Positions 1-64,000 of a stretch of DNA of 64,000 nt are shown piece by piece. Within the stretch, counting starts at the first letter, position 1. Each line of letters starts with the position of its first letter. The notes beneath the pieces are model-generated. The model had not been told where the DNA came from. It did no database searches and saw nothing but the letters and a program-made list of their open reading frames with translations. The DNA is from Rikenella microfusus DSM 15922 (GTDB taxonomy: Bacteria > Bacteroidota > Bacteroidia > Bacteroidales > Rikenellaceae): positions 1,240,001 to 1,304,000 of the forward strand of contig NZ_KE386488.1 of NCBI RefSeq assembly GCF_000427365.1. The letters run 5' to 3'. A program made the translations under genes and the position numbers.

Positions 1-3000
1 GCTTGTAGGTGGCGAAACGGCGGGCGAAACCGATCGTCAGCACGTCGTTTTTCAACGACTCCTGAATCTGGACGATCTGGCGCGGCGAGTCGAACCGGAA
101 CTGTACCGGGTCGGCCACGCGCGTGCGTATCTTTTTCATCAGCCGTTCCTTGAGGTAAAGCCGGGCGTCCCATAGCACCTTGTCGTCGATGTTGTAAACT
201 TTCTCCCAGTTCTCTTTGGCGTAGTTTCCCTGGCGGAACGACTCGCCGAAAGCGTTGTAATAGATCTCCTTGAGCCGCGTGGCCGCCCATGTCGGGAAGT
301 GCACCCCGTTGGTCACGTAGCCGATATGCAGTTCGCAGGGCATGTACCCCGGCCAGATGTTTTTGAGGATATCCTTGCTCACCTCTCCGTGCAGCCAGCT
401 CACCCCGTTCACCTCCTGCGACATGTTGGAGGCCAGCACGCTCATCGAGAATTTCTCGTTCGGGTCGTTCGGATCGGTCTTGCCGAGGTTGATGAACTGG
501 TCCCAGGTGATTTTCAGCCGGTCGGGATAGTGGGACATGTATTGGCGGATCATGTCTTCCGGGAACGCGTCGTGGCCGGCGGGTACCGGCGTGTGGGTCG
601 TGAAGAGCGACGACGAACGGACGCATTCGATCGCTTCCGAGAAGCTCAGGTCGTACCTGGCGATCAGGTTGTGCACCCGTTCCAGCCCGATGAAGGCGGC
701 ATGGCCTTCGTTGCAGTGGTAGATGTCGGCTTCGATGCCCAGGGTATTGAGCAGCCGGATACCGCCGATCCCCAACAGGAATTCCTGCTTGAGGCGGTTG
801 TCCCAGTCGCCGCCGTAAAGGTGGTGCGTCACGCTGCGGTCTTCGGGCAGGTTCAGGTCGTGGTCGGTGTCCATCAGGTAGAGCTGCGTCCGCCCCACGT
901 CGCAGCGCCAGATACGGGCGATCACTTTCCGGCCGGGGAAATTGACCGTAACGGTTTTCCAATTCCCCTGCGCGTCGCGTACCGGCGAAATCGGGAGCTT
1001 GAAGAAGTCCTGCGGTTCGTAGCTGGCCTCCTGGTCGCCTGCGGCGGAGAGCCGCTGGGTGAAGTAACCGTAGCGGTACAGCAGACCGACGGCCGTCATC
1101 GGCACGTTTTTGTCCGAGGATTCCTTCAGGTAGTCGCCGGCGAGGATGCCCAGGCCGCCCGAATAGATTTTCAGCGTGTGGTGCAGCCCGTATTCCATCG
1201 AGAAATAGGCTATTTGCGGCCGCGCGTCGGTCGGTTTGGCCGCCATGTATTTCCGGAATTCGGCATAGACGGCGTCCATCCGGGCCAGAAAATCCTGATT
1301 CTCGGCCAGTTCGCGCAAGGTCGTGAGGTTGAGCCTGTCGATCAGGTCGATCGGGTTGCGGTCCACCTGGTTCCACAGTTCCGGATTGATCGATTCGAAC
1401 AGCTGCCGCGCCGGATCGTACCACGACCACCAGAGGTTCTTGGTCAGCTCTTCGAGCGGGCGCAGACGTTCCGGAACCGAGCTTTCGACCATCATCCGGG
1501 TCCAGTTCGGCTTGCTTTCTACCACCAGCTGCTGACGCACGTAATTGAGTTGTTCGTGGTTAGTTCCGCCGTCGGTATAGGTGTGCGCGCTGCGGCGGAT
1601 CGCCGTTTGCAGGGCTATATCGTACAAGTCGAGGTAGTGGCCGTACAGGTTCGACCAAAGGGCGGTCTGCGAAATTTCCCGCGCCGATTCGCGGTGGCGG
1701 AGCATCTCCCGGTCGGTCATGTTGGCGTATCCGACCAGCGTCCCGGCGATGGCGGCCACCACTTCGGGGCTGTTGGTATCGTCGCGGTGCACGACCGTAA
1801 CGCCGGTATGTCCGTCTTTAGCGTGCTGTTCGACCCAGAGGCCGAAGCCGGCCAGGTCGGTGGTTACGGTCGGCACCGAAAAAGCGATGCTTTCGAGCGG
1901 CGTGTAGCCCCACGGCTCGTAGTAGGACGGGAAAACGGTGACGTCCATCCCGACCAACAGTTCGTAGTAGGTCTTGTTGAAGATGCCGTCGTTGCCGTTC
2001 AGGTAACTCGGCACGAAGACGGTGTGCACGCGATTGCCCCGTCCCAGCAGACCGCGGGAACGCAGGTGGTTCACCACCGGGTCGTTGTCCGGATCGCCCA
2101 GATAATGGGTCGAGTTCAGGGCGCCGGCATAGTCCATGCCGCACTCTTTTTCGCCCGAAACGATGCACTGGAGGTCGCGGCGTGCGCCGTGGTTCCAGCA
2201 CGGCACCATGATGTAAGCCAGGATGTCGCGTTGGAGGCTGTCGTTGCCGTTCAACTCGCCCAGCGAGTCGATGAACTCGTCGATCCCTTTGTTCTTGAAC
2301 TCGTAACGGCCTCCGATCGACACGATCAGCGGGTCGTTCTGCAATTCGATGCCGAGCGTGGCTTCCGCCACGCGGATCATCAGGTCGCGGGCTTCGCGTT
2401 TTTTGGTTTCGGCCTCTTCGCCCTGCCAGACGAAACCGTCCTCGAAACCGTTCGGGGTCACAGTCGATACGTCGGCGTCGAGTAACGCCTTGCATTCGCG
2501 TTTGGTGATTTCGCTTACGGTCGAGAAGGCGTCCATGTGGTGGGCCGCCGCTTTTTCGATGGAGTGTTTGGCCACGACGCCGAACTGCCGGGCCATATCG
2601 TCCCCGTTGAAAGTCTCCAGCCCGCTGTACAGGGGCAGGCCGTTGCCGGCGATAGACCGGCCGACGACGGTGGCGTGGGTCGTGAAAACGGTAGCCACCG
2701 AGGGACGTTCTTTCTGGAGGTACAGCCCGCCGCTGGCGGTCATCCATTCGTGGAAATGGGCCGCGGTATGCTGTCCGGGCTGGCTGTAATGTTTGACGTA
2801 GCTTTCGATGACTTTCCCGGCGGCGTAACCGAACAGGACAGGTTCGATGTAGTCCCATTGGCCGCTGATGGAGTCCACTTTGTAGGTCTCCCACAGTTTG
2901 GCCAGGATTTCGTCTTTCCGGCCCATGATGGCCGAGAAATTGACCAGCATGGCCTTAGGAGTGCCCTTGACGTTCTTCCAGCGGCCGACGCGGACGCGCA

Positions 3001-3241
3001 ACCCTTCGGACGCGATGATCTGCCGCCAGGCTTTCAGCAGGTTGGGGTCTTCTTCGAATTCCGGATTTTCGCTTTCGCTGGCCAGGTCCGGGCCTATGAC
3101 GATGTAGCGGTCGTCGCCGAAATGTTCGATGGCGGTCAGGGCTTTGGTGCCCACGACGGTATGGATACCGCCGATTTTATTACATACTTCCCAGCTCACT
3201 TCGAAAAGCATGTCGGGTGTGTGTCTTGCGTTTTCACTCAT
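1..3241 (-). CDS. glycogen synthase (GT3) - alpha-glucan phosphorylase fusion, 3' end outside window
   Basis: Bifunctional glycogen-metabolism enzyme, cytoplasmic; about 1080 residues are visible and the frame is still open at base 1. The N-terminal half resembles eukaryotic-type GT3 glycogen synthase: VSWEVCNKIGGIHTV at about residues 15-29, a FTTHATVVGR segment, and SYYEPWGYTPLES near residue 440, which carries the family's catalytic glutamates. From about residue 590 the protein resembles GT35 alpha-glucan phosphorylase (LWWSWYDPARQLF, YFSMEYGLH, HCNEGHAAF near 845, LTIGFARRFATYK at the window edge). The PLP-lysine region should lie beyond the edge. The start at 3241 is the first ATG before the GT3 motif. 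A TACCTTTG box lies about 77 bases upstream. Confidence 0.9.
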   Translation of the reverse strand, partial: MSENARHTPDMLFEVSWEVCNKIGGIHTVVGTKALTAIEHFGDDRYIVIGPDLASESENPEFEEDPNLLKAWRQIIASEGLRVRVGRWKNVKGTPKAMLVNFSAIMGRKDEILAKLWETYKVDSISGQWDYIEPVLFGYAAGKVIESYVKHYSQPGQHTAAHFHEWMTASGGLYLQKERPSVATVFTTHATVVGRSIAGNGLPLYSGLETFNGDDMARQFGVVAKHSIEKAAAHHMDAFSTVSEITKRECKALLDADVSTVTPNGFEDGFVWQGEEAETKKREARDLMIRVAEATLGIELQNDPLIVSIGGRYEFKNKGIDEFIDSLGELNGNDSLQRDILAYIMVPCWNHGARRDLQCIVSGEKECGMDYAGALNSTHYLGDPDNDPVVNHLRSRGLLGRGNRVHTVFVPSYLNGNDGIFNKTYYELLVGMDVTVFPSYYEPWGYTPLESIAFSVPTVTTDLAGFGLWVEQHAKDGHTGVTVVHRDDTNSPEVVAAIAGTLVGYANMTDREMLRHRESAREISQTALWSNLYGHYLDLYDIALQTAIRRSAHTYTDGGTNHEQLNYVRQQLVVESKPNWTRMMVESSVPERLRPLEELTKNLWWSWYDPARQLFESINPELWNQVDRNPIDLIDRLNLTTLRELAENQDFLARMDAVYAEFRKYMAAKPTDARPQIAYFSMEYGLHHTLKIYSGGLGILAGDYLKESSDKNVPMTAVGLLYRYGYFTQRLSAAGDQEASYEPQDFFKLPISPVRDAQGNWKTVTVNFPGRKVIARIWRCDVGRTQLYLMDTDHDLNLPEDRSVTHHLYGGDWDNRLKQEFLLGIGGIRLLNTLGIEADIYHCNEGHAAFIGLERVHNLIARYDLSFSEAIECVRSSSLFTTHTPVPAGHDAFPEDMIRQYMSHYPDRLKITWDQFINLGKTDPNDPNEKFSMSVLASNMSQEVNGVSWLHGEVSKDILKNIWPGYMPCELHIGYVTNGVHFPTWAATRLKEIYYNAFGESFRQGNYAKENWEKVYNIDDKVLWDARLYLKERLMKKIRTRVADPVQFRFDSPRQIVQIQESLKNDVLTIGFARRFATYK

Positions 3242-3288
3242 AATGGTATCGGGTTATGTCCGTTTTGTCGTATCGGTTATCCGTATTT

Positions 3289-3310
3289 TCCGAATATTTT
3301 CGGAAAAGGT
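3289..3310 (-). other. hairpin in the leader of the glycogen synthase/phosphorylase gene
   Basis: A perfect 9-bp stem (TTTTCCGAA/TTCGGAAAA with a 4-nt loop) lies between the predicted -7 box and the start codon, so it would be in the 5' untranslated region. No U-tract follows it. A role in mRNA stability or translation is only a guess. Confidence 0.4.
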
Positions 3311-3317
3311 ACGGTTG

Positions 3318-3325
3318 CAAAGGTA
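3318..3325 (-). promoter_or_regulatory. candidate Bacteroidota -7 box for the glycogen gene
   Basis: Reading the minus strand gives TACCTTTG, an exact match to TAnnTTTG, about 77 bases upstream of the start codon. No clear TTTG is seen 19-21 bases further upstream, so the call rests on the -7 element alone. Confidence 0.45.
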
Positions 3326-3334
3326 ATGTTTTTA

Positions 3335-3420
3335 TATTTAGGTAAGTACATGCGACATCATCCGAAACCGGATAACGACCCCGGCCGCGGTCCTGCGCTC
3401 GAGCGACCGGGCCGCTCCGA
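3335..3420 (+). repeat. family D repeat copy
   Basis: The string beginning TTTAGGTAAGTACATGCGAC, then CCGAAACCGGATAACGA and a GGTCCTGCG end, is a diverged copy of a motif also seen near 27484, 43884 and (minus) 62080-62185. It lies between the glycogen gene promoter and the end of yraN. Confidence 0.5.
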
Positions 3421-3550
3421 GGGCGGTACTTCGGATATGGGAATACTGATAATCAGATACATGTACAGTCTTGGGCCAGGCGTGCACGGTTGTGTGTATC
3501 GAATACGATCGATTCCTGTTTTCGTCCGGTCGCCGCCGGTGGCGACGGAA

Positions 3551-3934
3551 TCAGCGCGCCACGTCGGCGTAATAACGGATAACGGGCGTTTCCGACCCGC
3601 CGTCCAACACCACGGCGATAAGGTCTATCGCGATTTCTCCGTCGAGTTTTCCGGCGGCCATATACCTTTCGGCGGCCCGGATCATTCGCTGCGCTTTCGC
3701 GGGGGTGACGGCCGCTTCGGGGCGGCGATCCGGACCGGGGGCGGCCGTTCGCGTCTTCACTTCGACGAAATGATACACGCCGTCGGGCGACAGGGCCACG
3801 ATGTCGATGTCGGTCTTCAATCCGTGCGGCGTCCCGTCCCGCCAGCGCCGCGCCGCTATGCTCCACCCCCAGGCGGACAGATAGGCCGCCGCCAGCTCTT
3901 CGCCCTGCATTCCGATGTCGATACGGCCCGTCAT
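3551..3934 (-). CDS. YraN family (UPF0102) endonuclease-like protein
   Basis: A 127-residue protein with the restriction-endonuclease-like UPF0102/YraN fold signature: an N-terminal G..GE..AAAYL helix, a DIDIVALSPDG strand pair and FVEVKTRT (residues about 42-63). The family's usual G-E-I-D motif reads K-T-D-I-D here, so the first acidic residue is shifted, while the later D and the E-V-K are kept. The biological role of the family is not settled. The start codon lies 12 bases after the stop of the DNA polymerase III delta prime gene, so the two are probably co-transcribed. Confidence 0.82.
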   Translation of the reverse strand: MTGRIDIGMQGEELAAAYLSAWGWSIAARRWRDGTPHGLKTDIDIVALSPDGVYHFVEVKTRTAAPGPDRRPEAAVTPAKAQRMIRAAERYMAAGKLDGEIAIDLIAVVLDGGSETPVIRYYADVAR

Positions 3935-3946
3935 CTCCGCGGCGCG

Positions 3947-5119
3947 TTATTTTTTGAGCGCGGCCCGGGCCGCCCCGATAATTTTACAGATACTCATGGC
4001 GAAATGGGTGAACAGGATCCGCGGGTTCCCGTTCTGGCGGATCTGGGCCAGCAGCAGTTCGAATTCCGCCACGAAAGCCTCCACCGTAACGTGGGACACA
4101 TACGGCGCGAAATTGCGGCAGAACTGTTCCCGCGCCGGATCGGTGTACGCGATGCGCTCCATACCGATCCCCGTCAGGTAGCACTCCCGGACGATGCCCA
4201 GCGCCGCCGTGCAGAACTGTTTCTGCGCTTCGCGCCCCAGCGGGGCCATCTCCTCCGCCCACTCGAAAAGCGCCAGGTATTTCTGCTGGTAACAGAGCCG
4301 CATCAGGCGGATAAACCGATCCTGATGGTCGGCGTCCGCCGTATTTTCCTGCCGCGCCATGCGCAGGGCCGTTCCCCAGCTGCCCTGAGCCAGATGTGCG
4401 ATCCATTCCGCCCGGTCGGGGGCTATCCCCTCCCGTGCGGCCAGCTCCCGCGCCACGATGTCGTCGGGTACGCCCGGCAGCGAGACGATCTGCGTGCGCG
4501 ATCGGATCGTGGCGATGATTTTTTCGGGTTCGGCGCTGACGAAAAGGAACAGCGTTTTGTCCGGCGGTTCTTCGACCAGTTTCAGGAGCGTGTTGGCCGC
4601 CGCTTCGTGCAGCCGTTCCGGGAGCCAGACGATCACGGTCTTATATCCTCCCTCGAACGATTTGAATCCCATCTGGCGCACCAGTTCGTTCGCGTCGTTC
4701 TTGTTGATGATCCCCTGCTGGTTTTCAATGCCCAGTTCGGCGTACCACTCCTGTTCGGTCAGGTAGCCGCCCGTCCGGGGGATGACGCGCCGCCAGAGGT
4801 GCAGGAACTGCTCGCTGCGCGGCTTGTCGTCCGCCCGTCCCGTCGCCACCGCCTCTTTCGAGGTATTGACCGGATAGACGTAATGGCAGTCGGGATGTTC
4901 CATGCGCTGCATCCGGTAACATTCCGGACACTCGCCGCATGAATCCCCGTCGGTGCGGTTGCGGCAATTGACGTACTGGGCGTAGGCCAGCGCCAAAGGC
5001 AAGGCCCCCGTCCCTTCGCCGCCCGCGAAAAGCATGGCGTGGCTGATACGTCCGCCCCGTACCGTTTCGCACAGACGACGTTTGATATCTTCCTGTCCTA
5101 TGATGTCCTTAAACTGCAT
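3947..5119 (-). CDS. holB: DNA polymerase III delta prime-type clamp-loader subunit
   Basis: A 390-residue AAA+ protein of the DnaX/delta prime family, part of the clamp loader that places the sliding clamp on DNA. It starts [16 protein letters not shown]. The Walker A region is degenerate: [11 protein letters not shown] lacks the lysine, as expected for delta prime, which does not hydrolyse ATP. A cysteine cluster (C..., CGECPEC at about 52-67) matches the zinc module of these proteins. LLKLVEEPP and IRSRTQ (about 178-208) occupy the usual sensor/SRC positions. Its start region faces asnS divergently, with 114 bases between start codons. Confidence 0.88.
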
Positions 5120-5233
5120 TGGCGGGTGTCGCGCCGCGAAAAAGCGGGACGGCGACTGACGAAGATACGGAAATTTTGCATACCTTCGCCAATCGCGGGG
5201 AAGTCGGAAAACAAATCATATACAGTCAGAACC

Positions 5234-6625
5234 ATGAGAATAGCAGAGTTGCTCGCCAGCGGCGAGCGTAACGTCGAAGTAGTGGCCAAAGGATGGGTAC
5301 GCACCAAGCGCGGCAACAAAAACGTGGCGTTCATCGCCCTGAACGACGGCTCGACTATCCATAATATCCAGGTGGTGGCCGAGACCGCCGCTTTCGACGA
5401 AGCGTTGCTCAAAAGCGTCACCACCGGCGCCTGCCTGAAGGTAACCGGCACGCTGGTCGATTCGCCCGCGTCGGGCCAGCCGGTCGAAATCCAGGCCCGG
5501 ACGATCGAAATCTACGGCGGCGCCGATCCGGAGACCTATCCGTTGCAGAAAAAGGGACACACGCTCGAATTCCTGCGCGAGATCGCCCACCTGCGTCCGC
5601 GCACCAATACGTTCGGGGCGGTGTTCCGCATCCGGCACGCGATGGCCTACGCCATACACAAATATTTCAACGACCGGGGTTTCGTTTACTGGAACTCTCC
5701 GCTCATTACCGGTTCGGACGCCGAAGGAGCGGGGGCGATGTTCCAGGTAACGACGCTCGACGTGGCCAATCCGCCGCGCAAAGAGGACGGCAGCGTGGAT
5801 TACGCGCAGGACTTTTTCGGCCGCTCCACGAACCTCACCGTCTCCGGACAGCTCGAAGGCGAGCTGGCGGCGATGTCGCTGGGGTTGATCTATACGTTCG
5901 GCCCGACTTTCCGGGCCGAAAACTCCAATACTCCGCGCCACCTGGCGGAATTCTGGATGGTAGAGCCGGAAATGGCCTTCTACGAGATCGGGGAGAACAT
6001 GGACTTGGCCGAGGATTTCATCAAATATCTGGTGAATTATGCGCTGGAAAATTGTGCGGACGATCTGGCGTTTCTCGAAAAGATGTATGACAAGGAGCTG
6101 ACCGAACGGCTCCGTTTCGTGATCGCCAACGATTTCGTGCGGCTGGGCTATACGGAAGGGGTTAAAATCTTGGAAGAGGCGCGGGACAAGAAGGGCGTGA
6201 AGTTCGAATTCCCGGTATTCTGGGGAGCCGACCTCGCCTCGGAACACGAACGTTACCTCGTGGAACAGCATTTCAAACGCCCGGTGATCCTGACCGACTA
6301 CCCGAAGGAGATCAAGGCGTTTTACATGAAACAGAACGACGACGGCAAAACGGTACGGGCGATGGACGTGCTTTTCCCGAAGATCGGCGAGATTATCGGC
6401 GGGTCGGAACGCGAAGCCGATTACGACAAACTGGTGGCCCGTATGCAGGAAGTGGGCGTCCCGGTCGAATCGATGCAGTGGTACCTCGATACGCGCCGTT
6501 TCGGGAGCGCGCCGCACAGCGGTTTCGGACTGGGCTTCGAACGACTGGTGCTCTTCGTGACCGGAATGACCAATATCCGGGATGTAATTCCGTTCCCGCG
6601 CACGCCGAAAAATGCGGAATTCTAA
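5234..6625 (+). CDS. asnS: asparaginyl-tRNA synthetase
   Basis: A 463-residue class IIb synthetase that charges tRNA-Asn. It has an N-terminal OB-fold anticodon-binding domain ([20 protein letters not shown], about residues 18-37). Class II motif 2 is [20 protein letters not shown] and motif 3 is [12 protein letters not shown] near the C terminus, followed by IRDVIPFPR. The frame stays open upstream, but ATG 5234 (MRIAELL) gives the usual family length. A CysS gene lies at 50250, with no shared operon. Confidence 0.96.
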
Positions 6626-7615
6626 AAGCGGACCTGAAATATTAGCTGTACAGTCTATTACGGCCGGAGCCAGCGAGGGTAAAGCCGCAGTAGGTTGCGC
6701 CCGTTAATTTTACTTCGCTCGTTTCTCTCCTCGCCGCTCGGTCATTCGTGCAACCGCCGCTGCCGGTGAGAGCAGTGCAAGTTAGCTTAAGCACTGCCGA
6801 ACGGCGAGGAGGAAAGCGAAGCCGACCCCGGCGCCGCTCGGTACTCGAGTCCGGGCTGTAAGTACCCTATTCTCCGCAGACTGCGGCCCTATAAGAAACC
6901 GTACTTTTAATTTGTAGATTCAAGCCCGGAGCCAGCGGAGGCGAAACAAGCGCAGCGCAGTTGCAGGCCGCCGCCCGGGGTGGCTCCGGCCCGCCCGCTA
7001 TCGCGGTACTTTTGAATAACCCTACGGTTTTTATTGATGCGATTCTTCAGAATCGCCGGTTTTGGCGCCCAAGCGGCTCTGCCGCTTCGGGAGGTGGGCG
7101 CAAAGCCGAATGGATAAAGCATTTTAATCGTACTTTTAATTTGCAGATTCAGGCTCGGAGCCATCTCCGGCGAGCCGACGCTGCCGGCGAGAGCCATCGG
7201 GGTTGGCTTCGCCTTCTTCCTCGCCGTTCGGCAGTGCTTAAGCTAACTTGCACTGCTCTCACCGGCAGCGTCGGTTGCACGAATGACCGAGCGGCGAGGA
7301 GAGAAACGAGCGAAGCGAAGTTAACGGCTGCAACCTGCGGTCTTGTCTTCGCTGGCTCCGTGCTTGGAAAACTATATCCGCGGGTAGCCGGATAACCATA
7401 GGGTTAATATACTATTTCCGCCGATAATGGTGTTTGTTTTTCTTCGTCCACCTGTACCGTGAAGCACAGACTCTGCCATACGCGCAAGGCCGGGCGGAGA
7501 AACCGCCGCCCGGTCCTGCGCGTCCCCGCCCCGCTCCCGAGACGGAACAGAGCAAAAAATCCTTACCTTAGCCCCGGAATCGGACCGCCGCAAGGCGGGA
7601 AAACAGTCCGGAGCA
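6626..7615. repeat. 990-bp non-coding region made of inverted family B repeats
   Basis: No credible gene is seen. Two inverted copies of a roughly 165-bp unit lie at 6664-6832 (minus orientation) and 7196-7365 (plus). Each holds an inner stem GCAGTGC...GCACTGC and the phrase GCAGCGTCGGTTGCACGAATG (or a close variant). Between them, 6925-6992 carries the CCGGAGCC...TGGCTCCGG inverted pair. A perfect 18-bp palindrome, GCGATTCTTCAGAATCGC, lies at 7039-7056. The strings GTACTTTTAATTTG at about 6901 and 7130 look like module borders. Confidence 0.7.
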
Positions 7616-9388
7616 TTGAAATCGAAAGAAACCCTATACCGCTGGTTCACGAGGCTCACCAAACGCCTCTCCGAACGGCAGCTCATCATGATCCTGGCCG
7701 TGGTGGTCGGCGTGGCTGCCGGCGTCGCCGGGCATCTGCTGCGCGGCTGCATCCACCTGATCAAGCAGGGGCTGACCTCGTGGGCCGACATCGAAGCGGC
7801 CAACGTCCTCTACTTCCTTTACCCGATGGTCGGGATAGCCGTCACCGTGCTGTTCGTCACCTACTGGGTCAAGGACGACATCTCGCACGGAGTGACGCGT
7901 ATTTTTTACGCCATATCGCGCAAAGAATCGCGCATCAAGCCGCACAACTGTTACACCTCGCTCCTCGCCAGCTCCGCCACGATCGGTTTCGGCGGCTCCG
8001 TGGGGGCCGAGGCGCCGATCGTGCTGACCGGCGCGGCTATCGGTTCCACCGTGGGACAATTCCTGAGGCTGAATTACAAACACATCACCTTACTCCTGGG
8101 CTGCGGAGCCGGCGCCGCCATCGCCGCGGTTTACAAGGCCCCGATCGCCGGGTTCGTCTTCGTGATCGAAGTGCTGATGCTGGAGCTGACCTTCACCAGC
8201 GTGGTGCCGCTGATCCTGGCCTCGGTCGCTGCGGCGACCACCACCTACCTGTTGGTGGATATGCAGCCGTTCTTCGCGGGCGTCAGCCCCTCGTTCGCCC
8301 TGCGGGACATCCCGTTCTACGCCCTGCTGGGCATTGCGGGAGGCTGCGTTTCCTATTTTTTCGCTAACACTTCGATGCGGCTCGAAGGACGGATCAAAAG
8401 CATCCGCAAGAAACGCTACCGGGTACTGGTCGGCGGATTGATCCTCGGCGCGCTGATTTTCGTATTCCCGCCGCTCTACGGCGAAGGCTACGAAATCATT
8501 ACCGACCTGATGACGGGACGGCAGGCCGCGATTTTCGACCAGTCGCTGTTCTACGAATGGCGCGACGCCTTCTGGATGATCCTGCTCTATGTGGCGGGTA
8601 TCCTGGTGTTCAAGGTGGTCGCCATGACCCTGACCAACGCGTCGGGAGGCGTGGGGGGGACTTTCGCGCCGTCGCTGTTCGTCGGGGCGATCATGGGCTA
8701 CCTATTCGCCATCGTCTGCAACCGATTTCTGGGCACGCAGCTTCCGTTGGCCGGTTTCACGCTGGTGGGCATGGCCACCGTTATGGGAGGCGTGATGAAA
8801 GCCCCGATCACCTCGATGTTCCTGGTGGCGGAGCTGACCGGCGGGTTCGCCCTGTTCCTCCCGCTGATGCTGGCGTCGGCGATTTCGTTCGCCGTAAGCT
8901 ACTATTTCGAACCGTATTCGATCTATACCAAACGTCTGGCGGCACGAGGCGAGCTGCTCACGCACAACAAGGACGAGAACGCCATGCAGTTTCTCAAAAC
9001 CCGGTCGCTGATCGAATACGACTTCGAAACGGTGCCCCTCGACGGAAAGTTGCGGCACGTGATCCGCGCCGTGGAACATACCAGACGGAACGTTTTTCCC
9101 GTTGTAAATAACCGGGGCGAACTGATGGGGGTCATCACGATGGACGATATCCGGGCGGATATGTTCGACCGGGACAAATACGGAACGCCGCTGACGCGGT
9201 ATATGTCGAAAGCCCCGGAACGGATCCATCCGGACGAACCGATCCGCAGCGTAATGGAAAAGTTCGAACAGACGCGGGCCTGGAACCTGCCGGTCGTCGA
9301 TGAAGGCGGCCATTATTTGGGTTTCGTTTCGAAATCGAAACTGCTGACAGCTTACCGCGAGCAGCTGACCCACATGAGCGACGAATAG
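7616..9388 (+). CDS. CLC-family chloride channel/antiporter with tandem CBS domains
   Basis: A 590-residue inner-membrane anion channel or Cl-/H+ antiporter. About ten hydrophobic segments fill residues 20-420. The selectivity motif is GSVGAEAP (near residue 131), which keeps the gating glutamate of the classical G-R-E-G-P. SGGVGGTFAPSLFVGA matches the conserved G-x-F-x-P region. Two CBS domains follow, at about 455-510 and 520-580, and probably sense nucleotides. The first selectivity motif (G-S-G-I-P) is poorly conserved and reads around SHGVTR. The start used is TTG at 7616, because the N-terminal cytoplasmic helix precedes the first ATG (residue 25). A thioredoxin gene follows 64 bases downstream. 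Confidence 0.9.
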   Translation: MKSKETLYRWFTRLTKRLSERQLIMILAVVVGVAAGVAGHLLRGCIHLIKQGLTSWADIEAANVLYFLYPMVGIAVTVLFVTYWVKDDISHGVTRIFYAISRKESRIKPHNCYTSLLASSATIGFGGSVGAEAPIVLTGAAIGSTVGQFLRLNYKHITLLLGCGAGAAIAAVYKAPIAGFVFVIEVLMLELTFTSVVPLILASVAAATTTYLLVDMQPFFAGVSPSFALRDIPFYALLGIAGGCVSYFFANTSMRLEGRIKSIRKKRYRVLVGGLILGALIFVFPPLYGEGYEIITDLMTGRQAAIFDQSLFYEWRDAFWMILLYVAGILVFKVVAMTLTNASGGVGGTFAPSLFVGAIMGYLFAIVCNRFLGTQLPLAGFTLVGMATVMGGVMKAPITSMFLVAELTGGFALFLPLMLASAISFAVSYYFEPYSIYTKRLAARGELLTHNKDENAMQFLKTRSLIEYDFETVPLDGKLRHVIRAVEHTRRNVFPVVNNRGELMGVITMDDIRADMFDRDKYGTPLTRYMSKAPERIHPDEPIRSVMEKFEQTRAWNLPVVDEGGHYLGFVSKSKLLTAYREQLTHMSDE

Positions 9389-9452
9389 CACCTTGTCGGA
9401 GTTCGGCACCGAATTTGCCAAAATGAAATTAACAACTCAAAACCAGATGATT

Positions 9453-9881
9453 ATGAAAAAACTATTGATGGCGGCCGTTGCCGCCCTGATGTTCACCGGA
9501 GCGGCGATCGCCCAGACCGGCACCAGGTTTACCGAGGACACTTTCGTGAACGTGCAGAAAGCGGCCGAACAGGCGAAAAAACCGATCTTCGTGGATATTT
9601 ACACCACCTGGTGCGGGCCGTGCAAATACCTGGCGAACAATATCTTCCCGACGCAGGTCGTAGGCGATTACATGAACGCCACGTTCGTAAACGCGAAATT
9701 CGACGCCGAAAAGGGCGAAGGCATCGAGCTGGCCAAGAAATACGCCGTGAAAGGCTATCCGACCATGCTGATCCTCGACAGCAAAGGCGAAGAGCTGGGC
9801 CGCCTGGTGGGGTCGAGCCGCACCCCGGAAGATTTCGTCCAGCGTCTGAAAGACGAAATGGCCAAAATCGAGAAAAAGTAA
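9453..9881 (+). CDS. periplasmic thioredoxin-like protein
   Basis: A 142-residue exported thioredoxin-fold protein. MKKLLMAAVAALMFTGAAIAQ is a Sec signal peptide with cleavage after A-I-A. The mature part has the active site WCGPC (about residues 49-53) and the cis-proline segment KGYPTMLIL. It probably acts as a disulfide reductase or exchange protein in the periplasm. An in-frame ATG at 9423 would add a hydrophilic extension before the signal, so 9453 is preferred. It may be read through from the CLC gene 64 bases upstream. Confidence 0.88.
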   Translation: MKKLLMAAVAALMFTGAAIAQTGTRFTEDTFVNVQKAAEQAKKPIFVDIYTTWCGPCKYLANNIFPTQVVGDYMNATFVNAKFDAEKGEGIELAKKYAVKGYPTMLILDSKGEELGRLVGSSRTPEDFVQRLKDEMAKIEKK

Positions 9882-11253
9882 CGTCCGTCTGACGTTATTT
9901 CTAAGGTGAGCGTATCTTTTCCGGAATCGAACAGGGCCGCGATCTCCCCGACCGGCCCTACGCCGCCGCCTGAATAAGGTTCCCCAGACTCGGACAAAAG
10001 CCCCGTCGGAACGGCTCCGACAGGGAGGCTCGCAGGAAAAGCCAAAACAGGCTGAAAATTAGGTAGGGGGGTAGACGCAGGGTAATTATATATATTTACG
10101 TACGGTTAAAGTATTTTACCCTTCGGCTTTGTACCCATCCCCCGAAGTCGCAAAGCCGGCGATTCTGAAGAATCGCATAACCTGCAAACTATGCGTTAAT
10201 CTTATCTGCCGGAGCCAGCGCGGACTGTTTGCAGGCCTGCGCCGGGGGTGGCTCCGGCCTGACTAAGGGAAAACATTGCAATTATAAAGTACTCCCGGCT
10301 TCTTACATTGGTGTCGAAGTACGGGTAAAGGCTGCCGACCCGGGAATGTGCGATTTCCCGATCCGACGATAGTCGGGAGCGGGGAATCGCACATTCCCGG
10401 CGGGTTTTTATCTCCTTTTGGGGGCACGCAACCGACGGCGGCAGCCGAGCGCCATCGGGGTTGGCTTCGCCTTTTTCCTCGCCTTTCGGCAGTGCTTAAG
10501 CCGGCTTGCGCTGCTCTCACTGGCAGCGTCGGGTGCACGAATGGCCGAGCGGTGAGGAAGAACCGGGCAACGTACCGAGGTTAAAGACCGCAGACGGTCT
10601 TTGGCGAGGAAGCCGCCGGCAAACCGTAGGTAAAAAAGGAGATGCCTCGCCGGCATAAGGCGTTTGGAAAAATCGGGCCCCGCGGCATAAGCGGGTGAAG
10701 AAAAGACAACCGCTCGTCGGCGACAGACAATATAATTAACCCTACGGTTTTCATTCAGGTTTCCGCGTCAGCGGGCGGGCCGGACGCCTCCCCATCGGGA
10801 GGCCCGCTCGCTCGCACAGCTCGTTCCCGTTCCCGTTCCCTGCAGGCTGCGCCCCATTACAAAGAAACGTACGGTTAATCGTCCGCATAGCGGTCAGCCC
10901 GAACTGACGCAGCAGCCGAGCGCCATTGGGGTTGGCTTCGCCTTTTTCCTCGCCTTTCGGCAGTGCTTAAGCCGGTTTGCGCTGCTCTCACTGGCAGCGT
11001 CGGGTGCACGAATGGCCGAGCGGTGAGGAAGAACCGGGCAACGTACCGAGGTCAAAGACCGCAGACGGTCTTTGGCGAGGAAGCCGCCAGGCAAAACGGG
11101 CATAGCGAAGTTAATTCCTGTAATTCGCAAAGCTCGTTTGGCCCTCGCTGGCTCCGGCCTTAAATTAAGGATCCCGAACCGGAAAATTCAGCCCGGTCGT
11201 TCTGTAAAGAAACCCTACGGGAATATCCCGGATCCGGTAAGAAAAAACGACGA
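9882..11253. repeat. 1.37-kb gap filled with family B repeats and long hairpins
   Basis: No credible gene. Contents: a weak hairpin just after the thioredoxin stop; a 10-bp TACGGTTAAA module border near 10099; a second copy of the 18-bp palindrome at 10159-10176 with its centre reversed (GA instead of TC); a CCGGAGCC...GGCTCCGG pair at 10208-10260; a 60-nt hairpin at 10340-10400; and two nearly identical direct repeats of about 180 bp at 10440-10616 and 10914-11092. The repeats contain GCAGTGCTTAAGCCGG and end in GACCGCAGACGGTCTTTGGC, which is itself a hairpin. The stretch ends with CTCGCTGGCTCCGGCC at about 11147-11162. Confidence 0.7.
10340..10408 (+). terminator. long GC-rich hairpin with T-tail
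   Basis: CCGGGAATGTGCGATT pairs with the complement AATCGCACATTCCCGG (10385-10400), flanking an inner CCGA...TCGG hairpin, and is followed by CGGGTTTTTAT. This has the form of a strong rho-independent terminator, but no gene ends just upstream. It may belong to the repeat array. Confidence 0.45.
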
Positions 11254-13290
11254 TTATACTGTCCGCAGGTATTTTTCGTAGATGCTTTTACGCAGTTCGT
11301 TCAGCGAACCCAGCCGCTGCATGATCTCCTGCGCCTCCTCCATCGTATCGATTCCCAGCAGCTCTTTCTGGAGCGAGGCAATGATCGAGCTGACCACTTT
11401 CGATTTGTAGATCGTGATCGCTTTCGGGATCGCTTCGCCCAGCCGTTCGCGTTCCGTCGAGACCCGGATTTCGTACCGTTCCCACATCCGGCTCGGCGCA
11501 TAAGTCTCTTCTTCCGTCAGCAAGTCCACCGCCAGCGCCGCCACCTCCGGCGAGGGATGGTTGATGAAATGATTGGCCGGCGGCGCACCGTGTTCCCGGT
11601 ACTCCTGCACATACTCTTCGTAGATCCGGCGGCAAAGCGGATTGTGCATCTCGATACGGTCCATCTCCAAGTCGCCGATGATCGTTTCCGCCACGCTCAG
11701 CGAAACGATCTCCGTAGGCGACATCTCGAAATCGAAATTCTCGCCCCCGTATTTGAGCAGATACCCCACCAGCTCCCGTTCCAACCGGTCCAGCTCCCGG
11801 TTCAGCCCCTGTTCCGCGAAACTCAGCTTCGGGGCCAGATCGATCGGGGCCGCAGGTTCGGTCAGCGGAGCGTCCGGGGAGTAGGCCGGCGCCGCATTCG
11901 GGTCGGCCTCGTGCCGCCGGAGGAACTGCTCTTTGCGATGGGCGTTTTCCATCGCCTCGCGCCCGGCCTGTCCGTCCACCATCGTCACCCGCTTTTTAGC
12001 CACCTCGCGGATGAGTATATCTTCGTCGATTTCGAGTTTCTGGGCGCACTCCCGGATAAAGACCGACCGCGTGATCGCCTCCGGAATCGTGGCGATCGAC
12101 TCCACGACGCTGGTGATGACCTCGGCCCGTTTGATCGGATCTTCGGCCGCGTCGCCCAACAGGATGCGGGTCTTGAACGAGATGAAATCCTCTTCGTGTT
12201 CCTCGATGTAGGCCTGCAATTCGGTCGCGTTATGCGATTTGGCGAACGAGTCGGGGTCTTCGCCGTCCGGCAGCAGGACGCACCGCACCGTCAGCCCTTC
12301 GCGAAGAATCATGTCGATTCCGCGCATCGAAGCCTTGATGCCCGCCGCGTCGCCGTCGTAGATGACCGTCACGTTTTTGGTGAACCGCTTGATGAGCTTG
12401 ATCTGCTCGACGGTCAGCGACGTCCCCGACGAGGCTACGACATTCTCCACGCCCGACTGGTGCATCTGGAGTACATCGGTATAGCCTTCGACCAGAATGC
12501 AGCGGTTGAACTGGGTGATGGCCTTCTTGGCGAAGTAGATCCCGTAAAGGGTGTTGCTCTTGTGGTAGATCTCGCTTTCTGGCGAGTTGAGGTATTTGGC
12601 TACTTTCTTGTCGGTACGCAGGGTGCGCCCCCCGAAGGCGATTACGCGGCCCGAAAGCGAATGGACGGGAAACATCACGCGGCCGCAGAAACGGTCGTAG
12701 TATCCCCCGCCGTTCTGCGCTTCGCGTTTGATGGTCAGGCCGGTGCCGACGAGGAACTGCTCCCGGTACCCTTCGGCCAGCGCGGTCTGCGTCATGGCGT
12801 CGCCTTTGGTCGGGCAGTAACCGAGCTGGAATTTGGCGATGGTGGCGTCGGTGAATCCGCGTTCGCGGAAGTAACCGACACCGACGCTCTGGCCCTCCTG
12901 CGTCTTGAGCTGTTCGACGAAGTATTGGTTGGCCCACGAGGTGACGACCATCATGCTCTCCCGGTCGTCGTTGCGCTGCCTCTCTTCAGGGGTCTGCTCC
13001 TTCTCTTTGACTTCGATGCCGTATTTTTTGGCCACCCATTTCAGGGCCTCGACGTAGCTCAGCCCTTCGTGCTCCATCACGAAACTGATGGCGTTGCCCC
13101 CTTTGCCGCACCCGAAGCATTTGTACAGCCCTTTGGAGGGAGAGACTACGAACGAAGGAGTTTTTTCGTTATGGAACGGACAGCAAGCCTGGTAATTGAC
13201 CCCCTTTTTCTTGAGGGTCACGAAGTCGCTCACCACCTCCACGATGTCGGCGGCTGCGAATATACGGTCCACGGTCTGACGGTCGATCAT
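11254..13290 (-). CDS. dnaG: DNA primase
   Basis: A 678-residue primase that makes RNA primers at the replication fork. The N-terminal CHC2 zinc finger is visible as CCPFHNEKTPSF...YKCFGCGKGGNAI (about residues 36-66). The catalytic TOPRIM domain has VEGYTDVL near 265 and YDGDAAGIKA near 312. The C-terminal part (from about 440) is the DnaB-interaction region, variable in sequence. A TAACTTTG box lies only 10 bases before the ATG, giving a very short leader. A terminator-like hairpin sits 70 bases further upstream on the same strand. Confidence 0.96.
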   Translation of the reverse strand: MIDRQTVDRIFAAADIVEVVSDFVTLKKKGVNYQACCPFHNEKTPSFVVSPSKGLYKCFGCGKGGNAISFVMEHEGLSYVEALKWVAKKYGIEVKEKEQTPEERQRNDDRESMMVVTSWANQYFVEQLKTQEGQSVGVGYFRERGFTDATIAKFQLGYCPTKGDAMTQTALAEGYREQFLVGTGLTIKREAQNGGGYYDRFCGRVMFPVHSLSGRVIAFGGRTLRTDKKVAKYLNSPESEIYHKSNTLYGIYFAKKAITQFNRCILVEGYTDVLQMHQSGVENVVASSGTSLTVEQIKLIKRFTKNVTVIYDGDAAGIKASMRGIDMILREGLTVRCVLLPDGEDPDSFAKSHNATELQAYIEEHEEDFISFKTRILLGDAAEDPIKRAEVITSVVESIATIPEAITRSVFIRECAQKLEIDEDILIREVAKKRVTMVDGQAGREAMENAHRKEQFLRRHEADPNAAPAYSPDAPLTEPAAPIDLAPKLSFAEQGLNRELDRLERELVGYLLKYGGENFDFEMSPTEIVSLSVAETIIGDLEMDRIEMHNPLCRRIYEEYVQEYREHGAPPANHFINHPSPEVAALAVDLLTEEETYAPSRMWERYEIRVSTERERLGEAIPKAITIYKSKVVSSIIASLQKELLGIDTMEEAQEIMQRLGSLNELRKSIYEKYLRTV

Positions 13291-13299
13291 AACGGAGGC

Positions 13300-13307
13300 A
13301 AAGTTAC
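13300..13307 (-). promoter_or_regulatory. candidate -7 box for dnaG
   Basis: The minus strand reads TAACTTTG, an exact TAnnTTTG match, 10 bases before the dnaG ATG. No convincing -33 element is seen. Transcription from here would give a nearly leaderless mRNA. Confidence 0.4.
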
Positions 13308-13360
13308 GTTTTTAATCGTTCGGTCGGAGCGACCCGGCCGTTCTGGGGTTGTTCGTCGAA

Positions 13361-13396
13361 AAAAGCCTTTCCGGACATGCCGGAAAGGCTTTCAGA
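13361..13396 (-). terminator. intrinsic terminator or attenuator upstream of dnaG
   Basis: A perfect stem (AAAGCCTTTCCGG / CCGGAAAGGCTTT, loop ACATG) is followed on the minus strand by a run of T. It would stop minus-strand transcripts entering dnaG from the 14 kb side, although the nearest upstream gene ends 700 bases away. Confidence 0.65.
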
Positions 13397-13440
13397 ATGA
13401 ATCGCTATATGCGTTGGTGACTCTATGCGATTTTACTCAA

Positions 13441-14090
13441 ACCCCATTTCGGCTCCGCGCCGGACGGTATAAGGCGATGCAAATCCGGGCAAAAGACCCG
13501 GAGGATCCGACGCGAGCCGAAAGAACCATGCCGTGTAAAATAAGTTTCCGCCCCTGCCATCGAGGAAACTTATTTTAACTGTACGATTAAACATAAATTT
13601 GGGCGGTGCGCAGCCTCCCGTAACGGAGACCCGGTGCCGCACGGATTTCCCGAGGATGAGGCCGGCCTGTCCGTGGCGCCGAACTATAAACCTGCAATTA
13701 TTTGCGGCTGCTGTCGAACGTCGCCACCTTACGATGCGGCCGTGACCGAAACCGCGAACCGCAGCGCGTTCGGTTTGCCCGTTCCGGCGACCGGTTCAGG
13801 CTCAGCCGCGACCGACCATGTTTCCGAAAAATCGCAAGACCGTAATCTCAAGTAATACGACGATCTTACCCGAAACCGGTTAATGATTTTACCCGATCCC
13901 GGATACTCCTGCCGGGGTCTTTTCCGCCCAGGGGAATGGGTGCGGGCCGAAAAAATATCGAAATGCATGCGTACCGATATAACGGGGCGAAATATTCAAC
14001 CTCTAAGGGTTTCCGACTGAATGCGGACCGGGACCGGTTTCCCCGGTCGTATCGTCCCGCTTCGGGAAAGATGCCCCTTCCCGCGTCAAA
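13441..14090. repeat. gene-free stretch with a family C repeat and a hairpin
   Basis: 13444-13542 is a family C repeat (core GGCGATGCAAATCCGGGC, then AAAAGACCCGGA and GAGCCGAAAGAAC). It runs into a perfect 13-bp stem at 13537-13576 (AAAATAAGTTTCC / GGAAACTTATTTT) and a TGTACGATTAA module border. Around 13850-13900 is a family D-like string (TACGACGATCTTACCCGAAA). No credible gene is seen in 13640-14090. Confidence 0.55.
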
Positions 14091-14094
14091 CCGT

Positions 14095-14727
14095 TTATCG
14101 GGGCAGGAAAGCCGAAAAGAGATCGGTATGCGCCCAAAGATAATAGCAAAGATAGCCTAACGCCGCAAGGACGACTAATACGGCGAAAACGGAGAGCGTA
14201 TAGTTATGCGGATTTTTGCCTTTCGGTCTTCTCCGCGGCGGTCGGCGGCGACCGCCGTACGCCGGATACCCCGGTTGCGGGCCGGGCATCGGCCGCCGGG
14301 CGGGGGAAGGCACCACTAACGGCTCGGCCGGCAGCGGATTGAGCATTTCCAACAACTCCGGATCGGCGAAAAATTCGAATCCCCGTTCCGGATCGGCCTG
14401 TATCGTACCGATACCTTCCAGAAACAGGGAACCGGCCGGGAGGCCGTTCACGGCGGCCTGCGCGTAAGTCCCCTCCAGCCATTCCCGGCACATTTCTTCC
14501 GCGATGGAGGCATCGACCGACAGTTCCGCGGCCACGAGGCTCGTCAGGGGCAGGTCGCCCGCCTCCGAAGCTACCAGTTCCGGCATCCGGCGCGGCGGAT
14601 CGAGCCGCTGGCCGGAGAGAAAGCGGGCGCCGCTGCGGACCGTGTGCAACGTGCCGATTCCTTCGACGGCGACGGGGGAACGGTGCTGCAACAGGGCGCG
14701 GCGGAGTATGGCGGAGACGGTGTGCAT
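14095..14727 (-). CDS. tandem HU/CCDC81-like domain protein with C-terminal membrane segment
   Basis: A 210-residue protein. Residues 1-65 (ILRRALLQHRSPVAVEGIGTL...) and about 70-130 (FLEGIGTIQADPERG) each resemble the bacterial HU-CCDC81 domain found in Bacteroidota SPOR-type envelope proteins. A proline/arginine-rich linker follows (about 140-175), then one hydrophobic segment (about 178-198). No SPOR domain is present. The order suggests a cytoplasmic HU-like region tethered to the inner membrane. The gene starts 3 bases after the purN stop, so it is surely co-transcribed. Function unknown; it may link nucleoid or envelope. Confidence 0.6.
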   Translation of the reverse strand: MHTVSAILRRALLQHRSPVAVEGIGTLHTVRSGARFLSGQRLDPPRRMPELVASEAGDLPLTSLVAAELSVDASIAEEMCREWLEGTYAQAAVNGLPAGSLFLEGIGTIQADPERGFEFFADPELLEMLNPLPAEPLVVPSPARRPMPGPQPGYPAYGGRRRPPRRRPKGKNPHNYTLSVFAVLVVLAALGYLCYYLWAHTDLFSAFLPR

Positions 14728-14730
14728 CGG

Positions 14731-15306
14731 TCAGCGGAGGCTTCGGATCGTTCGTTCGATCACCGCCGGGAAGTGGCGGTGTTCCAATACGTGGATTTTG
14801 GCAGCCAGCGACTCCGGCGTGTCGTCGGGAGCGACCGGCACCGTAGCCTGGAACAGGGTGTCGCCGCTGTCGTAACGCTCATTGACCAGGTGGATGGTGA
14901 TGCCCGACTCCTTTTCGCCCGCCTCGATCACCGCCCGGTGCACATGCTCGCCGTACATGCCCTTGCCGCCGAACTTGGGCAGCAGCGCCGGATGGATATT
15001 TACGATCCGCCCCGCATAACCCGCCGTGAGGAAAGCGGGCACGAGCCAAAGAAAACCCGCCAGCACGATGAAATCGATGCGGTGTTCCCGCAGCAGACGG
15101 GCCACCCGGCCCGCCGGATCCAGAAATTCGTCCCGCGAAAAAACCGCCGTCGGCACCCCGAACCGTTCCGCGCGTTTGAGCGCATAGGCGTCCCCGCGGT
15201 TGGAAAGCAGCAGCGCCACCCGGCCGCAGGAAGAATCCGAGAAATGGTTCATGATCGCTTCCGCATTGGTCCCCGAACCCGACGCGAATATGGCTATATT
15301 GGTCAT
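14731..15306 (-). CDS. purN: phosphoribosylglycinamide formyltransferase
   Basis: A 191-residue enzyme of purine synthesis that transfers the formyl group of 10-formyl-tetrahydrofolate to GAR. It begins MTNIAIFASGSGTNAEAI. It has VLAGFLWLVPAFL and the active-site stretch VNIHPALLPKFGGKGMYG, then GITIHLVNERYDSGD, with the catalytic N-H-D triad residues in their usual places. A longer in-frame start exists at 15441, but ATG 15306 gives the family N terminus. It is divergent from acpP and overlaps no promoter of it. Confidence 0.94.
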   Translation of the reverse strand: MTNIAIFASGSGTNAEAIMNHFSDSSCGRVALLLSNRGDAYALKRAERFGVPTAVFSRDEFLDPAGRVARLLREHRIDFIVLAGFLWLVPAFLTAGYAGRIVNIHPALLPKFGGKGMYGEHVHRAVIEAGEKESGITIHLVNERYDSGDTLFQATVPVAPDDTPESLAAKIHVLEHRHFPAVIERTIRSLR

Positions 15307-15385
15307 AATGAATCTCTTGCAGTTAAAACGGCAAATAAAAGTACAAAAAAAACCGGCTCGGCACCCGACTTTGAGAAAAAAACTA

Positions 15386-15393
15386 TACTTTTG
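15386..15393 (+). promoter_or_regulatory. candidate -7 box for acpP-fabF-rnc
   Basis: TACTTTTG fits TAnnTTTG, 75 bases before the acpP ATG. The nearest upstream TTTG (15370-15373) is only 12 bases away, which is too close, so the -33 element is unclear. Confidence 0.45.
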
Positions 15394-15467
15394 CCCTGAA
15401 TTGGGTAATTGCGTTGATCCAGAAAACGAATACGATAACAATTGTCAAACTCTAAATCAAGAACGTT

Positions 15468-15704
15468 ATGTCAGACATCTCTTCAAAAGTAGTCGAAATC
15501 ATCGTTGACAAACTCGGTGTGGACGCTTCGGAAGCAGTACCTACCGCCAGCTTCACCAACGACCTGGGCGCAGACTCGCTGGATACCGTGGAACTGATCA
15601 TGGAATTCGAAAAGGAATTCGAAATCTCGATCCCGGACGAAGACGCCGAAAAGATCGCTACCGTAGGCGATGCCATCACTTATATCGAAGGCAAGAAGAA
15701 CTAA
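15468..15704 (+). CDS. acpP: acyl carrier protein
   Basis: A 78-residue acidic four-helix carrier of fatty-acid intermediates. The phosphopantetheine attachment serine is in [15 protein letters not shown] (about residues 34-48). The length and the acidic [15 protein letters not shown] helix III region are typical. fabF follows 185 bases downstream, then rnc, a conserved bacterial order. Confidence 0.97.
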
Positions 15705-15889
15705 GCGGCCGATACGATCGTACTTAGCATAAGACTGTTTCGGACACTTTAGAAATATTGCGTTCGGAACAGTTTCTGTTATAACGGGGCTACGGAAAGA
15801 GAAACCCGTTTCACCGACGTGAAGGGCGTCCGCCCGCACCGCCTGCGGCGGCAGGCCCGGCCGGCCATACCAACCAATCATAAATCCTT

Positions 15890-17158
15890 ATGAAATTGAG
15901 AAGAGTAGTAGTAACGGGTATCGGGACCATCAACCCCCTGGGAAACAATATCGAACAATACTTCGAAAACCTCGAAAAAGGCGTAAGCGGAGCGACCCCG
16001 ATTACCCATTTCGACGCTTCGAAATTCAAGACGCAGTTCGCCTGCGAAGTCAAAGGATTCGATCCGAACGAACACTTCGACCGCAAGGAAGCGCGTAAAT
16101 ACGACCGTTTTACGCAGTTCGCGCTGGTGGCCGCGAAACAGGCCGTGCAGGACGCCGGGCTGACGGATGCGGAAGAAGGGATCGCCGAGGGCATCGACAA
16201 AGACCGCGTCGGCGTCGTGTGGGCATCCGGCATTGGCGGTATCGAGACTTTTTTCAACGAAGTGACCAACTTCGCCAAAGGGGACGGGACGCCCAAATAC
16301 AACCCCTTCTTCATCCCCAAGATGATCGCGGACATCGCCGCGGGGCACATCTCCATGAAATACGGGTTCCGCGGGCCGAACTACTGCACCGTTTCGGCCT
16401 GTTCATCCTCCAACCACGCATTCATCGACGCCTTGAACCTCATCCGCTGGGGCAAGGCCGACATCATAGTATCGGGCGGTTCCGAAGCCGCCGTCAATCC
16501 GGCCGGCATCGGCGGGTTCAACGCCATGCAGGCCCTCTCCACCCGCAACGACGACCCGGCTACGGCCTCGCGGCCCTATGACACCGGCCGCGACGGCTTC
16601 GTGATGGGCGAAGGCGCCGGCGCGCTCGTCCTCGAAGAATACGAACACGCCAAGGCACGCGGGGCGAAAATCTACGCCGAAGTGGTCGGCGGCGGCATGA
16701 GCGCCGACGCATACCACCTCACCGCTCCCGACCCCCAGGGCGCCGGTGCGGCCCGGGCCATGCAGGAAGCCCTGAAAGACGCCGGGCTGAAACCGGAAGA
16801 TGTGGACTATATCAATACTCACGGTACCTCGACCCCGGCCGGCGACATCCCCGAACTGACCGGTATTCAGTCCGTGTTCGGCGACCACATCTACAAGGTG
16901 AACATCAGTTCGACCAAATCGATGACCGGCCACCTGCTGGGCGGCGCAGCCGCCGTGGAAGCGCTGGCCTGCATCATGGCCATCGATCGGGGGATCGTTC
17001 CGCCGACCATCAACGTGACCGAACGCGACCCGCAGATCGACGAGCGCATCAACCTCACCCTCGGCACGGCTCAGAAGCGCGACATCGACTGCGCCCTGAG
17101 CAATACTTTCGGTTTCGGGGGGCACAACTCGACCGTGATTTTCAAAAAGGTTCAGTAA
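15890..17158 (+). CDS. fabF: beta-ketoacyl-ACP synthase II
   Basis: A 422-residue condensing enzyme for fatty-acid elongation. The nucleophile cysteine is in TVSACSSSNHAF (near residue 170). The two catalytic histidines are in NTHGTSTPAGD and KSMTGHLLGGAAAVEA, and the C terminus holds SNTFGFGGHN. Length and motifs agree with FabF rather than FabH. It lies in the acpP-fabF-rnc cluster and is followed by an intrinsic terminator at 17187-17220, so rnc may use another promoter or read-through. Confidence 0.96.
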   Translation: MKLRRVVVTGIGTINPLGNNIEQYFENLEKGVSGATPITHFDASKFKTQFACEVKGFDPNEHFDRKEARKYDRFTQFALVAAKQAVQDAGLTDAEEGIAEGIDKDRVGVVWASGIGGIETFFNEVTNFAKGDGTPKYNPFFIPKMIADIAAGHISMKYGFRGPNYCTVSACSSSNHAFIDALNLIRWGKADIIVSGGSEAAVNPAGIGGFNAMQALSTRNDDPATASRPYDTGRDGFVMGEGAGALVLEEYEHAKARGAKIYAEVVGGGMSADAYHLTAPDPQGAGAARAMQEALKDAGLKPEDVDYINTHGTSTPAGDIPELTGIQSVFGDHIYKVNISSTKSMTGHLLGGAAAVEALACIMAIDRGIVPPTINVTERDPQIDERINLTLGTAQKRDIDCALSNTFGFGGHNSTVIFKKVQ

Positions 17159-17186
17159 CCGCCGGCCGCTGAACAATCGGATATCC

Positions 17187-17220
17187 GGGCCGTTACACGC
17201 AATCGTGGAACGGCCCTTTT
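17187..17220 (+). terminator. intrinsic terminator after fabF
   Basis: GGGCCGTT and AACGGCCC form an 8-bp stem around a 14-nt loop, followed by TTTT. It lies 28 bases after the fabF stop. Confidence 0.65.
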
Positions 17221-17349
17221 CATTCCGGGACGTTATGCTCCGCCTCTCCCTCCGGCAGCCGCCGGCTGCCGGGAAACCGGGGACGCCCGGTGCACCCGGC
17301 CGCACGACCCGACATTACGATTCCGCTCACACTACACGTTCCGACATCC

Positions 17350-18078
17350 ATGAAACTGCGACATCTGTTCCGGCGTCGGCCGGCACCGGCCGACCGCCCC
17401 TATTACGAACTACTGGACCGTATCTTCGGTATCGTTCCGGACAACATAGAACTGTATAAACTCGCGCTGGTGCACCGGTCCGCCTCGGTCGGGGTCGGCG
17501 ACGGCCGGACGGTCAATAACGAACGGCTGGAATTTTTGGGCGACGCGGTGATCGAAACCGTCGTCTCGGAACTGCTGTTCATCGAATACCCGGAAGCGAA
17601 CGAAGGTTTCCTGAGCAAGCTGCGCTCCCGAATGGTGAGCCGCGACACTTTGAACCGCGTGGCGCTCGACTTGGGGCTGGACGAAGCGATCGTGGCGCAT
17701 CCTTCGAGTCTGGCGACGAGTCGGAACAACATATACGGCGACGCGTTCGAAGCGCTGGTCGGGGCGTTGTACCTGGATCAGGGGTACGAAACCGCCAACC
17801 GCGTGCTGATCGAAAGCATATTTGCGGAATATGTCGATATCGAAGCGCTGGAACAGACGGAAAAGGATTTCAAAAGCCGGGTGATCGAATGGGGACAGAA
17901 ACACCATCGGCGGGTGGAATTCCGCAGCCGCGAATGTGCCGACCATGCGGAGCTGATGCCGCATTTCGAGACGGAATTGCTGATCGACGGTGTCCGGACG
18001 GGCTACGGCGACGCGCGTTCGAAGAAAGAGGCGGAACAGCTTGCGGCGCACGAAGCTTACGGACGCCTGCGGGCCTGA
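17350..18078 (+). CDS. rnc: ribonuclease III
   Basis: A 242-residue double-strand-specific endoribonuclease for rRNA and mRNA processing. The family signature NNERLEFLGDAVIE (about residues 56-69) carries the catalytic acidic residues, and DAFEALVGALYLD (near 133) gives the second set. Residues about 170-240 form the dsRNA-binding domain (...RSKKEAEQLAAHEAY). The frame is open back to a GTG at 17290, but ATG 17350 (MKLRHLFRRR) is favoured. Hairpin-rich intergenic transcripts in this genome would be plausible substrates. Confidence 0.93.
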   Translation: MKLRHLFRRRPAPADRPYYELLDRIFGIVPDNIELYKLALVHRSASVGVGDGRTVNNERLEFLGDAVIETVVSELLFIEYPEANEGFLSKLRSRMVSRDTLNRVALDLGLDEAIVAHPSSLATSRNNIYGDAFEALVGALYLDQGYETANRVLIESIFAEYVDIEALEQTEKDFKSRVIEWGQKHHRRVEFRSRECADHAELMPHFETELLIDGVRTGYGDARSKKEAEQLAAHEAYGRLRA

Positions 18079-18213
18079 CCTATGCCGCTGCCGGCTCGAC
18101 GGGAGGGACTGCTTCCGGGAAAAGAACGGGTACGGCTTCCGGAGGGGCGGAACGGCAACGGTCGCCGGGGGGGGAGGCGGAGCGACGACGGAACAAAAAA
18201 CGGAGGAAAACGA

Positions 18214-18825
18214 ATGCTGGAACTGAGTTTGTATGGAGGAACGGAAGTCGGTCTCGACGAGGCCGGACGGGGGCCGCTGGCCGGGCCGGTTTTCGCCGGT
18301 GCGGTGTTGCTGCCGTCCCGGTTTCATGACGAACGGCTGAACGACTCCAAGAAAATGAGCGAACGCGACCGTTACGCCTTGCGCGAAGTCATCGAGAACG
18401 AAGCGGTGGCCTGGGGCGTGGGCGAGGCGACGGCGGCCGAAATCGACAAAATCAACATACTGAACGCTTCGTTTCTGGCGATGCGGCGGGCTTTCGCCCA
18501 ATTGCAGGACCGTCTGCCGGTCGGCATGACGGTGGATCGGCTGCTGGTGGACGGCAATCGTTTCCGCCCCGGAACGCTTGTCATACCTTACGAATGTATC
18601 GTCAAGGGAGACGCGAAACTGGCCCCGATCGCGGCGGCTTCCGTGTTGGCCAAGACATACCGGGACGATTGCATGCTGCGTCTGCACGAAGAGTATCCGG
18701 TGTACGGCTGGGACCGGAACAAAGGCTATCCGACTGCGGCGCATCGCGAGGCCGTGGCCCGGTACGGGCTGTCGCCCTGCCACCGGGCTACTTTCTGCCG
18801 ACGATTCGTCGATCCGACGGAATAG
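18214..18825 (+). CDS. rnhB: ribonuclease HII
   Basis: A 203-residue enzyme that cuts RNA in RNA/DNA hybrids and removes misincorporated ribonucleotides. The active-site block [20 protein letters not shown] is at about residues 13-32. The second acidic residue is in LLVDGN and the third in [18 protein letters not shown] 18214 is chosen over upstream in-frame starts because it gives the family length and is preceded by GGAGG 8 bases upstream, a Shine-Dalgarno-like site that is unusual in this phylum. It follows rnc by 135 bases. Confidence 0.93.
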
Positions 18826-18857
18826 GCAATGAATTTTGTTGATTATAGTCTGTGAGG

Positions 18858-18888
18858 TTGTTTTTTATCTCCGCTCTCCGTATATTTG
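18858..18888 (+). promoter_or_regulatory. promoter of the NVEALA locus
   Basis: TTG at 18858-18860, a 20-nt spacer, then TATATTTG at 18881-18888 match the Bacteroidota -33/-7 pattern. The start of transcription would be near 18895, just before the GTG start at 18904. Confidence 0.7.
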
Positions 18889-18903
18889 GAACAAGAGGGA
18901 GAC

Positions 18904-19206
18904 GTGCCGGGAGTAAGATCGACCCCCGGAGCACGCAAGAGCAAGATGCTGATTGCAGGCGGAGCGCTTGTTATCGGCAGCGCGGCGGCCTTTAATTTCT
19001 TAATGGCCCAGCCGAAAGAACAAATCTCCGATTTGGCACTGGCCAATATCGAACTTTTCGCCGCCCTATGCAAAGAAAATATCGAGATTGACGACAAGTT
19101 GATTACGGTCACGGTATGCGACAGATCGACAAGCGTAATGGATCGGTTTACAAGGACTCCGTGCGGCTCCCCCGGAACAGGCGCCTGTGTTTTCACCAAC
19201 AGATAA
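18904..19206 (+). CDS. NVEALA-family exported peptide precursor
   Basis: A 100-residue small protein from GTG 18904; ATG 18946 (86 residues) is also possible. RKSKMLIAGGALVIGSAAAF is a basic stretch plus hydrophobic segment. It is followed by DLALANIELFA, which corresponds to the N-V-E-A-L-A motif of the Bacteroidota family (here N-I-E-L-F-A). The roughly 47 residues after it carry four cysteines (LCKEN, TVCDR, TPCGS, GACVF) and could form two disulfides. The apparent TTG start at 18886 lies inside the promoter and is rejected. It is followed by a terminator, then by propeller and lipoprotein genes typical of such loci. To my knowledge the family's function is not established. Confidence 0.75.
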   Translation: MPGVRSTPGARKSKMLIAGGALVIGSAAAFNFLMAQPKEQISDLALANIELFAALCKENIEIDDKLITVTVCDRSTSVMDRFTRTPCGSPGTGACVFTNR

Positions 19207-19215
19207 AATTCCGAT

Positions 19216-19249
19216 AAATCGCAACAGGGGTAACCCTGTTGCGATTTTT
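19216..19249 (+). terminator. strong intrinsic terminator between the NVEALA gene and the propeller gene
   Basis: AAATCGCAACAGGG, loop GTAA, then CCCTGTTGCGATTTTT: a perfect 14-bp stem with a T-tail, 9 bases after the peptide stop codon and 14 bases before the propeller start codon. With one promoter upstream, it would make the peptide mRNA far more abundant than the full transcript. Confidence 0.85.
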
Positions 19250-19263
19250 ATACCAATTATTCC

Positions 19264-20463
19264 ATGAAAAGCGGAATCCTCGGAACATTGTGTTGCATTT
19301 TGTTCATGGCTTGCCAAAGCAAAGTTCAGGTTAAGAATGACATTCCGGTTATCGATGGTATGACCCAAACGAAAGCGACTGTTTCGGAACTGTTCCCCGA
19401 AACCTGCGTCGTTTCGTTGCAAACGTCGGACAGTTCTTTGGTCGGAGTCATGGTAAAAGACCTCAAACGATCGGGTGATCGCTTTTTCCTGTTGAATCAG
19501 ATGAGCAGCCGGGCCAACCTGCTCTGTTTCGACACGGCCGGGAACTTTGTCCATGCTATCGATCGGATCGGACACGGTCCGCAGGAGTATACCTATTTAG
19601 GGGATTTTATCGCAGCTTCGGATTCGAATGCATGGGTGCTCACGACCGAGCAGGGAAAATACATGATATTCGATACGGCAGGAAACTATCTTTCCACCGT
19701 TCGGCAACAACCGCCTTACTATTACAACCGCCAGTTTATCCGCACGGACGATTCGACCTGCATTGTTTTTCACGACGGCACTTTCCCTGAAAACAGCGAC
19801 CTGCTGGAGGTCGATGCCCGGACATTCGCTATTCGCCGCAGTGCATCCGCCTCCGACCCGTTAGCTTCGGAAGGGGCGCGTCCTCTTTCGCTATGGGGCG
19901 GGAAGGTACTCTATTACCATATGAACGATACGATTTACGACGCGACCGACATCCGGAACCGGCAACCGCTTTATTACCTCGATTTCGGTGATGGCCAGCG
20001 AGAGGCGGAAAAAGAGGCCCGCCGGATTTTGTCCGAGTCCGGCGACCGGGAGCAGATGCTGACGCAGTTGGGCGAAGCCTTCCTAAAAGGCGAATATATG
20101 CTTGTCGCCCGTCTGTTCGAGAACGCGCGGTGGATAGCCGTCAGCGGGATGAGGCAAAATCCGGATACCGGTGCGAGAACCGATTTTCGTTCCTCCTCTT
20201 TTTTCATTTTCTACGACAAAGAGAGCGGCCGGTCTTATCATTCGGATTATATTACGTGGGATATATTGAATACAGGCCCGCTCGACAATATCGCCCTGGT
20301 TGGGTGCGACGAGCTGGGGACGTTATACGCCGTCTGGTACGGGACACCTTCCGAAAAAGACAAACGGCTGATCGCCCGAAGCGATAAACTCCCGCAGGAA
20401 GTCAAAAACCGACTGCTGCAACTCGAAGAGGGCGACAACCCGGTTTTGTTTATGCTCCGATAA
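19264..20463 (+). CDS. six-bladed beta-propeller lipoprotein, NVEALA-associated
   Basis: A 399-residue protein. The N terminus MKSGILGTLCCILFMACQSK is a lipoprotein signal with lipobox M-A-C (Cys 17). The body has propeller-like repeats (LLNQMSSRANLLCFDTAGNF, YMIFDTAGNYLSTV, IDRIGHGPQEYTYLGDF), as in the 6-bladed beta-propeller proteins (DUF5128/BF4221-type) regularly encoded next to NVEALA peptides. It is probably on the outer or inner membrane facing the periplasm. It has no obvious catalytic motif. It may bind the peptide or a ligand; this is inference from context. Its stop is 8 bases before the next gene. Confidence 0.72.
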   Translation: MKSGILGTLCCILFMACQSKVQVKNDIPVIDGMTQTKATVSELFPETCVVSLQTSDSSLVGVMVKDLKRSGDRFFLLNQMSSRANLLCFDTAGNFVHAIDRIGHGPQEYTYLGDFIAASDSNAWVLTTEQGKYMIFDTAGNYLSTVRQQPPYYYNRQFIRTDDSTCIVFHDGTFPENSDLLEVDARTFAIRRSASASDPLASEGARPLSLWGGKVLYYHMNDTIYDATDIRNRQPLYYLDFGDGQREAEKEARRILSESGDREQMLTQLGEAFLKGEYMLVARLFENARWIAVSGMRQNPDTGARTDFRSSSFFIFYDKESGRSYHSDYITWDILNTGPLDNIALVGCDELGTLYAVWYGTPSEKDKRLIARSDKLPQEVKNRLLQLEEGDNPVLFMLR

Positions 20464-20471
20464 TTCCGCCC

Positions 20472-20978
20472 ATGAAACGAATCCCGATTATAGCCTTCTT
20501 AGTTTTGGCGTTCTGGAGCTGCGGCACGTCCCGCCCCGTTCCCGAAGAAACTTTCTGGAAACAGGTATTCGAGCGAGAAAACCTGACCGATTCGAGCGCG
20601 TTGATCCTGTATATCGGCGAAGGCATGTGCGCGGAATGTATCAACAAAGAACTGATAAACCTGTGCGAATGTCCCGAAATAGCACGGAATACGGTGATCG
20701 TCGGCAGTTTCTCGAACAAACGCCATTTCCTGGCGTCGGTCGCCTCCGTTCAGGTCAAACGCAAGATATTCGTTCCGGAGGATGGAATGCCGAATATCAA
20801 GTTCTCCGCTGCCTTGCAACCGCATTATATGCTTTATGTCGCATCTTCCCGGACTTTCGAGCCGCCGTACTATCCGGTCGATTGCTCGACGGAAAGAACC
20901 CGCGATTATTACCGCAGTGTCCGTTCCGTATTTTCTGTCCGGGAACGGCCCTCCCTGTCTTCCGACACCGCCCGGTAA
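20472..20978 (+). CDS. small lipoprotein with thioredoxin-like CxxC motif, NVEALA-associated
   Basis: A 168-residue protein. MKRIPIIAFLVLAFWSCGTS is a lipoprotein signal (Cys 17). Residues 55-75 read SALILYIGEGMCAECINKEL: a strand followed by C-x-x-C at a helix start, as in thioredoxin folds. LCEC and a late VDCST add more cysteines. It starts 8 bases after the propeller stop and is surely in the same transcript. A redox partner for the cysteine-rich NVEALA peptide is an attractive guess. No specific family is recognised. Confidence 0.6.
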   Translation: MKRIPIIAFLVLAFWSCGTSRPVPEETFWKQVFERENLTDSSALILYIGEGMCAECINKELINLCECPEIARNTVIVGSFSNKRHFLASVASVQVKRKIFVPEDGMPNIKFSAALQPHYMLYVASSRTFEPPYYPVDCSTERTRDYYRSVRSVFSVRERPSLSSDTAR

Positions 20979-21019
20979 ATCTGCGGTGAAAAATATCGGC
21001 GATTCTTATAAATTTTTAA

Positions 21020-21027
21020 TACCTTTG
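21020..21027 (+). promoter_or_regulatory. candidate -7 box of the arginine cluster
   Basis: TACCTTTG matches TAnnTTTG exactly. Transcription from about 21034 would give a 230-nt leader before the GNAT gene, containing the leader peptide and RNA stems. The -33 element is not clear. Confidence 0.5.
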
Positions 21028-21064
21028 CCTCGTTATTTCTGAAAACCGGAAACCGAGGACGATC

Positions 21065-21103
21065 GTGAAAACCTGCGCACTCTCTCTGCGACGACGACGA
21101 TAG
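21065..21103 (+). CDS. putative arginine leader peptide (12 residues, four Arg codons in a row)
   Basis: GTG-started 12-codon ORF encoding MKTCALSLRRRR and ending in TAG. The last four codons are all CGA (21089-21100). AGGA lies 6 bases before the start. It sits about 30 nt into the predicted transcript and 160 bases before the first arginine-cluster gene. The following RNA can form alternative stems (see 21073-21162). This is the layout of an amino-acid attenuator. The four identical arginine codons in front of arginine biosynthesis genes make chance unlikely, but no expression evidence is available. Confidence 0.6.
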   Translation: MKTCALSLRRRR

Positions 21104-21162
21104 TTCCCCTGCGCAGTTCCCGCCCGCGTTCGCTTCGGGACGGGACGAGATGACAGAGGAAC
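21073..21162 (+). promoter_or_regulatory. mutually exclusive RNA stems downstream of the arginine leader
   Basis: CTGCGCA at 21073-21079, inside the leader ORF, can pair with TGCGCAG at 21110-21116. The overlapping GTTCCCCTG (21103-21111) can instead pair with CAGAGGAAC (21154-21162, 8 of 9 bp), enclosing a very strong hairpin CCCGCCCG/CGGGACGGG (21119-21144, one bulge). A ribosome stalled on the CGA codons would block both outer stems. No U-tract follows, so a simple intrinsic terminator is not evident; control may be rho-dependent or translational. Confidence 0.5.
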
Positions 21163-21264
21163 GCCCTCATTGTGTGTCTGTCATACCTTTTGATCAACGG
21201 GACGGACACTCCCTCTTTCAACCGGAAAATAACCGTTACATTCTACATAAATCTTGCACACAAG

Positions 21265-21861
21265 ATGACAATCGATGATTTTGATGTCCTCGTGGCAACC
21301 GAAGAGCATACCAAATTCGCTCAGGAGATCTGCACCGAGATGGCCGAATCCGCCAAAGCGCGCGGTACCGGCATCGCCAAACGTACCCCGGAGTACGTAG
21401 CGTCCAAAATGCGTGAAGGGAAAGCCGTCGTGGCGTTCCATAAAGACGGACGCTGGGCCGGATTCAGCTACATCGAAAGCTGGGGACATAACTCCTATGT
21501 AGCCAATTCGGGACTTATCATCAATCCGGAGTTCCGTAAGCTGGGGCTGGCCAAAGCGATCAAAACCAAAACTTTCTTCCTCTCGCTGGTCAAATTCCCG
21601 GGGGCCAAGCTGTTCGGCCTGACTACCGGTCTCCCGGTTATGAAGATCAATAACGAGCTGGGCTACCGCCCTGTGATTTTCTCGGAACTGACGGATGACG
21701 AAACGTTCTGGAAGGGGTGCGAAAGTTGTGTCAATTTCGGTATCCTGCAAAGCAAACAACACAAAAACTGTCTCTGCACGGCGATGCTGTTCGACCCGGC
21801 GGTGGACACGATCCGCGTACCGTGGCCGACTGACTTACCCAAACCCGAAAACCTTAAATAA
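21265..21861 (+). CDS. GNAT acetyltransferase at the head of the arginine cluster
   Basis: A 198-residue GNAT-fold protein. AGFSYIESWGHNSYVANSGL and INPEFRKLGLAKAIKT (about residues 72-110) are the acyl-CoA binding beta4-motif A region. In Bacteroidota a similar protein precedes argG-argC-argD, and by position it is a candidate N-acyl(acetyl or succinyl)-glutamate synthase. This is inference from neighbours. ATG 21265 is used; an in-frame GTG at 21172 would add 31 poorly structured residues. The stop TAA is also the first three bases of the family A repeat that follows. Confidence 0.75.
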   Translation: MTIDDFDVLVATEEHTKFAQEICTEMAESAKARGTGIAKRTPEYVASKMREGKAVVAFHKDGRWAGFSYIESWGHNSYVANSGLIINPEFRKLGLAKAIKTKTFFLSLVKFPGAKLFGLTTGLPVMKINNELGYRPVIFSELTDDETFWKGCESCVNFGILQSKQHKNCLCTAMLFDPAVDTIRVPWPTDLPKPENLK

Positions 21862-22184
21862 CCGTTCGTTGATTTGTACGTATAGGGTAGAGTCCACTGT
21901 TCTTTCTTTGAAAAGAAAGAACCAAAGAAACTTTCGAGCAGGTTTGCGGTTCCTCAGTCTGTCGATACCCCTTTGCATTGTGTTTTTTGTTTTGTAAGAA
22001 CAGGGGGCTGTCCTTTGTATTTGCATGAATGCCCCCTGTTCTTACAAAACAAATCGTCAAAGGATAAGTCATCCGCCAGGCTCAGGAGATGCGCAAGCAT
22101 CTCAAAAAGTTTTTCTGGTTCTCTTTGTGAACAAAGAGAACAGTCGCCTCAAACCTGAACAGTACAAATAAACGAACCATTTAA
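21859..22184 (+). repeat. family A element, copy 1 (between GNAT gene and argG)
   Basis: A 326-bp element filling the whole gap. Its ends are near-inverted (TAACCGTTCG... and ...CGAACCATTTAA). The left arm has a 24-nt hairpin (GTTCTTTCTTT-GA-AAAGAAAGAAC). The right arm has GTTCTCTTTGT-GA-ACAAAGAGAAC plus GAGATGC-GCAA-GCATCTC. The centre (21989-22008 with 22031-22050) is a perfect 20-bp stem. It ends 14 bases before the argG ATG. It has no coding capacity worth calling. Confidence 0.85.
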
Positions 22185-22198
22185 AAAGATTTAGCTTT

Positions 22199-23413
22199 AT
22201 GGAAAAGAAGAAAGTAGTGCTTGCGTTCAGCGGCGGTTTGGATACCTCCTATTGCGCCATTTATCTGGCCAAAGAGAAAGGGCTTGAAGTTTATGCAGCC
22301 CTGGCCGACACCGGCGGATTTTCGGCCGAAGAACTGGATAAAATCGAAAAGCGGGCCTTGGCACTCGGCGTAAAAAGCTATGTGCGTCTCGACGTGTCGC
22401 ACACCTATTACGAACAGAGCATCAAATACATGATTTTCGGCAACGTGCTCAAGAACAGCACCTACCCGATTTCGGTCAGCTCGGAACGCATCTCGCAGGC
22501 CACGGCTATCGCCAGATATGCCAAAGAGATCGGTGCGGATTATCTTTGCCACGGCTCGACCGGAGCCGGCAACGACCAGGTACGGTTCGACATGATCTTC
22601 AACATCATCGCGCCGGAGATCGAAGTGATCGCGCTGATCCGCGAAAAACGCCTCTCGCGTGAAGAAGAAATCGAATACCTGCGTTCGCACGGGGTCGATT
22701 TCGACTTCAAGAAAGCCGAATATTCGATCAACCAGGGTATCTGGGGCACGTCGGTCGGCGGCAAAGAGACGCTGACTTCGAGCGAAACGCTTCCCGAAGA
22801 GGCCTATCCTTCGCAGTTGAAAGTGGCCCACGACGCCCCGGCGAAACGTATCGCGCTGACTTTCGAGAAGGGCGAGCTGGTCGGCATCGACGGCAAACAT
22901 TACGACGACAAGGTCAAAGCCATTCAGGATTTGCAGCATATCGCCGCGCCTTACGCGATCGGGCGCGACATGCACGTGGGCGACACGATTATCGGAATCA
23001 AGGGGCGCGTGGGCTTCGAGGCGGCGGCGCCGATGATTATCATCAAAGCGCACCACATGCTCGAAAAACATGTGTTGGCCAAATGGCAACTGTTCTGGAA
23101 AGACCAGCTTTCGGCGTTCTACGGCAACTACCTGCACGAAGGCCAGTATTATGATCCGGTGATGCGCGACATGGAGGCGTTCCTCGAAAGTTCGCAGCGC
23201 AATGTGACGGGAGAGGTGTTCGTGGACCTGCTGCCTTACCGTTTCGTGGTGGTGGGGATCGAGTCGAAACACGACCTGATGTCGAACAAGTTCGGCGCTT
23301 ACGGCGAAACCATGAGCAACTGGACGTCGGACGACGTGAAGGGATTCGGACGTATCTTCGGCAACCAGAATGCCATCTATTATGCGGTCAATCCCGACGA
23401 AATCGAAAAATAA
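22199..23413 (+). CDS. argG: argininosuccinate synthase
   Basis: A 404-residue enzyme that joins citrulline and aspartate with ATP. The PP-loop is LAFSGGLDTSYCAIYL (residues 8-23). HGSTGAGNDQVRFDM (near 120) and YSINQGIWGTSVGGKE (near 177) are the substrate-binding blocks. It is the second gene of the arginine cluster and is flanked on both sides by family A elements in opposite orientation; its TAA stop directly abuts the second one. Confidence 0.96.
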   Translation: MEKKKVVLAFSGGLDTSYCAIYLAKEKGLEVYAALADTGGFSAEELDKIEKRALALGVKSYVRLDVSHTYYEQSIKYMIFGNVLKNSTYPISVSSERISQATAIARYAKEIGADYLCHGSTGAGNDQVRFDMIFNIIAPEIEVIALIREKRLSREEEIEYLRSHGVDFDFKKAEYSINQGIWGTSVGGKETLTSSETLPEEAYPSQLKVAHDAPAKRIALTFEKGELVGIDGKHYDDKVKAIQDLQHIAAPYAIGRDMHVGDTIIGIKGRVGFEAAAPMIIIKAHHMLEKHVLAKWQLFWKDQLSAFYGNYLHEGQYYDPVMRDMEAFLESSQRNVTGEVFVDLLPYRFVVVGIESKHDLMSNKFGAYGETMSNWTSDDVKGFGRIFGNQNAIYYAVNPDEIEK

Positions 23414-23740
23414 TTAACCGTTCGTTTATTTGTACTGTTCAGGTTTGAGGTGACTGTTCTCTTTGTGAACAAAGAGAACCAGAAAAACTTTTTGAGATGC
23501 TTGCGCATCTCCTGGGCCTGGCGGATAACCTTTCCTTTGAAAACTTGTTCTGTAACGGATAGGGGGCTATTAATGTCGTTACCCGATGCCCCCTATCCGT
23601 TACAGAACAATGACGTCTGCAAGAAAAGGTTTTCGACAAACTGAGACGTTGCAAACCTGCTCGAAAGTTTCTTTGGTTCTTTCTTTTCAAAGAAAGAACA
23701 GTGGACTCTACCCTCTACGTACAGATAAACGAACGATTAA
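23414..23740 (-). repeat. family A element, copy 2 (between argG and argC)
   Basis: A 327-bp element in the reverse orientation of copy 1. Its left arm is the reverse complement of copy 1's right arm, including the GAGATGC stem. Its right arm matches copy 1's left arm (CTGCTCGAAAGTTTCTTTGG). The central stem (23545-23567 with 23588-23610) is a perfect 23 bp of different sequence from copy 1 (TGTAACGGATAGGGGGC versus TGTAAGAACAGGGGGC). It ends 15 bases before the argC ATG. Confidence 0.85.
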
Positions 23741-23755
23741 ATACTTATTGCGATT

Positions 23756-24757
23756 ATGAGCGAAACGAAGAAGATCAGAGTCGGGATTATCGGCGGCGCC
23801 GGATACACCGGCGGTGAAGCCGTCCGGCTGCTTATCAACCACCCCGACGTCGAGCTGGTTTATGTCCACAGCAACTCCAACGGCGGCAACCTCGTCAGCG
23901 ACGTTCATGCCGATTTGCTGGGCGATACCGACATGCGTTTCACCGACACAGCCATCGAGCAACTGCCCAAAGTGGACGTGATGTTCCTCTGCGTAGGACA
24001 CGGCGACGCTCGGAAATTCCTCGAAGCGAACAAAATCGCCGAAGACGTGCGTATCATCGACCTGTCGCAGGATTTCCGGATCGCGCCGGACACCGCCATC
24101 GACGGGCACGCATTCGTTTACGGTCTGCCGGAGCAGAACCGGGAAGCCATCAAAGAGGCGAAAAATATCGCCAATCCCGGTTGTTTCGCCACCTGCCTGC
24201 AACTCGCCCTGTTGCCGTTGGCCGCCAACGGGCTGGTACGCGGCGACGTGCACATCTCGGCGACCACCGGCTCGACCGGGGCCGGTCAGAAACTGGCCCC
24301 CACTTCGCATTTTTCGTGGCGGGCGAACAATCTATCCACCTACAAAGTATTCGAACATCAGCACCTGCGCGAAGTCAGGCAAATGATCCGTTCGTTCGAA
24401 CCTTCGTTCGCCGGAGCCGTGAATTTCATTCCTTACCGGGGAGACTTCACGCGCGGTATCATCGCTTCGGTCTACACGGACTTCGCGGGTACGCAGGAAG
24501 AGGCGCAGCGCATTTACAAAGAGTTCTACGCATCGGCGGCGTTCACGCACGTGAGCGACAAGCCGATTTCGCTGAAACAGGTGGTCAATACGAACAAATG
24601 TCTGGTACATCTGACGGTGCACGAGGGCAAACTGCTGGTCATGTCTGTTATCGATAACCTCCTGAAAGGGGCGTCGGGGCAGGCGGTCCAGAACATGAAC
24701 CTGATGTGCGGCCTGCCGGAAACGGCCGGCCTGCGACTCAAACCGCTGGCATTTTAA
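23756..24757 (+). CDS. argC: N-acyl-gamma-glutamyl-phosphate reductase
   Basis: A 333-residue NADPH-dependent reductase of arginine synthesis. It has an N-terminal Rossmann motif RVGIIGGAGYTGGEAVRLL (residues 8-26), the active cysteine in NPGCFATCLQLALLPL (near 141-144) and HFSWRANNLSTYKVFEHQH with the catalytic histidine region. The substrate may be the N-succinyl form, as in Bacteroides; this cannot be told from sequence. Its TAA stop coincides with the TTAA end of a degenerate family A element. Confidence 0.95.
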   Translation: MSETKKIRVGIIGGAGYTGGEAVRLLINHPDVELVYVHSNSNGGNLVSDVHADLLGDTDMRFTDTAIEQLPKVDVMFLCVGHGDARKFLEANKIAEDVRIIDLSQDFRIAPDTAIDGHAFVYGLPEQNREAIKEAKNIANPGCFATCLQLALLPLAANGLVRGDVHISATTGSTGAGQKLAPTSHFSWRANNLSTYKVFEHQHLREVRQMIRSFEPSFAGAVNFIPYRGDFTRGIIASVYTDFAGTQEEAQRIYKEFYASAAFTHVSDKPISLKQVVNTNKCLVHLTVHEGKLLVMSVIDNLLKGASGQAVQNMNLMCGLPETAGLRLKPLAF

Positions 24758-25136
24758 CCGTTCGTTTATTTCTACTCTCTGGAGGGTACTGTTCTTTTTG
24801 TGAACAACCGACGCTGCCAGCGTGCGCCATACAAACCGCAGGTTTGAATATGGCGATGCGGCGAGGAGGAGACCGCTGGAAAAAAGGTATCCACAAGACT
24901 TCTGAGCCAGTTGCGCTCCTTCTTAATCTGCTGGAGTCTTTCTGTTTTGGCGAACGGAGCGTAGCCGGAGCCAGCGAGGTCAAAACGAGCGAAGCGATGT
25001 TGCAGGCCTGCGCCGGGGGTGGCTCCGGCCTGTCCGCTGACGCGGAAACTTAGCAGTAGCCACCCCGGAAGCCCAACAGACCCGCTTTTTCAAAAAGCGG
25101 CGGTTCTCTGCGGGTAGGTACAAAAACGAACTCATA
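24754..25136 (+). repeat. degenerate family A/family B mosaic between argC and argD
   Basis: The left end TTAACCGTTCGTTTATTTC is a family A terminus, and GTACAAAAACGAAC near 25118-25131 looks like the opposite terminus. The interior differs: CCGACGCTGCCAGCG, then a family B pair GGAGCCAGCGAGG / GGTGGCTCCGG at 24968-25026, and a 19-bp palindrome CCGCTTTTTCAAAAAGCGG at 25082-25100. It looks like one repeat inserted into, or recombined with, another. Confidence 0.55.
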
Positions 25137-25149
25137 AAACGACAAAACC

Positions 25150-26283
25150 ATGAAATTATTCGACGTATATCCCCTTTACGACATCGAAATCGTAAAAGCC
25201 CTCGGTTCCAGCGTTTGGGACGAGAAAGGGCAGGAATATCTGGATTTTTACGGCGGCCACGCCGTGATTTCCATCGGGCATACCCACCCCCATTACGTAG
25301 AACGTCTCACCGACCAGATACGGAAAGTGGGATTTTACTCGAACTCCGTGAAGATCAGCGCCCAGAAAGAACTCGCCGACAAAATAGGCAAACTTTCCGG
25401 CCACGACGACTACCAGTTCTTCATGTGCAACTCCGGCGCCGAAGCCAACGAGAACGCCATGAAACTCGCCTCGTTCCACACCGGGCGGAAAAAGATCGTC
25501 GCCATGCACGGCTCCTTCCACGGACGCACCTCGCTCGCCGTCGCCGCTACCGATAATCCCAATATCGTGGCTCCTGTGAACCGGACCGACAACGTGATCT
25601 TCGTGACCCTGAACGACGAGCAGGAACTCGAAAACCTCTTCGCCAAAGAAGGGGACGAAATCGCCGCCGTAATCCTCGAAGGCATACAGGGCGTCGGCGG
25701 CATCCGGATCGCTTCCGACGACTACCTGCGGAGAATACGGACACTGTGCGACAAGTACGGCGCCGTCTATATCGCCGACAGCGTGCAGTGCGGATGCGGG
25801 CGGACCGGCAAATATTACTCCCACGACTGGGCCGGCATGAATGCCGACATCTATACCATGGCCAAAGGGATCGGCAACGGATTCCCTGTAGCCGCGATCT
25901 CCATCGCGCCGCATATCGCACCGAAATACGGCATGCTGGGCACCACCTTCGGCGGCAACCACCTCGCCTGCGCCGCCGCCCTGGCCGTCGCCGAAGTGAT
26001 GGCCGAAGACAACCTGGTGGAACACGCCCGGCAAACCGGCGACTATCTGCTCGCCGAACTCCGTAAACTGCCGAAAATCAAGGAGGTTCGGGGGAAAGGG
26101 CTGATGATCGGCGTCGAACTGAACGAAGAGAGCGCCCCGTTCCGCAAAAAACTGCTGTTCGACGAGCACATCTTCGTCGGCTCTTCGTCCGACAAAAACA
26201 CCTTCCGGCTGCTCCCCGCGCTGAACATCAGCCGCGAGAACTGCGACAAACTGCTGGCATCACTCCGCAAGCTGCTGGCTTAA
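25150..26283 (+). CDS. argD: N-acylornithine aminotransferase (acetyl- or succinyl-)
   Basis: A 377-residue class III PLP aminotransferase. It has FYGGHAVISIGHTHPHYV, the glycine-rich FMCNSGAEANENAMKLA (about residues 94-110), ADSVQCGCGRTGKY and the PLP lysine in YTMAKGIGNGFPVAAI (near 242). Its placement after argG and argC supports arginine synthesis. The 9-base gap to folK indicates co-transcription with it. Confidence 0.93.
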   Translation: MKLFDVYPLYDIEIVKALGSSVWDEKGQEYLDFYGGHAVISIGHTHPHYVERLTDQIRKVGFYSNSVKISAQKELADKIGKLSGHDDYQFFMCNSGAEANENAMKLASFHTGRKKIVAMHGSFHGRTSLAVAATDNPNIVAPVNRTDNVIFVTLNDEQELENLFAKEGDEIAAVILEGIQGVGGIRIASDDYLRRIRTLCDKYGAVYIADSVQCGCGRTGKYYSHDWAGMNADIYTMAKGIGNGFPVAAISIAPHIAPKYGMLGTTFGGNHLACAAALAVAEVMAEDNLVEHARQTGDYLLAELRKLPKIKEVRGKGLMIGVELNEESAPFRKKLLFDEHIFVGSSSDKNTFRLLPALNISRENCDKLLASLRKLLA

Positions 26284-26292
26284 TCCGCTTCC

Positions 26293-26811
26293 ATGGAAAA
26301 ACCGCATCAGGTCATGCTGCTGCTCGGCGGCAACCTCGGCGACCGGGCGGCCGTACTTGCGGCCGCCCGGTCGCGCATCGCCGCGGCGGTCGGCCCGCTC
26401 CTGCTGGTCTCGCGGGAATACGAGACCGAACCCTGGGGCGCTTTCGCCGACGGAGAGAAACGGCAGCCCTTCATGAATCAGGCCGTCGTCGCGGAGACCG
26501 ACGCCGCTCCCGAAGAGGTACTCGACATTATCCAGCAGATCGAACGGGAGTTGGGCCGTCCGGAACACCGCCCCGAATACGGCGCCGCCGGAGAACGGAT
26601 CTACCGGTGCCGCACCATCGACATCGACATCCTGTTCTACGACTCCGAAATTATTGATACGGAACGGCTTAAAGTACCCCATCCCCGCTTCGCCGAACGA
26701 CTCTTCGCGTTGGAGCCTGCCGCCGAAATCCGGCCCGGATACGTGCATCCGGGCCTGAAAATCAGCCTGAAAGAATTATTTAATTCGATTTTGTTGGGCG
26801 ATTCTCAATAA
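26293..26811 (+). CDS. folK: 2-amino-4-hydroxy-6-hydroxymethyldihydropteridine pyrophosphokinase
   Basis: A 172-residue folate-pathway enzyme. It has LLLGGNLGDRAAVLA near the N terminus, YETEPWG (about residues 39-45), and the signature RCRTIDIDILFYD (about 108-120) followed by VPHPRFAERLFAL. It starts 9 bases after argD, so its transcription is tied to the arginine cluster even though its pathway differs. The 3' end contains the candidate promoter of the HU gene. Confidence 0.95.
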   Translation: MEKPHQVMLLLGGNLGDRAAVLAAARSRIAAAVGPLLLVSREYETEPWGAFADGEKRQPFMNQAVVAETDAAPEEVLDIIQQIERELGRPEHRPEYGAAGERIYRCRTIDIDILFYDSEIIDTERLKVPHPRFAERLFALEPAAEIRPGYVHPGLKISLKELFNSILLGDSQ

Positions 26812-26826
26812 TTTACCCTATATTTG
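26794..26826 (+). promoter_or_regulatory. promoter of the HU gene
   Basis: TTG at 26794-26796 and TATATTTG at 26819-26826, spacer 22 nt, slightly longer than ideal. It lies across the folK stop codon and 60 bases before the HU start. Confidence 0.55.
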
Positions 26827-26885
26827 CAATCCGTTTGCGACGTAAATAAATAGTAATCACATAAATAAACAAAACGACACTCGTC

Positions 26886-27179
26886 ATGACAAAAGCAGAT
26901 ATCGTAGGCGAAATCGCGAAGAGCACAGGCATCGAGAAAGTACAGGTGCAGCAGGTGGTGGAATCCTTCATGGAGAACATCAAGGAGACCATGATGGCCG
27001 GCAACAACGTCTATCTGCGCGGCTTCGGCAGCTTTATCATCAAACGCCGCGCGCAGAAAGTGGCCCGCAATATCTCCAAGAACACCACCATCACCATCCC
27101 GGCGCACAACATCCCGGCGTTCAAGCCCTCCAAAACTTTCGCCGGCGAAGTGAAAGCCAAATCGATCGAGAAGAAATAA
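26886..27179 (+). CDS. HU/IHF family DNA-binding protein
   Basis: A 97-residue nucleoid protein that bends DNA as a dimer. MTKADIVGEIAKSTGIEK is the family N terminus, GNNVYLRGFGSFIIKRRAQK is the beta-arm base, and IPAHNIPAFKPSKTF is the end of the core with the conserved proline region. It has its own likely promoter and lies just before the 30-residue basic protein and RNase G, an order common in Bacteroidota. Confidence 0.95.
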   Translation: MTKADIVGEIAKSTGIEKVQVQQVVESFMENIKETMMAGNNVYLRGFGSFIIKRRAQKVARNISKNTTITIPAHNIPAFKPSKTFAGEVKAKSIEKK

Positions 27180-27272
27180 CGTTCGCTTTTTCCGCGTTCC
27201 GCTCCGCGGGACGGGAGATGCGGGCATCCGAAGAATAATTAACCAGATTGTCAAACCTAAATCCACGTAGTC

Positions 27273-27365
27273 ATGCCTAGCGGAAAAAAAAGAAAACGGC
27301 ACAAAATATCTACCCACAAGCGCAAGAAACGTCTTCGCAAGAACCGTCATAAAAAGAAAAAATAG
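27273..27365 (+). CDS. 30-residue basic protein, AURKAIP1/COX24 domain type
   Basis: The ORF encodes MPSGKKRKRHKISTHKRKKR and ten more residues (LRKNRHKKKK); more than half the residues are Lys or Arg. This is the small Bacteroidota protein annotated as AURKAIP1/COX24 domain, related to a mitochondrial ribosomal subunit, and is likely ribosome-associated. It sits between HU and RNase G as in relatives. It is easily missed because of its size. A terminator-like hairpin follows at 27438-27484. Confidence 0.85.
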   Translation: MPSGKKRKRHKISTHKRKKRLRKNRHKKKK

Positions 27366-27372
27366 GTAGATT

Positions 27373-27428
27373 TTTCCGGGGGCGCCGCCGGCCGAAGGCG
27401 GAACGCCAGGGAAACGGCGCCCCGGAAA
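27373..27428 (+). other. GC-rich hairpin after the small basic protein gene
   Basis: TTTCCGGGGGCGCCG pairs with CGGCGCCCCGGAAA (14 bp, one bulged G). No T-run follows, so it is more likely a stabilising structure than a terminator. Confidence 0.45.
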
Positions 27429-27437
27429 CGATACTCG

Positions 27438-27490
27438 AAAACCTAAAGTCCCCGGACTATCATGCGCGGCGGCCTTTAGGTTTTGTTTTA
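27438..27490 (+). terminator. terminator-like hairpin overlapping a repeat border
   Basis: AAAACCTAAAG pairs with CTTTAGGTTTT around a 25-nt loop, followed by GTTTTA. The 3' arm runs into the TTTTAGGTAAG start of a family D repeat. Confidence 0.55.
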
Positions 27491-27988
27491 GGTAAGTATA
27501 TACGACCTTGCCCGAAACCGGGCGATGATCTTCCTGTACGCCCGCACGACCCTGCGGTGCTTCCTGAATGAAGTACCGCAAACCCTGGCGGAAAACGGCG
27601 GCGACGTTCCGGCCGGAGGCCTCCGCTCAAAAGTACGCGGGCCGGAAATATTTGGAAATCAGGCATGGAAACAGAACAGGGTAAAGTCGTAAGCAGCTAT
27701 CTTGTTTTAAACGTTTATCCGGAAACAGCCGCTCGGGAGCGGCGGCAGGGAAAACCTTTGACGGGCGGTCTTGGGAAACCGTTCGGTCTTCCCGGAGAAC
27801 GGCCGGAAATTGGGTTGCAAGCCGGCAGCATGAACCCCGTAAAGGGGAGGCCGGCGACCGGATTTTCCCGGTTACAGCCGGAAAGATTCCTGCGGGAACC
27901 GGCCGAAAGATAACGTTTTGCTCCGTCCTGCCGCACGATATACTCAGGCGGAACATTCGTGCGTTTATATAGCATTAGAGAATACGAA
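27484..27988. repeat. gene-free stretch with family D repeat upstream of RNase G
   Basis: 27484-27565 is a family D copy (TTTTAGGTAAGTATATACGA, then CCGAAACCGGGCGATGATCT and CCCTGCGGT). The rest, to 27988, shows no credible gene: an 82-codon frame at 27665 lacks family features. No convincing promoter box for the RNase G gene was found here. Confidence 0.5.
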
Positions 27989-29530
27989 ATGACAAAAGAG
28001 TTAGTAATCCACTCCACGGGGACCGAAATAGACATCGCCCTGCTGGAAGACGGGCAGCTCGTCGAACTCAACCGGGAGAAGACCAAAAGCTCGTTCACCG
28101 TCGGCGATATCTATCTCGGCAAAGTCCACAAAGTGATGGGAGGGCTGAATGCCGCTTTCGTCGATGTGGGGTACCAGAAAGACGCTTTTCTGCACTACCT
28201 CGACCTCGGCAGCGCTTTCCCGACCCTGAACGAAGTGGTCAAGCAGGTGAACGGCAAACACCAGAAAATCGACTTCTCCGCGCTCAAGATACAGAACGAT
28301 CTGGGCAAGGAAGGCAAGATAGCCAACGTGCTCTCGAACGGCCAGCACGTCATCGTCCAGATCGCCAAGGAGCCGATATCGACCAAAGGGCCGCGCATCA
28401 CCAGCGACATCTCGATCGCCGGGCGCCACCTGGTGCTGATTCCCCTTTCCAATAAGGTGCACATATCGCAGAAGATTCGTTCCAACGAAGAGAAAAAACG
28501 GCTGCGCGGCATCGTCGAAAATATCCTGCCCCGTAATTACGGGGCCATCGTCCGCACGGCCGCCGAAGGCAAAACCGCCGAAGATATCGAGACGGATATC
28601 GCCAGCCTCATCGCCAAATGGGAAGGCGTCCTCTCGGCGTTGCAGCACGCCCAGCCGCCGCACCTGCTGTTGAGCGAAGAGAATCGGACGACCACGATCC
28701 TGCGCGACCTGCTCAACGATTCGTTCACCCATATCCACGTGGACAACGAACAGATCTTCCACGAGGTGAAAGACTATATCTCGGCCATCGAACCGGAGTC
28801 TGAGAAAATCGTCAAAATGTACAAGGGGAACATCCCCATTTTCGACCAGTTCGACGTCACCAAACAGATCAAGCAACTGTTCGGCCGTACCGTTGTTTTC
28901 AAGCGCGGGGCCTACTTGATCGTGGAACATACCGAAGCGTTGCACGTGATCGACGTGAACAGCGGCAAACGGGCCAAGAGCGACGAATCGCAGGAGGCCA
29001 ACGCACTGGAGTGCAACCTGAACGCCGTGCCGGAAATCGCGCGTCAGCTCAGACTGAAAGACATGGGCGGCATCATCGTGATCGACTTCATCGACCTGCA
29101 TACGGCCCAGAACCGGAACGCCGTGCTCGAGGCGATGCGCAAGGCGATGGCGAACGACCGGGCCAAACACAATATCCTGCCGCTTACGAAGTTCGGTCTG
29201 ATGCAGATTACGCGGCAGCGGGTTCGGCCCGAAACGCAGATCGTCATCAACGAAAAATGCCCGACCTGCCACGGAACGGGCGAAATCGCCCCCTCGGTGC
29301 TGCTGGACGCCCAGATCGAGAACCAGATCGCCTACTATGTGCGGGAGAAGCATTACAAGCTGCTCAAGATCCACGTGCATCCGTATGTGGCGGCGTATAT
29401 CAACCGGGGAATCGTCAGCAAACGGGCCAAATGGTGCGTCAAATACGGGGCGGTCATCAAAATCATTCCGAACGATTCGCTGGGGATGATCGACTACAAA
29501 TTTTACAATGCGTTGGGCGATGCGATATAG
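27989..29530 (+). CDS. rng: ribonuclease E/G family endoribonuclease
   Basis: A 513-residue RNase G-type enzyme for rRNA maturation and mRNA decay. The S1 domain is near residues 38-125 (GDIYLGKVHKVMGGLNAAFV). The magnesium-binding residues are in HVIDVNSGKRA (near 320) and GGIIVIDFIDLH (near 362). The zinc-link CPTCHGTG is near 422. The length fits RNase G, without the long C-terminal scaffold of RNase E. ATG 27989 (MTKELVIHS) is chosen over an upstream in-frame start at 27959. An intrinsic terminator follows. Confidence 0.95.
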   Translation: MTKELVIHSTGTEIDIALLEDGQLVELNREKTKSSFTVGDIYLGKVHKVMGGLNAAFVDVGYQKDAFLHYLDLGSAFPTLNEVVKQVNGKHQKIDFSALKIQNDLGKEGKIANVLSNGQHVIVQIAKEPISTKGPRITSDISIAGRHLVLIPLSNKVHISQKIRSNEEKKRLRGIVENILPRNYGAIVRTAAEGKTAEDIETDIASLIAKWEGVLSALQHAQPPHLLLSEENRTTTILRDLLNDSFTHIHVDNEQIFHEVKDYISAIEPESEKIVKMYKGNIPIFDQFDVTKQIKQLFGRTVVFKRGAYLIVEHTEALHVIDVNSGKRAKSDESQEANALECNLNAVPEIARQLRLKDMGGIIVIDFIDLHTAQNRNAVLEAMRKAMANDRAKHNILPLTKFGLMQITRQRVRPETQIVINEKCPTCHGTGEIAPSVLLDAQIENQIAYYVREKHYKLLKIHVHPYVAAYINRGIVSKRAKWCVKYGAVIKIIPNDSLGMIDYKFYNALGDAI

Positions 29531-29573
29531 AGGCACGCGCTTGTTGACGGATTGTTGATAGAAACTGACAGAA

Positions 29574-29598
29574 AGGAGCCTCGCGGGGCTCCTTTTTT
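29574..29598 (+). terminator. intrinsic terminator after RNase G
   Basis: AGGAGCC and GGCTCCT form a 7-bp stem followed by a run of T, 43 bases after the stop codon. Confidence 0.85.
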
Positions 29599-29601
29599 GT
29601 C

Positions 29602-29609
29602 TATTTTTG
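29602..29609 (+). promoter_or_regulatory. candidate -7 box for the DUF3467 gene
   Basis: TATTTTTG fits TAnnTTTG, 22 bases before the ATG. No good -33 element is seen at the right distance, because that region is the preceding terminator. Confidence 0.35.
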
Positions 29610-29631
29610 CTATCGTTAAATTCTTTTTCTT

Positions 29632-29940
29632 ATGACCGATCAGAAAGTCGAACTGGACATCGAGCTGAACGAAGAAGTGGCGCAGGGCACTTATGCCAAT
29701 CTGGCCGTCATCTCCCATTCGGCATCGGAGTTCGTGCTGGATTTCGTGCGTATGATGCCCGGCATGCCCAAAGCCCGGGTCAAAAGCCGGATCATCCTGA
29801 CGCCGGAACACGCCAAACGCCTGTTGCTTTCGTTGCAGGAAAATATCGCGCGGTACGAGAATATCGTGGGCAAAATCGAAATGCACACGCCGGAAACGCC
29901 CCCTATCGTAGGGTTCGGAGGAGGATTCGGACAGGCATAG
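29632..29940 (+). CDS. DUF3467 protein
   Basis: A 102-residue protein matching DUF3467: YANLAVISHSASEFVLDFVR, then MPKARVKSRIILTPEHAKRL and a glycine-rich C terminus (VGFGGGFGQA). It has no signal or membrane segment. The family is widespread and of unknown function. It probably forms its own transcript, bounded by the terminators at 29574 and 29964. Confidence 0.85.
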   Translation: MTDQKVELDIELNEEVAQGTYANLAVISHSASEFVLDFVRMMPGMPKARVKSRIILTPEHAKRLLLSLQENIARYENIVGKIEMHTPETPPIVGFGGGFGQA

Positions 29941-29963
29941 CTTCGCGCCGCCGTCATATACGA

Positions 29964-30005
29964 CCGGGCCGTAGTCGGATCTCCGACTACGGCCCGGCTC
30001 GTTTT
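29964..30005. terminator. bidirectional terminator between DUF3467 and thrA
   Basis: CCGGGCCGTAGTCGGA and its complement (29982-29997) form a perfect 16-bp stem with almost no loop, followed by CTCGTTTT on the plus strand. Two genes converge here. Confidence 0.7.
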
Positions 30006-30021
30006 CAGGCAGCGTATCCCC

Positions 30022-32466
30022 TTACTGGATGTTCGCGATCGACATGATGTCGGCGAAGACGCCCGCCGCCGTCACCGACGCTCCCGCGCCGTAACCCTTG
30101 ATCTGCAGCGGGTATTCGTTGTAACGCGCGGTCGTGATCAGGATGATGTTGTTGCTCCCCTCCAGGTCGTAGAACGGGTGCCCCGCCTCGACCTCCTGCA
30201 GGCCGACCGAGCAGGCACCGCCCTCCAGCGAAGCCACGAACCGCCATTTCTTGCCCTCCGCGGCCAACGCCCGCCGTTTCTCCTCGAAAGCCGCGTCCAG
30301 CGCCGGAACCTTGTTCCAGAAATCGTCCGTCGAACCCTCGAAAATATAGTCCGGTACGAACAGGTTTTTCACCACGTCGTCCTGCTCCACCCGATAGCCC
30401 GATTCGCGTGCCAGGATCACCAGCTTGCGCACCACATCCGTCCCGCTCAGGTCGATACGCGGATCCGGTTCGGCGTAACCCGCCTCCTTGGCCATCGCCA
30501 CCGCCCGGCTGAAAGGCACATCCTCGGCCAGCACGTTGAAAATGTAGTTCAGCGTCCCGCTCAGCACCGCCTTGAGGCCCAAAATGGTATCCCCGCTGTG
30601 GCGCAGGTCGTTGATCGTGTTGATGATCGGCAGTCCGGCGCCCACGTTGGTCTCGAACAGGAACTTCACGCCCCGCGTGCGGGCCGTGTTCTTCAACGCG
30701 GCATAATGTCCGTAGTCGGACGACGCCGCGATCTTGTTGGCCGTTACGACGGAAACGTTGTGCGAAAGCAGGTCGCCGTAAATTTCCGCCACGGCAGGGC
30801 TGGCCGTGCAATCCACGAACACCGAGTTAAAGATGTTCATCTCCACGATCTTGTCCCGTACCGTCTGCGGCGTGCTGGGAATCCCTTCGCTTTCGAGCCG
30901 TTCTTTGTAAGTCGACAGGTCGATCCCCTCGCGGTCGAAAATGCTGCGCCGTGAATTGGAAATTCCGACGACGTTGATTTTAAGCGCATTGGTACGGAGC
31001 AGTTCGGCCTGCTGCGAACGGATCTGCTCGATCAGCGAACCGCCGACCAGCCCGATCCCGGTCAGAAACAGGTTCAGCACCTGGTATTCGGACAGGAAAA
31101 AGGAGTCGTGAATCACGTTCAGCGCCTTGCGCAGACTCTCCACCTTGACTACGAACGAGATATTGGTCTCGCTGGCCCCCTGTGCGCAGGCCACCACGTT
31201 GATCCCGTTGCGGCCCAGCGTGCCGAACAGTTTGCCTGCGATGCCCGGACATCCCCGCATGTTCTCGCCCACGATGGCCACTGTCGCCAGATCGCACTCC
31301 AGCATGATTTCGTCGATCTCGCCCATGGCGATCTCCTGCGCGAACTCGCGGCTCAGCACCTCGCGGGCGTGCTCCGCGTCGTCGCGCCGCACGCCGATCG
31401 AAGTCGTGTTCTCGCTCGATGCCTGCGATACGAGGAACACGCTGATGCCGGCCTTGGCCAGCGCTTTGAATATCCGGTAATTGACCCCGATCACGCCGAC
31501 CATGCCCAACCCCCGGATAGTCAGCAGGCAGCTGTCGTTGATCGACGAAATCCCTTTGATCGCTTTGCGCACATCGCCGTCGGCCGCCGTTTTCGCCCGC
31601 GAGATATAGGTTCCCGGGCATTCCGGACGATAGGTGTTTTTGATATAGATCGGGATATTGTGGTTATAAGCCGGAAAAATCGTCGGCGGATAGATGACCT
31701 TCGCCCCGAAATTGCAAAGCTCCATCGCTTCGAGGAAGGTGAGGCTTTCGATCAGGTAGGCTTTGCCGATCACGCGCGGGTCTGCGGTCATGAAGCCGTC
31801 CACATCGGTGTAGATGTTCAGTACCTCGGCTCCGGCGGCTGCCGCGATGATGGCCGCCGTATAGTCCGACCCGCCCCGCCCCAGCGTGGTGGCTTCGCCG
31901 CTGGTCTTGTCGGACGAGATGAAGCCGGGCACGACACTCACGCGGGCGTTGTCGGCAAAGGTGCTCCGCACCAGCTCGTTGGTCAGCGCGAAATCGACGA
32001 TATGCTTGTTGAAATAGGGTTCGGTCTTGATGAAAGCGCGCGAATCGCGCAGCATGGCATCGTCGATGATACGACTGACGATCAGCGAACTGAGCCGCTC
32101 GCCGTAGCTGACGATGGTATTGGTCGTTTTGGGCGAAAGGTCCTGGATCAGGAACACGCCGCGCAGGATATTCCCCAACTCGTCGAGCAGTACGCCGGTT
32201 TCAGCGAGGGTAGGGGCCTGCCGTTCCGCGGGCACGCTTTCGGCGACCGCGTCCCGGTGCCGCCGGCAGATGGTTTCGTACATCTCCAGATACCCGGCAT
32301 CGGCCCGGGCGGCCGCTTCGCTGGTGGCGATCAACAGGTCGGTAATCCCGCCGAGGGCGGAAACGACCACTACTACGCGGCCGGCTTCGTCGCCGATGAT
32401 CCGCTGGATATTCCGCAGTCCTTCGGCGCTCCCTACGGAAGTGCCTCCGAATTTGAATACTTTCAT
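30022..32466 (-). CDS. thrA: bifunctional aspartokinase / homoserine dehydrogenase
   Basis: An 814-residue enzyme catalysing the first and third steps from aspartate to threonine/methionine. The kinase starts MKVFKFGGTSVGSAEGLRNI and has TLGRGGSDYTAAI near residue 195. A central ACT-type regulatory region (about 300-455) suggests feedback control. The dehydrogenase Rossmann motif LFLTGIGLVGGSLIEQI is near 470, and GLKAVLSGTLNYI and AKEAGYAEPDPRIDLSGTDV follow. Other threonine genes (thrB, thrC) are not adjacent. The large gene upstream on the same strand starts far away, so thrA may be read through from it. Confidence 0.96.
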   Translation of the reverse strand: MKVFKFGGTSVGSAEGLRNIQRIIGDEAGRVVVVVSALGGITDLLIATSEAAARADAGYLEMYETICRRHRDAVAESVPAERQAPTLAETGVLLDELGNILRGVFLIQDLSPKTTNTIVSYGERLSSLIVSRIIDDAMLRDSRAFIKTEPYFNKHIVDFALTNELVRSTFADNARVSVVPGFISSDKTSGEATTLGRGGSDYTAAIIAAAAGAEVLNIYTDVDGFMTADPRVIGKAYLIESLTFLEAMELCNFGAKVIYPPTIFPAYNHNIPIYIKNTYRPECPGTYISRAKTAADGDVRKAIKGISSINDSCLLTIRGLGMVGVIGVNYRIFKALAKAGISVFLVSQASSENTTSIGVRRDDAEHAREVLSREFAQEIAMGEIDEIMLECDLATVAIVGENMRGCPGIAGKLFGTLGRNGINVVACAQGASETNISFVVKVESLRKALNVIHDSFFLSEYQVLNLFLTGIGLVGGSLIEQIRSQQAELLRTNALKINVVGISNSRRSIFDREGIDLSTYKERLESEGIPSTPQTVRDKIVEMNIFNSVFVDCTASPAVAEIYGDLLSHNVSVVTANKIAASSDYGHYAALKNTARTRGVKFLFETNVGAGLPIINTINDLRHSGDTILGLKAVLSGTLNYIFNVLAEDVPFSRAVAMAKEAGYAEPDPRIDLSGTDVVRKLVILARESGYRVEQDDVVKNLFVPDYIFEGSTDDFWNKVPALDAAFEEKRRALAAEGKKWRFVASLEGGACSVGLQEVEAGHPFYDLEGSNNIILITTARYNEYPLQIKGYGAGASVTAAGVFADIMSIANIQ

Positions 32467-32553
32467 CGTTTCGTTACTTTCGGTTGGTTCGTTTTTCGAA
32501 CCCGCAAGATATATAAATTTACCGGATTGGCATACGTTTCCGTCCGGAGAGGG

Positions 32554-35517
32554 CTACCGCCGAACGATTCCGCGGCTGTTCTTGCCGTCCACGAAGACGA
32601 ACAGGTCGTCCGGGAACGACACCCGCCGGAAATGCTCCGTCTCCGCCGTCGCCGGCAGAGCGTCCAGCGCCGCAGCGTCGAATACCCCGTCCCGCTGGAA
32701 CGGGTTCAGCGTCATGTATCCCACTCCGAACGAAGTCAGGTTCTGGAAAAAGTGGGTCCCTTGCGACGGATCGACCCGGAAATCCTCCAGGCCGCATTCG
32801 GCGATCACCCGCGCTTCCGAAATCTGCGGCCATACCACCGGGATACCGAGCCACGGGTCGCTCGACCCCCAGCGTCCCGGCCCGACCAGCACGTAATTCA
32901 GTCCCTCCTCTTTCATCTGCGTGTTCAGCGCGTCGATCTCCTGCGCCATCTGCGGCGTTTGCGAACGCTCGAAAGCGCCCGTCCTGACATAAATGATGTC
33001 CCGCAACCCTTCGATGCGTCCCAGCCCCAGCGCCGACTCCGCATACAGGATCGCCCCTTCCGGCCGCGCCTCGGGCGCCGACCAGTCCAGCCGGTCGCGC
33101 TGTGTGGCCTCGGCGATCGGCCGGATTTGCAGGAAATTGAAAATCTTTTCGTGCCCGTAAGGTACGTCCATATTCACCGCGAACTCGATCTCGACCGGCG
33201 ATTTCATCTCCTCGGCCCCGATCCGCAGCAAATCGCGCAGGATCTCGGCCAGCGGGAAAGTGTCGTATTTCAGGATATGCGCGAACGTAATCAGCTTGCG
33301 CCCTTTCTCGTTCGGCGAGTCGCTCACCGACTGGTTCAGCGCGTCCCAGGTCGAGGCCACGTATTTCATGTTGCGGAACCGGGCGGCTTTCGGGATTTCG
33401 AATTTCGTCAGGTTCACCGCGTCGTCGGTCGAAGTCCGCAGTTTCGAGGGGTCGAGCGAGAGGGCGTACATCACCCGCTGCGTGTCGCGCAGCATCAGTT
33501 CCGGCGTGGAGAGTTGCAGCACGCGTTGCGGATAGGCCGGCGAAAAGCGCAACGTGATTCCTCCTTCGACCACCAGTTTGCCCAGCCCGAACGCGATGTT
33601 GGCGATACCGTCTTCCGGCTTTTCGTCTCCGATCGGATAGAAATTCAGCGAACGCGCCACGCCCGACAGGGTGGGGAAGAAGTATCCGTCGTCGGCCGTG
33701 CCGCAGATCTCCTGGATCACCACGGCCATCTTTTCGTCCGCCAGGCTGTTGGAACTGGCTTCGATGTAGGCCCGGCTGGCACGATAATAGACCGACGCGT
33801 AGACCCCCTTGATGGCCTTGCCCAGCATGCGGATCATCTGGTCTTCGTTGTCCGCGCGGGGCACCATGTAGGTGGAGTAGATGCCGGCGAAGGGCTGGAA
33901 ATGCGAATCCTCCAGCTTGGAACTCGACCGCACGGCCAGCGGCCGCTTCACGTTGCGCAGGAATACGCGCAGGTCTTCGACCACTTTGTCGGGCAGCCGC
34001 GAACCGGTGAATTCCGACAGGATGTCTGCGTCGTCCATATCTTCGCTCTGGATATACTGCAAGCCGTTCTCGGCGATGAACCGGTCGAAATGGTCGGTGG
34101 CCAGCACCAGCGTCCGCGGGATGGTCACCCGCACGCCGTCCCATTTGTCGTAGAGTTTGTACTCTTCCAGCATGTTTCCGATGAAGGCCAGCCCGCGGGC
34201 TTTGCCTCCGAGCGACCCGGCGCCGCTGCGGGCGAAGCTGATGAACTGGTTGTAGGTCTCCGGCACGAATTCGGCCACCACGCCTTGTCCCATCTGGCGG
34301 CGGTAGCCTTTGATGGCGCCGAGAATGAATTCCCGCATCTCGTCGGGGCTGTCGAACGTGCTGTTGGTCACGGCCCTCAGCATGTGGGCCAGCGAAAAAA
34401 TCCCCCGCGCGTAAAGCCATTTGGAGAGCATGTTCCGCGCGGTGTAGTAGGTCATGATGTCGGTCGGAATATGTTCGATCGCCTCCTGCATCTGTCCCAG
34501 GTCGCGCACGCGGGCCACTTCCTGCCCGGTCAGGGGGTCGTAGAAGACGAAATCGCCGAATGCCAGACGGCGGTTGATGAAGTCGGCGAGTTCGCGCAGC
34601 AGGTGTTTGGATTTTTTATGGATGAAGTCGGCGCCCATCTCGGCGGCGTCGCGCTGGTGGGCGATGTTGGTGGACTGGAGGACGATCGGCATGGTGGGAC
34701 GGTCGCCGAGCACCTGGCGGCACAGTTCGAGGCCGGCGCAGGTGTCGATCTCGCCCGGTTCCTCTCCCCGGCGGAAGGAGACGTCGGAGATGATCCCCAG
34801 CAGGTTGTCTTTGTAGAGTTCGTAGTACCGGATGGCTTCGTCGTAGGATCGGGCGAAGAGGATTTTGGGCCGTGCGCGTTTGCGCAGCATCCGCTGTTGT
34901 TCGTTGAGCGCTTCGCGCACGAATTCGTTGCTTTGCTGGATGATGATGCGGTAGAGGTCGGGCAGGTAGGCGGAGTAGAAACGTACGTTGTCTTCGACCA
35001 GCAGGATGGCCTGCACGCCGATGCCGAGGATGTCTTCGCGGGCGTTCATCCGGTCTTCGAGCATTTTGATGATGGCGAGGATCAGGTCGGCGTTGCCCTG
35101 CCAGCTGAACATGTAGTCGATGGCGGAGGTGTCGGCTTCCACGACGCGCCGGGCTACTTCGCGCGAAAAGGAACTCATCAGGATGAAGGGAATGCCGGGC
35201 CATTGTTCCCGCACTTTGCGGGAAAGGGTGAAAACGTCCATCTCGCCGATGTTGAACATGGTGATGATCAGGTCGAAACGTTCGCCGCTGCGTAACCGTT
35301 CGAGGGCTTCGAAGCCGGAACTGACGCGGGTGAAGGTGGGCGGGTTGGTCAGACTCAGGTCGCCGTACTCGCGCACGATCTGGGCTTCGATATGACCGTC
35401 TTCTTCAAGGGTGAACTGGTCGTAGGAACTGCATACGAGCAGTATCCGGGTGATGCGCTGCTGCATCAAATTATGAAAATCGATGTCCACAAAGAATTTC
35501 TCGCTGTACTTCCCCAT
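32554..35517 (-). CDS. PEP/pyruvate-binding (PPDK N-terminal) protein with two receiver-like domains
   Basis: A 987-residue protein. Residues about 20-140 resemble a receiver domain in which the phospho-acceptor position is not Asp (LIITMFNIGEMD). About 165-305 form a second one that keeps it (GIISDVSFRRGEEPG; then LQST and IHKKS). From about 440 it matches the ATP-grasp of pyruvate phosphate dikinase (GAGSLGGKARGLAFIGNMLE, VRSSSKLEDS, MAVVIQEICG, IFNFLQIRPIAEAT). The phospho-histidine and PEP-binding domains of true dikinases are absent. A roughly 190-residue tail (LVGPGRWGSSDPWLG) is unassigned. Start 35517 is the ATG closest to the domain; longer frames run into a repeat. Confidence 0.8.
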   Translation of the reverse strand: MGKYSEKFFVDIDFHNLMQQRITRILLVCSSYDQFTLEEDGHIEAQIVREYGDLSLTNPPTFTRVSSGFEALERLRSGERFDLIITMFNIGEMDVFTLSRKVREQWPGIPFILMSSFSREVARRVVEADTSAIDYMFSWQGNADLILAIIKMLEDRMNAREDILGIGVQAILLVEDNVRFYSAYLPDLYRIIIQQSNEFVREALNEQQRMLRKRARPKILFARSYDEAIRYYELYKDNLLGIISDVSFRRGEEPGEIDTCAGLELCRQVLGDRPTMPIVLQSTNIAHQRDAAEMGADFIHKKSKHLLRELADFINRRLAFGDFVFYDPLTGQEVARVRDLGQMQEAIEHIPTDIMTYYTARNMLSKWLYARGIFSLAHMLRAVTNSTFDSPDEMREFILGAIKGYRRQMGQGVVAEFVPETYNQFISFARSGAGSLGGKARGLAFIGNMLEEYKLYDKWDGVRVTIPRTLVLATDHFDRFIAENGLQYIQSEDMDDADILSEFTGSRLPDKVVEDLRVFLRNVKRPLAVRSSSKLEDSHFQPFAGIYSTYMVPRADNEDQMIRMLGKAIKGVYASVYYRASRAYIEASSNSLADEKMAVVIQEICGTADDGYFFPTLSGVARSLNFYPIGDEKPEDGIANIAFGLGKLVVEGGITLRFSPAYPQRVLQLSTPELMLRDTQRVMYALSLDPSKLRTSTDDAVNLTKFEIPKAARFRNMKYVASTWDALNQSVSDSPNEKGRKLITFAHILKYDTFPLAEILRDLLRIGAEEMKSPVEIEFAVNMDVPYGHEKIFNFLQIRPIAEATQRDRLDWSAPEARPEGAILYAESALGLGRIEGLRDIIYVRTGAFERSQTPQMAQEIDALNTQMKEEGLNYVLVGPGRWGSSDPWLGIPVVWPQISEARVIAECGLEDFRVDPSQGTHFFQNLTSFGVGYMTLNPFQRDGVFDAAALDALPATAETEHFRRVSFPDDLFVFVDGKNSRGIVRR

Positions 35518-35536
35518 TTTATCCCTATTTTTGCTC

Positions 35537-35865
35537 TTAACCGTTCGTTTATTTGTACATTGATGTTTGAGGCAACCGTTCTTTCTTTTCAAAGAAAGAA
35601 CCAAAGAAACTTTCGAGCAGCTGTGTGCGCCTCAGGCTCCGCAGTCCTTTGGCATTGAAATTTTCTTTGTCTTGTAATCGCCGGGGCTATATCGCATGTT
35701 TATACTTAATTAGCCCCGGCGATTACAAGACAAAACAATCAAAGACAACAGGTACCCGGCAGGCTCAGGAGATGCGCCAGCATCTCAAAAAGTTTTTCTG
35801 GTTCTCTTTGTTCACAAAGAGAACAGTACCCTCGAACCTGAAAGTACGGATAAACGAACGATTAA
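35537..35865 (+). repeat. family A element, copy 3 (between divergent genes)
   Basis: A 329-bp element in the same orientation as copy 1, with ends TTAACCGTTCGTTTATTTG and ...CGAACGATTAA. The arm hairpins are conserved, but both centres are TC where copy 1 has GA. The central stem (35666-35689 with 35711-35734) is a perfect 24 bp, TGTAATCGCCGGGGC in its core, unlike copies 1 and 2. It ends 19 bases before the next ATG. Confidence 0.85.
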
Positions 35866-35884
35866 CAGTAAAAGTAAGGAAATT

Positions 35885-37090
35885 ATGGGGAAATACCGGC
35901 TCAGGGAGGTAAAAACGGCAGCAGAAGCGAAAGAATTCATCCGGATGGCCGTCCGCATATACGACGGCGATCCCATGTGGGTGCAGCCCCTCGATCCCGA
36001 CATAGAGAATATTTTCGACCCCCGGAAAAACCCCCTGTTCCAGGACGGAGAAGCCATCCGGTGGACCCTGCATGACGACAGCGGCCGGACCGTAGGCCGC
36101 ATCGCCGCATTTTACAATCGGGAACTGAGCGCCAACGAACCCCAGCCCACCGGAGGATGCGGCTTTTTCGAATGCATCGACGACCAATCGGCCGCCGACG
36201 CCCTGTTCGACGCCGCACGCGGCTGGCTCGCCGCACGCGGACTGGAAGCCATGGACGGATCGATCAACTTCGGTGACCGTATGCAATGGTGGGGCGTGCT
36301 CGTCGAAGGTTTCACCCTGCCCCTGTACGGCATGAACTACAACCCGCCCTATTACGGCCGGCTGTTCGAAACCTACGGATTCCGGAACTACTTCAGCCAG
36401 CACACCTACCTGCGGAAAATGATCCTCCACGCCATGCCCGAAGCACTCTACCAGAAAGCCGAGCGGCTCTTCGCCAACCCCGACTATCGGTTCGAGCACG
36501 TGGACATGAGCGACAAAAAGAAAGTGGCCCGCGATCTGATGGCCGTTTACAACAGCGGGTGGGCCACCTTCTCCGGCGTCAAACCGATGGAATTCGAGCA
36601 CGCCCTGCAAATGGTGAACACGCTGGCTCCCGTCGTCGATCCCGAAGTGCTCTACTTCGCCTTCCATAAAGAACAAGCCATCGGCTTCTTCGTGATGATT
36701 CCCGATCTCAACCTGCTGATCCGGGACTTCCGCGGTCGTTTCGACCTGTGGCACAAACTGAAACTGTTGTGGCGGCTCAAAGTACGCAAACAGAGCGACC
36801 GGCTTTTCGGCCTCGTTTTCGGCGTGGCCGCCGAATTCCAGGGACGAGGCGTCGAAGCCGGCATGATCCGCCGTTTCGAACAATACGTCGAGCGACATCC
36901 CGGACGCTACAACTCGCTGGAGATCGCCTGGATCGGCGACTTCAACCCCCTGATGATGCGCGTGGCGGAAAGCTACGTGCGGGCCGAAAAATACAAACGC
37001 CACGTCACTTACCGCTACCTGTTCGACCGCGACAAACCTTTCGAGCGGGCGCCGAAACTGGGACGGGCGAAAAAACCGACCGACGAATAA
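35885..37090 (+). CDS. GNAT-like (double acyltransferase fold) protein of unknown substrate
   Basis: A 401-residue cytoplasmic protein of a family common in Bacteroidota and often labelled GNAT or hypothetical. Two related halves are visible. The first has TVGRIAAFYNRE and GCGFFECIDDQSAADALFDA (residues 65-110). The second has AIGFFVMIPDLN and LVFGVAAEFQGRGVEAGMIR (about 255-330), close to acyl-CoA binding motif A (Q/R-x-x-G-x-G/A). No substrate can be assigned. A hairpin (ACGCATG...CATGCGT with an inner TGTCCC/GGGACA) at about 37133-37180 lies downstream. Confidence 0.65.
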   Translation: MGKYRLREVKTAAEAKEFIRMAVRIYDGDPMWVQPLDPDIENIFDPRKNPLFQDGEAIRWTLHDDSGRTVGRIAAFYNRELSANEPQPTGGCGFFECIDDQSAADALFDAARGWLAARGLEAMDGSINFGDRMQWWGVLVEGFTLPLYGMNYNPPYYGRLFETYGFRNYFSQHTYLRKMILHAMPEALYQKAERLFANPDYRFEHVDMSDKKKVARDLMAVYNSGWATFSGVKPMEFEHALQMVNTLAPVVDPEVLYFAFHKEQAIGFFVMIPDLNLLIRDFRGRFDLWHKLKLLWRLKVRKQSDRLFGLVFGVAAEFQGRGVEAGMIRRFEQYVERHPGRYNSLEIAWIGDFNPLMMRVAESYVRAEKYKRHVTYRYLFDRDKPFERAPKLGRAKKPTDE

Positions 37091-37338
37091 CCGCCATGGA
37101 AACGCCGAACCTCTATCGGGCCTTCCGGCCGAACGCATGCTGCTGTTGTCCCCGACGGGACACGGACAGACATGCGTATGCCTTGCCATGCACAAGGCGC
37201 CGGAGTGCAGCGACGTAAGCAGGCACGGCAGACCCTAAGAGATACATCCATGATCCGGCGCACTTTCCTTTGTTCAACCGAAGGAACGGGCGCCGGAACC
37301 GTTTCCCGGCCGCACCGTTCCGCCAACCTTTCAGACCT

Positions 37339-38373
37339 ATGAAACCTGTGAACGACGCCTTGGAACGGCTCGAACGGATCGCCCCGATGATCGGGAATAC
37401 CCCTCTGCTCGCCATCCGGTACTCCTATCGGCACGGACCGGTACGCACCCTTTATGCCAAAGCCGAATATTACAACTACACAGGCAGCATAAAAGACCGC
37501 ATGGCCTTCCATATCCTGCGGGAAGCCTACCGCTGCGGACAACTGCGCGGCGGCGAACCGATCGCCGAAGCCACCAGCGGCAATACCGGCATCTCTTTCG
37601 CCGCCCTGGGGCGGCTGCTCGGCCATCCGGTCACGATCTGCATGCCTGACTGGATGAGCGAAGAGCGCGTACGGCTCCTGCGGAGCTTCGGGGCGCGGAT
37701 CGAGCCGGTCAGCCGGGCCGAAGGCGGATTTCCGGGCAGCATCGCCCGGTGCGAAGCGATGGCCCGGGAAAACCGGGAGGTATTCCTGCCCGACCAGTTC
37801 GGCAATCCGCTCAACAGCGAAGCTCATTACCGGACTACCGGCCCCGAAATCGCGCGGCAAATGGGCGACCGGGGGCTGCGCCCGGACGCTTTCGTCGCGG
37901 GCGTGGGAACCGGAGGAACGGTGATGGGGGTCGGAAGTTACCTGAAGACTCTGAACCGGACGATCGGGGTGCATCCGTTGGAACCGGCCTCGTCGCCGGT
38001 TCTTTCGACCGGGCACAAAACGGGAGCGCACCGCATACAGGGCATTTCGGACGACTTTATTCCCCCTATCGTGAATCTGGGCGCGGCGGACGGGATTGTC
38101 GCCGTGGAGGACGGCGACGCGATACGGATGGCGCAGATGCTGGCCCGGGAACTGGGGCTGGGCGTCGGCATCTCGTCGGGCGCCAATTTCCTCGGAACCG
38201 TCCGGGTACAGGAGACTTTCGGCTACGCCTGCCCCGTAACGGTGTTCCCGGACGATAACAAAAAATACCTGACGACAGACTACGGCGGCGAAGAACCGGT
38301 ACGGGAAAATTACCTGACCCCGGACATCGAACTGCTGGAGGTGGAGGCGACGGCCCGGCATCCTTCGTTTTAA
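37339..38373 (+). CDS. cysteine synthase-family PLP enzyme
   Basis: A 344-residue fold-type II PLP enzyme. It has MIGNTPLLAIRY, the PLP lysine in YTGSIKDRMAFHIL (near residue 52), the phosphate-binding loop EATSGNTGISFAALG, and GVGTGGTVMGVGSYL (near 195). These are typical of O-acetylserine sulfhydrylase/cystathionine beta-synthase relatives. No serine acetyltransferase is adjacent, so cysteine synthase is likely but not proven. ATG 37339 is used because the upstream in-frame extension is arginine-rich and unlike the family. Confidence 0.85.
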   Translation: MKPVNDALERLERIAPMIGNTPLLAIRYSYRHGPVRTLYAKAEYYNYTGSIKDRMAFHILREAYRCGQLRGGEPIAEATSGNTGISFAALGRLLGHPVTICMPDWMSEERVRLLRSFGARIEPVSRAEGGFPGSIARCEAMARENREVFLPDQFGNPLNSEAHYRTTGPEIARQMGDRGLRPDAFVAGVGTGGTVMGVGSYLKTLNRTIGVHPLEPASSPVLSTGHKTGAHRIQGISDDFIPPIVNLGAADGIVAVEDGDAIRMAQMLARELGLGVGISSGANFLGTVRVQETFGYACPVTVFPDDNKKYLTTDYGGEEPVRENYLTPDIELLEVEATARHPSF

Positions 38374-38746
38374 AGCCGGTTAAAAAGGTAACTTTTACCT
38401 AAAAGCGGAAATAATTTCCCCGTCCGGCCCTGCGGTGCCGGGCGGGTTTAATGTACTGGATATATCGGGGAGCTATATACGACCTTACACAAGCCCCGTT
38501 TCGGCCCGGCGCCGAACGGCATGAGACGGTGCAAACCCGGGTAAAAGACCCGGAGGGTTCGGCGCGAACCGAAAAAACGATGCGGTGTAAAATAGGATAT
38601 AATTACCTGTCGGTGTATATTATCGGATACGTTTTTACGCTCCTTTCGGCTGTGGGTCCCCAGAAGCGGACTCCGTCGGAGCTTTTGCGAGGGTTTGCAT
38701 CGCCTCAGGGGAGTCACTTTCCGTTTTTTGGCAACGTTGTATCGTA
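38374..38746. repeat. family C repeat between two convergent genes
   Basis: 38467-38595 is a long family C copy: CTATATACGACCTTACAC, then CCCGTTTCGGCCCGGCGCC, GGTGCAAACCCGGGTAAAAG, ACCCGGAGGGTTCGGCGC and CGAAAAAACGATGCGG. The flanks (CCCTGCGGTGCCGGGC at about 38430) resemble family D. No gene is seen. Confidence 0.65.
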
Positions 38747-39925
38747 TTATGCTTTGTTTGTGCCTATCCAGGTCCATTTATGCCAGAGATATTCCAGAGG
38801 TCCCTGTTTGTGATGCGAGAGCCACCACCGGCTGAACCCGACCTGCAACAGGAATGTGCAAAAACCGATCAGCAGGCTCGCCGTATATCCGCAATAAGGA
38901 GCCAGATACAAGCCGAACGGGAAATAGATGAACGCCCCGATGACAGACTGTGAGATATAGTTCGTAAGGCTCATTTTGCCGTAACTGCGCAGGGGGCCGA
39001 CTGTCGCGCTGAATTTCCGGCTGCGGTACAGGAGCACGAAAGAAGAGACCAACACCAGCGTAAAAGCCAGTTTCTGCCACATGTCGAAAACCGTTCCCAC
39101 CGTTTGTTGTACGATGGCGCCGTTATCCATGACCAGCTCTTTCAGCGCGAACAAAGGAGCGAAAGCGACGGCCGCAACGATCAGCGTTTTCATCCAAAAA
39201 CGGTAATGGGTTTCGTCCGGAACGAAAAGCCGCTTCCGGCCGATATAGAATCCCAGCAGGAAAAGACCCGCCGTCTGGAAGCACCGCCCGGCATTGACGG
39301 CCCAGAAAAGGCTCGCCTTTTGTCCCAACCCGATATTGCACAGGATAAATTCCCGGAAATTCCCTCCTTGGGTATATTCCGCCACCTCCGCATACATTTC
39401 TCCCACTTTGAGATCGGGCAAGGTATGGGCGGGATTCACCGTATTGGCGATATAATGATACCACTCGACAGGTTGCAACAGAAAAACGACAGCAGCTATC
39501 AGAAGGGCTTTGTCGCTCCAGTTCCGGGTCAGGAACAGCACCAGCCCGACCGCTACGAACAGCAGCAAAACGTCTCCGGCGGGGAAAAAGGCGGCATTCA
39601 GCGTGGCGAAACCGGCCAGCAGCACCAGGCGCCACAAAAAGCGATAACCGAAATCCTTGCCCAGCTTTTTTTGATTGCTGGTCTGTATGTAAAACGTGAA
39701 GCCGAACAACAGGGCAAAAATAGCGTAGGCTTTGCCGGCGAAGAGAGCGAAGACGACGCCGAAAGTGCCCTGGTCGAGGATGTGCAACCAGCCCGGCGGA
39801 TCGGTCGGATAGACGGGAAAAATGAAGTGTTCCAGGTTGTGGACCAGAATGATGGCCATGACGGCGAAGCCCCGCAGGGCGTCCACGACCTCTATACGGG
39901 AGGTATTCAGGGCAGCTCGTTCCAT
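38747..39925 (-). CDS. DUF418-type multi-pass membrane protein
   Basis: A 392-residue inner-membrane protein with about ten hydrophobic segments. The N terminus RIEVVDALRGFAVMAIILVHN and the C-terminal SYGKMSLTNYISQSVIGAFI region are hallmarks of DUF418, a family distantly related to acyltransferase-3 proteins. It starts 3 bases after the stop of a true acyltransferase-3 gene, so the two form an operon and may modify the same envelope glycan. The substrate is unknown. Confidence 0.82.
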   Translation of the reverse strand: MERAALNTSRIEVVDALRGFAVMAIILVHNLEHFIFPVYPTDPPGWLHILDQGTFGVVFALFAGKAYAIFALLFGFTFYIQTSNQKKLGKDFGYRFLWRLVLLAGFATLNAAFFPAGDVLLLFVAVGLVLFLTRNWSDKALLIAAVVFLLQPVEWYHYIANTVNPAHTLPDLKVGEMYAEVAEYTQGGNFREFILCNIGLGQKASLFWAVNAGRCFQTAGLFLLGFYIGRKRLFVPDETHYRFWMKTLIVAAVAFAPLFALKELVMDNGAIVQQTVGTVFDMWQKLAFTLVLVSSFVLLYRSRKFSATVGPLRSYGKMSLTNYISQSVIGAFIYFPFGLYLAPYCGYTASLLIGFCTFLLQVGFSRWWLSHHKQGPLEYLWHKWTWIGTNKA

Positions 39926-39928
39926 GAG

Positions 39929-40969
39929 TTATCGGTTTAACAGTGATTTGACACGTTTGTTCATCGGTTTCTCGAAATAACGGTAAGACAGCAGACTCAG
40001 CCCTATGACGACGCAGAACAGAAGCGGGACGGCGATATACCATGCTATATGGCCCCCGGTTTCTTTTTGCCATTCGGCATAGGACAGCAGTATGAAAAGG
40101 TGGATCAGGTAAAAGCTGTAACTGATTTCTCCCCCTGCTACCAGCAGGCGGTTGGACAAGATACGGGAAAGCATGCCCTTCTGTAACGAGAAGCTGATCA
40201 GTACGGCCGCGACCGGCAGCCAGTAGAAACAGGAGTACCGATATACTTTCGGTATTTCGGCAGCGCCGAAGTAAAAGGCCAGGAACAATGCGACGGAGCC
40301 GATTTCCAGCAGGCTTCCCTGCAAACGGCCGATATTCCTGTCTTTCAGCCGTTCATACAGACGGAACAACAGCATGCCGACGAGGAAATCGGGCAAACGG
40401 GTAACGGGATTGACATACCAGTATCCTTTGATATCGTTTTCCGGCGTGAAATACATACCGGCGACAATCAACGCCGCCGCGAGGCCGGAAACGCCCAGCA
40501 GCCGTCTCCAATCCCTGGCCAGCGGAACGAGGAAGGGGAAACAGATATAGAAAAGCTGTTCGCAGCACAGGCTCCACGAGGGACTGTTGAAAGAGAAGAA
40601 ATAACCGGCTTCGGGGATGTAGGCGTTCGTCAGCGTCAGGGAGGTCAGAAAATGCCCGAACCAGTCCAGAACGCCCGACGCGACGACGTAGCCGCCCGAT
40701 ATCGCGGCGAGAAACAGCGTCAGCCAATGCAGGGGGTAGATCCGCGCTATGCGGGCCACCCAGAACGTGCGTTTGGTTATCTTCTTATCCTGGAGTCTCT
40801 TTTGATAGTTATAGGCTATGATGAAACCGCTCAATACGAAAAAGAAACTGACGCCGACGAACCCTTCTTTGAAAAAATGGGCGTCGAAGAAGCCGTCGAT
40901 CACGTAACAATGCGCTCCGAATACCATTGTGGCGAATATGAAACGCAAGGATGTCAGCGTGTCGATCAT
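39929..40969 (-). CDS. acyltransferase family 3 membrane protein
   Basis: A 346-residue membrane O-acyltransferase with about ten membrane segments. The family motif is at the start: LTSLRFIFATMVFGAHC with the conserved histidine, then GVSFFFVLSGFIIAYNY and ARIARIYPLHWLTLF (R-x-x-R-I-Y-P). Members acetylate surface or secreted glycans. The region is lower in GC than its neighbours, which may point to a different history. Nothing in the gene identifies its substrate. Confidence 0.9.
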   Translation of the reverse strand: MIDTLTSLRFIFATMVFGAHCYVIDGFFDAHFFKEGFVGVSFFFVLSGFIIAYNYQKRLQDKKITKRTFWVARIARIYPLHWLTLFLAAISGGYVVASGVLDWFGHFLTSLTLTNAYIPEAGYFFSFNSPSWSLCCEQLFYICFPFLVPLARDWRRLLGVSGLAAALIVAGMYFTPENDIKGYWYVNPVTRLPDFLVGMLLFRLYERLKDRNIGRLQGSLLEIGSVALFLAFYFGAAEIPKVYRYSCFYWLPVAAVLISFSLQKGMLSRILSNRLLVAGGEISYSFYLIHLFILLSYAEWQKETGGHIAWYIAVPLLFCVVIGLSLLSYRYFEKPMNKRVKSLLNR

Positions 40970-41788
40970 AGTTCGTTTTTACGATATACAAATTTAAAAA
41001 TTTTGACATACTGGGTATGCCGAACATGTTCGACGGTAATTTTCCTCTATCGGCTGCGCGACGCTGCCTGAATCGAGCATGGCAATTCCGGGCGAAAACT
41101 CCGGAGGGTCCGACACGAGCCGAAAAAACGCCGGTGAAAATTGTTGGTGTATTTATAATCGGGTAACGGCAATATCCCTTTTAAGTTTGGACTTTCATAG
41201 GGTTGCCGGCTTTCGGTGTCCCGGCGCACGTCCTCCTGCATGTCCTGCCGGATCGTTCGCGACCGGGACAGCCTTCCGGAAAACCGGAACAAGCCTAAGA
41301 GGGGATACTTCCGAATATGCATTGGAAGGATCCCTTTTTATGTCGTTGCAAAAAGGACGTGCTCTTCAGGCTACCCCGAAGAGCGCCGGTTCATCTGCTA
41401 ACGCGGATATTTATTCTTAGCCGTACGGTTATCCGGCTGCCCGCGGATATGGTTTTCCACACTCGGAGCCAGCGAGGGCAAGACCGAAAGTTCTCCGTCG
41501 GGGGTGGCTCCGGGCTGACCGCCGATGCAAAGTCTTGAATTAAAATCGGACTGAATTATCCTTTTTCGTGTCGTTGCGAGAAATATGTGCTCTTCGAGGT
41601 ATTCCGAAGCATGTCGGCCCGCAGCGGCCCCGGCGCGGAGACCCACGTGAGCCGGGACGGAATCACTCTTTCCCCGCAGGCCGCGGCCCGCAACACGAAC
41701 ATGTAGATACAAAAGGGGATAATCCCGAAATCGTATATACTTATCCAATCGAATACACAGACCGGTCTGAATAAGATAATCCCTCGGC
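40970..41788. repeat. 819-bp gap with families C, E and B
   Basis: About 41050-41145 is a family C copy (GGCAATTCCGGGCGAAAACT, GAGCCGAAAAAACGCCGG). About 41190-41313 is a family E unit in minus orientation whose other copy is at 62186-62310; the C+E block here is the reverse of the E+C block there. 41464-41520 is a family B pair (CGGAGCCAGCGAGGG / GGGGTGGCTCCGG), next to GCCGTACGGTTA at 41422. No gene is seen. Confidence 0.6.
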
Positions 41789-43876
41789 TCAGAACCCGCC
41801 GTGCTCTTTTTTCATCTCATACTCCCGCACCTTCCCTTCCGTATCGCCCGCATAATGCCATTCGATCCGGTCGGTCAGCACGTTGCCCGCGCCGTCTTTC
41901 GCCGTAGCCGTCACGACATTCTTCCCCCGCCTGAGGCGCACGCTGTCCGCCACGAAATGCACCGCCGTCGTCCCCGGCCTCAACGCCAGCCGCTTCCCGT
42001 TCAGCCGTACCGCCGGTTCGCCGGTATTGCAGTAAACCGTTACCGACGTTATCCCCCGTTCCCGCTCGACCAGCCGCCGCTGCGTCAGGTACAGCACAGG
42101 TTCCTTGCTCCAGTTCGCCTTGTACCAGTAAAAGACATCTTTCTTCAATTTCCGGTCGAACGTCACCAGCCCTTTCATATTCCGTGCCGGCACGCCGCCC
42201 CGGTCCCACATCGGCACCGCGAAATCGAACATGTTCCATAGGTAAGACGCCACGATATACGGCGACCGCGAGATAATGCCCCAGTGCGCCTCGTGCGTCT
42301 TGGTGGCATAGGTTTCGGGATAGAACTGCGACTGGAAATCGATCGTCTCGCCGATCAGCTCCGTCTGGTGCGCCGTGTTCGCCTCCGCCCCGTACTCCGA
42401 CAGCATCAGGACTGTCTCCGGATACTTTTTCGAGAGGCCGTCCGCCCACCCCTGCATATCGCCGATACGGCCCTCGTACCAGCCGAAATAACGATTCATC
42501 CCCTGCACATCCGCATTCAGGTTCACCGGATGCTCCATATGGCCGTACCCGTTCACCGCCACCGTATAACGATCCGGGTCGAGCCGTTTGGCCAGCCGGT
42601 GAAGCTCCGCCGTCAGCGCCGCCGTATAGTTGTGCGGCTTGTAGACCTCGTTGTGCAGGCCCCAGATATAGATCGACGGGTGGTTGAAACTTTGCAGGAT
42701 GAGTTCCGCGAGCTGCGATTTCGCATTCCCCGCCTCGAAGGTGGTCACCTGATTCACGAACGGGATTTCGGCCCAGACCAGCAACCCCAGCGAATCGCAC
42801 CGGGAATAGAAATAGTCCGACTGCTGGTAGTGTGCCAGCCGGACGGTCGTGGCCCCCACCTCCATAATCAATGCCAAGTCCTCGTCATGCTCCCGGTTCG
42901 TCAGGGCGCTGCCCAGCCCCCAGCGGTCCTGATGGCGGCAAACGCCGTACATCGGATATTTCCTGCCGTTCAGGTAACAGCCGTCTCCCGCCCGCAGCTC
43001 CACATGCCTCAGCCCCAGTGGATTGACGATGCTGTCCACCGTCCGCCCATTCCGCTGCACCAGCGTTTCGACGCGATATAAGTACGGGTCCTCCCGGCCC
43101 TGCCACAGGTGCGGATTCGTCAGCCGGAAATCCGAAGCGTATTCCCGCTCTCCCTGCGGCGACAGACGCAGGGGTTTCGTTTCGGACGCCACCGTATGGC
43201 CCTCCCTGTCGTAAATGGTATTGACCAGCGTCAAATCCGCCGGCTGCAAAGTCGCATTGTCGAGCAGAACCCGTACACGGACGTCGGCCGCCGTGCCGCT
43301 CACATTCCGCTGCGTAATATAGACCCCATGGGAAGCATGGTCGGTCGTCGCTATCGATACACTATCCGTCGCCACGAGCCACACCGGACGGTAAATACCC
43401 CCGTACACCCCGAACAGGCTGTGATTGACCGGAACGACATCCTTCCGGGCGGCATTGTCGGCCTTTACGACCACCGTATTCGCCTCGGAACGGTCTTTAT
43501 GGAGCAACGAGGTAATGTCGAACGCAAAAGCGGAATAACCGCCCTCGTGCCGACCGGCAAACTGTCCGTTCACCGATACTTCGGCCACCTGGCCCACCCC
43601 CTCGAACCGCAGGAAGACGCGCTTGCCCTCGCGCATCGCTTCGGGCAGCGTGAAACTTTTGGTATAAATGCCCTCGCCGGCATAGAAATCCCCGGCGCGT
43701 ACCTGCATGTCTTCGGCATTCCACGTATGAGGAACCGTCACATTTCGCTCCGTGCTGTCTATGGCCCGGCGGAACCGCCACCCGTCGTTGAACGGGGTCG
43801 CGATGCGCTGGGCGGAGGCGGCGACGGACAAAGCCGCTCCGAACAGCAATGCGTACAAAAAAGTCTGTTTTTTCAT
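41789..43876 (-). CDS. glycoside hydrolase family 2, beta-galactosidase-like, exported
   Basis: A 695-residue enzyme with a signal peptide (MKKQTFLYALLFGAALSVAA, cleavage before Q23). It has an N-terminal jelly-roll sugar-binding domain (PHTWNAEDMQ, FLRFEGVGQVAEVSVNGQ), an Ig-like domain, and a TIM barrel with acid/base Glu in WGLHNEVYKPH (near 404) and nucleophile Glu in LMLSEYGAEANTAH (near 492). A C-terminal Ig-like domain carries VRLNGKRLAL. Probable periplasmic beta-galactosidase or related exo-enzyme; exact specificity cannot be read. No SusC/D pair is adjacent, so it is not in an obvious polysaccharide locus. Confidence 0.9.
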   Translation of the reverse strand: MKKQTFLYALLFGAALSVAASAQRIATPFNDGWRFRRAIDSTERNVTVPHTWNAEDMQVRAGDFYAGEGIYTKSFTLPEAMREGKRVFLRFEGVGQVAEVSVNGQFAGRHEGGYSAFAFDITSLLHKDRSEANTVVVKADNAARKDVVPVNHSLFGVYGGIYRPVWLVATDSVSIATTDHASHGVYITQRNVSGTAADVRVRVLLDNATLQPADLTLVNTIYDREGHTVASETKPLRLSPQGEREYASDFRLTNPHLWQGREDPYLYRVETLVQRNGRTVDSIVNPLGLRHVELRAGDGCYLNGRKYPMYGVCRHQDRWGLGSALTNREHDEDLALIMEVGATTVRLAHYQQSDYFYSRCDSLGLLVWAEIPFVNQVTTFEAGNAKSQLAELILQSFNHPSIYIWGLHNEVYKPHNYTAALTAELHRLAKRLDPDRYTVAVNGYGHMEHPVNLNADVQGMNRYFGWYEGRIGDMQGWADGLSKKYPETVLMLSEYGAEANTAHQTELIGETIDFQSQFYPETYATKTHEAHWGIISRSPYIVASYLWNMFDFAVPMWDRGGVPARNMKGLVTFDRKLKKDVFYWYKANWSKEPVLYLTQRRLVERERGITSVTVYCNTGEPAVRLNGKRLALRPGTTAVHFVADSVRLRRGKNVVTATAKDGAGNVLTDRIEWHYAGDTEGKVREYEMKKEHGGF

Positions 43877-43883
43877 ATGGTAA

Positions 43884-43955
43884 CTATATACGACTTTATC
43901 CGAAATCAGGTAACGATCTTCCCAACCGGCCCTGCGGTTTTCGGCAAAGTCGTAC
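43884..43955 (+). repeat. family D repeat copy
   Basis: AACTATATACGACTTTATCC, then CCGAAATCAGGTAACGATCT and GGCCCTGCGGTTTTCGGC, between the GH2 and lpxH genes. It resembles the copies near 3335 and 27484. Confidence 0.6.
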
Positions 43956-43963
43956 CGGCATGC

Positions 43964-44716
43964 CTATCGGTATTCGATCAGCTCCAGCACGCCGTCCGCA
44001 CCGAGCCGCCCGTATACCGGTCTTTCGATCCATTCGCCGAGAATCGCCACGCTGCTTCGGTCGCTGAGGCGGTGCAGGACGGGGGTATGGGTGTGCCCGC
44101 AGACCAGATAGGCGGTTTCGGGATGTTCGGCGATATAGACCCGCGCGAAACGCACGATCGGTTCTTCCTCGCCGCGGAAACGGTGGGACACGCCCTCTTT
44201 GCGCCCGTGGCGGTTGTGCGAAGACCACCAGTGCCCGAAACGCATCATCACGTTCGGATGCAGGACGGCGGAAAACAGGCGCCGCAGGAAACGGCTGTGG
44301 AAAACCCGCCGCAGCAACGCGTATTTCCAGTCTCCGGTTTTTCCCAGCCCGTCGCCGTGGGCGATGAAAACGGTCCGACCGTACAGGTCGAACGTCGCCG
44401 GGGCGGTATGCACGGTCATGCCGATCTCTTTTTCGAAATAATCGCCCACCCACAGGTCGTGGTTGCCGACGAAAAAGTGTACCGGAATCCCGCTGTCGCA
44501 GAACTCAGCCAGTTTGCCCAACGTCCGCACGAAACCTTTGGGAGCCACCCGTTCGTACTCGAACCAGAAGTCGAAAATATCCCCCGCGAGAAACAACCCT
44601 TCGCAGTCGGCCCGGATACTGTCGAGCCAGGCCACGAACCGCCTCTCCCGCCCGCGGGGATCGGCCCCGTTGTAGGCGAGTCCCAAATGTACGTCCGATG
44701 CGAAATAATAGGCCAT
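43964..44716 (-). CDS. lpxH: UDP-2,3-diacylglucosamine diphosphatase (LpxH-type)
   Basis: A 250-residue metallophosphoesterase of lipid A synthesis, at the inner face of the membrane. The metal-binding motifs appear in order: FASDVHLG (residues 5-12), LAGDIFDFW (near 43), FVGNHDLW (near 82) and VCGHTHTPVL (near 210). It starts 21 bases after thyA's stop and is likely co-transcribed with it. The other lipid A-core enzyme in the window is waaA at the right edge. Confidence 0.9.
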   Translation of the reverse strand: MAYYFASDVHLGLAYNGADPRGRERRFVAWLDSIRADCEGLFLAGDIFDFWFEYERVAPKGFVRTLGKLAEFCDSGIPVHFFVGNHDLWVGDYFEKEIGMTVHTAPATFDLYGRTVFIAHGDGLGKTGDWKYALLRRVFHSRFLRRLFSAVLHPNVMMRFGHWWSSHNRHGRKEGVSHRFRGEEEPIVRFARVYIAEHPETAYLVCGHTHTPVLHRLSDRSSVAILGEWIERPVYGRLGADGVLELIEYR

Positions 44717-44737
44717 AGCAGTACCGGAATCGGGTCG

Positions 44738-45535
44738 TTATACGGAAATGGGGGCTTTGATTCCCGGCCACGGGTCGTAACCTTCGAGCGTGAAATCTTC
44801 GTATTCGAAACCGAATATATCTTTCACCTCCGGATTGATCCGCATGGTCGGCAGCGGGCGAGGGGTTCGGGATAGCTGGGTTTCCACCTGTTCCAGGTGG
44901 TTCAGGTAGATATGGGTATCGCCCAGCGTGTGGATGAATTCGCCCGGCTCCAGCCCGGTCGTCTGCGCCAGCATCATCGTGAGCAGGGCGTAGGAGGCGA
45001 TGTTGAACGGCACGCCGAGGAACAGGTCGGCCGAACGCTGGTAGAGCTGGCAGCTCAGCCGGCCGCCAGCCACGTAGAACTGGAACAGGGCGTGGCACGG
45101 CGGCAGGGCCATGTTCGGAATGTCGGCCACGTTCCATGCGCTGACGATATGACGGCGGCTGTCGGGGTTGTTCCGCAAAGAATCGACGAGTTGCCGGATC
45201 TGGTCGATATGTCCCCCGTCGGGAGTCGGCCAGCTGCGCCACTGGTAACCGTACACGTGTCCCAGGTTGCCCGTTGCCGGGTCGGCCCATTCGTCCCAGA
45301 TCGTCACTCCGTTGTCGTTCAGGTACTTGATATTGGTATCGCCCCTCAGGAACCAGAGCAGCTCATAGATGATCGATCGCAGGTGCAGTTTCTTGGTCGT
45401 GAGACAGGGGAACCCTTCGCTCAGGTCGAACCGCATCTGATAGCCGAAAACGCTGACCGTTCCGGTTCCCGTCCGGTCGTTCTTACGGATGCCGTTGTCG
45501 CGGACATGCCGCAGCAAATCCAAATATTGTCGCAT
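44738..45535 (-). CDS. thyA: thymidylate synthase
   Basis: A 265-residue folate-dependent enzyme converting dUMP to dTMP. It has [20 protein letters not shown] at the start, the arginine-bearing [20 protein letters not shown], the catalytic cysteine in [12 protein letters not shown] (near residue 148), and [20 protein letters not shown]. The length equals the standard enzyme. The frame is open to 45622, but the extra N-terminal residues are not in the family. Confidence 0.97.
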
Positions 45536-45665
45536 AATCGTATCGTTCTTTTTTACATAGAGGCCGCCGCGAAACCATTCGGGTTTTCCCTGTCGTGCGG
45601 TTGTCCGTCGATCGCTTCGCACAGCGGACAGCGTGCGGTCGTGCCGTCGAGCCTTTCACCTTAAT

Positions 45666-48053
45666 TTATTGGAAAAACTCGTCGCCGCCGCCTTCGCCCG
45701 TAGCCCCCGTCACCGCAGCCGGAATCGCCTGCTGCGGATCGCAGTCGTACTTCACCACCCCGATCGGCTCCATGAACTTATCGCTCATGCTGATCCCCAA
45801 CGACTTGTCGGCATACACCTTCGTCATGAAAATGCCGAAGATCGGCAGGGCCACCCGCGAACCGTCCGCCCCGCTTTGCAAGTGCGTGGCGGGATCTTCG
45901 CCGCCGACCCACGTACCGGCCACCACCTGAGGCGTCACCCCCATGAACCACGCGTCGGCATTGTTGTTCGTCGTCCCCGTCTTGCCGCCGATGTCGCCGC
46001 TCAGGTTGAACTGGTAACGGAGCCGCCCGGCCGTTCCCGCCGTCACCACCCGTTTGAGCATATCCAGCATGGTGTAGGCCGTCTGCTCGCCGATCGCATC
46101 GTAGGTTTGCGGCGAGAACGAAGCCAGCACGTTGCCCTGTTTGTCTTCTATACGCGTTACGAAAAACGGCTCGGTATGCACCCCCCGATTCGCGAAAGTG
46201 CTGAACGCCCCGGCCATCTCGAATACCGACACCTGCGGCGTGCCGAGGCAGAGGGCGTACACCGGGTCGATATAGCTGCCGATGCCGATCTTGTGGATCA
46301 TGTCGGCCACGGCCTGCGGCTGGGACTGTTTCATGATCCAGGCCGAATAATTGTTACGGCTGTTGGCCAGGCCCCAATAGAGCGGGTGCAGTTCGCCCTC
46401 CTGGGGCACATTCCCCGCCTCTTTGGGCGACCACGGCCCCTGGGCCGTCTCGATGGTCACCGGCGAGTTGGGCACCAGCGTACAGGGATTGTAACCCAGC
46501 ATGTCGAACGCGAACGTATAGATGAAAGGTTTGATCGTGGAACCGACCTGCCGTTTCGCCTGCCGCACCATGTCGTACTTGAAGTGGCGGAAATCGGTAC
46601 CGCCCACATAGGCCGTCACGTAACCCGTCGAGGGGTCCATCGACATGAAACCCGCCCGGAGAAACGACTTCATGTGCAGGATCGAGTCGCGCGGCGAGAG
46701 CACCGTATCCCGCTCGCCGGCATACGTGAAGACGGTCATGGGCACCGGTTTTTCGAACTCGGCCAGGATACGCGCTTCGCCAACTCCGGCCCGTTTCATC
46801 GCGATTCCGCGGTCGCTTTGCAGGATCGCCCGGCGTACGATTTTCTCCTGTTCGGCCTTGTCGATCCGGTAAAAGATGGTTTTGGTGTTTTTACGCTGCC
46901 GGTCGAACTGGGGCTGCACGGTCTTGGTCATATGTTCCCGGACGGCCTCTTCGGCATACTGTTGCATCCGGGAGTTGATGGTGGTATAGATTTTCAGCCC
47001 GTCCTTATAGAGGTTATAGGGCGTGCCGTCGGCTTTGGTGTTTTTGTTGCACCAGCCGTAGAGCGGATCGCCCTGCCAACGCTTCATCTCCTGTTCGTAG
47101 TCCCAGTCGGTGGCGAACTGCCGGCGCTGCGGCTCCTCCGCGGTCATATACTGGCGCAGCATTTCACGGAAATAGGTGGCCGTCCCTTCGTTGTGCGACA
47201 CGGGGTGGTAGTCGAGTTCGATCGGTTTGGCCGTCAGTTCTTTCACCTCGGCTTTGGAGAGAAAACCGGCGCTGCCCATACGCTCGATCACGGTGTTGCG
47301 TCGCCGCAGGGCGCGTTCGGGGTTCCGCCGCGGGCTGTAGCGGGTCGGGGCGTTCACCACGCCTACCAGCATGGCAGCCTCTTCGGGTGCCAGCTCGGCG
47401 GGGGTTTTGTTGAAAAAGGTGGCGGCGGCAGACTTGATGCCGTAAGCGTTGGAACCGTACTCGACAGTATTGAGGTACATCGCCACGATCTCTTCTTTGG
47501 TATAGTTGTGTTCGAGCATCACGGCGGTGATCCACTCCTTGAGTTTGGCGATCACGAGTTTGCCGGCCTTGACGATACCGGAGCTGTTGGTGGTGTCGCG
47601 CGGATAGAGGTTTTTGGCGAGCTGCTGGCTGATGGTGGAGCCGCCGCCCTGGCCGCGGTCGCCGAGCAGGACGGTCTTGATGCCGACGCGGGCGAGCCCC
47701 TGGAAGTCGATGCCGGAATGGCTGTAAAAACGGGCGTCTTCGGTGGCGACCAGCGCGGCCACGAGGTTGGGCGACAGATCGCCGTAATCGACGTACGATC
47801 GGTTTTCGATAAAGAAGTTGCCGATATTCTTTCCGTCGGCGGAGATCACTTCGGTGGCGAGGTTGCTGCGGGGATTTTCGAGTTCTTCGAAAGTGGGCAG
47901 CTTGCCGAACGCGCCGAAACCGATCAACAGCAACAGGCTGCCGAGAACGACGGGAGGGACGGCAAGGACGCACCAGAAAACGATGGTGATCCGCCGGTGA
48001 TGGGCCGGGTCCCGAAAGTAGTTCCGTATTTTTGCGAAGGTCTTGCTGGCCAT
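45666..48053 (-). CDS. mrcA: penicillin-binding protein 1A family (class A)
   Basis: A 795-residue bifunctional cell-wall synthase anchored by one membrane segment (about residues 22-46). The GT51 glycosyltransferase has ALVATEDARFYSHSGID with the catalytic Glu near 106 and GGSTISQQLAKNLYP. The transpeptidase has the serine in VGSTIKPFIYTF (near 503), SRNNYSAW (near 562) and GGKTGTTNNNADAWFMG (near 690). It ends with a short glycine/glutamate-rich tail. The upstream side is bordered by a 370-bp repeat element. Confidence 0.95.
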   Translation of the reverse strand: MASKTFAKIRNYFRDPAHHRRITIVFWCVLAVPPVVLGSLLLLIGFGAFGKLPTFEELENPRSNLATEVISADGKNIGNFFIENRSYVDYGDLSPNLVAALVATEDARFYSHSGIDFQGLARVGIKTVLLGDRGQGGGSTISQQLAKNLYPRDTTNSSGIVKAGKLVIAKLKEWITAVMLEHNYTKEEIVAMYLNTVEYGSNAYGIKSAAATFFNKTPAELAPEEAAMLVGVVNAPTRYSPRRNPERALRRRNTVIERMGSAGFLSKAEVKELTAKPIELDYHPVSHNEGTATYFREMLRQYMTAEEPQRRQFATDWDYEQEMKRWQGDPLYGWCNKNTKADGTPYNLYKDGLKIYTTINSRMQQYAEEAVREHMTKTVQPQFDRQRKNTKTIFYRIDKAEQEKIVRRAILQSDRGIAMKRAGVGEARILAEFEKPVPMTVFTYAGERDTVLSPRDSILHMKSFLRAGFMSMDPSTGYVTAYVGGTDFRHFKYDMVRQAKRQVGSTIKPFIYTFAFDMLGYNPCTLVPNSPVTIETAQGPWSPKEAGNVPQEGELHPLYWGLANSRNNYSAWIMKQSQPQAVADMIHKIGIGSYIDPVYALCLGTPQVSVFEMAGAFSTFANRGVHTEPFFVTRIEDKQGNVLASFSPQTYDAIGEQTAYTMLDMLKRVVTAGTAGRLRYQFNLSGDIGGKTGTTNNNADAWFMGVTPQVVAGTWVGGEDPATHLQSGADGSRVALPIFGIFMTKVYADKSLGISMSDKFMEPIGVVKYDCDPQQAIPAAVTGATGEGGGDEFFQ

Positions 48054-48091
48054 GCGTTTACGTTTTTTACTCCTGCAAAGGTACGACTTTT

Positions 48092-48461
48092 TAATCGTCC
48101 GTTTGTCCTGTATCCTTTTCTTTGGGATAGAGGCAACCGTATCTTGGAAAAGTTATCCGAAAGACTTTTCGAGCAGCCTGCCGGGGAACACAGTCTGCCG
48201 AACGCCTTAAGTTTGGCGCAACGGTCGGGACCGGAGCCGGCGGAGACGCAAATGAGCGTCGCGCATATTAACTGTGCCGCGCGTGTTTTCCTCTTCGCCG
48301 TTCGGTAGTGCAAGTATGACTTGCACTGCCCTTGCTGACAGCGTCGGTTGCGGCCCTCCGTCCGGGGTGGCTCCGGTCCGGCCGCTGACGCGGAGACCGG
48401 AGTTAAAAAGCCGCCGTTCTCTCCAGCCCAAAGAAAAGGATACAGGACAAACGGACGATTA
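48092..48461. repeat. 370-bp element with perfect 35-bp terminal inverted repeats
   Basis: 48092-48126 (TAATCGTCCGTTTGTCCTGT...) is the exact reverse complement of 48427-48461. The outermost bases resemble family A ends (TAAYCGTYCGTTT). The interior is family B: GGAGCCGGCGGAG, a stem AGTGCAAGT-ATG-ACTTGCACT near 48307-48327, GACAGCGTCGGTTGC and GGGGTGGCTCCGG. The last three bases supply the stop codon of the decarboxylase gene on the minus strand. No ORF of note is inside. Confidence 0.85.
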
Positions 48462-50183
48462 CAGTTCGGCAGTATGCGAACGTACCAGCGGGAGATAACG
48501 GCGCGACGGCGACGGCAGCGGCTCCCCCTCGAACCCATATTCCCTCCAGCGGGCATCCACCCGCTCGATCGCCTCCCGCGACATCGTCACCACATTCGGC
48601 CAGCCGCGTTCCACCGCCGAAGGTTTGAACCGCGCATCCAGCCTCAACACTCCCTCCGCCGTTATCGATACATCCCGCACCGGATCCGTGTTCCCCGCCG
48701 CCAGCCAAAGCAAATCGTCGAACGGAAGTCCCGCCTCCCGGACGAAATCGTCCCAGACCGCCTCCACCGGCATCATTTCCCGGTAAGGCCGCTCGCCTCC
48801 TTCCTCTGCCGTTTTGCGCGTCAGGTCGAGACACAGCTTACCTCCGAAGCCTGTCTGCGGCGCCGAATGATCCAGCACATCCAGCACACCCCGCGAAAAC
48901 AGCGCATCCCGTGCCGGATCGAACCGGTGCAAACGTTCCCGAACTACCGCCGCATACCCGCTGCCAGATACCCCGCACGCATCCTCCGCCGACAGCACGA
49001 TCAGAAACTTGTTGAAACTCATCTGCCCCGCGCCCCACAACGCATTGGCCACCTTCAGCGCCTGCCCCGCGTAGCTCTTTTCGATCACGCACACTGCGAT
49101 GTTGTGCGCCACTCCCGCCGGCGGCATCCACAGATCGACCACCTCCGGAGCGACCGCCAGACGGATCGGCGCGAGAAAGATACGCTCCGTCGCCAGCTGG
49201 ATATACGCATCCTCCATCGGAGGAATGCCCACCAGCGTCGCCGGCCACACCGCATCGCGCCGGTGGGTGATGCAAGTCACGTGGAACCTCGGATAGAGGT
49301 CTTTCAAAGAGTAAAAACCCGTATGGTCGCCGAAATCGCCCTCCACCGCTTTCGGTTCCGCCGGATCGACATACCCCTCGATCACGAAATCGCAATCGCC
49401 CGGCACCCGCAGGTCGCAGGTCAGACACTTCACCAGCTCCACCGGCCGGCGCCGCAGGAAACCGGCCAGCATATACTCGTCGATGCCGTCCGGCAGCGGC
49501 GCCGTCGCGCAATAAGTATAGACCGGATCGCCGCCCAGACAAACCGCCACCGGCATCCGCTCGCCCCGTTTCTCATACTGCCGGTAATGCCGTTCTCCCG
49601 TCTTGTGCCGGTGCCAGTGCATGCCCGTCGTCCGGGAGTCGAAAACCTGCATCCGGTACATCCCCACGTTCCGTACCCCCGTTTCGGGATCGACCGTGTG
49701 CACCAGCGGCAGGGTCACGAACCGTCCCCCGTCGTGCGGCCAGCATTTCAGCACCGGGAGTTCCGACAAATCGGCCTCATCGCCTTTGCGGACCACCTGC
49801 TGGCACTCTCCCCGCCGCGAGACGCTGCGCGGCATCCAGGCCGACACCTCTTTCAGGAGCGGCAACATCTTCAGTTTGTCCATCCATCCCGCTTTGGGGC
49901 GCATGGCGTCCGCCAGCAGGGCCTCGATCCGTTCGCCGACCTCCGAGAGCCGCTCCACGCCGAGCGCCATGCAGATACGCCGCTCGGACCCCATCATATT
50001 GGTCAGCACCGGGAATCCCGTCCCCGTGTTTTCGAACAGCAACGCTTTGCCGCCGCCGGGCTGCTTGGCCTGCCGGTCGGTCAGCTCCGCGATCTCCAGC
50101 ACCGGATCGACCGGCACGGAAATCCGTACGAGTTCGCCCGCCTTTTCCAGCGCAGCGACATATTCGGCTAAATTTCTATACAT
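48459..50183 (-). CDS. UbiD-family decarboxylase
   Basis: A 574-residue prenyl-FMN-dependent decarboxylase. It starts [20 protein letters not shown] and contains [20 protein letters not shown], a [20 protein letters not shown] block (cofactor and metal region) and [16 protein letters not shown] with the catalytic acidic residue area (near 290). Members act in ubiquinone or menaquinone synthesis. Bacteroidota make menaquinone, so that pathway is likely, but no other men/mqn gene is nearby. The TAA stop lies in the terminal inverted repeat of the adjacent element. Confidence 0.88.
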
Positions 50184-50211
50184 TCCGGATACATTAATGG
50201 CTCAAAATTAA

Positions 50212-50219
50212 TAATTTTG
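50212..50219 (+). promoter_or_regulatory. candidate -7 box for cysS
   Basis: TAATTTTG matches TAnnTTTG, 30 bases before the ATG and in the 66-base gap between divergent genes. No good -33 element is seen. Confidence 0.45.
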
Positions 50220-50249
50220 CAAAATGCACTTCCTCAAAAGAGCAAGAAT

Positions 50250-51746
50250 ATGGCCAAACCGATCTACCTGTACAACACGCTGACCCGCCGAAAAGAGACA
50301 TTCGAACCGCTGCACGCCCCCGCCGTGGGGATGTATGTCTGCGGCCCGACGGTTTACGGCGACCCCCATCTGGGACACGTACGGCCGGCGGTAACGTTCG
50401 ACCTGCTCTTCCGACTGCTGCGGTACGAAGGGTACAAGGTGCGCTACGTGCGGAACATCACCGACGTGGGACACCTCGAAAACGACGCGGACAGCGGCGA
50501 GGACAAAATCGCCAAAAAAGCGCGGCTGGAACAGCTGGAACCGATGGAAATCGCCCAGCACTACACCAACCGTTACCACGAGTTCATGGACCGCCTGGGA
50601 GTGCTGCGGCCGTCGATCGAGCCGCACGCTTCGGGACATATCATCGAGCAGATCGAAATGACCAAGGCTATTCTGGATGCAGGCTACGCCTACGTGAGCA
50701 ACGGTTCGGTCTATTTCGACGTGCGGAAATACGTCGCCGACGGGCATAATTACGGCATCCTGTCGGGCCGCAATCTGGACGAGATGCAGTCGGGCGGCCG
50801 CTCGGACGACTACGAGGGCGAGAAACGGTTCCCGGCGGACTTTGCGCTGTGGAAGAAGGCCTCGCCGGAGCACATCATGCGCTGGCCGTCGCCCTGGAGC
50901 GACGGTTTCCCCGGCTGGCATCTGGAGTGTTCGGCCATGAGCGCGAAGTACCTCGGCGAAACGTTCGACATACACGGCGGGGGAATGGACCTGATGTTCC
51001 CGCACCACGAATGCGAGATCGCGCAGTCCACGGCCGCGCAGGGACATGCCTCGGCGCGGTACTGGGTGCACAACAACATGGTGACGATCGGAGGCCAGAA
51101 GATGGGCAAGTCGCTCGGCAACTTCATCACGCTGGAACAGTTTTTCACGGGCGGCCACCCGTTGCTGACGCAGCCTTACGCGCCGATGGTGATCCGATTC
51201 TTTATCCTGCAGGCGCATTACCGTTCGACGCTCGATTTCAGCGACGAGGCGCTGCTTGCGGCGGAAAAGGGGCTGGAGAGGCTCACGCGGGCGTGGAATC
51301 TGCTGCTGTCGGGCCGGCTCAAGGCGGCGCCCTCGTCCACGATCCCTTCGCCGGCGACGCTGCTGGACGAATGCGAGGAGGCTCTGTGCGACGACCTGAA
51401 CAGCCCGGTGGCGATCGCGAAGCTGTTCGACTGGGTGCGCCACGTGAACGCGTTGAACGACGGTACGCTGTCGGCGACGGCCGAGGAGATCGATACGCTG
51501 AAAACGGCTTTCGATACGGTGCTGGGGACGCTGCTGGGCCTCTCGGCGGCGCCGGACGCGGCGGTCGTCCCGGCCGCTTCGGAGAACGAAAGGCTGGGCG
51601 GGGTGATCGACATGGTGCTGGAGGTCCGCCAACAGGCGAAAGCGGCCAGGGACTGGGCGACGTCGGACTTGATCCGGGACCGGCTGGCAGCGCTGGGCAT
51701 CAGAGTCAAAGACCGCAAGGACGGCGCGGACTGGGAGCTGGAATAA
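50250..51746 (+). CDS. cysS: cysteinyl-tRNA synthetase
   Basis: A 498-residue class I synthetase. [19 protein letters not shown] (about residues 27-45) contains the zinc cysteine and the HIGH-type motif [13 protein letters not shown] and [19 protein letters not shown] are the other zinc ligands. The KMSKS-type loop is KMGKSLGN (near 286). The C-terminal anticodon-binding helix bundle is present. ATG 50250 is preferred to the TTG at 50217, which lies in the predicted promoter. Confidence 0.96.
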
Positions 51747-51855
51747 TCGGCTTTAACCGACAACAGCCCGATTTATTATCAACGGGACCGATCGTTTCCG
51801 CATCGGCGGACAGGCCGGAGCCGAATAACCGAATGAATTAAACACACACCAAACC

Positions 51856-52893
51856 ATGAAACCTCAGGATATAGACTGGAACAACCTCAGCTTCGGCTAC
51901 ACCCGGACCCCCGTGAACGTGCGTTGCTACTGGCGCGACGGCCAGTGGGGCCCCATCGAGGAGCACACCGAAGAGACCGTGACCATGCACATGGCCGCCA
52001 CCGCCTTTCATTACGGGCAGACCGCTTTCGAAGGGCTTAAAGCCTTCCGTTGCAAAGACGGCAAAGTCCGCATCTTCCGGATGGACGAAAACGCCAGACG
52101 GATGCAAAGTTCCGCATCGTACCTGCAAATGGCCGTCCCCAGCGTCGAACTGTTCTGCGAGATGGTCGCCAAAGTCGTCACCGACAACAAGGACTACATC
52201 CCGGCCTACGAGACCGGAGGGTCGTTATACATACGCCCCGTCATCGTCGGTTCCGGCCCCCAGCTCGGTGTGAAACCCGCCGACGAGACCCTCCTGCTGA
52301 TGTTCGTCAGCCCCGTAGGTCCCTATTACAGCGGCGGCATGAAAGGGATCAGCGCCATCATCGACCGCACCCACGACCGCGCCGCGCCGTTCGGCACCGG
52401 CCACACCAAAGCCGGCGGCAATTACGGGGCGAGCCTCACCTCCGCCCTCGAAGGGCATGAAAAAGGGTATGACAGCGTGCTTTACCTCGACCCCGCGCAC
52501 CACCGCTATATCGACGAATGCGGCGCCGCCAACTTTTTCGGCATCCGGGTAGACGGCAACGGGAAAGCGCATTACGTCACCCCCGACTCCCATTCGATCC
52601 TGCCTTCGATCACCAACAAGAGCCTGAAACAGATCGCCGCCGACTTCGGCATGGAAGTCGAAGCCCGGCATGTGGAACTCGAAGAGCTGAACACTTTCAG
52701 CGAAGCCGGATGTTGCGGCACCGCCGCCGTCATCACTCCCGTCTCGACCATCTTCGATCCGGCGGACGGCAAGACCTACGATTTCGGTCAGGGCGTAGGA
52801 CCGTGGACGCAGAAACTGTACGACGAACTGGTCGGTATCCAGCACGGCGAAACCGAAGACCGACACGGCTGGAACACGGTGCTCGACCTGTAA
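51856..52893 (+). CDS. ilvE: branched-chain amino acid aminotransferase
   Basis: A 345-residue class IV PLP aminotransferase for Leu, Ile and Val. It has HMAATAFHYGQTAFEGLKAF (about residues 44-63), the PLP lysine in GHTKAGGNYGASL (near 181), YIDECGAANFFGI with the conserved Glu, and EAGCCGTAAVITPVS near the C terminus. The length fits the longer IlvE form. It lies 109 bases after cysS; no leader peptide was seen before it. Confidence 0.95.
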   Translation: MKPQDIDWNNLSFGYTRTPVNVRCYWRDGQWGPIEEHTEETVTMHMAATAFHYGQTAFEGLKAFRCKDGKVRIFRMDENARRMQSSASYLQMAVPSVELFCEMVAKVVTDNKDYIPAYETGGSLYIRPVIVGSGPQLGVKPADETLLLMFVSPVGPYYSGGMKGISAIIDRTHDRAAPFGTGHTKAGGNYGASLTSALEGHEKGYDSVLYLDPAHHRYIDECGAANFFGIRVDGNGKAHYVTPDSHSILPSITNKSLKQIAADFGMEVEARHVELEELNTFSEAGCCGTAAVITPVSTIFDPADGKTYDFGQGVGPWTQKLYDELVGIQHGETEDRHGWNTVLDL

Positions 52894-53031
52894 AAACGGC
52901 GGCGGAACAGGCGTATTCCGGACATACCCGTATCGGACACCGACAGCCGTGCCGGTACCGTCGGAAACAACGCGCAGAAACATACCTTTCGCTTGCGATT
53001 CCAACCGTTGCGAACAACGGAAACGATAAAT

Positions 53032-53062
53032 TTTGGGGAATCGGGAAAAAACGCTAATTTTG
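53032..53062 (+). promoter_or_regulatory. promoter of the first tRNA-Gln
   Basis: TTTG at 53032-53035, a 19-nt spacer and TAATTTTG at 53055-53062: a full match to the Bacteroidota consensus, 18 bases before the tRNA. Confidence 0.8.
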
Positions 53063-53080
53063 CGCCGTCGGAAAAGGTCC

Positions 53081-53151
53081 TGACCCATGGTGTAATGGTA
53101 ACACAGCAGATTTTGGTTCTGTCGTTCCAGGTTCGAGTCCTGGTGGGTCAA
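53081..53151 (+). tRNA. tRNA-Gln (anticodon TTG)
   Basis: 71 nt. Acceptor arms TGACCCA/TGGGTCA with discriminator A; D-arm region GGTGTAATGGTAACAC; anticodon stem GCAGA/TCTGT around TTTTGGT, anticodon TTG; T-arm CCAGG-TTCGAGT-CCTGG. CCA is not encoded. Confidence 0.95.
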
Positions 53152-53172
53152 CATAAATTTTTTAATGTTTTT

Positions 53173-53204
53173 TTTGCGGATTTCGCAAACAAGCATTAAA
53201 TTTG
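53173..53204 (+). promoter_or_regulatory. promoter of the second tRNA-Gln
   Basis: TTTG at 53173-53176, a 20-nt spacer and TAAATTTG at 53197-53204, 34 bases before the second tRNA. The second tRNA therefore has its own promoter although the first is only 87 bases upstream. Confidence 0.75.
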
Positions 53205-53238
53205 CACCGTCTTCCGGAGGGAAGGCCCACATTCAGAT

Positions 53239-53309
53239 TGACCCGTGGTGTAATGGTAACACTACAGATTCTGGTTCTGTCTTTCTGGGTTCGAGTCCTA
53301 GCGGGTCAA
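53239..53309 (+). tRNA. tRNA-Gln (anticodon CTG)
   Basis: 71 nt. Acceptor arms TGACCCG/CGGGTCA with discriminator A; anticodon stem ACAGA/TCTGT around TTCTGGT, anticodon CTG; T-arm CTGGG-TTCGAGT-CCTAG with one G:U pair. It is very similar to the preceding tRNA, so an old duplication is likely. CCA is not encoded. Confidence 0.95.
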
Positions 53310-53324
53310 CACAATTTTCAACGC

Positions 53325-53355
53325 GGCATCCTGTTTCCGACAGGATGCCTTTTTT
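53325..53355 (+). terminator. intrinsic terminator after the tRNA pair
   Basis: GGCATCCTGT, loop TTCCG, ACAGGATGCC, then a run of six T; 16 bases after the second tRNA. Confidence 0.9.
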
Positions 53356-53380
53356 ATTATCCATAGCATCTCCGATTCCC

Positions 53381-53887
53381 ATGAAAACCATCGACCCCCG
53401 CCGCATCACCGACAATCCGATCGACATCATCGGCCGCGAATGGATGCTCGTGACCGCCGGTACCGACCGGCGATTCAATACCATGACCGCCAGCTGGGGC
53501 GGAGCGGGCTATCTGTGGAACAAACCCGTCGCCGCCATTTTCGTCCGTCCCGAACGCCATACGTTCGGCTTCATCGAGCAGACCGGCGCTTTCAGCCTCT
53601 CCTTCCTCGGCGAAGAGCACAAAAACGTCCACAAAATCACCGGATCGAAATCGGGCCGCGACACCGATAAAATCGCCGAAGCGGGACTGCATCCCGTATT
53701 TACCGAAACCGGCGGCATCCTCTACGAAGAGACCCGTCTGGGGCTGGAATGCCGCGTGCTGTACGCCGACACGATCGAAGCCGGCAACTTCTCCGACTCC
53801 TCGTTGGCCGCACAATGGTACGGCCCGGAAAAAGGCGGCTTCCACAAAATGTACATCGCGGAGATCATCCGGGCATGGACCAAATGA
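53381..53887 (+). CDS. flavin reductase-like (FMN-binding split barrel) protein
   Basis: A 168-residue protein. RRITDNPIDIIGREWMLVTAGTD and FNTMTASWGGAGYLWNKPVA are the start of the flavin reductase-like FMN-binding fold, in which T-M-T-A-S-W contacts the flavin phosphate. FVRPERHTFGFIEQTGAFSL and LGLECRVLYADTIEAGNF follow. The electron donor and acceptor are unknown. ATG 53381 follows the tRNA terminator by 25 bases; no clear promoter is seen between them. Confidence 0.82.
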   Translation: MKTIDPRRITDNPIDIIGREWMLVTAGTDRRFNTMTASWGGAGYLWNKPVAAIFVRPERHTFGFIEQTGAFSLSFLGEEHKNVHKITGSKSGRDTDKIAEAGLHPVFTETGGILYEETRLGLECRVLYADTIEAGNFSDSSLAAQWYGPEKGGFHKMYIAEIIRAWTK

Positions 53888-54535
53888 TACGGAAATAACA
53901 AATCCGTCTCCGGTTATATACAGCGACACCCCGGACGTGCCGAAACGCAAACGCTCCCCGGTCGGCTCCGCTATCTTGCAGCACGAGGCGATGCGACCCC
54001 GGACGAAAGCCCCGGAGGGCTCGCATGCGAGCCGAAAAAACAGCGGCTGAAACTATCGGTATCCAGATTACTTTGATATACCGATTGGTGCTCGTGGATA
54101 CTTTTTCGGCTCGCGCCGCTCCCCCGACGGCTGGAAGCCGTCCGGCGCTGAGCCGACCCGGGAAAGCCCGTATCTTGTTATATCGGTATACCAGTGTATA
54201 TAAGCGGGATCGGTATATATAGTCGGGTAATCGAGATTCCGGAATAAAACCGCCCGAATACCGTATCCCGCAGAACCCGGCACCATTCTCCGCGCACAAC
54301 CCTGCGGTGCGGTATCATCGTCGTTCCGGCAGCGGCAATATACGACCGGAATGGGCAGACATGCAATAGAAATTGCGTATTTACCGGCTCCGGCGTTCAA
54401 ATCAAAGCCGAAATATACCCGTGCAATCAAACTACTAAAAGCGGAAATATCTCCATTAGATTTGTTTCGGTTCTCCGGATGACCGGGCATAACCGTAAAA
54501 AAGTATCTTTGTAGGAAATTGAAAAACGAACAGAG
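53888..54535. repeat. 648-bp gap with family C and remnants
   Basis: About 53935-54056 is a family C copy (GAGGCGATGCGACCCCGGAC, CCGGAGGGCTCGCATGCGAG, CCGAAAAAACAGC). Around 54280-54350 is a family D-like CCCTGCGGTGCGG, and 54430-54480 resembles the start of family E (CGGAAATATCTCCATTAGA). No credible gene; the promoter box of proC lies at its end. Confidence 0.55.
54504..54511 (+). promoter_or_regulatory. candidate -7 box for proC
   Basis: TATCTTTG matches TAnnTTTG, 24 bases before the proC ATG. The -33 element is unclear. Confidence 0.45.
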
Positions 54536-55306
54536 ATGAAAGTCACCGTTATCGGCGCCGGGAATATGGGCGGCGCCATGATCCGCGGGCTGGTCGCCGG
54601 CGGGCGCGTCGCGGCCGGAGACATTACCGCCGTCGCCGTGCACGACAAGACGCTGAATGCCATGCGCGAGGTAGGCGTACAGGCCACGACCGATGCCGTT
54701 GCCGCTGCGAAAACCGCCGATGTCGTCCTGCTGGCCGTCAAACCGTGGCTCGTCGAAGGCACCGCCCGTCAGATCGCAGGCGCGGTGAAAGACAGTGCGC
54801 TGATCGGTTCGGTCGCCGCGGGAATCGGCCTGGCCGATCTGGTCTCGTATTTCGGCGGCGACAAACCGCTGTTCCGGATCATGCCGAATACGGCCGTGAC
54901 CGTAGGCGAGAGCATGACCTTCGTCACCGCCGGAGGGGCTACGCCCGAACAGACCCGGACGATGATTTCGCTTTTCGAACCGCTGGGCAAGGTAATGGAA
55001 GTGCCCGAAAAACAATTCGACGGCTGCATGGCGCTCGCCTCGTGCGGGATAGCCTATGCCTTGCGGTACGTGCGGGCAGCCATGGAGGGCGGTATCGAAC
55101 TCGGTATCCCGCCGCAGATGGCCCAGACCGTCGTGGCCCAGACTCTCAAAGGGGCGGCCGAAATCCTGCTGCGTACCGGGAACCACCCGGAGGCCGAAAT
55201 CGACAAGGTGACGACTCCCGGCGGCATTACGATCAAAGGACTGAACGCTATGGAGGCCAACGGATTCACCCGTGCGGTGATCGAAGGGCTGAAAGCGTCG
55301 AAATAG
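54536..55306 (+). CDS. proC: pyrroline-5-carboxylate reductase
   Basis: A 256-residue NAD(P)H-dependent enzyme, last step of proline synthesis. It has an N-terminal Rossmann motif VTVIGAGNMGGAMIRGLVAG (residues 3-22), VVLLAVKPW (near 64), RIMPNTAVTVGES (near 118) and the C-terminal signature VTTPGGITIKGLNAMEANGF (about 223-242). In Bacteroides relatives proC follows argD; here it is about 28 kb away. A terminator follows at 55410. Confidence 0.95.
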   Translation: MKVTVIGAGNMGGAMIRGLVAGGRVAAGDITAVAVHDKTLNAMREVGVQATTDAVAAAKTADVVLLAVKPWLVEGTARQIAGAVKDSALIGSVAAGIGLADLVSYFGGDKPLFRIMPNTAVTVGESMTFVTAGGATPEQTRTMISLFEPLGKVMEVPEKQFDGCMALASCGIAYALRYVRAAMEGGIELGIPPQMAQTVVAQTLKGAAEILLRTGNHPEAEIDKVTTPGGITIKGLNAMEANGFTRAVIEGLKASK

Positions 55307-55327
55307 CCATTGGAAGCCGTGAATATT

Positions 55328-55435
55328 CAGCCCGAAGCCGAGGCAGGGGCCAGATGAGCCGCAGGCGAAATTACAGCCCTTCGCCGAGGGGGGACGGCTT
55401 CGGGCTGTCAGCTCGCTAAGCGAGCTAGGTTTTTG
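55328..55435 (+). terminator. two hairpins after proC, the second a terminator
   Basis: CAGCCCGAAGCCG (55328-55340) pairs with CGGCTTCGGGCTG (55395-55407). Immediately after, AGCTCG-CTAAG-CGAGCT (55410-55426) is followed by AGGTTTTTG. The second has intrinsic-terminator form. Confidence 0.6.
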
Positions 55436-55499
55436 ATTAAAAGATTCGCCGGAAATTCCATTTTCCCGAAACAAAAACAATAGATGATATTAGTCATAT

Positions 55500-56651
55500 A
55501 TGTCTAAAGTTGCGCTTATCACCGGAATCACCGGACAGGACGGAGCTTACCTAGCCGAATTCCTGCTCAAGAAAGGATATACCGTGCACGGCATCAAACG
55601 GCGGGCCTCGTCGTTCAACACCGAGCGGATCGACCACCTGTACCAGGATCCTCATGCGGACGGGCAGCGGTTCGTGCTCCATTACGGCGACATGACCGAT
55701 TCGATGAACCTCACCAAGATCATTCAGGAGGTTCGACCCGACGAAATCTATAACCTTGCCGCGATGAGCCACGTGAAGGTCTCTTTCGACACGCCGGAAT
55801 ACACGGCCAATGCCGACGGAATCGGGACGCTCCGGCTGCTGGAGGCGGTGAGGCTCCTGGGACTGACGGAAAAGACCCGCATTTACCAGGCTTCCACCTC
55901 GGAATTATACGGCCTGGTGCAGCAGGTGCCGCAGTCGGAAAAAACGCCGTTTTACCCCCGTTCGCCTTACGCCTGCGCCAAACTGTACGCCTATTGGATT
56001 ACGGTCAATTATCGCGAGGCATACGGAATGCACGCGTCCAACGGCATCCTGTTCAACCACGAATCGCCGGTACGGGGCGAGACGTTCGTAACCCGCAAGA
56101 TCACCCGCGCGGCGGCGCGTATCGCGCTGGGGATGCAGGAGCAGACCTATCTGGGCAATATGAGCGCCACGCGCGACTGGGGCCATGCGAAAGACTATGT
56201 GGAGGCGATGTGGCTGATCCTGCAACAGGAGAGGCCGGACGACTATGTGATCGCTACGGGCGTGACGACCTCGATCCGGGAGTTCCTGCGGATGACGTTC
56301 GCCGAAATCGGAATCACGGTCGAGTTCCGGGGCGAGGGCCGGGACGAAGAGGCGGTGATCGCTGCGGTGGATGCCGTGCGGTTTACGGAAACCGTCGGCG
56401 AGGAGTACCTGCCCTCCATGCAGGCCCGAACCGGAAGCCGGGTGGCGAGCGTGGACCCGCGTTATTTCCGGCCGACGGAGGTCGAGGCGCTGATCGGCGA
56501 TTCGACGAAGGCCCGCACCGTGCTGGGCTGGGAACCGAAATACGACCTGCCGGGACTGGTGGCCGAGATGGTGCGCAGCGACGTGAAACTGTTCAAACGC
56601 GATGCCTGGCTCAGGGAGGGCGGTTTCACGATCAACAGTTATTTCGAATAA
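55500..56651 (+). CDS. gmd: GDP-mannose 4,6-dehydratase
   Basis: A 383-residue SDR enzyme forming GDP-4-keto-6-deoxymannose, the precursor of GDP-fucose. It has the NADP motif [20 protein letters not shown] (residues 7-26), [12 protein letters not shown]-type region [25 protein letters not shown] and [12 protein letters not shown] with the Y-x-x-x-K pair (near 156-160), and [20 protein letters not shown]. The residue before R-G-E-T-F is Val where Arg is usual (S-P-V-R-G). GDP-fucose synthase is not adjacent. Confidence 0.94.
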
Positions 56652-56767
56652 GACCGTGTCGTGCTTTCACTGGCGGACGCAGCCTGCGGAGGACGGCTTT
56701 TGCAGGCTCTTTTCTATGTGAAACTCAGACACTAAAAACCGAATCAACCAAACTCCATAAAAACGCA

Positions 56768-57994
56768 ATGAAACGACTTTTCCTAACCGCGGCGCTGATC
56801 ATGGCCGCAGGCCTGTCGGCCGCCCAGGGAGCGGAAGCTCCGAAATCCAAGAAACAACCCAAAGAGAAAACCGATACGGCTTATGTATTCACCGATGTCA
56901 AGCTCGTGCCGGTCAGCCCGATCGACAACCAGAGCAGTTCGAGCACCTGCTGGAGTTTCGCCGGAACGGGCCTGTTGGAAAGCGAAATGCTGCGGCAGGG
57001 CAAGGATACGGTGAATCTGTCCGAGATGTGGATCGTGCGGCACACCTATCTGGACAAGGCGATCAAGTACGCCCGGACACACGCGTCGAGCAGCTTTTCG
57101 CCCGGCGGGAATACGCACGACGTAATGACGATTCTGCGTGGCCACGGCGCCGTGCCGCAGGAAGCATACGAAGGGCTGCGGTACAGTAAGGACAGCGTGC
57201 ACCGCCACGGGGAGCTGGACGCCGTGCTCGGCAGCTATATGGCGGCGGTGGTGAAAGCGCCGAACAAAACGCTTTCGCCGGTATGGCAGGACGGTCTGAA
57301 CGGCATCCTGGACGCCTATCTGGGCAAGTGTCCGGAAAAGTTCACCTATCGGGGCAAGGAATATACGCCGCAGTCGTTCGCGGCGGCCATGGGGCTGAAC
57401 GCGGACGATTTCGTGTCGTTCACCTCGTTCACGCACCATCCGTTCTACACCCGGTTCGCGGTGGAAATTCCGGACAACTGGGCGTGGGAGACTTCGGCGA
57501 ATGTGCCGGTGGACGAACTGATCGCCATTATCGACAATGCCCTCGAAAACGGCTATGCCGTGAATTGGTCGGCAGACGTGAGCGAAAAGGGTTTCCGCTA
57601 CAACGAGGGTTTTGCGATCGTGCCGGTGGACAAACCGGAACAGGTGGCCGGTTCGGATATGGCGCATTGGACGGGGCTGACGAAGGAGCAGCTGGCCAAG
57701 ATGTCGGCGAAAATCACGGGGCCGATGCCGGAGAAGACGATCACGCAGGAGATGCGTCAGGAGGCTTTCGACAATTACGAGACGACCGACGACCACGGTA
57801 TGGTCATCGTGGGTACGGCGAAAGACCAGTGGGGCAACAAGTTCTACAAAGTCAAAAATTCGTGGGGCGAACGGGGCAAGTACAAGGGTTTCTTCTATGT
57901 GTCGGAGCCTTACGTGCGTTACAAGACGATCAACATCATGGTGAACCGTGCGGCGGTGCCGCAGCAGATCGCGGATAAGTTTCCGGCTCTGTAA
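56768..57994 (+). CDS. C1 family cysteine peptidase (bleomycin hydrolase/aminopeptidase C-like), exported
   Basis: A 408-residue papain-fold peptidase with a signal peptide (MKRLFLTAALIMAAGLSAAQ). The catalytic cysteine is in SSSTCWSFAGTGLLESE (near residue 60), the histidine in TTDDHGMVIVGTA (near 343) and the asparagine in YKVKNSWGERG (near 363). Homologues are common in Bacteroidota and cleave peptides in the periplasm or at the surface. The frame continues upstream across gmd in another phase, but ATG 56768 begins a clear signal sequence. No inhibitor or maturation partner is adjacent. Confidence 0.9.
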   Translation: MKRLFLTAALIMAAGLSAAQGAEAPKSKKQPKEKTDTAYVFTDVKLVPVSPIDNQSSSSTCWSFAGTGLLESEMLRQGKDTVNLSEMWIVRHTYLDKAIKYARTHASSSFSPGGNTHDVMTILRGHGAVPQEAYEGLRYSKDSVHRHGELDAVLGSYMAAVVKAPNKTLSPVWQDGLNGILDAYLGKCPEKFTYRGKEYTPQSFAAAMGLNADDFVSFTSFTHHPFYTRFAVEIPDNWAWETSANVPVDELIAIIDNALENGYAVNWSADVSEKGFRYNEGFAIVPVDKPEQVAGSDMAHWTGLTKEQLAKMSAKITGPMPEKTITQEMRQEAFDNYETTDDHGMVIVGTAKDQWGNKFYKVKNSWGERGKYKGFFYVSEPYVRYKTINIMVNRAAVPQQIADKFPAL

Positions 57995-58566
57995 TTGTCC
58001 GGCTACCCCGGGCCGGCCCGGGGTTACGGCTCGCGCGACCTATGGCTGCAAGCCGATATCAACGTTACGATTTTAAATCGTACGGTTAATTGTCTGCCGC
58101 GAAGCGGCCAGCCCGGAGCCACCCCCGGCGAAGGGCTGCAACACTCGCAAAGCTCGTTTGGCCCTCGCTGGCTCCGGGCGACAACATATTAAATTAACCG
58201 TACGGTTAAAATACTTTAACCTTCTGCTTTGTGCCCACCTTATCGGAGCCAACTCCCGATCGGAGTATCCGGCGGCACCGCGAAAGAAAGCCGGCGATTC
58301 TTCCGAATCGCATCGATAAAAACCGTAAGGCTAATTCGCAAGCTCGCAGTTCGGAGCCGGAGAGGGCGGGATAATTACGACCCGACTCGTGCGCCGAACG
58401 GGCAGCGCTCCGGAGGAACGTGCGGCCGCGAGCTGAAAAACAGCGAAAATTGCAGGCAATATAGTGTCCGGATAAGTCTTCGCCGGGCGGAAACAGACCG
58501 AGAACAACGGACGGACAATGTTCCGTGTGCCGGAAAGAGAACCGGGCAACGATTAAACGACAACAG
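57995..58566. repeat. 572-bp gap with family B repeat and palindromes
   Basis: 58075-58214 is bounded by GTACGGTTAAT (58081-58091) and the perfect palindrome TTAACCGTACGGTTAA (58194-58209). It holds CCCGGAGCCACCCCCGGCG and CTCGCTGGCTCCGGGC, a family B pair in reverse. A third copy of the roughly 18-bp palindrome, GCGATTC-TTCC-GAATCGC, is at 58294-58311. No credible gene, and no clear promoter for argB, is seen. Confidence 0.65.
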
Positions 58567-59346
58567 ATGCAAACAGTAAAAGTGATTAAAATCGGCGGTA
58601 ACGTCGTCGATGATCCGGAGAAACTACAACGGTTCCTGCGCGACTTCGCCGCCCTGGAAGGGCCGAAAGTGCTCGTGCACGGCGGAGGCAAGATCGCGAC
58701 CGCCATTTCCAAAGGTTTGGGCATAGAGACCCGGATGATCGGCGGGCGGCGCGTGACCGACGCCGAGACCCTGCGTATCGTGACCATGGTCTATGCCGGA
58801 CTGATTAACAAAAATATCGTCGCCGCCCTGCAGAACGAAGGATGCAATGCACTGGGACTGTGCGGCGCCGACGGAGGGCTGATCCGGTCGAAACGGCGTC
58901 CCGCCCGGCCCGTCGATTACGGATTCGTGGGCGATCCGGCCGGTTTCGGCCTCGATACCGCCGTCGCGTTGATCGACGGCGGACTGGTTCCCGTCGTCGC
59001 CCCCATTACATATGATCCCGAGAACGGTTCCCTGCTCAATACCAACGCCGATACCGTAGCCCAGACCGTCGCCGTCGGGTTAGCCGGGAGATACTCCGTC
59101 GAACTCGTGTTCTGTTTCGAAAAACGCGGCGTATTGCGGGATGTGAACGACGACGATTCGGTGATTCCCGAAATCGGCCCCGCGCTCTACGAACGGCTCA
59201 AGGCGGACGGCGTCGTCGCCGACGGTATGCTGCCGAAACTGGATAACGCCTTCAAGGCGATCGCCTCCGGCGTGAAAAACGTGGTGATTTGCGCCGCCGA
59301 ACGGTTGTCGATGCCCGGCTACGGCGGGACTACGCTCTGTAATTAA
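58567..59346 (+). CDS. argB: N-acylglutamate kinase (acetyl- or succinyl-)
   Basis: A 259-residue amino-acid kinase for the second step of arginine synthesis. It has VKVIKIGGNVVDDPEKL (residues 4-20) with the catalytic lysine, VLVHGGGKIATAISKGLGI (near 36), GLCGADGGLIRSKR, LLNTNADTVAQTVAVGLAG and KRGVLRDVNDDDSVI. ATG 58567 is chosen; an upstream frame adds a basic stretch not in the family. It begins a plus-strand run of argB, a PH-domain protein, birA and proB, spaced 20, 6 and 41 bases apart. Confidence 0.93.
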   Translation: MQTVKVIKIGGNVVDDPEKLQRFLRDFAALEGPKVLVHGGGKIATAISKGLGIETRMIGGRRVTDAETLRIVTMVYAGLINKNIVAALQNEGCNALGLCGADGGLIRSKRRPARPVDYGFVGDPAGFGLDTAVALIDGGLVPVVAPITYDPENGSLLNTNADTVAQTVAVGLAGRYSVELVFCFEKRGVLRDVNDDDSVIPEIGPALYERLKADGVVADGMLPKLDNAFKAIASGVKNVVICAAERLSMPGYGGTTLCN

Positions 59347-59366
59347 TTCCCTAAAAATCAGCGACT

Positions 59367-59891
59367 ATGAAAAATCGGCGCTTCTTGATGCCGTTTCGGT
59401 GGAGCCGCAGGGTGCGGGGGGTGACGATTGCCTGCGGTGTGACTTCGTTGGGTGCGGTACTCTATTTGCTGTGGTGGTTAGACGGGACGATGCCGACGCT
59501 GCTGTGGGTAAGATTGGCGGTGGCGCTGGTTATCGTGGGGTCGGCGGTCGGGGCGGTAGGCTATATGCCGATTCGGCTACTGGCCGACGGGGAGGAGATA
59601 ACGATTCGTCGATTGTTCGGCGCGCTGAGAATCCCATTGGGCGAGGTGACGGAGGTGAGGCCGATCCCGAAGGCGTATCTCGACGGCTCGTTCCGGACGT
59701 TCGGGAGCGGGGGATTTTTCGGCTATCTGGGACGGTTTCGGAATAAACGGCTGGGGAATTATACGATGTATGCGACGGATCTGAAGCGTTTGGTTCGGGT
59801 CGATACCGATCGGCGACGGTATGTTTTCAGCTGCGAGCGGCCGGAGGAGTTCGCGGAGTTTGTTCGGGAACGGTTGAGAAAGAAGGAGTAG
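59367..59891 (+). CDS. membrane protein with bacterial PH-like domain
   Basis: A 174-residue protein. It has two hydrophobic segments (about residues 17-36 and 46-66), then a soluble part LLADGEEITIRRLFGALRIP and VTEVRPIPKAYLDGSFRTFG that resembles bacterial PH (bPH) domains. The function is unknown. The coding strand is noticeably richer in G than C at third positions compared with its neighbours. Spacing (20 bases after argB, 6 before birA) indicates an operon. Confidence 0.65.
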   Translation: MKNRRFLMPFRWSRRVRGVTIACGVTSLGAVLYLLWWLDGTMPTLLWVRLAVALVIVGSAVGAVGYMPIRLLADGEEITIRRLFGALRIPLGEVTEVRPIPKAYLDGSFRTFGSGGFFGYLGRFRNKRLGNYTMYATDLKRLVRVDTDRRRYVFSCERPEEFAEFVRERLRKKE

Positions 59892-59897
59892 CGGGGT

Positions 59898-60641
59898 ATG
59901 GATTTTCGTATCGTTCCGTTCGACGAGGTAACCTCCACCAACGATGTGGCCATGCGCGATGCGGCCTGCTATCGGCACGGCGACATCCTGACGGCCCGGC
60001 GGCAGACCGCCGGACGCGGTCAGCGCGGCAATCGCTGGGAGAGCGACCCGGGCGAGAACCTGATGTTCTCCCTGGTGCTGGAACCCGTTCATATATTGGT
60101 GGAACGACAGTTCCGCATCAGCGAAATGGCCGCGCTGGCCGCCAGCGATGCGGTAAGGGTCGCGACGGACGGCGCGGTGGAGTGCGTAGTCAAGTGGCCG
60201 AACGACCTCTACGTCGGAAACCGGAAACTCGGCGGCATCCTGATCGAACATGCGCTGCACAGCGAGTACCTGAGCCGGTCGGTGGTCGGGATCGGCATCA
60301 ATGTCCGGCAGCGCGGTTTCGATCCGTCGTTGCCGAACCCCACTTCGATAGCCCTGGAACTTGCCGGACGGCCCGTACCCTCGCCGGAGGAAGTTCTGCG
60401 ACAGTTCTGCACCGCTTTCCGGCAACGGTACGGGCAACACGAAGCGGCCCTGCACGCCGGTTTCATGGCCCGCCTGTGGCGCGGCGACGGGATGCCGTAC
60501 CCGTATCGGGATACGGCATCCGGAGAAGTTTTCGAGGCCGTCGTGGCCGGGGTGGACGGCAGAACGGGGGAACTGACCCTGAGGTTGCCGGACGGCGGCG
60601 AGCGCCGTTACTGGTTCAAAGAGGTGGAGGCGTTGTTTTGA
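59898..60641 (+). CDS. birA: biotin-[acetyl-CoA-carboxylase] ligase
   Basis: A 247-residue biotin protein ligase. It has EVTSTNDVAMRDA, the biotinyl-AMP loop GRGQRGNRWES (about residues 37-47), and VKWPNDLYVGNRKLGGILIE (about 98-117) with the catalytic lysine, then a C-terminal SH3-like region. It has no N-terminal DNA-binding domain, so it is the monofunctional type and not a repressor. It lies between a PH-domain gene and proB. Confidence 0.94.
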   Translation: MDFRIVPFDEVTSTNDVAMRDAACYRHGDILTARRQTAGRGQRGNRWESDPGENLMFSLVLEPVHILVERQFRISEMAALAASDAVRVATDGAVECVVKWPNDLYVGNRKLGGILIEHALHSEYLSRSVVGIGINVRQRGFDPSLPNPTSIALELAGRPVPSPEEVLRQFCTAFRQRYGQHEAALHAGFMARLWRGDGMPYPYRDTASGEVFEAVVAGVDGRTGELTLRLPDGGERRYWFKEVEALF

Positions 60642-60682
60642 ACGGAGTTCCGGATGACCGGGACGGATAAACGGAAAAATAG

Positions 60683-61774
60683 ATGGAAACATACAAAAGG
60701 GTAGCTGTCAAAGTGGGCAGCAATGTGCTCACACGCGGCGACGGAACGTTGGACGTGACGCGGATGTCGGCGCTGACGGATCAAATGGTGGCCCTTCGTC
60801 GGAGCGGGATCGAAGTGATTCTCATCTCGTCGGGGGCGGTGGCTTCCGGACGCAGCGAACTGGGTACCGGGCTGAAACTGGACGACGTATCCTCCCGGCA
60901 GCTCTATTCCGCCGTGGGGCAGGCCAAGCTCATCAACCGGTATTACGACCTGTTCCGGGGTTACGGCATCGCCTGCGGTCAGGTACTGACCACCAAGGAT
61001 AATTTCGGGAGCAGGAACCTTTACCTGAACCAGAAGAATTGTATCTCCACCATGCTGGCGGCCGGCGTGGTGCCGATCATCAACGAGAACGACGCCGTTT
61101 CGGTTACGGAGCTGATGTTCACCGACAACGACGAGCTGTCGGGCCTGATCGCCACCATGATGGACGCCGAGGCGCTGGTGATCCTGAGCAACATCGACGG
61201 CATTTACGACGGCGACCCGTCGCAACCCGGTTCGAAAGTGATCCGCCGGGTCGAACCGCAGACCTCGCTGGAGGGGTACGTCCAGAGCGGGAAATCGCAG
61301 TTCGGCCGCGGCGGGATGCTGACCAAGAGCAACATCGCACGCAAGGTGGCAGCCGAAGGGGTCGAGGTGATTATCGCCAACGGCAAGCGGGACGATATTC
61401 TGCCGTCGTTGTTGCTACCGGCCCGGGAGCGCGAAGCGATGGTGTGCACCCGTTTCGTACCGAACGAAAAAACGCCTTCGAGCGTCAAACGCTGGATCGC
61501 CCATTCCGAGAGTTTCGCCAAGGGAATACTGCATCTGAACGCAGGAGCCGTGGAAGCCTTATCAGGGCCGCAGGCGACGAGTCTGCTGCCGGTGGGCATC
61601 GTGTCGGTCGAGGGAGCGTTCGGCGAGGGAGACATCGTGCGGCTGGCGGCTCCCGACGGACGGCAGGTGGGGGTCGGACTGGTGACGGCCGACAGCGAGA
61701 CCGTGGCGGCTTCGGCAGGGAAGCACGGCGGCCGGCCGGTCGTGCATTACGACTATATGTACCTCGATCTTTAA
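60683..61774 (+). CDS. proB: glutamate 5-kinase with PUA domain
   Basis: A 363-residue first enzyme of proline synthesis. The amino-acid kinase domain has VAVKVGSNVLTRGDGTLD (residues 7-24), ILISSGAVASGRSELG, NENDAVSVTELMFTDNDELS (near 134) and GGMLTKSNIARKVAAEGVEV. A C-terminal PUA domain (about 270-355) is present as in E. coli ProB. proA is not adjacent. A perfect 30-bp hairpin begins 9 bases after the stop. Confidence 0.95.
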   Translation: METYKRVAVKVGSNVLTRGDGTLDVTRMSALTDQMVALRRSGIEVILISSGAVASGRSELGTGLKLDDVSSRQLYSAVGQAKLINRYYDLFRGYGIACGQVLTTKDNFGSRNLYLNQKNCISTMLAAGVVPIINENDAVSVTELMFTDNDELSGLIATMMDAEALVILSNIDGIYDGDPSQPGSKVIRRVEPQTSLEGYVQSGKSQFGRGGMLTKSNIARKVAAEGVEVIIANGKRDDILPSLLLPAREREAMVCTRFVPNEKTPSSVKRWIAHSESFAKGILHLNAGAVEALSGPQATSLLPVGIVSVEGAFGEGDIVRLAAPDGRQVGVGLVTADSETVAASAGKHGGRPVVHYDYMYLDL

Positions 61775-61783
61775 CGACGAGCA

Positions 61784-61848
61784 AAGACGACACGCAGCGC
61801 GGCGGACTTTTGACATATTCAAAAGTCCGCCGCGCTGCGTGTCGTCTT
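61784..61848 (+). other. perfect 30-bp hairpin after proB
   Basis: 61784-61813 (AAGACGACACGCAGCGCGGC...) is exactly complementary to 61819-61848, with a 5-nt loop CATAT. Only weak T-runs follow (ACTATTTTCC). It could terminate the argB-proB operon or be an RNase III substrate. Confidence 0.75.
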
Positions 61849-62589
61849 CAGCACTATTTTCCTCTATGCAGGAAAAAGCGACTATATATGACTTTATACA
61901 AACTTTCCGACAACTCCGTTTCGGCCCGGCGCCGGGCGGCATGAGGCGGTGCAAATCCGGACAAAAACGAAAGGTCCGACGCGAGCCGAAATACGATGGG
62001 AATCGGGAATGCAAATAAAATAAGGCAACTATATACGACTTTACCCTATTTTATATGCACACTTGATTTTCAGTACATTTCGGCCTGCGCCCCCCTGAAG
62101 CCGCAGAGCGGCTTGGGCGCAGGGCCGGTCGGGAAGATCATTACCCGACTTTGGGTAAAGTCATATATAGTTACCTAAAATAAATCGGAAGTATCCCTAT
62201 TCGGCTTGTTCCGGTTTCCGGACGGCTGTCTCGGTCGCGGGCGAGCCCGCAGGGCGCGCAGGGGGACGCGCGCCGAGACATCGAAAGCCGGGAACTCTTA
62301 AAGTACAAGCCCGAAAGAGATATTTCCGAAATAAATAGAATAAAGTTGTACCCGATTATATACTTCGATATACCGATAATTTTCACCGGCGTTTTTTCTG
62401 CTCGTGCCGGACCCTTAGGGTCTTTTTGTCCGGGGTTGCATCGCCTCGTATCTGACTCTTTCGACAAAAAGAACTCCCGCTCGGAGTGCCCGGCGGCACT
62501 GCGGAGCCGATAGCGGGAAATTACCGCCGAATAGGCTTGGTATACCAAAGTATATAATCAGGAGGCCGTATATTTACCCGTATTCGACT
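61849..62589. repeat. gene-free stretch with families C, D and E
   Basis: About 61880-62000 is a family C copy (CTATATATGACTTTATACAA, CGGTGCAAATCCGGACAAAA, GCGAGCCGAAATACG). 62080-62185 is a family D copy in minus orientation ending at AGGTAACTATATATGAC. 62186-62310 is a family E unit in plus orientation (AAGTATCCCTATTCGGCTTG). 62375-62470 is a family C copy in minus orientation. No gene is seen. Confidence 0.6.
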
Positions 62590-63429
62590 TTACCGGACGG
62601 TCGAGGTCAGCCGGGACGCTTCCTGAAGGCTGATGCGTTGTGTGCCCTGCATCGCCACGACGAAAGCGTCCCGGTATTTCGCGTTCGTCCGCAGGCGTTT
62701 GCAGGCCGACTGGGCTTCGGCATAGGTCGGATAGCCGCCGTAGTAATAGGCGTATTTGCCGTCCGGCCGCTGCGACATCCGCACGCCCGGCAATGCCGCG
62801 AACGCCCCCTCGTTCGGATAGGACGTTACGGCCAGTTGCACCCGGTACACGACCCGGTATGCGTCGGCGGTATTGCGGGCCGGAGCCGTGTAGTTGTCCG
62901 TCGCCGGAGTGTCGCTCGGCCCTTTCACGTAGCCTTCTTCTTCGATCCGTTTATCTACCAGCGAGTCCACGAACTGTTTGAACGGTTTGCCGCTGGAGTA
63001 GGCTTCCGGAATGGTCTGCGGTTTGGGCAGGGCCTCCAGTTTACGGTCGATGACCGCGATCTGGTCCGCCAGTATATCCAGCTCCTTGGTGATTTTCCGC
63101 GCCCGCGATCCCCGTGCCGTTTTCAGCTCGGCGCCCAGCAGATCCACCTGTTCCTGCAGTTCCGCTTTGCGTTGGTTCAGGTTGAAAGCCAGTTGTTCGG
63201 CCGGACTGAGCCGCGAACGCGGCGTGCCCCGCACGATCGTAGCGTTCGGATCGACCCATTCCCGGTCTTTCCGGTCTGCGGAAACTCCGCCGGCCTGCTG
63301 GTAGCTCAGCTCTTCGGCCCGTTGTTTTTCCGCTTTGCGGTTTTGCGCGGCGGCTTTTTCCGGTACGAGAGAGAGGCACAGGGCGACCGCCAGCGCGAAC
63401 GGCAGTGATTTTATGGCAGGTTTCGACAT
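62590..63429 (-). CDS. SPOR-domain exported protein
   Basis: A 279-residue protein with a signal peptide ending in P-E-K-A-A-A-Q (about residue 29). The middle region is charged and helical (LAFNLNQRKAELQEQVDLLG; about 75-140, likely coiled coil). The C-terminal 75 residues (YRVQLAVTSYPNEGAFAALP, GKYAYYYGGYPTYAEAQSAC) match the SPOR domain, which binds denuded peptidoglycan at division sites. ATG 63429 is used because an upstream in-frame start lacks a proper signal. It is downstream of waaA. Confidence 0.82.
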   Translation of the reverse strand: MSKPAIKSLPFALAVALCLSLVPEKAAAQNRKAEKQRAEELSYQQAGGVSADRKDREWVDPNATIVRGTPRSRLSPAEQLAFNLNQRKAELQEQVDLLGAELKTARGSRARKITKELDILADQIAVIDRKLEALPKPQTIPEAYSSGKPFKQFVDSLVDKRIEEEGYVKGPSDTPATDNYTAPARNTADAYRVVYRVQLAVTSYPNEGAFAALPGVRMSQRPDGKYAYYYGGYPTYAEAQSACKRLRTNAKYRDAFVVAMQGTQRISLQEASRLTSTVR

Positions 63430-63585
63430 GACGTAGGTGATTGAATAGTAACAAATGTAATGATTTTCGGTATTACTGACAAAACGGATGCCGGAACGTT
63501 TTCTTCGGGACATTCCGTTCCGGAAACGCGCGGGAGAATCCGTCCCGGCCGTTTCCCGTCTGCCGCCCGTCGGGGCCGTCCGATC

Positions 63586-64000
63586 TCATTGCGCCATTTC
63601 ATCCATCGAGGCGAGGATGATCCGGGTGGCCCCGGCACGGCTGCGTACATAGGACTCCGCCGCCGCGCTTTTGAAAGCGAGGCCGGCCGGGTCGGCAAGC
63701 CACTCGTTTACGGTACGGATCAACCCTCCTGCGTCCGTTACCGGTGCGGCGGCTCCCAACTCCACCAGTTCCACGGCTTCGGCGAAAGCGGCGTATGCGG
63801 GACCGAAAACGACCGGCATGCCCCATGTGGCCGCTTCCAGCGTGTTGTGTATGCCGCGTCCGAAGCCGCCGCCGATATAGGCGAGCAGACCGTAGCGATA
63901 CACGCCCGACAGGATGCCTATGGTGTCGATCACCAGCAGGGTGGCTTCCTGCAATGCCGCCGCGGATGCGGTTTCGGAGACGGCGGTATAGCGCAGCCCC
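63586..64000 (-). CDS. waaA: 3-deoxy-D-manno-octulosonic acid transferase, 5' end outside window
   Basis: The last 138 codons are visible. LLVIDTIGILSGVYRYGLLA, IGGGFGRGIHNTLEAATWG and MPVVFGPAYAAFAEAVELVE are the C-terminal nucleotide-sugar-binding motifs of KdtA/WaaA, which adds Kdo to lipid A precursors. The frame is open to the window edge, upstream residues reading LRYTAVSET. Together with lpxH it shows that the organism makes lipid A with Kdo. Confidence 0.9.
   Translation of the reverse strand, partial: GLRYTAVSETASAAALQEATLLVIDTIGILSGVYRYGLLAYIGGGFGRGIHNTLEAATWGMPVVFGPAYAAFAEAVELVELGAAAPVTDAGGLIRTVNEWLADPAGLAFKSAAAESYVRSRAGATRIILASMDEMAQ

What the first reader, a model, noticed from the sequence alone, without database searches (positions are those of the whole stretch)
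21020..21265. Probable arginine attenuator: leader peptide MKTCALSLRRRR before the arginine genes
Seen: a 12-codon GTG ORF with AGGA 6 bases upstream, ending in four consecutive CGA codons and TAG, about 30 nt downstream of a TACCTTTG box and 160 bases before GNAT-argG-argC-argD. RNA after it can fold in two incompatible ways (21073-21079 with 21110-21116, or 21103-21111 with 21154-21162 around a strong hairpin). Known: runs of codons for the pathway's product in a short leader ORF are the hallmark of ribosome-mediated attenuation (trp, his, leu operons). I do not know of one described for arginine in Bacteroidota, and there is no argR in this window. Inference: stalling on CGA codons couples arginine supply to expression of the cluster. 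No U-tract is seen, so the output step is unclear.
Basis: partly seen in the sequence, partly recalled or inferred. Interest (0 to 1): 0.9.

Follow-up and report, generated by a model that had tools for sequence, protein, structure and literature searches.

The report
Arginine-sensing leader peptide in Bacteroidota
Upstream of a bacterium's arginine-making genes lies a tiny gene whose product ends in four arginines; its relatives across the phylum Bacteroidota carry similar arginine-rich mini-genes in the same place, which suggests that ribosomes stalling there tell the cell to make more arginine.

Summary
At 21065-21103 there is a GTG ORF, MKTCALSLRRRR*, 161 nt before the GNAT-argG-argC-argD genes. 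It is the only good RRRR-stop leader in the genome. All 7 same-genus genomes holding the locus keep it, with only synonymous changes in ALSLRRRR. Seven further Rikenellaceae genera have longer uORFs ending ...ERRRR* or ...IRRRR* at the same site, with Arg codons CGA/CGT/CGG/AGA. Outside the family, 31 of 48 Bacteroidota loci have a uORF with at least 3 Arg in its last 10 residues, against about 10 of 118 control upstreams; arginine is the only residue so enriched. Apart from one doubtful case, leader-bearing genomes lack ArgR. A hairpin abutting the stop codon is conserved and covaries; its spacing means a ribosome waiting on the first Arg codons leaves it intact, while one at the stop codon opens it.

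Arginine sensing by translation is well supported by comparison; the output step is open, and nothing was tested experimentally. In the literature I could search, no leader-peptide control of arginine biosynthesis is described.

The parts
21020..21027 (+). Bacteroidota-type -7 box TACCTTTG of the leader promoter
   Evidence: sequence; TAnnTTTG-like box kept in most leader-bearing Rikenellaceae upstreams; TSS inferred near 21033-21036
21055..21059 (+). GAGGA, probable ribosome-binding site of the leader ORF
   Evidence: GAGGA kept in 6 of 7 same-genus sequences, GAGAA in L030
21065..21103 (+). leader peptide ORF, GTG start, MKTCALSLRRRR, TAG stop
   Evidence: ALSLRRRR identical in 7 genomes; only synonymous changes (CTC/CTT, TCT/TCA, CTG/TTG)
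21089..21100 (+). four consecutive CGA arginine codons (control codons)
   Evidence: CGA is 11% of Arg codons in window genes but 69 of 76 in the Rikenellaceae runs; no tRNA-Arg(UCG) found among the tRNAs checked
21103..21162 (+). hairpin abutting the stop codon: outer arms 21103-21111/21154-21162, inner stem about 21116-21126/21136-21146
   Evidence: kept in all 7 genus sequences with both-side changes in the inner stem; equivalent hairpin in 12 other Rikenellaceae sequences with compensatory changes
21150..21184 (+). competing helix 21150-21157/21177-21184 (AUGACAGA/UCUGUCAU) followed by ACCUUUU; weak terminator-like candidate
   Evidence: drawn; not better than dinucleotide shuffles in the genus, so tentative
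21265..21861 (+). GNAT-family protein, first gene of the cluster; orthologue position of B. thetaiotaomicron BT3761, probable N-succinylglutamate/N-acetylglutamate synthase
   Evidence: no Pfam or NCBIfam hit at 0.001; function by synteny with BT3761-BT3760 discussed in PMC7311316
22199..23413 (+). argG, argininosuccinate synthase
   Evidence: PF00764, PF20979; NCBIfam argininosuccinate synthase models below their cut-offs
23756..24757 (+). argC, N-acyl-gamma-glutamyl-phosphate reductase
   Evidence: TIGR01850 above cut-off
25150..26283 (+). argD, acetyl/succinylornithine transaminase
   Evidence: PF00202; best NCBIfam match TIGR00707, below its cut-off

Best explanation
The region is a cis-acting, translation-based arginine sensor for the GNAT-argG-argC-argD cluster. 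A short leader ORF is translated; when charged tRNA-Arg is scarce the ribosome waits on the run of Arg codons just before the stop codon. There its leading edge stops short of a hairpin that starts 0-4 nt after the stop, so the hairpin stays folded and the operon is expressed. When arginine is plentiful the ribosome reaches the stop codon, opens the 5' arm of the hairpin, and expression is reduced. Shown by comparison: the Arg-run ORF with coding-type conservation, and the covarying hairpin. Inferred: stalling, direction of control, and the opening of the hairpin. Unknown: the final step, which may be loss of an antiterminator, Rho-dependent termination after release at the stop codon, or altered RNA stability or translation.
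For: Arg run kept with synonymous codons in 8 Rikenellaceae genera. Same-site Arg-tail uORFs in 31/48 loci of other Bacteroidota against 10/118 control upstreams, one of the ten being a mis-started GNAT; with that one removed Fisher p = 1e-13, loci not independent. In a class-wide sample 43 of 88 GNAT loci are positive by the mechanical criterion. Hairpin covariation: 96.4% of cells paired, 7 cells with both-side changes, 0/500 shuffles. Structure right after the stop exceeds shuffles in both groups. CGA preference, and no tRNA-Arg(UCG) found. ArgR absent from 61 of 62 leader-positive genomes tested. The genes downstream make arginine. In Salmonella speF, two Arg codons in a leader ORF sense arginine (PMC6386406).
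Against: No expression, ribosome-profiling or mutational data. No conserved intrinsic terminator; the competing helix does not beat shuffles (Fisher p 0.92 in the genus, 0.32 in the rest); hairpin+U is found in 20 of 89 leaders against 6.7 expected. Many Rikenellaceae genera lack the leader, so it is dispensable. The ArgR contrast is partly phylogenetic: ArgR is mostly confined to Bacteroidales.
Confidence: 0.8

Rival explanations
1. Classical trp/his-type transcription attenuation: the post-stop hairpin is the antiterminator and 21150-21157/21177-21184 (or its counterpart) is the terminator.
For: The two helices share 21154-21157 and are exclusive; geometry fits; L027 has AGAGGGAGCCGCUCCUCU followed by a U tract, L068 and L049 have competing hairpins.
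Against: The competing helix is not conserved and not better than shuffles; the window has no terminator-like site on the + strand here.
Confidence: 0.3
2. Rho-dependent or RNA-decay output, as for Salmonella speF and mgtL: completing the leader exposes or remodels the RNA after the stop so that Rho or an RNase acts; stalling on Arg codons prevents it.
For: Precedents in speF (Rho, RNase G; PMC6386406); intrinsic terminators are rare among these leaders; a 67-208 nt untranslated stretch lies between leader stop and GNAT in Rikenellaceae.
Against: No Rho site or RNase dependence could be tested here.
Confidence: 0.35
3. Nascent-peptide arrest: the polybasic tail itself stalls the ribosome, sensing arginine or another small molecule through the peptide rather than through tRNA charging (as the fungal arginine attenuator peptide, or macrolide-type arrest).
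For: ALSLRRRR is invariant in the genus and (V/I)ERRRR recurs in other genera.
Against: Leader peptides of other families share little beyond the Arg residues, which favours codons over a specific peptide; synonymous but rare CGA codons are kept, which a peptide-only mechanism does not need.
Confidence: 0.1
4. The ORF is a chance reading; CGACGACGACGATAG is a nucleotide element (for example a protein-binding site).
For: CGACGACGA is almost fixed in Rikenellaceae despite CGA being rare.
Against: Synonymous Arg changes (CGT, CGG, AGA), purely synonymous changes in ALSL, and Arg-tail ORFs with different nucleotide sequences elsewhere in the phylum.
Confidence: 0.04

Closest known systems
trp/his/leu leader-peptide attenuators (Enterobacteria)
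   Same: Short leader ORF with a run of codons for the pathway's product, directly upstream of the biosynthetic operon, followed by RNA structure.
   Different: Arginine pathway; phylum Bacteroidota; no conserved intrinsic terminator or demonstrable antiterminator/terminator switch.
Salmonella speF leader orf34 (PMC6386406)
   Same: Leader ORF whose consecutive Arg codons sense arginine by ribosome pausing.
   Different: Controls ornithine decarboxylase, not arginine biosynthesis; gammaproteobacterial DUF2618 peptide with an HIRRT core; Rho and RNase G output. The peptides here lack that motif as read.
Staphylococcus aureus rbfL (PMC13009471)
   Same: GTG-start uORF with rare Arg codons that senses arginine.
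   Different: Stalling represses a biofilm regulator by covering its ribosome-binding site; not a biosynthetic operon.
Fungal arginine attenuator peptide (arg-2/CPA1 uORF)
   Same: A uORF peptide controls early arginine-pathway genes.
   Different: There arginine acts with a conserved nascent peptide; here only Arg codons are conserved across families. From general knowledge, not tested.
Leader-peptide clues upstream of amino-acid operons in Flavobacterium psychrophilum (PMC9723704)
   Same: Same phylum; leader-peptide attenuation proposed from transcriptome data.
   Different: The main text names no arginine operon or Arg-codon leader; its supplements were not readable here.

Membership tests
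Classical ribosome-mediated transcription attenuation (trp/his type) | short translated leader ORF between promoter and operon | tested here: met
   conserved ORF with only synonymous changes in ALSLRRRR; RBS kept; translation itself not measured
Classical ribosome-mediated transcription attenuation (trp/his type) | run of codons for the product of the downstream pathway | tested here: met
   RRRR before argGCD; Arg the only residue so enriched phylum-wide
Classical ribosome-mediated transcription attenuation (trp/his type) | mutually exclusive antiterminator and terminator helices | tested here: inconclusive
   post-stop hairpin conserved; competing helix not above shuffles
Classical ribosome-mediated transcription attenuation (trp/his type) | intrinsic terminator with U tract before the first gene | tested here: not met
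   none in the window leader; present in a minority of relatives
Classical ribosome-mediated transcription attenuation (trp/his type) | readthrough rises when the amino acid is limiting | not testable with these tools
   needs expression data
Described RNA families (riboswitch, T-box, known leaders) in Rfam 15 | match to a curated covariance model | tested here: not met
   no family over its gathering score in this leader or in 12 relatives
ArgR-controlled arginine operon | argR gene in the genome | tested here: not met
   no PF01316 match in G000; control genomes rang
speF orf34 / DUF2618 leader | HIRRT-type peptide core upstream of an ornithine decarboxylase | tested here: not met
   peptide and downstream gene differ by reading; no profile search with DUF2618 was run

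The most novel reading that the evidence does not exclude
An ancient, phylum-wide arginine leader-peptide system takes the place of ArgR at the arginine operon of many Bacteroidota. It uses a hairpin at the leader's stop codon, preserved by stalling and opened by completed translation, and acts without an intrinsic terminator.
Probability: 0.45. Interest if true: 0.8.

Novelty: new variant of a known kind. Interest (0 to 1): 0.7.

Why it matters
Arginine biosynthesis in bacteria is known mainly for ArgR control. If this is right, a large, gut- and environment-dominating phylum often senses arginine at the ribosome instead, using codons that are read poorly. It gives a ready reporter for ribosome stalling in Bacteroidota, where attenuation is hardly studied, and a case of two regulatory principles (ArgR or leader ORF) occupying the same spot upstream of the same operon. 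A specialist could test it directly with a reporter fusion.

Tried and rejected
Competing terminator helix: no better than shuffles. Second genome copy of the Arg run: chance hit antisense to an apparent dihydrofolate reductase gene. Rfam at permissive threshold: only chance matches. RNAalifold on Sphingobacteriales, Chitinophagales, Flavobacteriales and other groups: little or no consensus structure, although hairpins enclosing the stop codon can be read by eye in several. First alignment mixed strands and was discarded. Control upstreams with Arg tails were looked at: unrelated genes, apart from one mis-started GNAT.

Full report
What is there. The ORF GTG AAA ACC TGC GCA CTC TCT CTG CGA CGA CGA CGA TAG lies at 21065-21103, after GAGGA (21055-21059) and the box TACCTTTG (21020-21027), and 161 nt before a GNAT-family gene (21265-21861) that is followed by argG, argC and argD. 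The GNAT gene has no Pfam or NCBIfam hit at 0.001. Its place beside argG matches B. thetaiotaomicron BT3761-BT3760; BT3761 is a probable N-succinylglutamate synthase (PMC7311316). So the leader precedes what is probably the first step of the pathway.

Chance. An RRRR-stop appears in 21 of 20,000 dinucleotide shuffles of the intergenic region; the window holds six such words on both strands, of which only this one has four CGA codons. Genome-wide the 18-mer occurs once exactly; the only hit with two mismatches lies in coding sequence on the other strand, in what I read as a dihydrofolate reductase gene.

Genus. Seven genomes of the genus (loci titled Rikenella and Millionella where the same loci are named) keep the ORF. 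ALSLRRRR is identical in all; the changes in those codons are CTC/CTT, TCT/TCA and CTG/TTG, all synonymous. Codons 2-4 vary. This is the pattern of a translated peptide.

Family. In seven further Rikenellaceae genera a longer uORF ends at the same place in ...RIERRRR...RVERRRR...TERRRR...SIRRRR and the like, always with TAG. The Arg codons vary: CGT, CGG and AGA occur besides CGA. Other genera lack the leader. In those I looked at, the promoter-like box commonly sits close to the GNAT start, leaving a short 5' UTR (by eye). The trait is therefore patchy, by loss or gain.

Phylum. Among 48 loci from Sphingobacteriales, Chitinophagales, Flavobacteriales, Cytophagales and others, 31 have an ATG uORF with at least 3 Arg in the last 10 residues in the expected place; 10 of 118 other intergenic upstreams in the same loci do, and no other residue shows such an excess. 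One of those ten is a mis-started GNAT; moving it out gives Fisher p = 1e-13. That p ignores shared ancestry, but the peptides differ between families...SRRRVFIPRV...RFRRPILPRA...VRPVFYIRR...PVRRRRYFFRV...TSRVSRVRA. In a class-wide draw 43 of 88 GNAT loci are positive by the mechanical criterion, some of them doubtful. What is shared is arginine, not a peptide.

ArgR. No PF01316 match is found in this genome or in most Rikenellaceae. Of 62 leader-positive genomes tested, one has a borderline match, and its leader ORF is itself doubtful; 8 of 37 leader-negative genomes have ArgR (Fisher p 0.0015, not corrected for ancestry, and the groups were assembled from several searches). In several ArgR genomes argR lies directly upstream of GNAT on the same strand (coordinates), in the place of the leader.

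RNA. Directly after the stop codon lies a hairpin. In 12 Rikenellaceae sequences outside the genus it is UUUCGRY-(5 nt)-RYCGGAA: 96.4% of cells paired, two pairs with changes on both sides, 7 such cells, 0 of 500 shuffles reaching that number, and clearly above slid registers. In the genus it is longer, with near-invariant outer arms (21103-21111/21154-21162) and an inner stem whose sequence changes while pairing is partly kept. Folding energy after the stop codon exceeds shuffles in Rikenellaceae and in the other Bacteroidota. Spacing: the hairpin starts about 15-18 nt after the first base of the first Arg codon. With the usual ribosome footprint (about 12-13 nt beyond the first A-site base; general knowledge) a ribosome waiting on the first or second Arg codon does not open it, and one at the stop codon covers its 5' arm. 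This is inference from geometry.

Codons. CGA is 11% of Arg codons in window genes and 69 of 76 in the Rikenellaceae runs; phylum-wide 33% against 6%. The tRNA-Arg anticodons found in this genome are ACG (two), CCG, UCU and CCU; no UCG was found, though tRNA genes of 81-89 nt were mostly not typed. CGA is then read by inosine wobble, which is slow; in the his-leader assay of PMC4046918, Arg pairs with CGA cause strong stalling. Slow codons fit a sensor that must respond early.

What is not shown. A terminator that competes with the hairpin was looked for and not supported: combined p 0.92 in the genus, 0.32 in the rest. Hairpin-plus-U sites occur in 20 of 89 leaders against 6.7 expected, so some lineages may use them, the window apparently not. 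Rho or RNA decay, as in speF (PMC6386406), are open alternatives. No experiment supports stalling or the direction of control.

Literature. Ten full-text searches found no leader-peptide control of arginine biosynthesis. Nearest are Salmonella speF orf34 and S. aureus rbfL, both Arg-codon sensors for other genes. PMC9723704 reports leader-peptide clues upstream of amino-acid operons in F. psychrophilum without naming arginine there in its main text; its supplements could not be read, so a prior listing there is possible. Subscription journals are mostly not covered.

Judgement. A real, conserved, arginine-codon leader system; new in pathway and phylum as far as searched, known in principle.

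Noticed in passing
window 21916-21938 (+), 23660-23682 (-), 35595-35617 (+): AAAGAACCAAAGAAACTTTCGAG is an interspersed repeat: 28 copies in the genome within one mismatch (26 exact), three in this window; two of them lie between GNAT and argG and between argG and argC, in opposite orientation.
   Followed up: partly
L148, L151, L152, L158, L160, L169, L177, L188 upstream of GNAT: In Sphingobacteriales a small hairpin such as TCCGT...ACGGA followed by TTTT sits just before the GNAT ATG, and the leader's stop codon often lies in the loop of another hairpin.
   Followed up: partly
L096, L097, L098 (genus g115, another family of the order): Leader ORFs ending SLNRRESRR* with CGA/CGG codons upstream of GNAT, genomes without ArgR.
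   Followed up: partly
L264: Two candidate Arg-rich uORFs in tandem upstream of GNAT (MHTSNKTNQISLRRRRPMRRR and one ending ISVRRFFPRP).
   Followed up: no
Rikenellaceae leaders, 40-90 nt before the end of the stop codon: RNA folding is also stronger than shuffles in this earlier part of the leader (mean z -1.28); meaning unknown.
   Followed up: no
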